42,514 bases of DNA from Planctomycetales bacterium (GTDB lineage: Bacteria; Planctomycetota; Planctomycetia; Isosphaerales; Isosphaeraceae), in NCBI GenBank assembly GCA_027449865.1, contig DAIDKV010000078.1, positions 1-42,514 of the forward strand, in the 5' to 3' direction. This document shows positions 1 to 42,514 of the stretch, one piece after another. A program made the translations under genes and the position numbers. The notes beneath the pieces were generated by a model. It made no database searches and was not told the origin of the DNA. It worked only from the letters and a program-made list of their open reading frames with translations. Position 1 is the stretch's first letter; every line of letters starts with the position of its first letter.

Positions 1-2
1 AC

Positions 3-740
3 GGCGATCCAACCAGTCAGACCGACGCTTACGGCCACACGACCTACTTCAATTACTACTTCAACCCGTCGAATTCGGCCGACCCTCAGAACGGGAATTT
101 ACTCTCCACCACCGACGCGCTGGGGAGCACGACGTCGTTCAGCTACGACAACGCGGGCGACGTGCTGACGACGAGCACGACGGTGGGAACGGCGACGAAC
201 ACGACCACCAACACCTATGATTCGTACGGCGACCTGCTGACGACGACCGATCCTCACGGCACCGTGACGACGAACACCTACGACAACAACGGCAATTTGC
301 TGACCAGTAGCTGGATCTGGACCGATCCCAACTCGGGCGCCCAGGACACCCTGGAGACGGTCAACACCTACGACGCCAACGGCAACCTGACCCAGACGCA
401 ACAACTCGAGAATGGGAGCGTCCTGACGACGACGTCGACGACCTACGACGCCGACGGCCACGTGGTCACGTCGACCGACGCGCTGGGTGGCGTGACGACG
501 ACGGTGTACAACGCCAATGGGAATGTGATTCAAACCACGACGCCCGACGGTCTGGTGACGGATACGGTGTACGACGCGCAGGGCCGGGCGATCTACACCG
601 ATGGGGGGGAAACGGGGACGCAGCTAGTTCTTGACGGACGGGAAACGGGGATAAGGGGACAGGAGCTGAATCGACATCTGTCATTGGCCCCGCCGATTGG
701 GACGGTCGCCGGATTCCCCGGCCTCGTCGCCCCCGAATGA
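3..740 (+). CDS. RHS/YD-repeat protein, 3' part (5' end outside window)
   Basis: The frame is open from the first base, so this is the end of a longer gene. The peptide is built of YD-type repeats (YDNAGDVLTT, YDSYGDLLTTTDPHG, YDNNGNLLTS, YDANGNLTQT, YDADGHVVTSTD, YNANGNVIQTT, YDAQGRAIYTD), the signature of RHS/teneurin-like secreted shell proteins that carry polymorphic toxins or wall-associated tips. After about base 604 the repeats stop. The last 45 codons (roughly GGETGTQLVLDGRETGIRGQ onward) have no YD character and lie in G-rich sequence. No RHS core motif, C-terminal toxin or immunity gene follows. It is probably a broken or degenerate RHS gene; a short natural C-terminus is less likely. 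The family call is firm, the intactness is not. Confidence 0.8.
   Translation, partial: GDPTSQTDAYGHTTYFNYYFNPSNSADPQNGNLLSTTDALGSTTSFSYDNAGDVLTTSTTVGTATNTTTNTYDSYGDLLTTTDPHGTVTTNTYDNNGNLLTSSWIWTDPNSGAQDTLETVNTYDANGNLTQTQQLENGSVLTTTSTTYDADGHVVTSTDALGGVTTTVYNANGNVIQTTTPDGLVTDTVYDAQGRAIYTDGGETGTQLVLDGRETGIRGQELNRHLSLAPPIGTVAGFPGLVAPE
603..690. repeat. REP-like G-rich sequence interrupting the RHS repeats
   Basis: Two copies of the core GAAACGGGGA occur at about 606-615 and 642-651, the second followed by TAAGGGGACAGGAGCTGAAT. The text resembles short interspersed palindromic (REP/RAYT-type) elements of GC-rich bacteria. That resemblance is from memory of the style of such elements and was not tested by search. 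It starts exactly where the YD-repeat reading frame loses its pattern. Confidence 0.4.
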
Positions 741-1179
741 CCCGGGCCGAAGTCGTCCCGCCCGCCGCACGCAGGCCCAATCTACCATCGCTCCGACGCG
801 GGCGCCGCCCCGTTCCGGCCGTCCCCGCGGCCACTCGGCCCGATCCGGCCACCCGACGTCCGCACCCCGCCGGACCGGTCCGATCCGCTCAACCGGACCC
901 GCCCGAGGCCCATTTCACGGGATCGGGTACTACGACCCGCGGATCCGGCCCGCCCGCCCATGTTTAATATGTCTTCTCCTGCGAGGATTCAATCACGGAA
1001 TGGATGATCTAAATCGCCGATCCGCAACAGAGAACTCCGCGCCCAACCGTCCCGAGGCCCGACGATGAGCCTAACAGATCCGAGGTGCCCGGCCGGAAAG
1101 GGGATATATTAAAATTGCGAGCGAGCACTCAGTCCTAGTTGTATCCCCTTTCTACCTCCACGTCACCACAGTGAGAGCC
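741..1179. other. Non-coding leader between RHS remnant and toxin-antitoxin module
   Basis: No convincing gene is visible. The open frames here are Pro/Arg-rich artefacts of high GC and lack ribosome binding sites. The left part (741-960) is extremely GC-rich. The right part (about 1100-1140) is AT-richer and forms the loop of an 11-base inverted repeat described separately. Confidence 0.6.
1096..1152. repeat. 11-bp perfect inverted repeat with 35-base AT-rich loop
   Basis: GAAAGGGGATA at 1096-1106 is perfectly complementary to TATCCCCTTTC at 1142-1152, with a T-G wobble and an A-T pair continuing inward. The loop includes TATTAAAATTGCG. It lies about 45 bases upstream of the antitoxin -35 box. 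It could be a terminator of upstream transcription, a remnant end of a small mobile element, or a regulatory structure. The sequence alone does not decide. Confidence 0.5.
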
Positions 1180-1224
1180 GTGGGACGGTCCCACTTGACT
1201 ATCCGCCCCACTTTGCGTTAGACT
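1180..1224 (+). promoter_or_regulatory. Promoter with abutting palindromic operator for toxin-antitoxin operon
   Basis: The 15-base palindrome GTGGGACGGTCCCAC (1180-1194; 7-base arms, one central base) ends directly against TTGACT (1195-1200, -35, 5 of 6 matches). An 18-base spacer follows, then TAGACT (1219-1224, -10, 4 of 6). The first gene starts about 25 bases after the likely transcription start. A palindrome touching the -35 box upstream of a toxin-antitoxin pair is the expected place for antitoxin autorepression; the operator role is inferred. Confidence 0.6.
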
Positions 1225-1255
1225 TTCAAGAATGTTGGGGCAAAAAGGAGGTTTC

Positions 1256-1534
1256 ATGCACTCCGAGACCCGGACAACCGACGCGAAAGCCCGGTTGGTA
1301 CTCCCCAGATCGTTCGCGAACGCGACGGTCATCGTCGAGCAGGTGAGCGAAACCGAACTCCGGGTCCGCCGCGCCAGGGTAGTGGCTGAGGACGAACTGG
1401 CGTTCACTGAGGAAACCACCGCTCCGTTGTCCGACCGCGACCGCGATCGGTTCCTGGATCTGCTCGACAACCCGCCGGCGCCGACCCGAGCCCTCAAGAA
1501 GGCGGCCGCCCGCCACAAGGCCCGCCGTGGCTGA
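1256..1534 (+). CDS. Antitoxin: AbrB-like N-terminus, TacA/DUF1778-like C-terminus
   Basis: This 92-residue protein is probably the antitoxin of the downstream GNAT toxin. The ATG at 1256 has a perfect AAGGAGG at 1245-1251; an in-frame ATG at 1232 lies upstream of that site and is rejected. Residues 8-40 (DAKARLVLPRSFANATVIVE...) read like an AbrB/MazE-type swapped-hairpin DNA-binding strand (compare DAKGRxxLPK). Residues 57-80 (PLSDRDRDRFLDLLDNPPAP) match the toxin-neutralising tail of TacA-type DUF1778 antitoxins, whose N-terminus is normally a ribbon-helix-helix. No such motif is seen here. The basic end (KKAAARHKARRG) overlaps the toxin start by 8 bases, so the two are translationally coupled. 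The antitoxin role is well supported by position and tail; the AbrB assignment is a pattern reading. Confidence 0.75.
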   Translation: MHSETRTTDAKARLVLPRSFANATVIVEQVSETELRVRRARVVAEDELAFTEETTAPLSDRDRDRFLDLLDNPPAPTRALKKAAARHKARRG

Positions 1535-2030
1535 GTGGACCATTGAGCCGTTCGGCAAGCACCACGACCGGACCGCCTTCTCCTGCGGCCGGACGCCGCT
1601 CGACGACTTTATCCGTGTCCGCGTCAGCCAGTACGAGAAGCGGCGGCTGGGCAAGACGTTCGTGGCCGTTCCGCCGGGCGAGACGCGGGTGATCGGCTAC
1701 TATACACTGGCCTCCGGTGCCCTCGTGTTTGAGCATCTCCCGCCCGACGCCTCTCGCAAGCTGCCGAAACACCCGGTGCCGGTCGTGCTGCTGGCTCGAC
1801 TGGCGGTCGATCAATCGGTCCAGGGGCAAGGGCTGGGCGAAGGGTTGCTGTTCGACGCCCTTCACCGCACTCTGACCCTTTCCTCCGACCTTGGGGTCCA
1901 CGCGGTCGAGGTGGACGCGCTTGATGACGCCGCGGCAGCGTTCTACCGCAAGTACGGGTTCACCGCGCTGCTGGACAATCCGTTACACCTGTACCTGCCC
2001 ATCGCAACCGTAGCGCAGGTGCTGGGATAA
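1527..2030 (+). CDS. GNAT-family toxin (TacT-like tRNA acetyltransferase)
   Basis: This 167-residue protein starts at GTG 1527 inside the antitoxin stop (GTGGCTGA overlap). It has the layout of TacT/AtaT-type toxins: PFGKHHDRTAFSCGRTPLDDFI at the N-terminus, LARLAVD followed by the acetyl-CoA loop QGQGLG (residues 99-104), AAAFYRKYGF with the conserved Tyr (residues 136-145), and the C-terminal LYLPIATV strand. In the family these enzymes acetylate the amino group of charged aminoacyl-tRNA and block translation until bound by the antitoxin. Length matches the family (about 160-175). All expected motifs are intact, so it is probably active. It is expected to be repressed together with the antitoxin by conditional cooperativity, which is family knowledge rather than visible here. 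Confidence 0.88.
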   Translation: MAEWTIEPFGKHHDRTAFSCGRTPLDDFIRVRVSQYEKRRLGKTFVAVPPGETRVIGYYTLASGALVFEHLPPDASRKLPKHPVPVVLLARLAVDQSVQGQGLGEGLLFDALHRTLTLSSDLGVHAVEVDALDDAAAAFYRKYGFTALLDNPLHLYLPIATVAQVLG

Positions 2031-2067
2031 AGTCGTTGCCACCGGCCTCGTCGCGGGAGCGGGGATA

Positions 2068-2106
2068 AAGGAGCCCGGAGCCTTCGTGGAAGGTTCCAGG
2101 CCCCTT
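2068..2106. terminator. Bidirectional hairpin terminator between convergent genes
   Basis: The inner stem GGAGCCTTC (2077-2085) pairs with GAAGGTTCC (2089-2097) around a 3-base loop with one G-T wobble. Outer pairing AAGG-GCC with GGC-CCTT extends it to 2068-2106 with two mismatches. It lies 38 bases past the toxin stop and before the minus-strand gene end. No long T run follows. Confidence 0.55.
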
Positions 2107-2224
2107 CTTCGTTTCCTCAGAAACAGGTTGACTTCGGCGAGCGATGACCCGAGAGAGGGGACCAATCTCGGTCGGCCGACTGCTGGAGGTCTTTCTCGGG
2201 CGGGCGTGGTTCGATGAGGCTCGC

Positions 2225-3229
2225 TCAGGCGCCGGGACGTCGCGTCTCGGACGGACGGGCGCCTGGTAGGGGGTTCGAGACCTTTCGGGTCTGCGGCTTG
2301 TTTTCGTCGTCCACGGCCAGCGGAACCGGCAGCAGGCCCGTGCTCAGTCCGGGATAGCCCGGGCAATAGGTCGGTGGAACCACCGTCATGAGTTGCGGAG
2401 CTGACCAGATCCCGTGTCGCTCGTTCCCAGGGAAATAAACCAGTGAGTCAAAGTCGATCGGATGCTCCTGGTTGAGCTTCGCCGCGAACCGGAGTCCGTA
2501 CATGCAGAGGGGATATTCCGGAGCGCGCTCCATGTCTCCCAGCGCGATCGGCTTGCAGAGGACAATCCCGGCCGAGCGATACGCCTTGAGGGTCAGCTCG
2601 ATGCAGTACAGGTGCGAGTCGTCCAGGCCCAGTTCGTAGTCGAACGGAACCTTTTCCTGGAAAACCCGCTGGCAGTAGGCCACAACCTGCGGGATCGCAC
2701 CTCGATAGGAGGGCTTCAGCCGCTTGACGCCGAAGTTGCCGACGCAGTCCTGCATCCAAACGCAAAACGGCTGGCGAGCGACGGCGGGCCGGGTCACGTC
2801 GTAAACGACCGTTTGACCCTTCTCGATCGAGACAATCCCGGTATGTGAGAATGGACTGTTGCTGCAATTCGCCAGGAAACGGCTCATAGGGAAATAGCCG
2901 TGGAGCAGCCGGGCGTCGCCCATTCGGAAGACGATATCACCGTCGCGAAGGTACTGCCGGCCCCATTGGTCCCAGCGGACCATTTCCGGAGTCAAGAAAA
3001 CCGGCGGGAGCTTTCCCTCCTCGCGGGCCTCCGTGGCCTCGGGGCCCCAGTAGTGACCGACGAAACCGGGCGGAGCAAACCGCTCGGTCATCTCGCGCTC
3101 CTCCGGCGGGAACAGAACCAGCGAGAGGAACCAGGCGAGGATACCAGTCATGAGGATAACCTCGGATATTGTGCGCAGGCCGATCGGGCATCCATCATCC
3201 CGATCCCGCGGGACATCGTCATCAGACAT
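2225..3229 (-). CDS. YiiX/YebB-like permuted papain-fold (NlpC/P60 clan) membrane protein
   Basis: The 334-residue product has one N-terminal membrane helix (about residues 21-40, ISEVILMTGILAWFLSLVLF) followed by a soluble domain. GDIVFRMGD (residues 97-105), SHTGIV with His129, and YCIEL with Cys209 form the circularly permuted His-before-Cys order of the YiiX/DUF830 group of papain-like amidases. VPFDYELGLDD before the Cys is also typical. Such proteins cleave peptide or amide bonds, often near the cell envelope; the substrate here is unknown. The first 20 residues are poorly supported and a start at Met27 is possible, because no strong ribosome binding site precedes either. A weak promoter (TTGCGT, 18 bases, TAAACT on the minus strand) can be read at 3355-3384. 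The C-terminal 35 residues look disordered. Confidence 0.7.
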   Translation of the reverse strand: MSDDDVPRDRDDGCPIGLRTISEVILMTGILAWFLSLVLFPPEEREMTERFAPPGFVGHYWGPEATEAREEGKLPPVFLTPEMVRWDQWGRQYLRDGDIVFRMGDARLLHGYFPMSRFLANCSNSPFSHTGIVSIEKGQTVVYDVTRPAVARQPFCVWMQDCVGNFGVKRLKPSYRGAIPQVVAYCQRVFQEKVPFDYELGLDDSHLYCIELTLKAYRSAGIVLCKPIALGDMERAPEYPLCMYGLRFAAKLNQEHPIDFDSLVYFPGNERHGIWSAPQLMTVVPPTYCPGYPGLSTGLLPVPLAVDDENKPQTRKVSNPLPGARPSETRRPGA

Positions 3230-3468
3230 CCAGCAGTAAGGGATCGGCCGGTCGACCGCGGGGCATCAGGGCCCGGCCCATCCGTTTCGGCCGGGGATCG
3301 TCAAGGGTCCGATAACCCATCGAACCAGCGGCAGGGTCACAACGAGGACCATCTAGTTTACCCTCGAACCCTCAATAGACGCAACCATCCGCAGGATCGG
3401 TGCCGGTCTCTCGAAAATCCGAAGCTCAGATGATCCGTAATTCTACGTCGATTTGGTGGACCCGGTTC
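3230..3468. other. Intergenic region upstream of the YiiX-like gene
   Basis: No gene is visible. The only signal is a weak minus-strand promoter reading at 3355-3384 (TTGCGT, 18-base spacer, TAAACT) that would drive the YiiX-like gene about 120 bases downstream. Confidence 0.45.
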
Positions 3469-3471
3469 GAG

Positions 3472-3491
3472 AAAAAAGGCGGGCCTTTCGG
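3472..3491 (-). terminator. Intrinsic terminator with T run for the BON gene
   Basis: On the minus strand GAAAGG, loop CCCG and CCTTTT form a short stem that runs into a T6 tract (about 3472-3489). It lies about 85 bases beyond the BON gene stop and backs up the stronger hairpin at 3516-3542. Confidence 0.5.
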
Positions 3492-3515
3492 AAAGCAGGA
3501 CAACTCGGCGAGGGA

Positions 3516-3542
3516 GGGCGTCTCGGTGATCGCGAGACGCCC
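3516..3542 (-). terminator. Strong hairpin downstream of BON gene
   Basis: GGGCGTCTCG (3516-3525) pairs perfectly with CGAGACGCCC (3533-3542) around GTGATCG. It starts 34 bases after the minus-strand stop at 3576. No T run follows directly, but the T-tract hairpin at 3472-3491 lies just beyond. Confidence 0.6.
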
Positions 3543-3575
3543 GGCGAGGCGGGATGTTTGAGAAAAGGGCGTGAC

Positions 3576-4031
3576 CTAGCGGGCCGGTCGTCGCGTGGTG
3601 GGAGTCACCGTGGTTTCCGTGGTTGTCACGGTCATCTCATCGACGACCCGGGTGACGCCGACGGTATCGGCCGTGAGCGTGACGGCTTTGGTTCTGGCCT
3701 CGACATCGGGGACGGCCCCGCTCAGCGTCGCCACGCCGTTCTCGACCTTCACGCGCAGGTCGCTTGAGGTCAGCGCCTTGTCCCAGTGCAGCCGGCCGTA
3801 GACCCGTGCCGCGACGTTCATGCTGTGGACGCTTTCGCGGGTCTTGTGGAAGCTTTCGCGGACGGCGCCCTCCGCGCGGTCAATCCCGCGTCGGAGTTTG
3901 CGGCCGACCTGGTCGAGCTTTTCGCCGGCTCGTTCGCCGACACCTTCCTGCTGAGCCTGGCCGACGCTGCCCCACCAGGCCGCGCCCACGGTCAGCGCGA
4001 CGACGGCCACGATCCGGTATGCGTTCTTCAT
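3576..4031 (-). CDS. Secreted BON-domain protein
   Basis: The start is the Met at 4031, with GGAGG 8 bases upstream; an extension to 4103 is open but lacks a binding site and would bury the signal peptide. The 151-residue product begins with a signal sequence (MKNAYRIV, hydrophobic stretch, cleavage near GQAQ). A Lys/Arg/Glu-rich helical segment follows (about residues 28-70), then one BON domain (about residues 72-135: RLHWDKALTSSDLRVKVENG, VATLSGAVPD, GVTRVVDEMTV). BON domains bind phospholipid or help proteins associate with the envelope, as in OsmY. A Thr/Arg-rich tail ends it. It probably sits in the periplasm or on a membrane surface; the exact role is unknown. Confidence 0.78.
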   Translation of the reverse strand: MKNAYRIVAVVALTVGAAWWGSVGQAQQEGVGERAGEKLDQVGRKLRRGIDRAEGAVRESFHKTRESVHSMNVAARVYGRLHWDKALTSSDLRVKVENGVATLSGAVPDVEARTKAVTLTADTVGVTRVVDEMTVTTTETTVTPTTRRPAR

Positions 4032-4383
4032 CGGTATTGCCTCCGTTGCTTGGTCTTCGATCGCCCACCTCCGACGGACGGAGCCGAACTCCTTACATAA
4101 CAAAATCCGGGCCAGGGAGCCTACCCCCGGCCAGAGGCTCCGATCCCATCCACGGTGGAGAGGATCATCCTGGGATGGTTTCGAGAGTGCGGGTCGTGCG
4201 GCCTTTTCGTGAATTCGCGCGACGCCCGAATCCGATGAGGATTCCTACGGAACGAATCCTAACCAGGGGATCGAGGTGATTGCCGGGAGGTCCGTGCGAG
4301 CCCGGATCGACCTCGTCCAGCGAAAGCCGCGCCCCGGGCTTCCCGGGCGAGCAACCCCCGGGTGGACAGGAGGAGAGGATCAC
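4032..4383. other. Divergent intergenic region with three alternating hairpin arms
   Basis: The region separates the BON gene (minus) from the small secreted gene (plus). GAATCC (4228-4233), AGGATTC (4238-4244) and GAATCCT (4254-4260) allow two mutually exclusive stems sharing the middle arm. No clear promoter hexamers were found in either direction, and no open frame here has a binding site. Confidence 0.45.
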
Positions 4384-4989
4384 ATGGTCAGGTGGCACCA
4401 TTTTCTTCGGGTCTCTTCCACGGCGATGATCCTCGCGGCGCTCACGGCGGCCTCGTCGAAGGCGCAGGCTCCTGCCGGATCTCGGACGTTTTCCGAGCGA
4501 TCGGCCCACGCCGCGGCCTTGATTCGTCGGGGTACTGTGGAGCATTCAGGTGATCCGGTCGCTCTCCGAAAGAAACGAGTGGCCGCGGCCCGCAAGGCGC
4601 TGGCGGACCTCGATCGTCGGATCGCCGTGGAAGCGCCGACCGCCGTGGCTGCATCGCCATCGTCCGGGCGCACCTCGGCCCATCTGGTCGCTAGCAGCCA
4701 TCCCCTCGCTCCGCGGCCAAATCTCCACGCCCCCGTTTCTCGGACTCCGGTCCAGTCCGACCATGCGGTCTCGAGTCCGCGTCGCGAAACGGCCGTCGTT
4801 CGCGCGGGTGTCACGATGACACGGCCTTCGATCCCCATGCCTTACACGAGGTCACAGGGCGCTGGAGTCTCCCGCGCCGTGATGCCACCTCCCTCGACCC
4901 GATCAACGCCCACCAGCTACCGGACGCCGCCCCTTCCCTCGCGGTCCCTGCCGACTCCTGTTGCCGCTGGCTCATACTCTCAGCCCTGA
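4384..4989 (+). CDS. Low-complexity secreted protein of unknown function
   Basis: ATG 4384 is preceded by GGAGGAGAGG (4369-4378), which decides the start over an upstream in-frame ATG at 4276. The 201-residue product has a signal peptide (MVRWHHFLRVSS, AMILAALTAAS, cleavage near SKAQA). A short helical Arg/Ala-rich stretch follows (about residues 35-80). From about residue 85 it is rich in Pro, Ser, Thr and Arg without recognisable motifs. I do not recognise the family. It looks like a secreted or envelope-associated disordered protein. The binding site and signal peptide argue that it is a real gene. Confidence 0.6.
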   Translation: MVRWHHFLRVSSTAMILAALTAASSKAQAPAGSRTFSERSAHAAALIRRGTVEHSGDPVALRKKRVAAARKALADLDRRIAVEAPTAVAASPSSGRTSAHLVASSHPLAPRPNLHAPVSRTPVQSDHAVSSPRRETAVVRAGVTMTRPSIPMPYTRSQGAGVSRAVMPPPSTRSTPTSYRTPPLPSRSLPTPVAAGSYSQP

Positions 4990-5006
4990 GTCCCGATCGT
5001 GATCGT

Positions 5007-5023
5007 GTCCGGAGAAACCGGAC
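5007..5023 (+). terminator. Possible weak terminator hairpin
   Basis: GTCCGG (5007-5012) and CCGGAC (5018-5023) flank AGAAA, 17 bases past the stop of the small secreted gene. No T run follows, so the terminator role is tentative. Confidence 0.35.
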
Positions 5024-5038
5024 GGACCCGATCAACAT

Positions 5039-5067
5039 AACGAGTTTGCACAATATGGAAACTCGTT
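5039..5067. repeat. 9-bp perfect inverted repeat upstream of TPR-thioredoxin gene
   Basis: AACGAGTTT (5039-5047) and AAACTCGTT (5059-5067) flank 11 bases (GCACAATATGG). It is AT-rich in a GC-rich setting and lies 137 bases before the next start. Its shape suits an operator or a transcript hairpin; no regulator gene is adjacent. Confidence 0.45.
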
Positions 5068-5203
5068 CAAATGAACAGAGAAGACCCTCGGGCCTCGCGC
5101 TGGGTAGTCGGCCGCTGGCCGGTCCTGGATGCGAGCGTCGTGGGAGCAGGATCGCGGCCCTGGGGCTCGGAACCTCGGGTGTCGCCATCCGGGAGGCTCG
5201 CCG

Positions 5204-7477
5204 ATGATGACCGACCGATCGCGACTCTGGCGGATCGTCGTGGGGTTGCTTCTGTGGGGGATGATTTCTGAGTCTCGCGCGGTGAGCCCCTCTGAGAATG
5301 GTTCCATTCCCAGCGCGGCTTCTCGGGCCCATCTGGGGACGATCGACGGTGAGCCGACCCGGGCGCCTGCTGTTCGCGACGATATCGGCAGCGTGACGTT
5401 TGCCGTGACGACCCTGGATCCGCGAGCCTCGCAATTCGTCCGCCAGGGGGTGGTGCTGCTGCTGGGGCTTTCGAACCTGGAAGCCGAGCGGTCGTTCCGA
5501 CAGGCAGCCCGATATGATCCTCGCTGTGCGATGGCGTACTGGGGGATCGGGATGGCGAACCTTCCCGACGAGAAGAAGGCGAGAGGCTTTGTCGAGCGCG
5601 CTGCCTATTTGAAGGATTACGTACGGGCGGTGACCACTCGTGAGGGGATTTACATCAACGGATTGAAGGCTTATCTTGAGGCCGATCCCAGGCGCGATCG
5701 GGAACGGCGCGAGGCGTACGTTCGGGCGCTGGAGTCGGTCCTGGAGCAGGAGCCGGGGGATCGGGAGGCGCGGGTTTTTTTGGCTCGACAGCTACGAAGT
5801 AACCGCGAGGCGGGAGTGCCGATCGGGAGCACCGTGGCGGCCGATTCGCTTTTGAAGCTGGTGCTCTCGGAGAAGCCGGGCTATCCCTGCCATCTGGAAC
5901 GTGTGCTGTTATGGGAGTCGGACCATCCGACGATCGCGCTCGACTCGGCGAGGAAGTGCGGTCCGTCGACGCCCGGATGTCCTGCCGCGTGGCACGCGCC
6001 CGGCCATCTCTACGAACGTTTGAACCGTCCTGAGGACGCGGCCTGGCAGTATGAAGCCGCCGTCCGGGTCGATCGGGCGGAGATGGCGCGGTTGGGCTTA
6101 TCACCGACACAACTTCCGGGGTATGTCGAGCATCTGACCTGCCTGGCCCGGGCTCTCGCGAAACTCGGTCGATCGCGCGAGGCGATGGCCTCGGCACGCG
6201 AGTTGATCGCGGTCCCCCGACATCCTCGGTACAACGTGGTTGAAGATCCAGAACATGCTGTCAGCCGTGGACGTGATTTGCTTGTGGATTTACTCACGCG
6301 GTTTGAGCATTGGGACGACCTGATCGCGATCGTCGGAGAGTCGGATCTCTGGCCGGCCAAGGAGACGATCGCAAGGGCCCGGCGGCTTCGCGCCGAGGGC
6401 CGTGCCAGAATCGCTCGAGGCGACGCGAAAGGTGCAAGCCTGGCGCTTGCGGCGCTCCGTTCGATGGCCGTCGATTGCAAGGTCTCCGGTGCTGGGACGA
6501 AGGCATCGCCTGGAGCGGAGGTCGTCCGAACAAGCCTGCGATCGCTTGAGTCGAAGGACGAGTCCGGGAGTGCTGAGGTTCGATGGGCGGTCGAGGAGCT
6601 GGAGGCACGCGCCGCGCTCGCCCGGGGCGACCGGGCCGAGGCGCTCCGACGGATCGAGCATCTCGACGGGCTGGACCCGATCGATCGGGCGCGGATGCTC
6701 CGCGAGGCCGGCCGTGCCGAGGATGCCGAGAACGCGCTGGCGGAGCAGGTGCAGAACCGGCCGGGTGAGGTTCTGCCGATGGCCGCACTGATCGAGGCTC
6801 GATGGAACGACGGCCGGAGGATGGAGGCGGAGCAGGCGTTCGTCGAACTTCGCGAGGCGACCCGATCGGCGGACCTCGACGCCCCGCCGCTGGCCCGGCT
6901 CGCGCCGATAGCCCGGGCGCTTGGCTACCCGGCCGACTGGCGGCTGGGCCAGCCGAGGTCGATGGACACTGGCGATCGTCCGGCGCTCGAGACGCTCGGC
7001 CCCGCGACGCTGACCCCGCGGAAAGCCGCGAACTGGACCCTCAAGAGCGGCGATGGTTCCGAGCGATCGCTGGCCGATTATCGCGGCCGGCCCGTGATCG
7101 TGATCTTTTACCTGGGCGCGGGTTGCCTGCACTGTGTCCAGCAGCTTGAGGACTTCGCTCCGAGGACGGGCGACTTCGCAAAGGCCGGGATTGATCTGAT
7201 CGGTGTGAGCACCGACGACCGCGAGACCCTCGCCCGATCGCTCCGGAAGTATGGCGGCCAGCCGTTTCCCTTCCCTCTGGTTTCCGACTCTGGGCTCGAT
7301 GCCTTCCGAGCGGCCGGCGCCTTCGATCCGATCAACGACGAGCCTCTACACGGCACCTTCCTGATCGGCCCCGAGGGCACCATCCGATGGCAGGACACGG
7401 GCCACGAGCCGTTCGACGAGCCGGAATTCCTGCTCCAGGAAGCGAGACGACTTCTCGGCACGACCGACAGACACTGA
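5204..7477 (+). CDS. TPR-repeat protein with C-terminal AhpC/TSA-type thioredoxin domain
   Basis: The ATG at 5204 (an ATG ATG pair) has GGGAGG 8 bases upstream and opens a signal peptide (MMTDRSRLWRI, hydrophobic core, SESRA). The open frame reaches back to 5129 without a binding site. The 757-residue product contains a long helical region of TPR-like repeats (SNLEAERSFRQAARYDPRCAM near residue 90; HAPGHLYERLNRPEDAAWQY near 270; further repeats to about 590). A redoxin domain follows (about 610-757: GRPVIVIFYLGAGCLHCVQQ, DLIGVSTDD, FPFPLVSD, GTFLIGPEG). Cys641 and Cys644 form a CLHC pair in the peroxidatic/thioredoxin position. It is probably an exported thiol-disulfide or peroxide-reducing protein with a scaffold domain. 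Partner and substrate are unknown. The DUF4396 gene follows 88 bases on. Confidence 0.78.
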   Translation: MMTDRSRLWRIVVGLLLWGMISESRAVSPSENGSIPSAASRAHLGTIDGEPTRAPAVRDDIGSVTFAVTTLDPRASQFVRQGVVLLLGLSNLEAERSFRQAARYDPRCAMAYWGIGMANLPDEKKARGFVERAAYLKDYVRAVTTREGIYINGLKAYLEADPRRDRERREAYVRALESVLEQEPGDREARVFLARQLRSNREAGVPIGSTVAADSLLKLVLSEKPGYPCHLERVLLWESDHPTIALDSARKCGPSTPGCPAAWHAPGHLYERLNRPEDAAWQYEAAVRVDRAEMARLGLSPTQLPGYVEHLTCLARALAKLGRSREAMASARELIAVPRHPRYNVVEDPEHAVSRGRDLLVDLLTRFEHWDDLIAIVGESDLWPAKETIARARRLRAEGRARIARGDAKGASLALAALRSMAVDCKVSGAGTKASPGAEVVRTSLRSLESKDESGSAEVRWAVEELEARAALARGDRAEALRRIEHLDGLDPIDRARMLREAGRAEDAENALAEQVQNRPGEVLPMAALIEARWNDGRRMEAEQAFVELREATRSADLDAPPLARLAPIARALGYPADWRLGQPRSMDTGDRPALETLGPATLTPRKAANWTLKSGDGSERSLADYRGRPVIVIFYLGAGCLHCVQQLEDFAPRTGDFAKAGIDLIGVSTDDRETLARSLRKYGGQPFPFPLVSDSGLDAFRAAGAFDPINDEPLHGTFLIGPEGTIRWQDTGHEPFDEPEFLLQEARRLLGTTDRH

Positions 7478-7565
7478 GCCGCTCGGCACAGTCTTCGCAG
7501 ACCCAGAAAGGCTTCATCCTCGTTCAGGTCAGGAATCGATTTTCGGTCCTTACCGGGAGGCGAGC

Positions 7566-8270
7566 ATGGTTCCGGGATGGCTGGAGTGGGTCTCGAAAAT
7601 TGCGGTCGCGGTTTCGATGGTCTCGGCCGGAATCGTCGGGCTGGACATTCTTCTCGGACGCCGCCAGAGGATGGCGATCATGGACCTGGTCTGGCCGATC
7701 ACCGCGCTGTATTTCGGTCCGATCGGGTTGTGGGCCTACTGGAAGCTGGGGCGCCCCGATGCCCGCCAGCCCGGCGAGGGAAGTTCGGGTGGTCATCGCG
7801 GAGAGGATGGCCCTCCGAGCCGTCCTTCATGGCGGACGGTCTTCAAGGCGACGAGCCATTGTGGCGCCGGCTGCACGCTCGGCGACGCGATCGCGGAGAC
7901 CTCGATCTTCGCGATGGGGATCACACTGTTTGGCTCGAAGCTGGCGACGACGTACCTGCTCGACTTCGTGCTGGCTTATGGCTTCGGCGTGATCTTTCAG
8001 TTCTTCACGATTGCCCCGATGCGGGACCTGGGCCCATGGGAAGGCCTGAAGGCGGCAGTGAAGGCCGACACGATTTCCCTGGTCGCGTTCGAGGTTGGCA
8101 TGTTCGCGTTCATGGCGATCAATCGGTTGATCTGGTTTCCCTCGAATCCCCCCGAGCCCAACACGACCACCTACTGGTTCCTGATGCAGCTTGCCATGAT
8201 CGTCGGTTTTGCCACAAGCTTTCCGGCGAACTGGTGGCTGATACGCGTGGGGCTCAAAGAAGCGATGTGA
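7566..8270 (+). CDS. DUF4396 multi-pass membrane protein
   Basis: ATG 7566 has GGGAGG about 7 bases upstream. The 234-residue product has membrane helices near residues 8-30, 38-60, about 112-130, 133-150, 172-190 and 205-225. The family signature SHCGAGCTLGD (His98, Cys99, Cys103, Asp107) lies before the third helix and looks like a metal or thiol site. DUF4396 proteins are common in planctomycetes and some other bacteria and have no established function. A hydrophilic Gly/Ser/Arg linker (residues 66-90) joins the two halves. It could act with the upstream redox protein, but nothing in the sequence shows this beyond adjacency. Confidence 0.75.
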   Translation: MVPGWLEWVSKIAVAVSMVSAGIVGLDILLGRRQRMAIMDLVWPITALYFGPIGLWAYWKLGRPDARQPGEGSSGGHRGEDGPPSRPSWRTVFKATSHCGAGCTLGDAIAETSIFAMGITLFGSKLATTYLLDFVLAYGFGVIFQFFTIAPMRDLGPWEGLKAAVKADTISLVAFEVGMFAFMAINRLIWFPSNPPEPNTTTYWFLMQLAMIVGFATSFPANWWLIRVGLKEAM

Positions 8271-8299
8271 GCCGTTCGCGTGGGAGGTCGGACCCTCAC

Positions 8300-8384
8300 T
8301 ACCGGCGGCGGGATTCGAACCCGCACGGTGGTTCCCCACCGGAGGATTTTAAGTCCTCTGCGTCTGCCATTCCGCCACGCCGGC
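8300..8384 (-). tRNA. tRNA-Leu (anticodon UAA)
   Basis: Read on the minus strand: acceptor GCCGGCG (8384-8378), U8, D-arm with GGCAGAC, anticodon loop ACTTAAAAT with UAA, and a long class II variable arm (CCGGTGGGGAACCACCG). The T-arm has GGGTTCGAATCCC and discriminator A. The last acceptor pair is a G-U wobble. CCA is not encoded. Length is 85 bases. Confidence 0.93.
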
Positions 8385-8579
8385 CCAATCCGGGCCATGT
8401 CGCGACCTAGCATATCCGCTCCGTTAGCCCCTCGGCAATCGTTCCGCGTTCTGGGTGCCCCGTCTCGGCGGAGTCCTCGATCGGTCGCCGATGAATCGTG
8501 CCGAGCGCGCCGGGATCGTCTCGGATCGATCGACGCGTTGGCCCTCGCTCCATGTACGCCAAAGGGATTATCCGCCAGA

Positions 8580-8596
8580 TGGCATAGAAATTGCTT
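8580..8596 (+). promoter_or_regulatory. Sigma-54 (RpoN) type -24/-12 promoter
   Basis: TGGCATAGAAATTGCTT matches the -24/-12 consensus TGGCAC-N5-TTGCW, with GG (8581-8582) and GC (8593-8594) separated by exactly 10 bases. The predicted start of transcription is near 8606, about 45 bases before the HTH gene, which has its own GGAGG. No sigma-70 hexamers fit here better. Confidence 0.65.
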
Positions 8597-8650
8597 CTGA
8601 TTCTTCATATTGTTTTCGGCCGGGAGGGTCGAATCCTGGAGGTTGGAGTG

Positions 8651-8893
8651 ATGAAGTCGGATCGTGGTGTAAGCGATCAGCAGGGCCCCGTGAGCCAGGG
8701 GTTGCGTGAGGCGATCGACGAGAGAGGGCTAACCGCCTATGCCGCGGCGAAGCGCGCCGGGGTTTCAGTCGACGCCATACAGAGGTTCTTGAAAGAGGAG
8801 CGAGGACTAACTCTCGCCACCGTGGATAAGCTGGCACGGGCCCTGGGCCTCTCGCTCTGCCCCGATGAGAGCAGCAGTCGGGGGTCGGAGTGA
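8651..8893 (+). CDS. Small XRE-family helix-turn-helix regulator
   Basis: ATG 8651 has GGAGG at 8638-8642, an ideal 8-base spacing; the open frame back to 8591 overlaps the promoter and is rejected. The 80-residue product is one HTH_3-like domain: SQGLREAIDERGLTAYAAAKRAGVSVDAIQRFL (recognition helix about residues 39-52), then LATVDKLARALGLSL. It has no dimerisation or effector domain. The hybrid histidine kinase starts about 50 bases downstream on the same strand, so the two are probably co-transcribed from the sigma-54-type promoter. Target genes are unknown. Confidence 0.75.
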   Translation: MKSDRGVSDQQGPVSQGLREAIDERGLTAYAAAKRAGVSVDAIQRFLKEERGLTLATVDKLARALGLSLCPDESSSRGSE

Positions 8894-8941
8894 GTCAGGT
8901 CGGCAACCGGGGTGACCGCTTCGACGCGGGGAATGGGGCCC

Positions 8942-10474
8942 ATGGACATGACCGCTGAGTTACTCGGCGCCTGGATCGATTCGGCCCGGGATTACGCGAT
9001 CCTCCTGGTCGATCCGCAGGGGCGCGTGAGTAGCTGGAACGTCGGGGCCGAGCGAATCCTCGGATACGCCGAGGACGAGGCCCTGGGACAGCCGATCTCC
9101 ATCTTCTTCACGCCCGAGGACCGCGAGCGCGGGGTCCCCAAACGCGAGATGGAACGGGCCGCCTCCAACGGTCGGGCCTCCGACGATCGCTGGCATATCA
9201 GGAAGGACGGTTCCCGCTTCTGGTGCAGCGGAGTTCTCATGCGGATCGGGTCGGAACCGGGGGCACCCGACGGTTACGTCAAGGTGATGCGCGATCTGAC
9301 CGAGCGCAAACTCCTGGAAGAGCGGCTCCGCGCCCGGACGGAGGAGCTACTCGCCGCCGACCGGCGACGGAACGAGTTTCTGGCGATGCTCTCGCACGAG
9401 CTACGCAATCCGCTGGCTCCCATATTGACATCGGCCTATCTTCTCCGGTCGATGCTCGCCAACGCCGACCCGATCGTCCGCGAGGCGCGCGACATGATTG
9501 AGCGGCAGGCCATTCGACTCAAGGGCCTGATGGACGGACTGACCGACGTCGTTCGGATGACGCTCCAGCGGATCGAGATCGAGCGGAAGCCGGTCGCTCT
9601 GGCCGAGGTTGTCGGACGAGCGATCGCCTCGGTTCGGCCAGCGATCGATCGCCGTGGGCTCGACCTGATCGAGGCGATCGATCCTGGGCCGATCGTGCTT
9701 TCGGCCGATCCCCTCCGCATCGAACAGACGATCTCCGCCCTGCTCAGCAACGCCGTCCGGTTCACCGAGCCGGGCGGGCGGATCACCATCACCGCGGGCC
9801 GAGACGCCGATCTGGCCGTTGTTCGCGTCCACGATACCGGGATCGGAATGACTCCCGAGCTTGCTGGTCGCATCTTCGAGATGTTTGAACAGGGCGAGCA
9901 GGGGCTCGCCCGTTCCGAGGGCGGGCTGGGGATCGGGCTGACTCTCGCCCGAACCGTCGCCCAACTTCACGGCGGCACCCTCACCGCTCAGAGCGAGGGA
10001 CCAGGCCGGGGCTCCGAGTTCGTCCTACGGCTCCCCATCGACAACTCCCCCTTGGAGACTCCGGAATCAACGCCAGGCCATTCCACTCCCGAACGAGAGG
10101 ACACCAGGCGTCTCCGCATCCTCCTGGTTGACGATAATCACGACGCCGCCCGGAGCGCTGAGTTAGTGCTTCAGCAAGCCGGGTATCAGGTCGTCCTCGC
10201 CCACGATGGAGCCAAGGCCGTTGAACTTGCCCTGAGCCTCCGACCCGACGTTGCGATCCTGGATGTCGGCCTACCAATCCTTGACGGCTACGCGGTCGCC
10301 CGGGAACTCCGACAGCGAACGAGAATCCCACTGGTTGCCCTGAGCGGATACCTTCCCGAAACCACGACCGGACTCCTCTTCGACGCCTACCTCGTCAAGC
10401 CCGTCGAACCCGACGAACTCGTCCGCGTACTCAGGAGCCTGCGGACCGGACAATCCAGAGGATCGCTGAGATGA
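8942..10474 (+). CDS. PAS hybrid histidine kinase with C-terminal receiver domain
   Basis: The product is about 510 residues and has no membrane helix, so it is a cytoplasmic sensor. Domains in order are a PAS domain (about 10-125: DYAILLVDPQGRVSSWNVGAERILGY, FFTPEDRERG, GYVKVMRDLTERK), a HisKA helix pair with the phospho-acceptor in SHELRNP (His152), a HATPase domain with an N box (LLSNAVRF), G1 (DTGIGM) and G2 (GGLGIGL), and a receiver domain (about 388-500: ILLVDDNHDAA, Asp441 in ILDVGLP, LVKPVEP). Everything needed for phosphotransfer is present. Starts at GTG 8912 and ATG 8933 are also open; none has a strong binding site. The stop abuts the stop of the minus-strand permease with no base between. 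The output is not encoded nearby. Confidence 0.88.
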   Translation: MDMTAELLGAWIDSARDYAILLVDPQGRVSSWNVGAERILGYAEDEALGQPISIFFTPEDRERGVPKREMERAASNGRASDDRWHIRKDGSRFWCSGVLMRIGSEPGAPDGYVKVMRDLTERKLLEERLRARTEELLAADRRRNEFLAMLSHELRNPLAPILTSAYLLRSMLANADPIVREARDMIERQAIRLKGLMDGLTDVVRMTLQRIEIERKPVALAEVVGRAIASVRPAIDRRGLDLIEAIDPGPIVLSADPLRIEQTISALLSNAVRFTEPGGRITITAGRDADLAVVRVHDTGIGMTPELAGRIFEMFEQGEQGLARSEGGLGIGLTLARTVAQLHGGTLTAQSEGPGRGSEFVLRLPIDNSPLETPESTPGHSTPEREDTRRLRILLVDDNHDAARSAELVLQQAGYQVVLAHDGAKAVELALSLRPDVAILDVGLPILDGYAVARELRQRTRIPLVALSGYLPETTTGLLFDAYLVKPVEPDELVRVLRSLRTGQSRGSLR

Positions 10475-12409
10475 TCATCCCTGGATCGCATTTGTTCGGC
10501 CGAGTGCGATGTCAAAATCGCCGACGGCGGGGACCAGCATCGCGAGCAGGGCAAACCCGTAGACGCCCATGCTCACCAGGAATGCCGCCATGTTGTCGTG
10601 GTTCAGCAAACTGATGATGCAGTAGAACGTCCAGAAGGGCGTCAGCACGGCGACCAGCGCGATGGCGTTCGAGGGATTGCGGGCCCCCATCGAACCGAAG
10701 AGCGCGACACTCCCCGCGCCGATGAAGATCATGAAACTCAGCAACTGACGTCCGAACTCGCGATCCGAAAGCGCGATCAGGAACGAGCAAAGCAGGATGC
10801 CGACCATCAAAAAGAAGATCGTGCCAAGGCTGTTGGCGACCGCGGTTCGACTGCTCACATAAGTGATTGCCGAATGCAAACCGAGCATCGCCGAGAAGTG
10901 GCAGAGGAGCAGGAAGTCGAGGACGAAGAACACCAGGCTTTCGACGCTCAGGTAGCCGAGGAAGACCATCGCCATGGCCGTGAGGATCGGTAATGCGATC
11001 ATCTCTTTACTGTTGTAAAGGATGCCATACAATTTTCCGTAGATAAATTCTTTCGGGCTGAGCTCGGTGACGAGGAGCAGGTCGAGGGCGCCGGTGTCTC
11101 GCTCGCTGGTGAGGGCGGTCACGCCCTGCGCGTTGACGAGGATCAGGCTGAGGATGGTCAGGCCGACGGGGATCAGGGCCAGCCCGGTGGCGAGCGGGTT
11201 CTCTCGTCCCTGGCCGAAGTAGTAGAACAGGAGCATGCCGAGCGCGAAGAGCAGGACGTAGCACCCCTTGACGATCAGAGGGCGGGTGCCGTAGGCGCGG
11301 GTCATCAGTTCGCGCCAGAGGATGGGATTGGCCCAGGCTTCTCGGTAGGGTTTCGGTCCGGAGGCGATGCGCCGGTGTGTCCTGCGCGGGACGTGGAGGC
11401 CGGTTGTCGGTCCTGGCTCTCGGTCGGCGCCCACGGGCGGCTCGGGATCGAGCCCCGAGGATCGCGAGGCCGACGCATAGGACGGGAGTCCGCGTGAGTC
11501 ACCGCCGATCGAGCCAGTGCCCGCGCCGATGGCGACGGTCTCGGCCTCCTCGATCTCGATCAGTTCCTCGACGACCTCGATCGCCTCGTCCTCGCGAAGC
11601 TCGCGAGGTTCGTTCTGCCCGGGGTTCCACTTCCGGAGCATGTACGTTCCGAAGGCGACCAGGACCGCGGCGAAGGTGAGCCGGCAGGCGACGTAGACGA
11701 CGCTCGTGGTTCGGACCACCATCCCGATCTGTTCGGGCCTTGGGTAGAGCACGGCGATCATCGCGCGGTACGGATTGAGGACCTCGATGAGCGGAACGCC
11801 CAGCAGTTCGACGTTGGGAAACGCGATCGCGAGCGCCTCAACCCCGGTCACGGAGAAGGTGACCAGCAGGATTGTCAGCGAGATCGACTGGAAGGTTCGG
11901 TCGCGCCAGAGCGCGATCAGGAGCCCGAGTGCTCCTCCAGCGACGCCGGAGGCCGCCGTCACGAGGAAGAGGTTTGTCACCTGGGCGAACGAGATTCCGC
12001 CGAAGAGCGTGCAGATCATCATCAGGCCGACACTCGCGGCCAGGATCGTCAGGACGTTCAGGAGCCCGGCGACCAGCTTGCCAAGGACGATCTCCAGGTC
12101 GCTCAGGTCGGTCATGAGGAGGAGGGTGAAGGTTCGCCGGTCCTTCTCGTAAGAAACCGTCGCCGCGGTGAACAGAGGCGCGAAGAAGAGCATCAGCGTC
12201 AACTGGAGCATGGCGAACATCCAGTAAAGGATGCCGCCGAACCGCGCCAGAACGCCCAGTTCCCGGATCGTCTGCCAGCCGATGATCGACTGCCAGGCGG
12301 TCCACATGAGGATGAAGAGGAAACACGAGAACGAGGCACGGCTGATATAGTAGCGCCAGGGCCGGGGGGCGGTGAGAACCTCCCGAGCGATGATGGGTCC
12401 CGCGAACAA
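10475..12409 (-). CDS. ABC-2 type double permease
   Basis: The 644-residue membrane protein starts at TTG 12409, preceded by GGAGG (complement of 12417-12421) at 7 bases. Two homologous-looking halves are visible. Each has an N-terminal cytoplasmic REL/ARE segment (IIAREVLTAP; ILWRELMTRAYG), a membrane helix, then an SYEKDRRTFTLLLMTDLS or SERDTGALDLLLVTELS element and several helices. This is the coupling signature of ABC-2 exporters (ExKExGTxxxLL in other families). A charged, Gly/Ser-rich linker (about residues 275-350) joins the halves. So the protein could form a whole permease dimer in one chain. No ATPase gene is adjacent; the two ATPases elsewhere in the window have their own permeases. 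Substrate unknown. Confidence 0.78.
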   Translation of the reverse strand: MFAGPIIAREVLTAPRPWRYYISRASFSCFLFILMWTAWQSIIGWQTIRELGVLARFGGILYWMFAMLQLTLMLFFAPLFTAATVSYEKDRRTFTLLLMTDLSDLEIVLGKLVAGLLNVLTILAASVGLMMICTLFGGISFAQVTNLFLVTAASGVAGGALGLLIALWRDRTFQSISLTILLVTFSVTGVEALAIAFPNVELLGVPLIEVLNPYRAMIAVLYPRPEQIGMVVRTTSVVYVACRLTFAAVLVAFGTYMLRKWNPGQNEPRELREDEAIEVVEELIEIEEAETVAIGAGTGSIGGDSRGLPSYASASRSSGLDPEPPVGADREPGPTTGLHVPRRTHRRIASGPKPYREAWANPILWRELMTRAYGTRPLIVKGCYVLLFALGMLLFYYFGQGRENPLATGLALIPVGLTILSLILVNAQGVTALTSERDTGALDLLLVTELSPKEFIYGKLYGILYNSKEMIALPILTAMAMVFLGYLSVESLVFFVLDFLLLCHFSAMLGLHSAITYVSSRTAVANSLGTIFFLMVGILLCSFLIALSDREFGRQLLSFMIFIGAGSVALFGSMGARNPSNAIALVAVLTPFWTFYCIISLLNHDNMAAFLVSMGVYGFALLAMLVPAVGDFDIALGRTNAIQG

Positions 12410-12618
12410 GGACGATCCTCCAACGAGGTCGATCGAAAGGAAGCTACCGGGATCGTTTCGGAAGGTCGGAGGGCCAGGCCCTCCCCCTGCTACGTTCCCC
12501 CTTGCCCATTGGTTCGGTCGAGAACGGGCCCTCTCCGGAGAAGCCTCGATGATTCGAGTCTACCCGTACACCCGTCACCTCGCCAAGCCGATCAGGCGGG
12601 CGTCGTAGCCCGGCACAG

Positions 12619-12706
12619 CGGAGGGGGTGGGATTCGAACCCACGGGACGTCGGAGACGCCCAGCGGTTTTCAAGACCGCCCCAATCGACCACTCTGGCAC
12701 CCCTCC
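12619..12706 (-). tRNA. tRNA-Ser (anticodon UGA)
   Basis: On the minus strand: acceptor GGAGGGG pairs with CCCCTCC, the discriminator is G, the D-arm carries GAGTGGTCGA, the anticodon loop CTTGAAA has UGA, and a long class II variable arm (GGGCGTCTCCGACGTCC) is followed by the T-arm GTGGGTTCGAATCCCAC. CCA is not encoded. Length is 88 bases. Confidence 0.93.
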
Positions 12707-12730
12707 CCAATCGGGCCGACCTCGGCCCGG

Positions 12731-13129
12731 TCACTGCTGTCCAACGTCGTCAATAATATCATCGGCAACGTAGATCGGTACATCCACGGTCACCGCCAGG
12801 GCAATCGCATCACTCGGTCGAGAGTCGACCTCAATCAGCTCGCCATCGTGGCGGATCCGAAGCTTCGCAAAGTAGGTATGCTCGCGTAGTTCATTGATGT
12901 AAATGTCCTGAAGATCGCCGCCCAGAAGGTCGATCGTGTTGGCCAGAAGGTCATGAGTCAGCGGGCGCTGAGTCGTAACGTTCTTCACCCGGCGCTCGAT
13001 GCTGGACGCCTCAAAAAAGCCGATCACGATCGGGAACATCCGATCACCGTCGACTTCCTTGAGGAAGATGATGTGCGAATCGCTCGTCTCGTTGATGATG
13101 ATTCGCGTGAGCTCCATCTGGACCGCCAC
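12731..13129 (-). CDS. Bifunctional nuclease (BFN/DUF151) family protein
   Basis: The 132-residue product covers the BFN domain: MELTRIIINETSDSHIIFLKEVDGDRMFPIVIG, FEASSIERRVK, RPLTHDLLANTIDLLGG, EVDSRPSDAIALAVTVDVPIYV. The SRPSDAIALA motif is the family hallmark. A plant member was reported to have DNase and RNase activity; bacterial roles are unclear. The start is GTG 13129 or ATG 13117; GAGGTG upstream slightly favours the GTG. The gene lies 106 bases downstream of valS on the same strand and may share its transcript. Confidence 0.85.
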   Translation of the reverse strand: MAVQMELTRIIINETSDSHIIFLKEVDGDRMFPIVIGFFEASSIERRVKNVTTQRPLTHDLLANTIDLLGGDLQDIYINELREHTYFAKLRIRHDGELIEVDSRPSDAIALAVTVDVPIYVADDIIDDVGQQ

Positions 13130-13235
13130 GGCAATCGCACCTCACCACGTTCGGGCCCCGCTCCGGCAATCGACATTGAGAACGATCATACTGGCGGGCG
13201 GAGGGGGCCGTCCAGTAGGGTCGCCGCTGGTGCAT

Positions 13236-16037
<2,802 letters not shown>

Positions 16038-16728
16038 GATTCCTCAAGCTCGGTCGTCGCGGAGGCAATGGCCGTCGACGATCATCGGCCTCGTTTCGAC
16101 GCCCCCAGCATCCCGCAGAGGGCCGGTCGGCTGCAAGGGTCGTTCGCCTGACTCGAGGCTCGACCGAGGAACCGGCCCGATCGACACTTCCGATACGACT
16201 CCGACAATCGTGGCTTCGTTCGCGCCATTTTCAGGCGTTGGAGACCTTCGGTGGCTTCGTTCGCGCGATTTCGACCCCTCGAATCGACTCTTCCGGCTGC
16301 CAGAATGGCAGGGTTGGGTTCGTTCGCGCGCCGAGGAGGATGAGGTCGGGCTGGCTCCTCACGCTTTTCGAATGTGTGAGGCGGCCCATCTCGGTTTCCC
16401 CTTCTCGCCAGTTGCGCCAAATCAAACACCAATGACAGTATCCCAGATGACAATTTGCGCTACGAATGGACGAATTGCAAATGCAGCTGGGCTTTTTTCC
16501 TGAGTGCTCCAAATTTTACGGAAAGTCGGATAATGAGGCCGAGAATGGGGAGCCCTTGAAGGCGGGGATTGGGGGATGCATTCGAGGGGCCGCGCCATCG
16601 TCGAGTCGGCCGAGGGGCCGCGCGATCGAAACGGGAATGGGATGTCGGCCCGTTTGAAGGAGGGATGCCGTCGGCTGGATTGGGTGTATCGTTGCAAGGT
16701 TGAAGGGGTGGATCGTCTGAGACTGGAT
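16038..16728. other. Non-coding region upstream of valS and downstream of the PEP-CTERM gene
   Basis: No gene is supported in these 690 bases. The left part holds a three-copy direct repeat (16211-16336) and a small hairpin CTGCCA-GAA-TGGCAG (16297-16311). At 16416-16530 the composition becomes AT-rich, with ATTTGC (16453-16458) facing GCAAAT (16477-16482), a tandem ACGAAT pair at about 16462-16475, and a T6 run at 16493-16498. The open frames are short, overlap each other and lack binding sites. Confidence 0.55.
16211..16336. repeat. Three direct copies of a TGGCTTCGTTCGCGC repeat
   Basis: Copies of TGGCTTCGTTCGCGC lie at 16211-16232 (followed by CATTTTC), 16252-16273 (followed by GATTTCG) and 16315-16336 (TGGGTTCGTTCGCGC followed by GCCGAGG). 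Start-to-start spacings are 41 and 63 bases. A 6-base-stem hairpin lies between copies 2 and 3. A degenerate fourth copy (GGGTCGTTCGCC) may lie near 16137-16148. Spacers differ in sequence and length, so this is not a CRISPR array. Confidence 0.6.
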
Positions 16729-17427
16729 CTAGTTCGCCGGGAGCCGAGCGGCGCGTCGTCGAGGTTTTACGAGGTATCCCCCCCCTGCGAGAATGACCAG
16801 GGCGATCCCGCCCAGGGCCAGGCCGGATGGTTCCGGGACGAAGCCGACGGGCAGGTAGGTATATGTGATGCTGATACTGCCGATCAATGTACCTTCTTCC
16901 GGCATTGCAGTACTATCCTGGCTGTTGGCAACAGGGAGAGGCGAAAGTTCAATGCCATAGTTTATAAAATCGCCATGATTAGCTAGAAAGCTCTCCAAAT
17001 CATTGCTGCTTATGGTTTGTGAAGCGTCTATGCTAAACGAAGGAGAGTTCCCGGGCGGCCATACTGATCCCGGAGGCGGGATATCTAGCCATTGAACGTA
17101 GTTTTGTGAGACAAGGAGAGTGGGTCCATCGACGAGAACCTCTAATCCATACGGGACATTTTGTGGACCTGATCCATATATATGGAATCTCCAAAATGCT
17201 TCGTATGTGGATTCAAGTGATACTGATGCGCCAATGAGCGTCCCCATCCTTGGGTCGAATGGAAACAAGCTAACAGTGTATTGCCGACCGAGATAATAAT
17301 CAGTGAATTGGGAGGTCGTTGTGATCTGGTCGGCTTTTGCCCTCCCCGCGCCGGCGAGAAGCATGATTGCCAGGACCGCGACGACGGCTGGCGAACGCCT
17401 GCGCCTTGCCTGGAACAGCCTGTCCAT
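16729..17427 (-). CDS. PEP-CTERM sorted secreted protein
   Basis: The Met at 17427 has AAGGAGAT 8 bases upstream; the frame is open to 17457 without need. The 232-residue product has a signal peptide (MDRLFQARRRR, AVVAVLAIMLLAGAG, cleavage near AKA). A beta-rich body follows (residues 35-195: ITTTSQFTDYYLGRQYTVSL, FDPRMGTLIGASVSL) that resembles choice-of-anchor type domains. It ends in a classic PEP-CTERM tail: VPEPSGLAL, a membrane helix and PRRRAAR. Such proteins are processed by an exosortase and moved to the outer surface, often with exopolysaccharide. Base composition is clearly AT-richer than the neighbours, which suggests later acquisition. No exosortase lies in the window. Confidence 0.85.
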   Translation of the reverse strand: MDRLFQARRRRSPAVVAVLAIMLLAGAGRAKADQITTTSQFTDYYLGRQYTVSLFPFDPRMGTLIGASVSLESTYEAFWRFHIYGSGPQNVPYGLEVLVDGPTLLVSQNYVQWLDIPPPGSVWPPGNSPSFSIDASQTISSNDLESFLANHGDFINYGIELSPLPVANSQDSTAMPEEGTLIGSISITYTYLPVGFVPEPSGLALGGIALVILAGGGYLVKPRRRAARLPAN

Positions 17428-17939
17428 CGAAATCTCCTTGTGTGGGGGGGCTGGCAACCCTTTTCCAGAGACGCGAATTCACCGTCTACCGCGTCGTCCC
17501 GATTGAGAGGCCCTCGAATCCTTGCGGCCCTGAGCCCATCAACCCATGGCCCGGATTCTACACAAAAGGACACGCGAAACGCATCCCTGTTGATAATAAA
17601 CATCACAATTGGTCGAGATTCGGTATAATTGGGAGCGATCTGGACTAAACATGCCGTCGTGCCGCCATCCGAGTCGGATGATCACCTAGGTATGCAGCCG
17701 ATCAGGCTCGATTTGACTTGATCGATCATGTGTGCTTGGTGTGGGTGGTGGAGAGTTTCGTCGGGACGGACTGGTTGGCTTCCTGAGTGGGAGCGCCGAG
17801 GGACTTGCCCTTGCGGATTGAGTGGGGGCTCCTAAAATTCAATGTGTTCTGAACGTTCTACCCAGACCGGGAGAGTCGTCGTGAGTGGGGGTGAACCGCG
17901 ACCCGCCGGGGCGGCCGAGGACAGGGAGGGCGGTCGGTG
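17428..17939. other. AT-richer intergenic region between PEP-CTERM gene and mqnA
   Basis: About 510 bases with no supportable gene. TATAAT occurs at 17624-17629 but without a -35 box at proper distance on either strand. A weak plus-strand promoter for mqnA can be read as TTGCGG (17811-17816), 16 bases, TAAAAT (17833-17838). The mqnA ribosome site GGGAGGG is at 17924-17930. Confidence 0.45.
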
Positions 17940-18767
17940 ATGAGACCCGCGATTCGTGTCGGAGCGGTGAGTTATTTGAATGCAAAGCCTCTGTATTACA
18001 GGCTTTGCGAGTTTGGGCCACAGGTCGAGCTGACGATGGACGTTCCGAGCCGTCTGGCCGGGCAACTGGCGGAGGGCTTGCTGGACCTTGCGTTGATCCC
18101 GTCGGTGGAGTACCTGCGTGGGGTCTCGCGTGGGTATGAGATTGTGCCGGGATTCGCGATCGCGGCGCGGGGAGCGGTGCGGAGCGTGAAGGTTTTTAGC
18201 CGGGTTCCGTTCGGCCGGATTCGGCGGCTGGCTCTTGATGCCGGCTCGCGGACGAGCCAGGCGCTGGCTCAGGTCTGGCTGGATGCCCGGCATGGGTTGC
18301 GTCCGGAGATTGTCGAGGAATTGCCGATGGGCGTCTCGGCGCTGGAGAGCACGGCCGACGCGGTCCTTGTGATCGGCGACCGGGCGATGAAGGTGCCGCA
18401 CGACCCATTCGTCGAGGTGGTCGACCTGGCCGAGGCGTGGGTCGAGCTCACGGGGCTTCCCTTTGTTTTTGCTCTCTGGGTCTCACGGGGTGGGGTCGAC
18501 CTGGGTGATCTGCCCGAGGCCCTTCGGCGGAGCCGGGCGGAGGGTTTGGCGAACGCCGACGAGCTTGCCCGGACTCACGGGCCCCGGCTGGGACTCGACT
18601 TCGCGACGTGTTACGATTACTTGACCAAGGTTTTGTCGTACGACCTCGGCGAGTCCGAGGTCGCCGGGCTGCGCCGATTCGCCGGAATGGCGGCGCGGCT
18701 CGGACTGGCCCCGGAAGGAGTGAATCTTGTCTTCCACCGTCGCCGAGATCCTGCGCCGCGCCGTTGA
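17940..18767 (+). CDS. mqnA: Chorismate dehydratase (futalosine pathway)
   Basis: MqnA removes water from chorismate to give 3-enolpyruvyl-benzoate, the first step of the futalosine route to menaquinone. The 275-residue protein has the family N-terminus RVGAVSYLNAKPLYY, then LALIPSVEYL, LDAGSRTSQALAQVWL, VLVIGDRAM and LPFVFALWVSR, matching the periplasmic-binding-protein-like fold of MqnA. The start is ATG 17940, or GTG 17937 directly before it, with GGGAGGG at 17924-17930. Its last 41 bases overlap the start of mqnC in another frame, so the two are translationally coupled. It opens a six-gene run that contains two further menaquinone genes. Confidence 0.92.
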   Translation: MRPAIRVGAVSYLNAKPLYYRLCEFGPQVELTMDVPSRLAGQLAEGLLDLALIPSVEYLRGVSRGYEIVPGFAIAARGAVRSVKVFSRVPFGRIRRLALDAGSRTSQALAQVWLDARHGLRPEIVEELPMGVSALESTADAVLVIGDRAMKVPHDPFVEVVDLAEAWVELTGLPFVFALWVSRGGVDLGDLPEALRRSRAEGLANADELARTHGPRLGLDFATCYDYLTKVLSYDLGESEVAGLRRFAGMAARLGLAPEGVNLVFHRRRDPAPRR

Positions 18768-19818
18768 TGGGCATCGTCTGGGATTCGACGAGGGGGTCGA
18801 GCTGTTCCGATCGGCCTCGCTACTGGACCTGGGACGGGCGGCCGACGCGGTCTGTCGCCGGCTCCATCCAGAACCTTATCGAACGTACAACATCGACCGG
18901 AACATCAATTACACCAACGTCTGCGCCGCGGTCTGCGACTTCTGCGCCTTCTATCGGAAGGTCGGGGCGAGCGACGCCTACGTCCTGGATCGTGAAGTCC
19001 TGCACCAGAAGATCCGTGAGACGGTTGAGCTGGGCGGCGACCAGATCTTGCTCCAGGGCGGGCTGCATCCCGACCTGGAAATCGAGTGGTACGAGGAGCT
19101 GCTGCGCGACATCAAGTCGCACTTCCCAACGGTGAACGTGCACGGCTTCAGCGCCCCGGAGATTTACTTCCTCACAAAGCTGGCGAAGAAGCCGCTGGCC
19201 GAGGTTCTGGAGCGGCTGAAGGCGGCCGGACTTGGGAGCCTTCCGGGCGGCGGTGCCGAGATCCTGGTCGATCGGGTTCGGAAGGCGATCACCCGGGGAA
19301 AGGTGAACACGGAAAACTGGCTGGAAGTGCATCGGGCCTGGCACCGGATGGGCGGACGATCCACCGCGACGATGATGTTTGGTCACGTCGAGACGATCGA
19401 GGAGCGAGTCGAGCATTTCGAGCGGGTCCGGCAGCTTCAGGACGAGACGGGCGGGTTCACGGCGTTCATCTCATGGACCTTCCAGCCGGAGAACACCGAG
19501 ATGGCCGACGTTCCGACGTCGGGGGCTTTTGAATATCTACGAACGCAGGCGATCTCGCGGCTTTATCTCGACAACATTCCAAACATTCAATCGTCGTGGG
19601 TGACGCAGGGTCCGAAGATCGGCCAGTTGGGGCTGCACTTCGGCGCCAACGACATGGGAAGCCTGATGATCGAGGAGAACGTGGTTTCGTCGGCGGGGAC
19701 GGTCCACCATCTCTCGCTGGAGGAGATCCGCCGAGCGATCCAGGAAACCGGCTACATCCCCCGGCAACGTAACGTATTCTATCAGTATATCGATCAGGAG
19801 TCGGCCGCCTGCGCCTGA
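18727..19818 (+). CDS. mqnC: Cyclic dehypoxanthinyl futalosine synthase (radical SAM)
   Basis: MqnC is a radical SAM enzyme that cyclises dehypoxanthinyl futalosine, a later step of menaquinone synthesis. The 363-residue protein starts at TTG 18727 behind AAGGAG, inside mqnA. The radical SAM cluster motif CxxxCxxC is Cys66, Cys70, Cys73 (VCAAVCDFCAF), preceded by YNIDRNINYTNVC. Other family blocks are ILLQGGLHPDLEIEWY, VHGFSAPEI, SLPGGGAEIL, FISWTFQPENTEM and LHFGANDMGSLMIEENVVSSAG. These fit MqnC better than its paralogue MqnE, because of the GGLHPD and SWTFQP forms. Length is typical. Confidence 0.93.
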   Translation: MSSTVAEILRRAVDGHRLGFDEGVELFRSASLLDLGRAADAVCRRLHPEPYRTYNIDRNINYTNVCAAVCDFCAFYRKVGASDAYVLDREVLHQKIRETVELGGDQILLQGGLHPDLEIEWYEELLRDIKSHFPTVNVHGFSAPEIYFLTKLAKKPLAEVLERLKAAGLGSLPGGGAEILVDRVRKAITRGKVNTENWLEVHRAWHRMGGRSTATMMFGHVETIEERVEHFERVRQLQDETGGFTAFISWTFQPENTEMADVPTSGAFEYLRTQAISRLYLDNIPNIQSSWVTQGPKIGQLGLHFGANDMGSLMIEENVVSSAGTVHHLSLEEIRRAIQETGYIPRQRNVFYQYIDQESAACA

Positions 19819-19828
19819 GGGGGGAGAC

Positions 19829-20329
19829 ATGGCGGGACCAACCGATATCCTCACCGAGGATGTCAAGGAACTGCGCGAAACGAACCGCGAGCTGGCCCTG
19901 GAGATCAAGGGCGTCTTCGAGCGGCTGTCGACCGAGATGCGCGAATCGAACCTGCGGCTGACGGAGGCCATCAACAGCCTCGCGCGCGACTTCAGCAACT
20001 TCCGCGTGGAGGTGGCGAAGGAGTTCGGTGCGGTCCGGGCCGAGATGGCGAAGGAGTTCGGTGCCGTCCGGGGCGAGATGGAGAAGGAGTTCGGCGAGGT
20101 GAACGCCCGGATGGAGAAGGAGTTCGGCGAGGTGAACGCCCGGCTGGACTCGACAGCGATCACCGTGCGGATGCTTGGTCGAGGCGTACTCCTGCTGTTC
20201 CCGGTTGTTGTGAGCCTGATGGGAGCCGCGTTCGGGATTGCCTGGTATGCCGGTCGGCTCGAGTCGCGGGTCGAGCGCGTGGAGAAGGCCGTCGGAGCGA
20301 TGGAGCACCCGGGTTCGGCTCGGCGTTGA
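19829..20329 (+). CDS. Coiled-coil membrane protein with tandem 11-residue repeats
   Basis: The 166-residue product starts 10 bases after mqnC with GGGGAG upstream. It is charged and helical through residue 110, then has one membrane helix (about 115-135: GVLLLFPVVVSLMGAAFGIAWYAG) and a short charged tail. Residues 62-105 are four 11-residue repeats of the form (V/M)xKEFGxVxxx, encoded by four 33-base units (20012-20143); units 3 and 4 are identical at DNA level. Eleven-residue periods form right-handed coiled coils. I recognise no family function. It may tether or space a membrane complex, possibly with the ABC exporter that follows; that is inference from position only. Confidence 0.65.
   Translation: MAGPTDILTEDVKELRETNRELALEIKGVFERLSTEMRESNLRLTEAINSLARDFSNFRVEVAKEFGAVRAEMAKEFGAVRGEMEKEFGEVNARMEKEFGEVNARLDSTAITVRMLGRGVLLLFPVVVSLMGAAFGIAWYAGRLESRVERVEKAVGAMEHPGSARR
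20012..20143 (+). repeat. Four tandem 33-bp in-gene repeats
   Basis: Four head-to-tail 33-base units each encode 11 residues around KEFG. Units 3 and 4 (20078-20143) are identical, units 1 and 2 differ by few bases. Near-identity points to recent duplication and a potentially length-variable tract. Confidence 0.85.
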
Positions 20330-20417
20330 GGAGGCTGGAGCTCGGTCGTCGGGCGCTCCGGTCGATCGTCCGTTTTGAAACCGAGCGAGGAGCCGGGCCG
20401 ATCGGCCCGACATCGAC

Positions 20418-21182
<765 letters not shown>

Positions 21183-21216
21183 TCCCGATTGGAACACCTC
21201 TCGAACGGGACACCCG

Positions 21217-23454
21217 ATGCGCTGGTCGAATGTCGCTGTCATCTTTCGCCGCGAGGTCCGCGATCAGGTCCGCGACCGTCGGACTCTGTTCATGATCTTC
21301 GTGCTGCCGATCCTGCTGTATCCGCTACTTGGGTATGCGACGGTGCAGTTCGCGGCGGCGCTTGAGCAGAAGCCGAGGACGGTGGTGGTGGTCGGTGCCG
21401 AGCACTTGCCGGCGAGTCCTTCGCTGCTCAACCGGGAGCGGACGGGCTTTGATCCCTCGCTGTTCGACACCGAGGCCGAGGCTGGTCGAATGGTCGTCCG
21501 GCTGGAGCCGGAGGATGGTCCCTGGGGGGATCCTCGGGTTCGGCTGGAGCTGATCCACCGGGGCGCGGCCTCGGCGGCGATGATCGTTCCGCGCGACCTG
21601 GCCGACCGGGTTCGCGGCGAAGGAGAGATCGAGATTCCGACGGCGTATAACAGCGTCGACGAGCCGAGTCAGATCACCAACCTCCGGCTGAAGGAATTGC
21701 TGGAGCGGTGGCGGAACCGGATTGTCCAGGCCCGGCTGAAGCGCGACAACAAGCCGGCGAGCTACGCCGAGCCGATCCGGATTCGGTCGGAAGACGCGGC
21801 GACGCCGAGCGAGGTTGGCAGCAGCGTCTGGAGCCGGTTGTTCCCGTTCCTGCTGGTCGTGATGGCGTTGACCGGGGCTTTTTACCCGGCCATCGACCTC
21901 TGCGCCGGCGAGAAGGAGCGCGGAACGATGGAGACGCTCCTGATCAGTCCGGCGAGCCGGTCGGAGATTGTCGTCGGCAAGTTCCTGACGGTGGTTCTCG
22001 CGAGTGTTTTGACGGCCGTGCTGAACCTGGTCAGCATGGGACTCACCGGCTGGCAGATGGCGCAGCAGGTCGGCGGCGCGATGCCGACCCCGGCGGCGCG
22101 TCGGGCCGCTGGCGAGGCCGCGACCCACGCCCTGGCGGCTCCGACGCTTCAGGCGACGGCCTGGATGCTGGTCCTTCTGATCCCGCTCGCGGCCTTCTTC
22201 GGCGCCGTCAGCCTGGCGATGGCCGTGCTGGCTCGGAGCATGAAGGAGGGGCAGTATTACATGACGCCGCTGTATCTCGTCAGTCTGCCGCTGGTCTTTC
22301 TCTCGATGGCGCCCGAGATCGAGCTGGACCTGTTTTACAGCCTGGTCCCGATCACTGGCGTGGCGCTTTTGCTTCGGGCGCTGATCCTCGGTAATTACGA
22401 CATCGCGTTCCGCTACTTCCTTCCCGTCTTGCTGCCGATGCTCGTCTACGCGGCGGTGGCGCTTCGATGGGCCGTCGACCAGTTCCAGCGTGAGGATGTT
22501 TTGTTCCGAGAGGCCGAGCGGTTCAGCGTGGGGATCTGGCTCCGCCATCTTCATCGCGATCGCGAGCCGACTCCCACCGGAGCCCAGGCGCTGTTCTGCT
22601 TCGCGGTGATCCAGTCGGCCTCGTGGTTCCTGCTCGAATCCCTTTCGATGTCGGGCGCGGCGAGCGGGCTCTCGGCGATGGCGCTGGGGCAGCTTTTCAT
22701 CCTGATCCCGCCGCTTTTGTTGACCCTGGTTCTCACGTCGTCGCCCGCGCGAACGCTACGCCTGAGGCGGCCGAGAGCCCAGGATCTCGCGATTGGGATC
22801 GCACTGGCGATCGCGCTGAATCCGATGGTCAACGAGCTGCAACCGTACGTTGAGCGGCTCTTCCCGATCAATCCGACGATCCGGGCGGCTCTCGGGCGGA
22901 TGATGGGTAAGACGATGGAGCTTGGTCCGTCGCTTTTGGTCTTCGCGCTGCTGCCGGCGGTCTGCGAGGAGTTCGCGTTCCGGGGGTTCATCCTGTCGGG
23001 CCTGGAGCGGCAGCATCGAACGCGGTCCGCCATCTTGCTCTCGGCCTTGATGTTTGGATTCCTGCACGTGCTGATGAGCCTGTATCAGCAGCTTTTCAAC
23101 GCGACCTTGCTGGGGATCGTGCTGGGTCTGATGGCGGTACGAACGCGGAGCATCTGGCCGGGGATCGCGTTCCACTTTCTGAACAACGCGATGGGCGTGG
23201 GGCGTGGTTTTGTACTGGAGCGGGCTGGAGACTCGGCCTGGGTGGGTTGGATCTATCGGAGCCCCGCCGACGGGCTATATCATGGGGCCTGGCTCGCGCT
23301 GAGCGCGGCCGTCTCTGGCGGGCTGCTGTATCTCCTCTGGAAGCGATGGCCGGGTCCCATCGACGAGGCTGACGGCGACGGCGGCGGCGGCCCGTGGTCC
23401 CTCGACGCGATCGAGCCGGGACGTGCGAAGGCTTCCGACCCCGATCGGGAATGA
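21217..23454 (+). CDS. ABC-2 permease fused to CPBP (CAAX-type) intramembrane protease
   Basis: The 745-residue protein has two parts. Residues 1 to about 420 are a NatB-like ABC-2 permease: N-terminal VIFRREVRDQVRDRRTLFM, a large extracytoplasmic loop, then LCAGEKERGTMETLLISPASR coupling helix and membrane helices. Residues about 450-715 form a CPBP/ABI membrane protease with all catalytic motifs: EEFAFR (Glu584, Glu585, Arg589), FGFLH (His617) and HFLNN (His653, Asn657). CPBP proteases cut prenylated proteins or bacteriocin-type substrates; here the domain may process what the exporter carries or provide immunity. The fusion of NatB with CPBP is seen in some other bacteria. The last 30 residues are Gly/Asp-rich. 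It ends 7 bases before the next start. Confidence 0.88.
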   Translation: MRWSNVAVIFRREVRDQVRDRRTLFMIFVLPILLYPLLGYATVQFAAALEQKPRTVVVVGAEHLPASPSLLNRERTGFDPSLFDTEAEAGRMVVRLEPEDGPWGDPRVRLELIHRGAASAAMIVPRDLADRVRGEGEIEIPTAYNSVDEPSQITNLRLKELLERWRNRIVQARLKRDNKPASYAEPIRIRSEDAATPSEVGSSVWSRLFPFLLVVMALTGAFYPAIDLCAGEKERGTMETLLISPASRSEIVVGKFLTVVLASVLTAVLNLVSMGLTGWQMAQQVGGAMPTPAARRAAGEAATHALAAPTLQATAWMLVLLIPLAAFFGAVSLAMAVLARSMKEGQYYMTPLYLVSLPLVFLSMAPEIELDLFYSLVPITGVALLLRALILGNYDIAFRYFLPVLLPMLVYAAVALRWAVDQFQREDVLFREAERFSVGIWLRHLHRDREPTPTGAQALFCFAVIQSASWFLLESLSMSGAASGLSAMALGQLFILIPPLLLTLVLTSSPARTLRLRRPRAQDLAIGIALAIALNPMVNELQPYVERLFPINPTIRAALGRMMGKTMELGPSLLVFALLPAVCEEFAFRGFILSGLERQHRTRSAILLSALMFGFLHVLMSLYQQLFNATLLGIVLGLMAVRTRSIWPGIAFHFLNNAMGVGRGFVLERAGDSAWVGWIYRSPADGLYHGAWLALSAAVSGGLLYLLWKRWPGPIDEADGDGGGGPWSLDAIEPGRAKASDPDRE

Positions 23455-23461
23455 CTCCAGG

Positions 23462-24727
23462 ATGAGGCGAGACACGCTGACCGTTCGGGCCCGGCACATT
23501 CTGCCGGTCGAGGGCGCACCGATTGAGGACGGGTGCCTGACCATCCAGGGGCCGAGGATCGGCTGGCTCGGTCCAGCCTCGGATCGGGCCGCCGACATCG
23601 ACCTGGGGAATGTCGCGATCGTTCCGGGATTCGTCAACGCGCACACGCATCTGGAACTTTCGCCGCTGCCCGATGAGGGGTCCACGGCTGGCACGGAGTA
23701 CGAGCTGGACTGGCTTCGCCGGGTGATCGGCCAGCGTCGAGGATCGAGCGACGCGACCTATCGGGTGACGGCGGCGGAGAACGTTCGATCGTCGATCGCG
23801 GGCGGAACGACCCTGCTGGCCGACTCGACCACCGCCGGCCTGAGCTGGGGACCGATCTCCGGCGCCCCGATCCGGGCGGTGGTCTTCGCCGAGGTCATCG
23901 GCCTGCGCAGAGATCGCGGCCTGATGACCGACGCCGCTGCCTGGGAGTGGCTCAAAACGGTCCGTCCCGAGGCCCAGGTCGCGGCCTGCTCGCGTGTCGG
24001 GCTGAGTCCGCACGCGCCTTACAGCACCTCGGGATGGCTGTATCACAAGGCCGTTTCGAGCCGGTTCCCGCTGATGACGCACCTTGCCGAGATGCCCGAG
24101 GAACTCGAACTCCTCGAAACTCGCGAGGGGCCGATGCGCGAGTTCCTCGAAGAGATCGGTGCCTGGGACGAAGAATGGGAGCCGATCGGGCCTCGCCCGT
24201 CGGATTACGTCCGGCGCGGGGAGCTTCGCAATGCCGACTGGCTGATCGCGCACGGGACGTACATCGATCCCGAGGACTTCTGGCAATTCCGTCCGGAAGC
24301 GGCCCCCGATAACAAGCGGGTCGCGATCGCCTTCTGCCCGAGAACTCACGCCCGGTTCGGCCACAAACCGCATCCGTATCGCCAGCTTTTGGAGCGTGGG
24401 GCGATCGTCTGCCTGGGGACGGATAGCCTCGCCTCGGCCGAGACGCTCAGTGTCCTCGACGAGATCCGGTTCCTCCACGGTCGCGATGAATCGCTCTCGG
24501 GCGAGCTCCTCCTGACGATGGCGACCCTCTTCGGCGCCTGGGCCCTTCGCGACGAGACGAGCACGGGGAGCCTCAGGCCGGGCAAGCTGGCCAACCTCGC
24601 CGTGATCGATCTTCCCGACCGCGACGAGGCCGACCCCTATCGATTGCTTTTCGAATCCGATCGGCCCGTCGCCGCGACCGTATTTGAAGGGGATTTCGTC
24701 GTCGGGCGATGGATGAACGTGGTCTGA
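23462..24727 (+). CDS. Amidohydrolase, probable aminodeoxyfutalosine deaminase
   Basis: The product is a 421-residue TRZ/ATZ-type amidohydrolase. Metal-binding motifs are NAHTHLE (His61, His63), THLAE, AHGTY and LGTDSLAS with the catalytic Asp. It begins with a typical beta-sandwich segment (LTVRARHILPVEGAPIEDG) and ends with KLANLAVIDLP. In bacteria using the futalosine route, an enzyme of this family removes the amino group of 6-amino-6-deoxyfutalosine (EC 3.5.4.40). Because mqnA and mqnC are in the same run, that function is the best guess; chlorohydrolase or guanine-deaminase-like functions are alternatives. Start ATG 23462 lies 7 bases after the previous stop; GTG 23423 is an in-frame alternative with overlap. 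Confidence 0.8.
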   Translation: MRRDTLTVRARHILPVEGAPIEDGCLTIQGPRIGWLGPASDRAADIDLGNVAIVPGFVNAHTHLELSPLPDEGSTAGTEYELDWLRRVIGQRRGSSDATYRVTAAENVRSSIAGGTTLLADSTTAGLSWGPISGAPIRAVVFAEVIGLRRDRGLMTDAAAWEWLKTVRPEAQVAACSRVGLSPHAPYSTSGWLYHKAVSSRFPLMTHLAEMPEELELLETREGPMREFLEEIGAWDEEWEPIGPRPSDYVRRGELRNADWLIAHGTYIDPEDFWQFRPEAAPDNKRVAIAFCPRTHARFGHKPHPYRQLLERGAIVCLGTDSLASAETLSVLDEIRFLHGRDESLSGELLLTMATLFGAWALRDETSTGSLRPGKLANLAVIDLPDRDEADPYRLLFESDRPVAATVFEGDFVVGRWMNVV

Positions 24728-24766
24728 TGCGGGTGAGAGGCCGGTCTCCGATTGGCGGGAGCTTCG

Positions 24767-25855
24767 TCAGGGGTCGGGACCGGGCGGGTCGATCACGTCG
24801 AAGGGTGTCCCGTCGTTGAACTGCCTCAGGCCGAGGTAAACCATCGTCGCGGCCGTCCAGAAGTAGCTGTAAACCCAGGCGTGGGCGACGAGCCTGACCG
24901 TTTCCAGCCAGAATCGATGAATGCCCCTCGCGAGGCTCTCCGTCTGGTTCGGCTCGATCGCGAAGAGGTCGAGGATGCGGTCGGAGGGGCCGTCGAGCGT
25001 GAGGCTCCAGGCCGAGAACTGGAAGACGGCCGCGGTCAGGAGGTCGACGACGAGGAGCCCGACCACCCCCGCCGCCGCGGCGATCGCGATCGCCAACACA
25101 AAGATCACCAGCCGCTGATTCAGATAGCTATACGTTCGGCCGAGGGCATCCACGGCATCCTCGGCGCCGGTGGCAATCGCGGCGGGGAAAAACGCCCATC
25201 CGGCAAGAACCGAGGCGGCGAAGAGAGCCATGATCAGCCCGCAAATCAGCGGCACGAACAGGAGAATCCCGGCGATGAGATCGCCGCCCGGAACCCGGTA
25301 GAGCCATCCGATCGCCAGTCCCGGCAGGCACAACAGGGCGATTCCGGCCATTGGAAAGAGTGTCGCGAAGATCATTGAGGGGCCGGCGACGCGGGCGAAG
25401 CGGAGGGCCTCGCCGATCCCGCCCAGCCGCGACTGGGCCGCTTGGATCGCGGCGAGCCGGGCAATCGCGAGGCCGATCGGTCCCCAGACGACCAGCAGCC
25501 AGGTCATCGCGAGCAGCGCATGCGCCATGGCCATCCCGCCGCCCGACGGATGAAAAAGGGCCGAAATCGGCTGGGCCAGGGCTCGAAAGGGCTCGCCGAG
25601 CCGGCCGAGAATGAGGTTGCGTCCGACGTCGGTGAGGATGACCCGTCCGAGCGAGGGAGGTGGTCCGAGCTCGGGTGTCACGTCGGCCGATCCCGGGAAA
25701 AGCCGATCGAGTATCGACCAGCCGAGCCAGAGCAGGATCAGGCCGATCGTCGCCAGCGCGATCTTGCGGATGTCGAACGCCATGCGGACCGCGGAGAGGA
25801 TCCGAAGGAACGGCCAGAGGCGGGGCAGGGGCGTTACCAATCGATCTTCGCTCAT
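24767..25855 (-). CDS. Multi-pass membrane protein of unknown function
   Basis: The 362-residue product has about seven hydrophobic segments (about residues 33-50, 108-135, 160-185, 190-215, 222-240, 255-285, 330-350). It is Ala/Gly/Leu-rich with few charges, and the loops hold no catalytic motif I recognise. Its ATG overlaps the manA stop by 4 bases (ATGA), so it is translated by coupling with manA. Planctomycetes carry many such proteins of unknown role. It converges on the deaminase gene with 39 bases between stops. Confidence 0.7.
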   Translation of the reverse strand: MSEDRLVTPLPRLWPFLRILSAVRMAFDIRKIALATIGLILLWLGWSILDRLFPGSADVTPELGPPPSLGRVILTDVGRNLILGRLGEPFRALAQPISALFHPSGGGMAMAHALLAMTWLLVVWGPIGLAIARLAAIQAAQSRLGGIGEALRFARVAGPSMIFATLFPMAGIALLCLPGLAIGWLYRVPGGDLIAGILLFVPLICGLIMALFAASVLAGWAFFPAAIATGAEDAVDALGRTYSYLNQRLVIFVLAIAIAAAAGVVGLLVVDLLTAAVFQFSAWSLTLDGPSDRILDLFAIEPNQTESLARGIHRFWLETVRLVAHAWVYSYFWTAATMVYLGLRQFNDGTPFDVIDPPGPDP

Positions 25856-26853
25856 GGAACGACGCAGGTCAGGACGACCGCTCCACGCTCCGAAAAGACC
25901 TGACAGGCACCGAGCGAGGCGGGCAGGAGAATCGTCTCACCGACGGCCAGATCGTACGTCTCGTCGCGGTCGACGAGGGTTGTCTTCCCTTCCATCCCGA
26001 TCACGATCGTGAATCGATCGGACTGGCCGATGTCGAAGCCGTCACGGGCATCGGTGGGCTCTAGCCTGAATCGCTCGCAGGCGAAGTAGCGGGAGCATGC
26101 CAGCCGCTCGCGCGTCCCGCAGGCTCGCGACTCGACGACCTCGGGCACCATCGGGTCGACCGGTCCGAGGGCGAAGTCGGTCGACTCCATCGCCTGCTCG
26201 ATGTGGAGGGTCCTCGGCTGGCCGTCGGGGCCGAGGCGGTTCCAGTCGAAGACGCGGAAGGTGGCGTCGGACATCTGCTGGATCTCGGCGAGCATCACCC
26301 CCGCGCCGATCGCGTGGACGGTTCCGGCCTCGATCAGGATCGCGTCGCCGGGATGGGCCTCGAAGCGGTGCAGGAGCGGTTCGACCTGGCCCGAGGCGAT
26401 CGCCTGGCGGAACTCCTCCGGCCCGACGCCGGCCTTCAGGCCCGCGTAAATCACGCTCCCCGGCTCGGCCGCCAGGACGACCCAGGTCTCGGTCTTCCCG
26501 TTATCGTTCGCGAGGCGGCGGCCCTTCGCGTCGTCGGGATGTACCTGGACCGAGAGGTCCTGATGGGCGTCGATGAACTTCACGAGCAGGGGGAACTGGT
26601 CGAGGCCCGCCAGCGCGGGGCCGAGCAGTTCGACCGGGCGGGAGCGGATCAGGTCGCGGAGAGTCACCCCGTGGAGCCGCCCGCCGCGGACGAAGCTGAC
26701 CTGATCGTGGTAGTCGGAGAGTTCCCAGGATTCCGCGTAATCGGCCTCGGCTCCGATCGGCTTGCCAAGGACGGTCCCCAGCCGGCGCCCTCCCCAGATC
26801 AGTCGGCGGAGGATCGGCTCGAATCGGAGCGGGTAGAGTCGTGGATCCGGCAT
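25852..26853 (-). CDS. manA: Mannose-6-phosphate isomerase, type I
   Basis: The enzyme interconverts fructose-6-phosphate and mannose-6-phosphate in the cytoplasm, feeding GDP-mannose and surface polysaccharides. The 333-residue protein has LSVQVHPDD (His105 and neighbours), the zinc ligand Glu122 in GKTETWVVL, and EAGTVHAIGAGVMLAEIQQMSD with the third ligand and catalytic residues. The first 15 residues, PLRFEPILRRLIWGG, are typical. Length fits the short bacterial form (about 310-330). The start ATG 26853 has only a weak GAGAG upstream. Confidence 0.9.
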   Translation of the reverse strand: MPDPRLYPLRFEPILRRLIWGGRRLGTVLGKPIGAEADYAESWELSDYHDQVSFVRGGRLHGVTLRDLIRSRPVELLGPALAGLDQFPLLVKFIDAHQDLSVQVHPDDAKGRRLANDNGKTETWVVLAAEPGSVIYAGLKAGVGPEEFRQAIASGQVEPLLHRFEAHPGDAILIEAGTVHAIGAGVMLAEIQQMSDATFRVFDWNRLGPDGQPRTLHIEQAMESTDFALGPVDPMVPEVVESRACGTRERLACSRYFACERFRLEPTDARDGFDIGQSDRFTIVIGMEGKTTLVDRDETYDLAVGETILLPASLGACQVFSERGAVVLTCVVP

Positions 26854-27193
26854 GGCTCTCGGGTCGGCTGGATTGCGGTCGCCGGGCCGCGGTCAGGTCG
26901 TCTCTCGCGGACGACGTCCTCACGCGGGAGATTCGTTGTAACGTCCGGGCCTGGGGTGTGTCCATCCGGGATCGGCGACGATTCCGACGCTCGGCGTTGA
27001 CTTCGCGGCGGCGAGGGTCCTATGATCGTGGATACAGGAACGCCCCCGCGCGCCCGGCCGTCCCGGCGAGGCCGGCCCGCGGAGCCGCCAGAAAAGGGTT
27101 CCGGCCTCGGGACTGGCCGATGCAACCCGCGTCTCCTCCGAACCTCGCCGTTCCGGCGACTTCCATCCCGGCCCGTTCGGATGGTTTTCTTCC
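26854..27193. other. Divergent intergenic region between manA and tatC
   Basis: It contains the tatC promoter (26997-27026) and about 160 bases of untranslated leader rich in GC. Open frames running through it continue into tatC in the wrong frame and are shadows. No minus-strand promoter for manA was convincing. Confidence 0.5.
26997..27026 (+). promoter_or_regulatory. Sigma-70-type promoter for tatC
   Basis: TTGACT (26997-27002) and TATGAT (27021-27026), each 5 of 6 matches, are separated by 18 bases. Transcription would start near 27033, leaving a leader of about 160 bases before tatC. Confidence 0.6.
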
Positions 27194-28216
27194 ATGCCTA
27201 CCGATCAAGATCTCTTCGCCGAAGAACAGACGATGACGACGATGAGCTTCGGCGAGCACATCGAGGAGCTGCGCGTCCGCCTGATCCTCGGCCTGCTCGG
27301 CCTGGTGGTCGGCGTGATCCTCGTTTTTCTGCCGCCGCTGGACATCGCCTCGAACGTCATGTGGAGGATGGAGGCGCCCGCCAAGGCCGCCCTCGACGCC
27401 TTCTACAAGCAGGAATACGCCAAGAAACGCGCCGAGGCCGAGAAGCAAAAGGCCGCGACACCACCCGTCCCGGCCCGAATCCCCCTCGACACGTTCGCCA
27501 GCCAGCTCCACGCGGCTTTTCCCAGCCTGGAGATCCCCGGGCCGGAGTCGCTGGCCAATCGCTGGATCGAGTTGCCGATCCAGTTTCCCTCGTCCGACAT
27601 GATCGGGATCGTCCAGAAATCGACCGTTCAGATCGACCAGAGCCTGGTCTCCCTGGCGCCTCTGGAGACCCTGACGATCTTCTTCATGGTCGCGCTGGTG
27701 AGCGGGCTGGTGCTCGCGAGTCCCTGGGTGTTTTACCAGGCCTGGGCGTTTGTCGCGGCGGGACTTTACCGGCACGAGCGAGCCTATGTGAAGAAGTTTC
27801 TGCCGTTCTCGCTTGGGCTCTTCCTCGCGGGGGTCTTTCTCTGCTTTTTCGGGGTTCTGCCGATCACGTTGACGTTCTTGCTCCAGTTCAACGTGTATCT
27901 CGGCGTGGCGCCAACCCTCCGGCTCAGCGAGTGGATGAGCTTCGCGACGCTTCTCCCGCTGATCTTCGGCCTGGCCTTCCAGACGCCGTTGATCATGCTC
28001 CTGCTCGAACGGCTGAACATTTTCAGCATGGATGACTTCCGGGCGAAGCGCAAGTTCGCCATCCTGGTGATCGCGATCGCGGCGTCGGTCCTGACGCCGG
28101 GGCAGGATCCGTTCAGCATGATCCTGCTCGCGGTTCCGATGGTACTGCTGTACGAGCTTGGCATTTTGTTGATGGCGAACCGACATCGGAAGGCGCTGGC
28201 ACAGGTCCAGGGTTGA
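27194..28216 (+). CDS. tatC: Sec-independent protein translocase TatC with enlarged first periplasmic loop
   Basis: TatC is the receptor core of the twin-arginine translocase in the inner membrane and binds RR signal peptides of folded proteins. The cytoplasmic N-terminus SFGEHIEELRVRL (residues 18-30) is the conserved signal-binding segment. VFYQAWAFVAAGLYRHER follows the second helix. Helices lie near 30-46, 157-178, 200-222, 255-275, 285-300 and 305-325. The protein has 340 residues against about 250 usual. The extra length sits between helices 1 and 2 (about residues 47-155), where a Lys/Glu-rich helix (YKQEYAKKRAEAEKQKA) is followed by a loop. Other planctomycete TatC proteins may share this; not checked. 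TatA is not in the window. Confidence 0.92.
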   Translation: MPTDQDLFAEEQTMTTMSFGEHIEELRVRLILGLLGLVVGVILVFLPPLDIASNVMWRMEAPAKAALDAFYKQEYAKKRAEAEKQKAATPPVPARIPLDTFASQLHAAFPSLEIPGPESLANRWIELPIQFPSSDMIGIVQKSTVQIDQSLVSLAPLETLTIFFMVALVSGLVLASPWVFYQAWAFVAAGLYRHERAYVKKFLPFSLGLFLAGVFLCFFGVLPITLTFLLQFNVYLGVAPTLRLSEWMSFATLLPLIFGLAFQTPLIMLLLERLNIFSMDDFRAKRKFAILVIAIAASVLTPGQDPFSMILLAVPMVLLYELGILLMANRHRKALAQVQG

Positions 28217-28262
28217 CCCGAGGTCCATCGGCCAGGAGGGTGCCGATCGGGCACCGACGCTC

Positions 28263-29843
28263 GTGGAGGATTCCGGCGGAACTCGGGACTCGGAGCAGGT
28301 CGGAACGGTTTACCTCGTTGGGGCCGGTCCGGGGGATCCCGGGCTGCTCACCCGTCGGGGCGCCGAGCTGCTCGCGATCGCGGATGTCGTGGTTTACGAC
28401 CATCTCGCGAGCAGCCGGTTGCTCGATCTCGCCCGGCCAGGGACGAGGCTCGTTTGCGCGGGCAAGTCGGTCGGCCACTGCACGATGAGCCAGCCCGAGA
28501 TCCATCGAGCCCTCATCGAACACGCCCGCGCCGGCCGGACGGTCGTCCGACTCAAGGGGGGCGATCCGCTGATCTTCGGCCGGGGAGCCGAGGAGGCCGA
28601 GGCCCTCCGGTCGGCCGGCGTTCCGTTCGAGATCGTTCCGGGCGTCACGGCCGGTGTCGGGGCCTCGGCGACGTCCGGCATCCCGCTCACCCATCGCGAG
28701 GCCGCCTCGGCCGTCGCCTTCGTGACCGGCCACACCAATCCCGAGGATTCGGCCTCCACCCACCGGCTCGACTGGTCGGCGCTCGGCCGGTTTCCCGGGA
28801 CGCTCGTCGTTTACATGGGCGTTAGCCATCTCGGGGCGATCTGTCGGACGCTGATCCGAGAGGGAAAGCCGCCCGAAACGCCTGCCGCGGTGGTCGAATC
28901 CGGAACAACCCCAGCGCAGCGGACGATGGTCTCCACGCTCGCCGATTTGCCCCGGGTCGCCTCCGAATCCCTGGTCCGGCCGCCGGCCCTTTTGATCGTC
29001 GGCGAGGTGGCGCGAATGCGAGCCGCCCTGTGCTGGTACGAGGATCGCTTGCTGTTCGGTCAAAGGATTGTGGTGACCCGGCCTTCGGGCGAGTCGGAAC
29101 GTTCCGCGGCCCTGATCGAAGCGCTTGGTGCCGAGGTGATCCTCGCGCCGACGGTTCAAATCGGGCCGATCGAGGAGTCCGCCCCGCTCGACGCCGCGAT
29201 CGATCAGTTGAGCGCGTTCGACTGGCTGGTCTTCACCTCGTCGAGCGGCGTCCGGTTTTTCGTGAAGCGTCTCGAAGAACGGGGACGCGACCTTCGGGCG
29301 CTGGGGCACCTTCGCCTGGCCGCGATCGGCCCGACCACCGCCGAGGCACTCGCCGCGTATCACCTCCGCGCCGACCTGGTTCCCGATGAGTTTCGCTCGG
29401 AGGCGCTCGCCGAATCGCTCGCCGAGAAGGCCGCCGGCGCCCGGATTCTTCTTGCGAGAGCGGATCGGGGCCGGACCATCCTCCGCGACGAACTCCAGCA
29501 CGTGGCCGAGGTCGTCCAGGTGGCGGTCTACCGGAATGCCGACGTCGAGGCCCTGCCACCGGGGGTCATCGATCGGATCGCGGAGGGGACCGTCGACTGG
29601 ATCACGCTGACCAGCTCGGCAATCGCTCGACGACTCCACGGACTACTTCCCGGGCCGGCGCGCGAGCGAGTCGGCCGGGAGGTCCGGCTCGCCAGCCTGA
29701 GCCCGGTCACGACCGCGACCGTTCATGAGCTCGGCTGGGAGGTTGCGGTCGAGGCCCGACGCTACGACTGGTCTGGTCTGGTCGACGCGATCGTCGAGCG
29801 GGTTGACGCCGATCGCCGGAACGCGAGCGAGGCCAGCCTCTAG
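28263..29843 (+). CDS. Uroporphyrinogen-III C-methyltransferase / uroporphyrinogen-III synthase fusion
   Basis: The N-terminal part (about residues 13-255) is a CobA/SUMT enzyme that methylates uroporphyrinogen III at C2 and C7: VYLVGAGPGDPGLLT, DVVVYDHLAS, VVRLKGGDPLIFGRGAEE, PGVTAGVGASATSGIPLTHR. The C-terminal part (about 270-515) is HemD-like, closing hydroxymethylbilane to uroporphyrinogen III: IVVTRPSGESERSAALIE, FDWLVFTSSSGVRFF, AAIGPTTAEAL, DWITLTSSAIARRL, SLSPVTTATVHELG. The fusion lets one protein make precorrin-2 from hydroxymethylbilane, for siroheme or cobalamin; free HemD activity also serves heme. The start GTG 28263 is uncertain because AGGAGG at 28234-28239 is too far away. 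Confidence 0.92.
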   Translation: MEDSGGTRDSEQVGTVYLVGAGPGDPGLLTRRGAELLAIADVVVYDHLASSRLLDLARPGTRLVCAGKSVGHCTMSQPEIHRALIEHARAGRTVVRLKGGDPLIFGRGAEEAEALRSAGVPFEIVPGVTAGVGASATSGIPLTHREAASAVAFVTGHTNPEDSASTHRLDWSALGRFPGTLVVYMGVSHLGAICRTLIREGKPPETPAAVVESGTTPAQRTMVSTLADLPRVASESLVRPPALLIVGEVARMRAALCWYEDRLLFGQRIVVTRPSGESERSAALIEALGAEVILAPTVQIGPIEESAPLDAAIDQLSAFDWLVFTSSSGVRFFVKRLEERGRDLRALGHLRLAAIGPTTAEALAAYHLRADLVPDEFRSEALAESLAEKAAGARILLARADRGRTILRDELQHVAEVVQVAVYRNADVEALPPGVIDRIAEGTVDWITLTSSAIARRLHGLLPGPARERVGREVRLASLSPVTTATVHELGWEVAVEARRYDWSGLVDAIVERVDADRRNASEASL

Positions 29844-29859
29844 CGCGAGCGATCGTGGC

Positions 29860-30042
29860 TCATTTTAGCTCCAGCATCGTCTCGATCCCCTGCCAGAGCA
29901 GCAGAACGGCGGCCAGGATGAAGAGGATATCCATCACCATCAGGCGACCGAAGATCCCGACCGCCAGGTCGAGCGTGAAGATCAGGGCGACAATGCCCGC
30001 GATCGCGATCGCCGCGTAGGTCATGACCTTATTGAGGCCCAT
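29860..30042 (-). CDS. Small two-helix membrane protein
   Basis: The product is about 60 residues: MGLNKVMTYAAIAIAG..., with two hydrophobic segments (about residues 8-28 and 35-53) and a charged end (ETMLELK). The start at 30042 has GGAG about 9 bases upstream; a TTG at 30069 would add nine residues. I recognise no family. It converges on the CobA-HemD gene with 16 bases between stops and lies downstream of the three Hsp20 genes on the same strand, so it may be their last co-transcribed member. Confidence 0.6.
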   Translation of the reverse strand: MGLNKVMTYAAIAIAGIVALIFTLDLAVGIFGRLMVMDILFILAAVLLLWQGIETMLELK

Positions 30043-30133
30043 CGAGTCGAACTCCGCGGATTGTGTCAAAGAGTCTCACCAGATCAATTTACCACAAATC
30101 CCGGGAGTGCGAGCAGAGTAGGATCGCGGAGAA

Positions 30134-30604
30134 TCAGGCCGGGCGGACGGGGATCGTTCGGGTTCTCGCGGCGCTCCGCTTTGGGAGTCGGATTTTCAGG
30201 ACGCCGTGGTCGATTGTTGCCTCGGCCCTGTCGAAGTCCACCTCGTTCGGCAGGTTGATCTGCCGGTGGAAGGCGCCGAAGTTCCGCTCGCGAACCTGAA
30301 TGTGGGCTTCGGGCAGTTCGGCGGATTCCTTCACTCCCTTGACGGTCAGAACGCTGCCGACGGCCGCCACGTCGATTGACTCGGGCGCGACACCCGGGAC
30401 CTCGACAGCGACCAGGAATTCCTCGGGCGTCTCGTAGAGATCGACCGGCGGGCTCCAGGCCGAAGGATCAAGGTCGGTCGGCCGAGGATCGACCTCGCGA
30501 AAACGGACCTGGCCGAGGTAGGGGTCGAGCAGGCGCTGGAGTTCCTGCTGGAGCAGGGCAAACGGCGTGGCCGACTCGCGCGGCCAGTGACCGGGACGGG
30601 ACAT
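30134..30604 (-). CDS. Small heat shock protein Hsp20 (third of three)
   Basis: ATG 30604 has GGAG 8 bases upstream; the frame is open to 30679 but that part overlaps the preceding gene and is not supported. The 156-residue protein has a variable N-terminus (LLQQELQRLLDPYLGQ), an alpha-crystallin domain (about residues 50-140: PPVDLYETPEEFLVAVEVPGV, LTVKGVKE, FGAFHRQINLPNEVDFDRAEATIDHGVLKIRLPK) and a short tail. Hsp20 proteins hold unfolding proteins in soluble oligomers without ATP. It lies 58 bases after the second gene. Confidence 0.88.
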   Translation of the reverse strand: MSRPGHWPRESATPFALLQQELQRLLDPYLGQVRFREVDPRPTDLDPSAWSPPVDLYETPEEFLVAVEVPGVAPESIDVAAVGSVLTVKGVKESAELPEAHIQVRERNFGAFHRQINLPNEVDFDRAEATIDHGVLKIRLPKRSAARTRTIPVRPA

Positions 30605-30662
30605 CGCGGAGGCTCCGATGGGGACACTCGGGGGAGCTTGGGGCGGATCCAGGGCCTCGATT

Positions 30663-31082
30663 TCACGATCGGATCTCAATCCGACGCGTTTTGCGCCGGT
30701 CGGCGCGAGGGAGGGTCAGCCGGAGGACGCCGTGAGTCAGCTCGGCGGTGATCCGATCGCGGTCGACCTCGTCGCCCAGGATGAACGATCGCTGATAATC
30801 GCCGAGTCGATACTCCTCATGCAAGAGCCGGGCGCCTTCGGGGAGCGGCGGTTCGATCCTGGCGTGGAGGGTGAGGACGTTGCCCTCAAGCTCGACGCGC
30901 AAGGTCGACGCGGTCGCGCCGGGGAGATCGGCTTCGAGGATCAGGCCGTCGGGCCCCTCATGGATGTCGATCGGCGGAGTGATGGTCGGCGCGGCTCGCT
31001 CGCCCGGCATGGGCGCTGGCTCCGAGGCGCCTGAGACCGGCCTTCGCGTCGCCACGGTGACCTGGATGGTCGGGTTCTCCAC
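30663..31082 (-). CDS. Small heat shock protein Hsp20 (second of three)
   Basis: The start is GTG 31082 (VENPTIQVTV), with GAGGAG 7 bases upstream and only 2 bases after the stop of the first Hsp20 gene, so the genes are translationally coupled. A longer frame to 31289 exists but overlaps the first gene and reads as Arg-rich noise. The 139-residue protein has an alpha-crystallin domain (about residues 35-135: PPIDIHEGPDGLILEADLPGA, LTLHARIE, YQRSFILGDEVDRDRITAELTHGVLRLTLPR). The N-terminus is shorter than in the other two, so its oligomers may differ. Confidence 0.87.
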   Translation of the reverse strand: MENPTIQVTVATRRPVSGASEPAPMPGERAAPTITPPIDIHEGPDGLILEADLPGATASTLRVELEGNVLTLHARIEPPLPEGARLLHEEYRLGDYQRSFILGDEVDRDRITAELTHGVLRLTLPRADRRKTRRIEIRS

Positions 31083-31084
31083 GT

Positions 31085-31555
31085 TCAAGCTCCTCGGCCG
31101 CCGTTTGGCTCGACACCGGCACCATTGGAGACGGCGATGTGCCTGGGCCGGGCCGCCTCGGCCTTCGGCAGGGCGATTGTCAGGATTCCACCGGCGAAGG
31201 AGGCTGAGACCTGATCGTTGTCGACCCGGTCGGGCAGCGTGACCGTGCGGGACCATCGCCCCATCGGCCGCTCCTGCCGACGATAACACTCCTCGCCGAT
31301 CCCCTCAGCCCGCTTGCGTTCACCGCGGAGGGTCAAGGTCTCGCCCGAGATCGTCAGTTCGATCAGGTCGGAGGTCATCCCCGGCAACTGGGCCGTCAAG
31401 AGATAACGATCGCCCGCGTCATAGAAGTTCATCGGCGGATAGACGGCCACTCGAGGTCCGACCGGAAACGGGTCGATCGACCCGATCAGCCGGCCGACCT
31501 CCCGCTGAAGCTCTCGGAACGGATCCCATCCGCGATCCCAGGGCATCCCGCTCAT
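31085..31555 (-). CDS. Small heat shock protein Hsp20 (first of three)
   Basis: ATG 31555 follows GAGGAGG closely (4 bases). The 156-residue protein has an N-terminal DPFRELQREVGRLIG segment and an alpha-crystallin domain (about residues 38-140: PPMNFYDAGDRYLLTAQLPGM, LTLRGERK, GRWSRTVTLPDRVDNDQVSASFAGGILTIALPK). It is the promoter-proximal member of three tandem Hsp20 genes. A weak promoter (TGCTTC, 17 bases, TATTCT) can be read on the minus strand near 31620-31660. A CIRCE repeat was not found. Confidence 0.9.
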   Translation of the reverse strand: MSGMPWDRGWDPFRELQREVGRLIGSIDPFPVGPRVAVYPPMNFYDAGDRYLLTAQLPGMTSDLIELTISGETLTLRGERKRAEGIGEECYRRQERPMGRWSRTVTLPDRVDNDQVSASFAGGILTIALPKAEAARPRHIAVSNGAGVEPNGGRGA

Positions 31556-31848
31556 GGAACCTCCTCGGTCGATCGGATTCCTGTCGGACAGGCCCGCCCG
31601 GCCGCGATCGCCAGGGGCCAGAATACGTGCATGGTTAGGAAAGAAGCACTCGGCATGCCAACCGTCGTTCTGGCAGCCGCCTTGTTCGGGGCGTTCTACC
31701 TAAACTATTTCCCAATAAGGATTTTCCCGATCCTCCTGAAAGCCATATGGGAAAGAGGATCTGACCGAAAGGGCCGGCTGTGCTGTCAAACTGGCAGAAC
31801 CGTGAAACCCGTCGAATGGGGGTCGCTGCCGATCTGGCAGGTGGGCGA

Positions 31849-33420
31849 TTACCAGGAGATGACGAGGTTGCGAAACTCGGCCGGGCTATCCAGCGGCGAC
31901 TGGATGGTCAGACAGGCGGGGGTGGGTCCGGTGGGATGGGCGTCGGCGAGGGGGTGGTCGTCGAGGAAAATGGAGACCTCGGGGCCATCGCGGTGAATGT
32001 GAACTCGGTGCCAGGCGGGTTCGTCGTCGATCACCTCGGCCGGTTCCTCGAAAGGATCATCGATGATCGAGAAAGCAGGGATGGTGATCGAGATGCCGAT
32101 CACCCGGATCTGCTCAGGACCGCTTCGCGCGCAACGGACCTCCACTTCGAGATCGAACCGCGAGGGGAGCATCACCGGTAGAACGTAGATTCGGGGCCGC
32201 CAACGTCCGTCGGGCTCCGAGAGGGGTTCGGCGAGGAAGCGGGTCGATTTGAAGCGTGGGCGGGGAGACTGACTGACCGCCGGGGTAGAGTCAGCCAGCG
32301 AGGGATGCGGCCATCGAATGACCAGGCAGGCGGCGAGAATCGAGGTTGAGACCACCACGAACCTGGATGTCCAAGACCAGACGCGGGGCGTTCGGGCCTC
32401 GACCGGGTACGGGCAATTGAGCAGCATCATCATCCGCTGAAAAAGCGGCGAGGGGCCCTCCTCACCGAGACTCGCGGATGAGACTTCCGTTTCGACCGCC
32501 TTCGCACTTTCTGGAGGGCCAGGGCACGTGGTTGGAGCGTCTTGTTCACCGGTGACGATCGAGAGCAGTGAGGAGGCGTAGTCCGAGGACGTTCCGTAAC
32601 GATCGGCGGCGGCACGGTCGGCGAGAAATTCCTGATCGATCAGAAGCTGTGCCCGAATCCACCAGATCTGCGGGAGGAAGAACCAGATCGCCTGGGCCAG
32701 GCTGGCCGCGGTGCTGAACCAGTGGTCCGACCGCTCGACGTGAGCCAGTTCGTGCAGCAGGCTCAACCGGAGCGGTTCGGGATGATCGACGGGCCGGTCG
32801 AGAGACTCGGGGATCAGGATCATCGGGCGCGCCAGCCCGGTGACGACCGGATGCCTGAGACGGGCGCAGACCTTCAGGCCCGGGCGGGGACCATCCCACG
32901 ACCGGCCTACCAGCAGATCGTCTAGCATCGCCAGGGCCTCGGGCGAGGCGGGACGCGATCGAACGATCAGCCAGTGGACGCCCGCGATCCCCAGGATGAG
33001 CCAGGCACCACCGACCGAGACGCAGATGAGGTCCATGATCGTCAGGCCGCGCGGGAGCCATCGCAGGGCGACGTCTTCCCGCTCGATGATCCAGTCGGGA
33101 AAGACCAGGACCGGGAGACCGGAACCGTCGGAGGGCTCGCTCTCTCTCTGCGATTCGAGAGCCGCCGCGGCATCGACCAGCGCCCGGGGGAAGAATCGCG
33201 ATTCGACGAACGTGTCGATCACGTTGAGGCGGGGCAGGTGGCCCCAGGCGACCAGAGGAGGGATTCCCAGCGAGGCCAGCATGGCCACGCGGGCGAGGAG
33301 AATCCGGCGCGCCGGCTGCCGGCAAACCAGGATCGCCAGCATGATGAGCGTGAGGAAGACGGCAGCCGCGAAGGCCGCATCAAAGAGCAGGATGCCAGTA
33401 CGATCCGTCCAGGCCCACAT
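31849..33420 (-). CDS. M56-family (BlaR1-like) membrane metallopeptidase with carbohydrate-fold C-terminus
   Basis: The 523-residue protein starts at ATG 33420. N-terminal helices (about 8-30, 38-58, 128-152) lead to the M56 zinc peptidase: HELAH (His223, Glu224, His227) and the third ligand in DQEFLAD (Glu264). A further helix lies at about 352-370. In BlaR1 the outer C-terminal part is a penicillin-binding sensor. Here residues 378-523 read instead as a LamG/DUF1080-type jelly roll: FDLEVEVRC, AWHRVHIHRDGPEVSIFLDDHPL, CLTIQSPLDSPAEFRNLVISW. It probably senses an outer ligand and, on activation, cuts the BlaI repressor encoded upstream. The ligand is unknown. Confidence 0.82.
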   Translation of the reverse strand: MWAWTDRTGILLFDAAFAAAVFLTLIMLAILVCRQPARRILLARVAMLASLGIPPLVAWGHLPRLNVIDTFVESRFFPRALVDAAAALESQRESEPSDGSGLPVLVFPDWIIEREDVALRWLPRGLTIMDLICVSVGGAWLILGIAGVHWLIVRSRPASPEALAMLDDLLVGRSWDGPRPGLKVCARLRHPVVTGLARPMILIPESLDRPVDHPEPLRLSLLHELAHVERSDHWFSTAASLAQAIWFFLPQIWWIRAQLLIDQEFLADRAAADRYGTSSDYASSLLSIVTGEQDAPTTCPGPPESAKAVETEVSSASLGEEGPSPLFQRMMMLLNCPYPVEARTPRVWSWTSRFVVVSTSILAACLVIRWPHPSLADSTPAVSQSPRPRFKSTRFLAEPLSEPDGRWRPRIYVLPVMLPSRFDLEVEVRCARSGPEQIRVIGISITIPAFSIIDDPFEEPAEVIDDEPAWHRVHIHRDGPEVSIFLDDHPLADAHPTGPTPACLTIQSPLDSPAEFRNLVISW

Positions 33421-33624
33421 TTTGGCGACCGGATGAGGAAAAGGACGGTGTCCAGGACGCCCCCCGCGCGGCGATCCGGGCGATCAGGCCGCTGCTGGCG
33501 GCCAGGTCCCCAAAAGAACGCGGCGAGTCGCCGGCCGATAGCCCACGACCCGCCGCCTGGTTGTCTCGTCGCAGGCGGCCCGGTATCCCAATTCTCCTAG
33601 GATGCCGGAACCAGCCCGGTCGCG

Positions 33625-34062
33625 TCAAGGCTCGACCATCTCGGCCTCGACGGAAGCGGGCTCCTCGACCTTCTGCCCGCTCTGTCGCTGCGCCTCGTCG
33701 ATCATCGCCCGGAGCCGCTCGAGCTCCTCGGGAGACGGCGACTTCGAACCGAGCAGCGCGACCATCACCCGGTCGAGCGCTCCGTCGAACACGCGGTCCA
33801 CGAACCGTCGCGTCAACTCGCCGATCGTCCGCTCCGAGGTCTTCTTCGGAATGTAGACGAACGTCCGGCCCTCGACGACATGGCGAACCAGCCCCTTCTT
33901 GTCTTCCATGATGTTGAGCAGGGTCTGGACGGTGCTGTAAGCCACCGGTCCCGCCATCCGATTCAGATCTTCCTGCACCTCTCGCACACTCGCCCGACCC
34001 CTCGCCCAGAGGATCTTCATGATCTCCAGCTCGCGGTCGGTCACCATCTGGGTCTTCCTCAC
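33625..34062 (-). CDS. BlaI/MecI-family transcriptional repressor
   Basis: The start GTG 34062 has GGAGGAG 6 bases upstream. The 145-residue protein has the BlaI winged-helix domain (MVTDRELEIMKILWARGRASVREVQEDL, AYSTVQTLLNIMEDKKGLVRHVVEGRTFVYIPK) and a dimerisation region (TIGELTRRFVDRVFDGALDRVMVALL), then an acidic tail. In the family such repressors bind dyads upstream of their own operon and are cleaved when the M56 partner is activated. The partner lies 204 bases downstream on the same strand. No clean TACANNTGTA dyad was seen; CGTAACGTAACG at about 34104-34116 is AT-flanked and lies in the right place. Confidence 0.87.
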   Translation of the reverse strand: MRKTQMVTDRELEIMKILWARGRASVREVQEDLNRMAGPVAYSTVQTLLNIMEDKKGLVRHVVEGRTFVYIPKKTSERTIGELTRRFVDRVFDGALDRVMVALLGSKSPSPEELERLRAMIDEAQRQSGQKVEEPASVEAEMVEP

Positions 34063-34289
34063 GGCTAGCTCCTCCGATGATGGGGGAAAACGAGAATAAT
34101 CATGCTCGTAACGTAACGGGCTCCATCACAATACGCAACCCGAAGCAACTCGGAATTCCTTCCCCAACTTCCCGCGAGACCGGACGATCACTTCGCTCGG
34201 CCAGATCGACGATCATCAGATCCGAACATTTCTCTTCTTCGCCATAAGCACCACGATCCGACGCCCTCAGAGAACGGTCTTGACGGATC

Positions 34290-34979
34290 TCAAGATCCTT
34301 TAAGGATTTCAGTGAGCCGACCGGCGAGCATTTCCGGGAAGCGACTGTACCATCGGCGGTTCAGGGGTGAGGGATGAGGCAAGGGATGGACGAGGACATC
34401 GCGGGGCACGCCGGAGGCGCCTGGGATTCGGCATGAGAAGGCCGAGTCGAACCGGGCGTCGGTTCGGCCGGGTCCGGAAAACTCGTCGGATCGGCCGTAG
34501 GGCTCGAACCACTGGAAGGCCTCGGTCCCGAGGGTGAGGATGTGGCCACCACTCCAGAAGTTGGCGAGGAGTCGGGCGAGGAACGGTCGGAAACGCCGGC
34601 GGACCGACTCGGCGTAGGCCTTGTTGCCCGGTGGTTTGTAAGGGACGGTGTTGGTGAGCAGGGCGTAAGCCAGCGCCCCCTGGAGCGAGAGCGGATCTTT
34701 TCCGCGTGGTCCCTCGACGCGCTGGCCGTGGGCCGCGAGCAATCCGAGCCGAACCAGTCTTCCGCCGGCGCCGATGAGTGGCTGACCGGCGGCGACCTCG
34801 TCCTTGCCGAGGTCTCGGCCGACGATGGCGACGGGCGCCTCCAGCGAGCCGCCGAAGAGAATGGGGTCGATCGGGTCGCGGCCGGCGCGTCGGTAGACCG
34901 GCTCGTCGATCGGGAAGGTTTCGGCCTCGGCCTCGCGGCGGACCGCCTGAATGAGGTCGGCGATGGTCTCGATCGACAT
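34290..34979 (-). CDS. Uracil-DNA glycosylase superfamily protein
   Basis: The 229-residue protein starts at ATG 34979 with AAAGGGG upstream. VAIVGRDLGKDEVAAGQPLIGAGG (about residues 50-73) corresponds to the motif 1 region GExPGxxExxxGxPFVG of family 4-like glycosylases. LLTNTVPYKPPGN (about 108-120) and HPLPHPSP (about 197-204) match the later DNA-binding motifs. Only one Cys is present, so the four Fe-S ligands of families 4 and 5 are absent. It likely removes uracil or a related damaged base, but the Asp usual after GExPG is shifted; activity is uncertain. It is divergent from cimA. Confidence 0.72.
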   Translation of the reverse strand: MSIETIADLIQAVRREAEAETFPIDEPVYRRAGRDPIDPILFGGSLEAPVAIVGRDLGKDEVAAGQPLIGAGGRLVRLGLLAAHGQRVEGPRGKDPLSLQGALAYALLTNTVPYKPPGNKAYAESVRRRFRPFLARLLANFWSGGHILTLGTEAFQWFEPYGRSDEFSGPGRTDARFDSAFSCRIPGASGVPRDVLVHPLPHPSPLNRRWYSRFPEMLAGRLTEILKGS

Positions 34980-35130
34980 GGTTTCCCCTTTTGGACCTGC
35001 CCGCGCGAACCCGGACCCGGGCCGGTCTCGTCTGTCGAGTTATCCCGTGGATCTGCTAGATTAGATGGGTAACAGGAAATCCCGAGCGACGAAAGGGCCG
35101 AGTCGGCCGAGCCAGGACCCTCACGAGATC

Positions 35131-36741
35131 ATGACACGCATCTACCTGTACGACACGACGTTGCGCGACGGGAGCCAGGGCGAGGGGGTGAACTTCTCGC
35201 TTCAGGACAAGCTCCTCATCACGGCCCGGCTCGATGCGATGGGCTTCGACTATATCGAGGGGGGCTATCCGCTCTCGAACCCCAAGGACGCCGCCTACTT
35301 CCGCGAGGTTCGCGAGCTGAACCTCGGACACGCGAAGGTGACCGCCTTTGGAATGACCCGGCGGCGGGACATCGCCCCCGAGGACGACACCGGGATGAAG
35401 GCGCTCATCGAGGCGCGAACGCCGGCCGTCACGATCGTCGGCAAGAGCTGGGATCTGCACGTTCACGATGTTCTGAACGTCTCGCTGGAGGAGAACGTTC
35501 GGATGATCGGCGACTCGGTCGGTTACATCGGAGCGAATGTCCCCGAGGTTCTTTACGACGCCGAGCATTTCTTCGACGGCTTCAAGCACAACCCCGATTA
35601 CGCGATGCAAACGATCCGGGCGGCGGCCGACGCGGGCGCGAAGTGGATCGTCCTCTGCGACACCAACGGCGGGACGCTCCCGGAAGAGATCGCCTCGGCC
35701 GTGGAGCAGGTCCGCCGCGAGGTCAACGTTCCGCTGGGAATCCACACCCACAATGACGGAGAGCTGGCCGTCGCCAACGCCCTGGCGGCCGTCCGGCAGG
35801 GGGTCCGGCAGGTTCAGGGGACGATCAACGGACTCGGCGAACGCTGCGGAAACATGGATCTCTGTAGCGTCGCGGCAAACCTGGCGCTGAAGTATCCGGG
35901 CTTCGAGATTCTCCAGCCCGGCCGGCTCGTTCAACTGACCGAGCTTTCACGCTACGTCTACGAAACGGCCAACATGAACTTCCGCCCAGGACAGGCGTTT
36001 GTCGGCGCCAGCGCCTTTGCCCACAAGGGAGGGATGCACGTCCACGGGGTTCGCAAGAACGCGAGCAGCTACGAACATATCGATCCGGCGACGGTCGGCA
36101 ACGAGCGCAGGGTGCTGGTGAGCGAGCTATCCGGCAAGTCGAACATCGCCGAGAAGCTGAGTGAATACGGGCTGGAGCAGGATGGCGAGCTTCTCGTGAA
36201 GGTGCTCGACCGGGTGCAGGATCTGGAGAACGAGGGCTACCAGTTCGAGGCGGCCGAGGCGACGTTTGTTCTTCTGGTGGAGAAGCTGGCGGGCCGGCAT
36301 CGGCCGAGCTTCGAGGTCCGGAACTTTCACGTCAGTGTGAGCGGGCGTCCGGGCGCCTCGCAGGAGACCGCGACCGAGGCGACGATCAAGTTGAAGGTCG
36401 GCGAGGTGCTGGAGCATACCGTCAGCGAGGGTGACGGTCCGGTCAACGCTCTCGACAGCGCGCTGAGAAAGGCGCTGGATGGGCACTATCCCCGGCTCCA
36501 CGAGATGAAGCTGGTGGATTACAAGGTCCGGGTCATCAACGCCCGAGCTGGGACCGCGGCGCGGGTTCGCGTGGTGATCGAGAGCAAGGACGAGCAGGAC
36601 GTCTGGGGAACGGTGGGCGTCTCGGAGAACGTGATCGAGGCGAGCTGGCTGGCGCTGGCCGACGCCTTCGAGTACAAGCTTTCAAAGGACCGACGCTCCC
36701 AGGCCGGCACACCGAGGCAACTGACCTCGACATCGGCGTGA
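35131..36741 (+). CDS. cimA: Citramalate synthase
   Basis: CimA condenses pyruvate and acetyl-CoA to (R)-citramalate, a threonine-independent entry to isoleucine. The 536-residue protein begins MTRIYLYDTTLRDGSQGEGV, the DRE-TIM signature. Further blocks are VLCDTNGGTLPEE, the metal-binding HTHND, INGLGERCGNMDL, and FVGASAFAHKGGMHVHGV. The C-terminal regulatory LeuA dimer domain (about residues 395-520) is present, including DGPVNALDSALRKAL, so feedback inhibition by isoleucine is plausible. The frame extends to 35065, but the added residues carry no family feature. A 2-isopropylmalate synthase reading is excluded by the CimA-type GFDYIEGGYPLSNPKD segment. Confidence 0.93.
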   Translation: MTRIYLYDTTLRDGSQGEGVNFSLQDKLLITARLDAMGFDYIEGGYPLSNPKDAAYFREVRELNLGHAKVTAFGMTRRRDIAPEDDTGMKALIEARTPAVTIVGKSWDLHVHDVLNVSLEENVRMIGDSVGYIGANVPEVLYDAEHFFDGFKHNPDYAMQTIRAAADAGAKWIVLCDTNGGTLPEEIASAVEQVRREVNVPLGIHTHNDGELAVANALAAVRQGVRQVQGTINGLGERCGNMDLCSVAANLALKYPGFEILQPGRLVQLTELSRYVYETANMNFRPGQAFVGASAFAHKGGMHVHGVRKNASSYEHIDPATVGNERRVLVSELSGKSNIAEKLSEYGLEQDGELLVKVLDRVQDLENEGYQFEAAEATFVLLVEKLAGRHRPSFEVRNFHVSVSGRPGASQETATEATIKLKVGEVLEHTVSEGDGPVNALDSALRKALDGHYPRLHEMKLVDYKVRVINARAGTAARVRVVIESKDEQDVWGTVGVSENVIEASWLALADAFEYKLSKDRRSQAGTPRQLTSTSA

Positions 36742-36746
36742 CCCGA

Positions 36747-36779
36747 GGGCCCGAGGCGGGGCGGCCCGCCGTTGGGTCC
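36747..36779. terminator. Bidirectional terminator between cimA and ABC permease
   Basis: GGCGGG (36755-36760), loop GCGG and CCCGCC (36765-36770) form a perfect inner stem. GGGCCC (36747-36752) pairs with GGGTCC (36774-36779) outside it, with one wobble. It sits in the 50-base gap between convergent stops. Confidence 0.6.
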
Positions 36780-36791
36780 GAGTATCGCCGG

Positions 36792-38543
36792 TTAAAACTC
36801 CATACGCTGAAACGCCTTGATCCCGATCCGGAGCGGCAGGACCGTCCCGACCAGGCCGATCACCAGGCTCACCGCGAAGGCGATCGTCAGCCAGAACCGG
36901 AAGGCGCCGTGGGTCAGGGCGTACTGCGCCTCGGGGTGTTCAATCCCGAGGTAATACAAATGGCAGGGAACCGCCAGCGCCGTCACAATCGCGAAGATGA
37001 AGACCAGGCTGACGAGAAGGTTGAGCGTTCCACCGAAGCCGACCGCGATCTTCGAGGGGTCGCTCTCGCGGAGGTTGGGCAGTCGGGCTCCCAGTCCGAC
37101 GCTGATCCCCGAGAGCCCCGCGCACAAAACCGCGACCATCGCCGCGTGCAGGGCGATCATCAACGGGCCCATGCCGAGCATCGCGTCGCTGAGCGAGACG
37201 AGTAACTCGGTCGGCAGCAGAGCGATTCCGACCGAGAAGACAAACTTGCCCCAGAGAATCTGCTCGCGACGGAGCGGGAAGAGCCCGAGAACCCAGAAGT
37301 TCCGCCCCTCCAGCGAGAGCAGCGGAAAGATGAACCGGCTGGTGAACGTTGAAAGAATGAGCGCCGTCACGGAGAGGTTCAGGAAGCTGACGAGGTTTCG
37401 CCACGAGGGAGACTGGACGGCGTATCCCAGTCGAGGGATGTTGAGGAAGTAGAAGGCGAGCAGGCCGAAGAAGATCAGGAATTGCGACCACTGCGCGGGG
37501 TCTCGCCGGAACGAACGAAGGTCCTTGAGGATCAGGAGCCGGACGGGCCTTGGCAGGACGAAGAACGTTCGGTGGAAGAGGGCGTCGAACCAGTATCCGC
37601 CCTGTCGGCGCCGGGCACTCCGGTTCCCCTGGACACGGCTGTAGCCCCGGAAATACAGGTCGCGAGCCATCGCCGCCGCGGCCAGGTACGCCAGTCCCGC
37701 GTGCGCGGAGAGGACGACCAGGTAATATCCCGAGCGGCTCCAGTCGCTTCGAGAAGCCGCGAGCAGGCCGGCGGACATCCATCGGCTCGGCCAGAGCGGG
37801 CTCTGCGCGAAGGCGAGCCGGTCCTGCACGCCGGCCAGCCAGTCGGTCGAGAGTGCGTCGCCGGGCGTCGACCAGAGCCGCCAGCCGAGCAGGGCGCCGA
37901 GGCCCAGGATTCCCGCCACCGAGGCACTCAGGACCAGCTTCTGCCGCCTGGGAAAGACGTTCGCCACCACGATCGCCGCGATCGCTCCGAGGCTTCCGGC
38001 GATCAGGACGAACGCCACGAGGTACGCGAGGAAGATCAGGTAGAACCCAGGCGCCGCACCGTTGGTGAGCCCGTAGGCGACCATCAGCGGACTACCCAGC
38101 AGGAAGAACGCCCAGCTTGAGAGACCGACGGATTCCGTGAACTGGTAGGCGAAGATCCGGTCGGTCGTCGCGGGGGTCGTGAGCAGGAAGGCCCCTTCAC
38201 GCGAATGAAAAAGCGCGGTGTAGGTCAGGATCCCGGTCGAGAAGAAGAGCATCACCAGGATCGAGAGGAAGAACATGCTGAAGAGATATTCAAAGATACC
38301 GTTGACCAGCGCGTCGTTGATTCCGATAAACTCGAAACTCCCCCAGAAGAGCCCGAAGAGGCCCAGCCAGAAGACGGCCGAGCAGCACAAAATCATGGTG
38401 AGCCGGAGCCGGCTGCCGGAGAGGACCGAGCGGACCGTGTTGCGCATCAGCCACCATCGAAGGTGGCGAAGCGCCCGGGCGGTTTGCTCGGCGGGCAGGG
38501 GGGGCGGTTCGATCCGGCCCGATTCGCCGATAACGAGGCTCAT
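36792..38543 (-). CDS. ABC exporter permease (ABC-2 like)
   Basis: The 583-residue protein has 10-12 membrane helices in two groups (about 45-220 and 265-570). Between them is a basic loop (NRSARRRQGGYWFDALFHRTFFVLPRPVRLLILKDLRSFRRDPAQWSQ region). The two halves look like the paired bundles of large ABC-2 exporter permeases. It begins with a cytoplasmic tail of about 45 residues. Its ATG overlaps the upstream ATPase stop by 4 bases (ATGA). It is the third gene of an operon of a membrane-anchored protein, an ATPase and this permease. Substrate unknown. Confidence 0.8.
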   Translation of the reverse strand: MSLVIGESGRIEPPPLPAEQTARALRHLRWWLMRNTVRSVLSGSRLRLTMILCCSAVFWLGLFGLFWGSFEFIGINDALVNGIFEYLFSMFFLSILVMLFFSTGILTYTALFHSREGAFLLTTPATTDRIFAYQFTESVGLSSWAFFLLGSPLMVAYGLTNGAAPGFYLIFLAYLVAFVLIAGSLGAIAAIVVANVFPRRQKLVLSASVAGILGLGALLGWRLWSTPGDALSTDWLAGVQDRLAFAQSPLWPSRWMSAGLLAASRSDWSRSGYYLVVLSAHAGLAYLAAAAMARDLYFRGYSRVQGNRSARRRQGGYWFDALFHRTFFVLPRPVRLLILKDLRSFRRDPAQWSQFLIFFGLLAFYFLNIPRLGYAVQSPSWRNLVSFLNLSVTALILSTFTSRFIFPLLSLEGRNFWVLGLFPLRREQILWGKFVFSVGIALLPTELLVSLSDAMLGMGPLMIALHAAMVAVLCAGLSGISVGLGARLPNLRESDPSKIAVGFGGTLNLLVSLVFIFAIVTALAVPCHLYYLGIEHPEAQYALTHGAFRFWLTIAFAVSLVIGLVGTVLPLRIGIKAFQRMEF

Positions 38544-39334
38544 AGTGGGGTCCCGGCGGGCTGGGGTCGTCCGGCGAGGTCGATCGGTCCCTGGCCCTCG
38601 ACCGAGGACATCGGCGGGCGATGATCGCCGGTGAGCGACAGGAAGAGGTCCTCGAGTGGGCCGTGGTGCTTCAGCTCGGATCGAAGCTGGTCGACCGTCC
38701 CCGAGGCGAGCATCCGGCCGTGGTCGACGATTCCGACCCGGTCGGCCAGCTCCTCGGCGATCGCCAGGAGGTGCGTCGACATCAGGACGGCACAGCCGGA
38801 TCTCGCCTGCTGAACGAAGAGGTCCTTGACGATCCGGGCGCTCCTTGGGTCCAGTCCGACGAGCGGCTCGTCCACGACGAGGATCTTCGGATCATGGACC
38901 AGCGCCGACGCAAAAACGACACGCTGCTTCATCCCCTGCGAGTAGCTCTCGCACAGCTCGTCGATGTAATCGCGCATCTCGAAGACATCGATCAGCTCAA
39001 GTATTCGACGGCTCGCCCGGCCGGGCTCCAGCCCGTACATCTCGACGACGAACCGGAGGAACTCGCGACCGGTCAGTTTGTCGTACAGATACGGCTGATC
39101 GGGAACGTATCCGAGAAGCTGCCGGGCGGCCTGACTGGTCGCCTCGTTCCCGCCGATCCGGACGACGCCCGAACTCGGCGAGAGCAGTCCGCAGATCATC
39201 TTGATGGTCGTGGTCTTCCCCGCGCCGTTGGGGCCGAGGAAGGCGAAGAGCTCGCCAGATCGGACCTCCAGGTCGAGCCGATCGACGGCACAACGGGCGC
39301 CGAACCGCTTGGTCACCCCTCGGACCTCAATCAT
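38540..39334 (-). CDS. ABC transporter ATP-binding protein
   Basis: ATG 39334 (MIEVRGVTKRFG) follows GGAGG at 8 bases. The frame continues to 39478 as unsupported Arg/Pro-rich sequence. The 264-residue ATPase has Walker [10 protein letters not shown] (near residue 36), signature SYSQGMKQRV, Walker B ILVVDEPLVGLD and the switch His in STHLLAIAEE. It fits the CcmA/drug-export ATPase group. Its start overlaps the previous gene's stop by 4 bases and its stop overlaps the permease start by 4 bases, so the three genes are tightly coupled. Confidence 0.9.
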   Translation of the reverse strand: MIEVRGVTKRFGARCAVDRLDLEVRSGELFAFLGPNGAGKTTTIKMICGLLSPSSGVVRIGGNEATSQAARQLLGYVPDQPYLYDKLTGREFLRFVVEMYGLEPGRASRRILELIDVFEMRDYIDELCESYSQGMKQRVVFASALVHDPKILVVDEPLVGLDPRSARIVKDLFVQQARSGCAVLMSTHLLAIAEELADRVGIVDHGRMLASGTVDQLRSELKHHGPLEDLFLSLTGDHRPPMSSVEGQGPIDLAGRPQPAGTPL

Positions 39335-40221
39335 CCGGCGGTCCTCCCCGAGGCCGACCGGGTGCCCGCCGCCGGGGCGCCCTTCGCCTCGTCGTCGTCG
39401 GGACGACGTTCCAGCATCAGCCGGAGGAAGGGGAACGGGACCTCCTGGCGGAGGATCACGCCGTCGGTACGCACCCACGTACGCATTTTCATGCCTGACA
39501 CGTTTTGCTCCACTTCATAGGTTGTCTCCGGCTTGCCCGCCCAGGGGATGGTGGTCCGCCGTGTGACCTCGACCCGGACGTGCTCCACCTGTCCGGAGAA
39601 CGGGTTGACCACCTGCATCTCCCACCGCTGGCCGAGGTGCAGGCCCGGCAGCCGGTCGATCGGACCGAGCATATCGCTGACCACGCTTCTCGGCTGATAC
39701 TTGAACGGGGCGAACTTCCGATTGAGGATCGGGAGCGGTCCCTCCGAGGCGATCTCCATCATATCCTTGCGGAGCTTTCCGAAGACGTGCAATAATTGTT
39801 CGCCCAGATCGCGCGACTCCACCTTCAGGTCGAATTTCTGGAGGTTGCCCGAGGGATCGACCTGGTACGTGCTGACGATCCGGACGGGCAAGCGGTCGCG
39901 GTTTCCGGCCGCCAGGATGGTGCGCTTGAGAAGCTTGTCGGCTTCAAGCTCAACCCGGCTCGACATCTGGAACCAGCCATCGGATTCCCGCCTTGACGAG
40001 GTGATCGCCTCGCCGACGATCGTGGGATCCTCTGCCTTGGCCGCGTCGAGGATCTGGATGCTCCACCGGACGGGTCGGTCGGGCGTGCTTGCGAACGCGA
40101 TTCCCCGGAGGTCCGGCGGGTAACCCTGCGTCAAATCGGGGAGCACGTCGGACTTGAGCAGCCAGAAGGCCGCCACCAACCAGTAGACGAGGATCAGCAG
40201 GGAAACCAAACGTGAGGGCAT
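39331..40221 (-). CDS. Membrane-anchored extracytoplasmic protein of an ABC operon
   Basis: The start is the Met at 40221 (MPSRLVSLL) with GGAG 9 bases upstream; starts at 40251 and 40302 are open but unsupported. The 296-residue protein has one N-terminal membrane helix (about residues 5-22: VSLLILVYWLVAAFWLL) and an outer or periplasmic beta-rich domain (RPVRWSIQILDAAKAED, GWFQMSSRVELEADKLLK, YQVDPSGNLQKFDLKVE). The last 20 residues are disordered. I recognise no family. As the first gene of the operon it may be the substrate-handling or sensing subunit of the exporter; that is inference. Confidence 0.65.
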   Translation of the reverse strand: MPSRLVSLLILVYWLVAAFWLLKSDVLPDLTQGYPPDLRGIAFASTPDRPVRWSIQILDAAKAEDPTIVGEAITSSRRESDGWFQMSSRVELEADKLLKRTILAAGNRDRLPVRIVSTYQVDPSGNLQKFDLKVESRDLGEQLLHVFGKLRKDMMEIASEGPLPILNRKFAPFKYQPRSVVSDMLGPIDRLPGLHLGQRWEMQVVNPFSGQVEHVRVEVTRRTTIPWAGKPETTYEVEQNVSGMKMRTWVRTDGVILRQEVPFPFLRLMLERRPDDDEAKGAPAAGTRSASGRTAG

Positions 40222-40319
40222 GACTCGCAACTCCGTGCCCGAGGTGAACATGGCATCTATCGTAGACGCCCCGGCCACCTGGGAACAATGACCTCCTCGC
40301 AAGGAAACGCCAGTCCGGG

Positions 40320-40348
40320 TTGACCGATCCGAGGGGGCTGCGTATGTT
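40320..40348 (+). promoter_or_regulatory. Sigma-70-type promoter for the membrane-anchored gene at 40469
   Basis: TTGACC (40320-40325, 5 of 6), a 17-base spacer and TATGTT (40343-40348, 4 of 6) point toward the gene at 40469, giving a leader of about 115 bases. Confidence 0.5.
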
Positions 40349-40468
40349 CGAAACAGAGACCTGGCCCTGTCTCATTTCCGAAGTCATGCAGGGATTCTCC
40401 CGCCCTCGCCGCAGCACCCGGTCGGCTCCTTCCCCGCGTCCCTCTGGTCCCCCGGATAGGGATGTTCC

Positions 40469-41263
40469 ATGCGCAAAAAGACGAAGATCCTGATCTGGGC
40501 CGGGACCGCCCTGGCGGCGATCGCGGCGACCCCGGCTCTCGTCTGGCTCTCGCTGACGTACCAGCCGCCCTATTATCGGGCCATGATGCTCCAGTCGAAG
40601 GAGCAACAGCACCGAGGCGCCCGGAAATTCGTGGCGCAGGGGCTCCAGCTTCGCAACGATATCTGCAACGAGCCCAACTGGGAGGCCATCTTCTCCGACC
40701 AGGAGGTCAACGCCTGGCTCGCCGAGGACCTGGTCAGGCACTTCGCCGATCAGCTCCCGCCCGAGGTCCACGAGCCCCGCGTCCTCTTCGAAATGGACCG
40801 GATCATTCTGGCGTTCGAGCTTCAGCAGGGGCGGATTCACTCCGTGATCACGGTCGTCGCCCGACCGAGGGTGCCGGCCGGGAACACCGTCGAGCTCACC
40901 CTGGAAAAGATCCGGGCGGGAATCCTTCCGGTCCCGCCCGACAGCGTCCTCGATCGAATTGTCGAGTATTCGCGATTCATGGGTGTCGATGTCGAGTGGA
41001 CCCGTCGCGAGGGGTATCCGGTCGTTCTGGTCCGCTACAAGCCGAACCTCCAGCGCGATGATGTGGAGCTGGAAGAGGTGCAGATCCGGTCGGGGCAGCT
41101 TCGACTCGCCGGCCGGTCGGACCGAACCCGGGGCGCCTTTTACCGGCCGACACTCCCCTCGCGTCGCGTGCTTCAGTCGACCTTTCCGACGCGAAGGCTC
41201 CACCTGCTCCCGCCCGCCGGATCGATCCCGATCCGCCAGAGCACCGCGATGCCGACAAGCTGA
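40469..41263 (+). CDS. Membrane-anchored protein of unknown function
   Basis: ATG 40469 has GGATAGGG upstream. The 264-residue protein has an N-terminal anchor (residues 6-30: KILIWAGTALAAIAATPALVWL) and an outer domain. The text IFSDQEVNAWL ... LEKIRAGILPVP faintly recalls YpmS/DUF2140-type proteins (a ligand-cavity fold), but the match is by pattern only. The last 30 codons (41173-41263) lie opposite the end of the minus-strand LigD-like gene, an unusually long tail-to-tail overlap, and read as a basic, low-information tail. Function unknown. Confidence 0.62.
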   Translation: MRKKTKILIWAGTALAAIAATPALVWLSLTYQPPYYRAMMLQSKEQQHRGARKFVAQGLQLRNDICNEPNWEAIFSDQEVNAWLAEDLVRHFADQLPPEVHEPRVLFEMDRIILAFELQQGRIHSVITVVARPRVPAGNTVELTLEKIRAGILPVPPDSVLDRIVEYSRFMGVDVEWTRREGYPVVLVRYKPNLQRDDVELEEVQIRSGQLRLAGRSDRTRGAFYRPTLPSRRVLQSTFPTRRLHLLPPAGSIPIRQSTAMPTS

Positions 41264-41538
41264 CGCCCCTCCAGTCGAACCTGGACCAGGTCGTCGCGCC
41301 ACTCGATCGATTCAAACGACCCTGAATCGACCCGGCGGACGGTCCCGCGACCGCCCGAGATCGGTCCTTCATAATCGAGATAAACCGCCCGATGGTTGGG
41401 CAAGGCCCGGGCGCTCAGCTCGACGTCCGGCACGATCGGCGCGTCAACCGCCCAGGTTCGGAGGCTTTCTCCGGCTTCGAGCATCAGGTCCCAGTGAACG
41501 CCGTTCCATTGGTGTTCCAGCAGGACGAACCTGGGCAT
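41173..41538 (-). CDS. LigD N-terminal phosphoesterase-like protein (stand-alone)
   Basis: ATG 41538 has GGGAGAGG 6 bases upstream; the frame runs on to 42087 but there lies opposite glnA. The 121-residue protein has the DNA polymerase-ligase 3'-phosphoesterase signature: MPRFVLLEHQWNGVHWDLML, LRTWAVD, HRAVYLDYEGPISGGRGTVRRVDSG, RLEGRQLVG. In LigD this domain trims 3' ends during non-homologous end joining. Here it is a separate small protein without ligase or polymerase domains, a form seen in other bacteria. The His in VHWDLML and the Arg/Asp of the core are present. Whether it acts in repair is inferred from the family. Confidence 0.78.
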   Translation of the reverse strand: MPRFVLLEHQWNGVHWDLMLEAGESLRTWAVDAPIVPDVELSARALPNHRAVYLDYEGPISGGRGTVRRVDSGSFESIEWRDDLVQVRLEGRQLVGIAVLWRIGIDPAGGSRWSLRVGKVD

Positions 41539-41797
41539 GGATGGCCTCTCCCTCGACGATCGCGATCGGTACGTCCCGAAGTGTTTCCCCATCGGGACGT
41601 GGCCGTCAAGATCGGCGCGGCCGGTATCGGCGTCGCGTCCGACGCCCGGGTGGTAAGGATCAATCTCCGATGATCTTCCGTCGCGCCACCTCCGCCCGCA
41701 TAATGGCAATCTAGCCGAGGATCGATCCGGGCCGCCGGTCGTGGCGACGGCCCATTTCCGTCGATCGAGGGCAGCCCCACACGAGCCGAGGTTCCCG

Positions 41798-42514
41798 GTG
41801 ACTCCCAAAGAGGTCCTGGCCCTGATCCGACAACGCGAGGTCACCACGGTCGACCTGCGGTTCATGGACTTTCCCGGCGTCTGGCAGCACTTCTCAATCC
41901 CGGCCGAGGCCCTCACCGAGGAAACCTTCGAGGAGGGAATCGGCTTCGACGGCTCTAGCGTCATGGGATGGCGGGCGATCAACGAGGCCGACGTCCTGGT
42001 CGTCCCCCAGCCCGAGACAGCCGTGATCGACCCCTTCCCATCGCAGCCGACGCTGACGATGATCTGCAACATCCACGACCCCATCACCCACCTCGACTAC
42101 ACCCGAGACCCCCGCAACATCGCCCGCAAGGCCGTCAGCTACATGCGGAACACGGGGCTCGCCGACGAATGCCTGCTCGGCCCCGAGCTCGAATTCTTCG
42201 TCTTCGACAACGTCCAGTACGATCAGCGCGGCCACGAGGCGTTCTATCACGTCGATTCCAGCGAGGGCGCCTGGAACCGCGGCCGCGCCGAGAACCCCAA
42301 CCTCGGCTACAAGGCCGGCTCGGGCCTGGGATACTTCCCCTGCCCGCCGACCGATAGCCTGGTGGACCTCCGCTCCGACATGGCCAACCGCATGAACGAA
42401 TGCGGGATCGCCACCGCCGCCCATTTCCACGAGGTCGCCACGGGCGGCCAGTGCGAGATCGACCTGGTGCCCGCAGGTCTGGTCGACGCCGCCGACCACG
42501 TGATGCTCGCCCGG
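41798..42514 (+). CDS. glnA: Glutamine synthetase, type I, N-terminal part (cut by window end)
   Basis: The frame is open from GTG 41798 to the last base (239 codons), with GAGG just upstream. It carries the GS N-terminal beta-grasp domain (DLRFMDFPGVWQHFSIP, GFDGSSVMGW near residue 50) and the start of the catalytic domain: LGPELEFFVFD (Glu130 and Glu132, metal ligands) and HFHEVATGGQCEIDL (near 213-227). GS joins ammonia to glutamate using ATP in the cytoplasm. The adenylylation Tyr lies beyond the window. No sigma-54 promoter was found in the 259 bases upstream. Confidence 0.95.
   Translation, partial: MTPKEVLALIRQREVTTVDLRFMDFPGVWQHFSIPAEALTEETFEEGIGFDGSSVMGWRAINEADVLVVPQPETAVIDPFPSQPTLTMICNIHDPITHLDYTRDPRNIARKAVSYMRNTGLADECLLGPELEFFVFDNVQYDQRGHEAFYHVDSSEGAWNRGRAENPNLGYKAGSGLGYFPCPPTDSLVDLRSDMANRMNECGIATAAHFHEVATGGQCEIDLVPAGLVDAADHVMLAR

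Follow-up and report, generated by a model that had tools for sequence, protein, structure and literature searches.

Work on BlaR1-type switches treats them as regulators of antibiotic resistance. In the closest described systems, BlaR1-BlaI and MecR1-MecI of Staphylococcus and Bacillus licheniformis, the repressor adjoins an M56 protease with an HExxH zinc site, and the protease crosses the membrane four times and carries a C-terminal domain on the outside. In BlaR1 that domain is a class D-like beta-lactam sensor with SxxK, SxN and KTG motifs. A report on S. aureus describes direct cutting of BlaI by BlaR1, and its authors propose that signalling works by the beta-lactam dislodging an outer loop from the sensor (PMC9834060).

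The window, a stretch of 42,514 nucleotides, is contig 78 of an Isosphaeraceae genome assembly of 8.48 Mb in 278 contigs. It has a repressor gene next to an M56 protease gene, and the protease has the HExxH site and a hydrophobic pattern fitting the membrane arrangement of BlaR1 and MecR1. Unlike them, it has no penicillin-binding domain and ends instead in a 155-residue laminin-G/DUF1080-like tail, and no beta-lactamase is found among the neighbours that we looked at. We consider it probable, although by no means certain, that the locus encodes an autoregulated BlaI/M56 proteolytic switch in which the beta-lactam sensor has given way to a small laminin-G/DUF1080-like domain that lies outside the inner membrane. 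The features of the locus are collected in Table 1.

Table 1. Positions in the window of the blaI-m56 pair, its candidate control elements and the hsp20 genes downstream.
Feature	Position	Strand	Description	Basis or location
blaI	33625..34062	(-)	BlaI/MecI-type winged-helix repressor, 145 aa, GTG start	PF03965, E 4.8e-26
m56	31849..33420	(-)	BlaR1-type membrane zinc protease with swapped tail, 523 aa	PF05569, E 6.5e-21
Tail of M56	31852..32316	(-)	shortened laminin-G/DUF1080-like domain, residues 369-523	probably outside the inner membrane
Candidate BlaI operator	34090..34109	(-)	palindrome ACGAG-N-ATGAT-N-AT-N-CTCGT (ACGAGCATGATTATTCTCGT)	footprint of 33 blaI upstream regions
Candidate blaI promoter	34110..34138	(-)	TTGCGT (34138-34133), 17 nt, TACGTT (34115-34110)	footprint
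Second conserved upstream element	34140..34153	(-)	CCGAGTTGCTTCGG, imperfect dyad	footprint
hsp20 genes	30134-31555	(-)	three consecutive genes	downstream of m56
Sigma-54-type promoter	31646-31661		TTGGCATGCCGAGTGC	upstream of first hsp20
Upstream dyad	31784-31796		TGCCAGTTTGACA	ahead of hsp20 promoter

The earlier note on this DNA had described a BlaI/M56 pair with an intact zinc site, and both descriptions stand. The reading frames are where it placed them, and both proteins score well above their Pfam cut-offs, BlaI with 91.8 bits against 22.6 for the BlaI/MecI/CopY repressors (PF03965), and M56 with 75.2 bits against 31 for the M56/BlaR1 peptidases (PF05569, residues 141-309). In the PDB, BlaI matches BlaI 1p6r (E 2.4e-9) and MecI 1okr (E 2.5e-7). 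The blaI gene lies directly upstream of m56 on the same strand in all 33 orthologous loci (a paralogue locus is left out of this count), and BlaI residues 7-14, 40-53 and 63-68 are identical across the 33 orthologues. The zinc motifs are HELAH from residue 223 and DQEFLAD from residue 262, and HExxH and DxExxAD are kept in 34/34 aligned loci. The sequence match of M56 to the BlaR1 structure 8exs is weak (E 0.11), and that to the NCBIfam model blaR1_generic is below threshold (E 9.5e-8, 30.8 bits against 400) and covers the protease part only. Hydrophobic windows are centred at about residues 16-34, 48-51, 133-145 and 358-363. Averaged over 32 aligned proteins, K+R number 3.9 and D+E 0.2 in the TM1-TM2 loop, compared with 14.8 and 18.1 in the tail. 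From this pattern of hydrophobicity and charge we infer a BlaR1-like topology, with the protease inside and the tail outside the inner membrane. The two genes are separated by 204 bases (33421-33624); in the relatives the spacing is about 15 to 270 bases, or the frames overlap. The gap contains a weak terminator-like stem, of a kind that chance could give.

The footprint upstream of blaI has a defined order: CCGAGTTGCTTCGG, TTGCGT, 17 bases, TACGTT, and the palindrome immediately after. TTGCGT and TACGTT would be the -35 and -10 boxes of blaI; a scan with the sigma-70 consensus found no promoter there. Within 4 mismatches, the 20-mer palindrome is present in 15 of the 33 upstream regions and in none of 30 shuffle rounds, and the pattern AYGA-N6-TCGTT is likewise present in 15/33 (shuffle mean 0.1); as related sequences are not independent, the shuffle counts overstate the result. 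The 18 regions in which the 20-mer form is absent belong mostly to more distant genera, in some of which inspection by eye shows different short dyads at that position. Even in loci without the 20-mer form the DNA-binding part of BlaI is unchanged. The staphylococcal operator has a different sequence from this palindrome.

The earlier note gave no target genes for the repressor and proposed a genome-wide search for the BlaI dyad. Such a search gives a partial answer. In the window's own genome, a perfect or one-mismatch operator occurs only at the blaI promoter and nothing else lies within 2 mismatches. At 3 mismatches there are 15 other places (a reversed-pattern control has 4 matches in all). 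Six genomes of one genus each have that genus' form of the operator once within 3 mismatches, at blaI. For four other genomes (G001, G002, G003 and G008), blaI is again the site of the best match, with three other places at 2 mismatches and many at 3. These scans covered 11 genomes, with the operator forms of other genera scanned in one genus only. Since the best operator match is at blaI in the window's genome and in ten relatives, autoregulation of blaI-m56 is the best-supported output that can be predicted. Autoregulation alone yields no physiological output.

In the mechanism that we propose, BlaI dimers would occupy the palindrome at the start of their own promoter. The tail, together with the outer loop between TM2 and TM3, would recognise a ligand or a state of the envelope, and the membrane helices would change as a result. 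The inner zinc protease would then cut BlaI, by analogy with BlaR1, and the blaI-m56 operon would be derepressed. BlaI may also have wider targets, which would have weaker or different sites.

The tail is the part of the protein that sets it apart. The earlier note had proposed that the penicillin sensor is replaced, and we agree: the window tail contains no SxxK, [KH][TS]G or [SY]xN motif and is not a BlaR1 beta-lactam sensor. At least one of these short motifs occurs in 7 of the remaining 31 tails, in a chance-like scatter and never as a conserved set. By itself, the window tail has insignificant Pfam matches to Laminin_G_2 (PF02210; E 0.12, 13.2-13.3 bits against a cut-off of 22.9) and to 3keto-disac_hyd (PF06439, DUF1080; E 0.17, 12.1-12.3 bits against 26.8). 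At E up to 1, and with no shuffled control, 14 of the 32 orthologous tails match Laminin_G_2 (best E 0.0013) and 5 match 3keto-disac_hyd (best E 0.00097). By hhalign, the alignment of the 32 tails (a paralogue and a tail cut by a contig end are left out) matches an alignment of DUF1080 domains from the same genome with a probability of 88.6% (P 3e-7), compared with at most 0.2% for eight control alignments (hsp20 a, b and c, BlaI, and four enzymes or transporters). The DUF1080 alignment holds 27 of the genome's 29 matches, leaving out one with a stop inside and one weak match. Ten of the next-best genome hits to the tail profile comprise six DUF1080 proteins and four DUF1581/DUF1583_N proteins. 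Against the PDB, the profile finds 21 chains of neurexins, laminins, agrin, sex hormone-binding globulin and the LG3 peptide. The best E-value, 1e-14, is a sum over neurexin repeats of which the best one shown has an i-E of 0.35; among chains as long as a single domain, 2r16_A scores best (E 0.016). With laminin G/LNS domains, as in neurexin and laminin alpha-2, the tail shares the core signature WHxVxxxR...D, although single-domain scores are weak and the match is limited to about profile positions 86-131.

Aligned to one DUF1080 domain, the window tail is identical at 6 of 29 conserved positions, L424 and G434 and, in the C-terminal half, W470, G479, Q507 and R517; four of the 29 are opposite gaps. 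The NSG of DUF1080 aligns with PEQ, and the Gln and Gly that go with it are opposite gaps. In our reading, the tail is a shortened laminin-G/DUF1080-like domain that lacks this segment, the likely active site of DUF1080. It differs from PF06439 also in its fusion to a protease. Because the NSG and Gln/Gly positions are missing, the tail is unlikely to be an enzyme. The jelly-roll fold assigned to the tail in the earlier note is borne out as to descent, in that the profiles relate the tail, remotely, to the DUF1080/laminin-G (ConA-like) superfamily. The fold itself is less secure: AlphaFold with four sequences gives a mostly beta structure at an unreliable pLDDT, 39.3 for the tail and 35.2 for the whole protein.

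As to what the tail would recognise, laminin-G domains are not restricted to sugars and also bind proteins and steroids. Among the DUF1080 proteins of known function are a 3-ketotrehalose hydrolase and an endo-xanthanase/lichenase (PMC9007349), and by analogy with these a sugar ligand is possible. That the pair senses a sugar or glycan, as the earlier note proposed, is a hypothesis: the tail lacks the NSG and Gln/Gly positions, and the alignment of 32 tails has no obvious conserved ligand pocket. We advance only tentatively the idea of an Isosphaeraceae-wide receptor whose lectin-like ectodomain would turn a glycan or envelope-polymer signal into BlaI proteolysis. It would be a carbohydrate-gated, non-antibiotic member of the BlaR1 mechanism, and its ectodomain a DUF1080 enzyme or laminin-G domain that shrank.

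The same features of the tail can be explained without any ligand. The tail could be a structural or protein-docking domain, the signal coming through the membrane helices or the TM2-TM3 loop, or the protease being constitutively active. The loss of the DUF1080 NSG and Gln/Gly positions is in keeping with this, as is the divergence of the tails, which have 17-37% identity to the window tail apart from its two nearest relatives (83%) and whose conserved columns resemble the core of a fold. Short extensions follow the domain in six of the 32 tails. There is also a precedent, in that the S. aureus report describes an M. tuberculosis BlaR1 homologue as having no equivalent sensor domain (PMC9834060). 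Against it, the full tail is kept in 32 of 45 Isosphaeraceae genomes (E 5.8e-30 or better with the profile of 32 tails), as expected of a functional input domain, and we think a tail without a sensing role rather unlikely. Weaker profile matches in the 45 genomes (E 3e-8 to 8e-4) sit at other places.

Another explanation looks for the output next to the pair. In 21 of the 30 loci with enough sequence (three of the 33 end too soon), genes of the hsp20 family lie directly behind the pair and share its strand, three genes in 18 loci, two in 2 and one in 1. The pair could thus be a switch from envelope stress to chaperones. However, 9 of the 30 loci have no hsp20 gene, and 7 of those 9 genomes have a relative of the first gene, hsp20c, elsewhere. 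The hsp20 genes also appear to have their own promoter. A TGGCA-N7-TGC pattern, which has the shape of a sigma-54 promoter, is found upstream of hsp20c in 17 of the 21 loci against a shuffle mean of 0.1, with shuffles that preserve single-base composition only; the single match in the window is within chance, and it is the recurrence that counts. Dyads similar to TGCCAGTTTGACA occur in 10/21 loci (shuffle mean 0.07). The BlaI operator is found in none of the 21 hsp20c upstream regions. One survey reports that predicted sigma-54 promoters are enriched at heat-shock genes, including IbpA, in Planctomycetia (PMC12316311). The other neighbours, named from their translations as tatC, siroheme-type, glycosylase-like and citramalate-synthase-like genes, are syntenic in many loci as well. 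Given the sigma-54-type promoter, the lack of an operator and the synteny of the flanking genes, the hsp20 adjacency is best read as synteny, and control of hsp20 by BlaI is improbable.

It is quite improbable that the protease acts on other substrates, with BlaI merely its feedback control; the close operator at blaI in all 11 genomes scanned would fit, but there is no candidate substrate, and pattern scans could have missed weaker BlaI sites. That the tail is a BlaR1-like beta-lactam sensor that has diverged, as the BlaI/M56 pairing and the sub-threshold blaR1_generic match to the protease part might suggest, can practically be dismissed on the missing SxxK, SxN and KTG set and on profiles that point to laminin-G/DUF1080.

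Within the family Isosphaeraceae, BlaI and an adjacent M56 protease with this tail form a conserved pair of genes. Among 392 Planctomycetota genomes, with ten candidates scored per genome, only the window's genome and one other Isosphaeraceae genome match the tail profile at E 1e-6; the number of Isosphaeraceae within this draw is not given. A search with the whole protein matches 141 of 198 related genomes, and below the full-length relatives, among the matches listed, coverage is mostly of the protease part. In titles and the openings of abstracts, with subscription papers mostly out of reach, we found no M56 protein with a laminin-G/DUF1080 tail. A lectin-like input together with an operator at the pair's own promoter, syntenic across the family, suggests that the BlaR1 mechanism serves envelope sensing more generally. 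With its palindrome, short tail and near-invariant BlaI, the system is simple to test.

Other M56 proteins of the window's genome also have a BlaR1-type protease. For seven of the other eight, the tails are CarboxypepD_reg in two cases, DUF1559/SBP_bac_10 in one and no named tail in four, where five of the seven stretches end at the end of the locus. Since these tails differ, three of them being other named domains, varied outer domains on M56 proteins appear to be usual in this genome. Overall, the genome has 29 matches to DUF1080, 9 to M56, 10 to BlaI, one more than to M56, and 7 to hsp20. In the planctomycete DUF1581/DUF1583_N proteins at four loci (L173, L174, L175 and L182), one segment is akin to the M56 tail, and its match to the tail profile spans as many as 114 of 149 positions. 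Unlike the M56 protein, the four have frames of 532 to 2,911 aa and no M56 domain in the stretches scanned. This hints that the uncharacterised DUF1581/DUF1583_N families include ConA-like domains.
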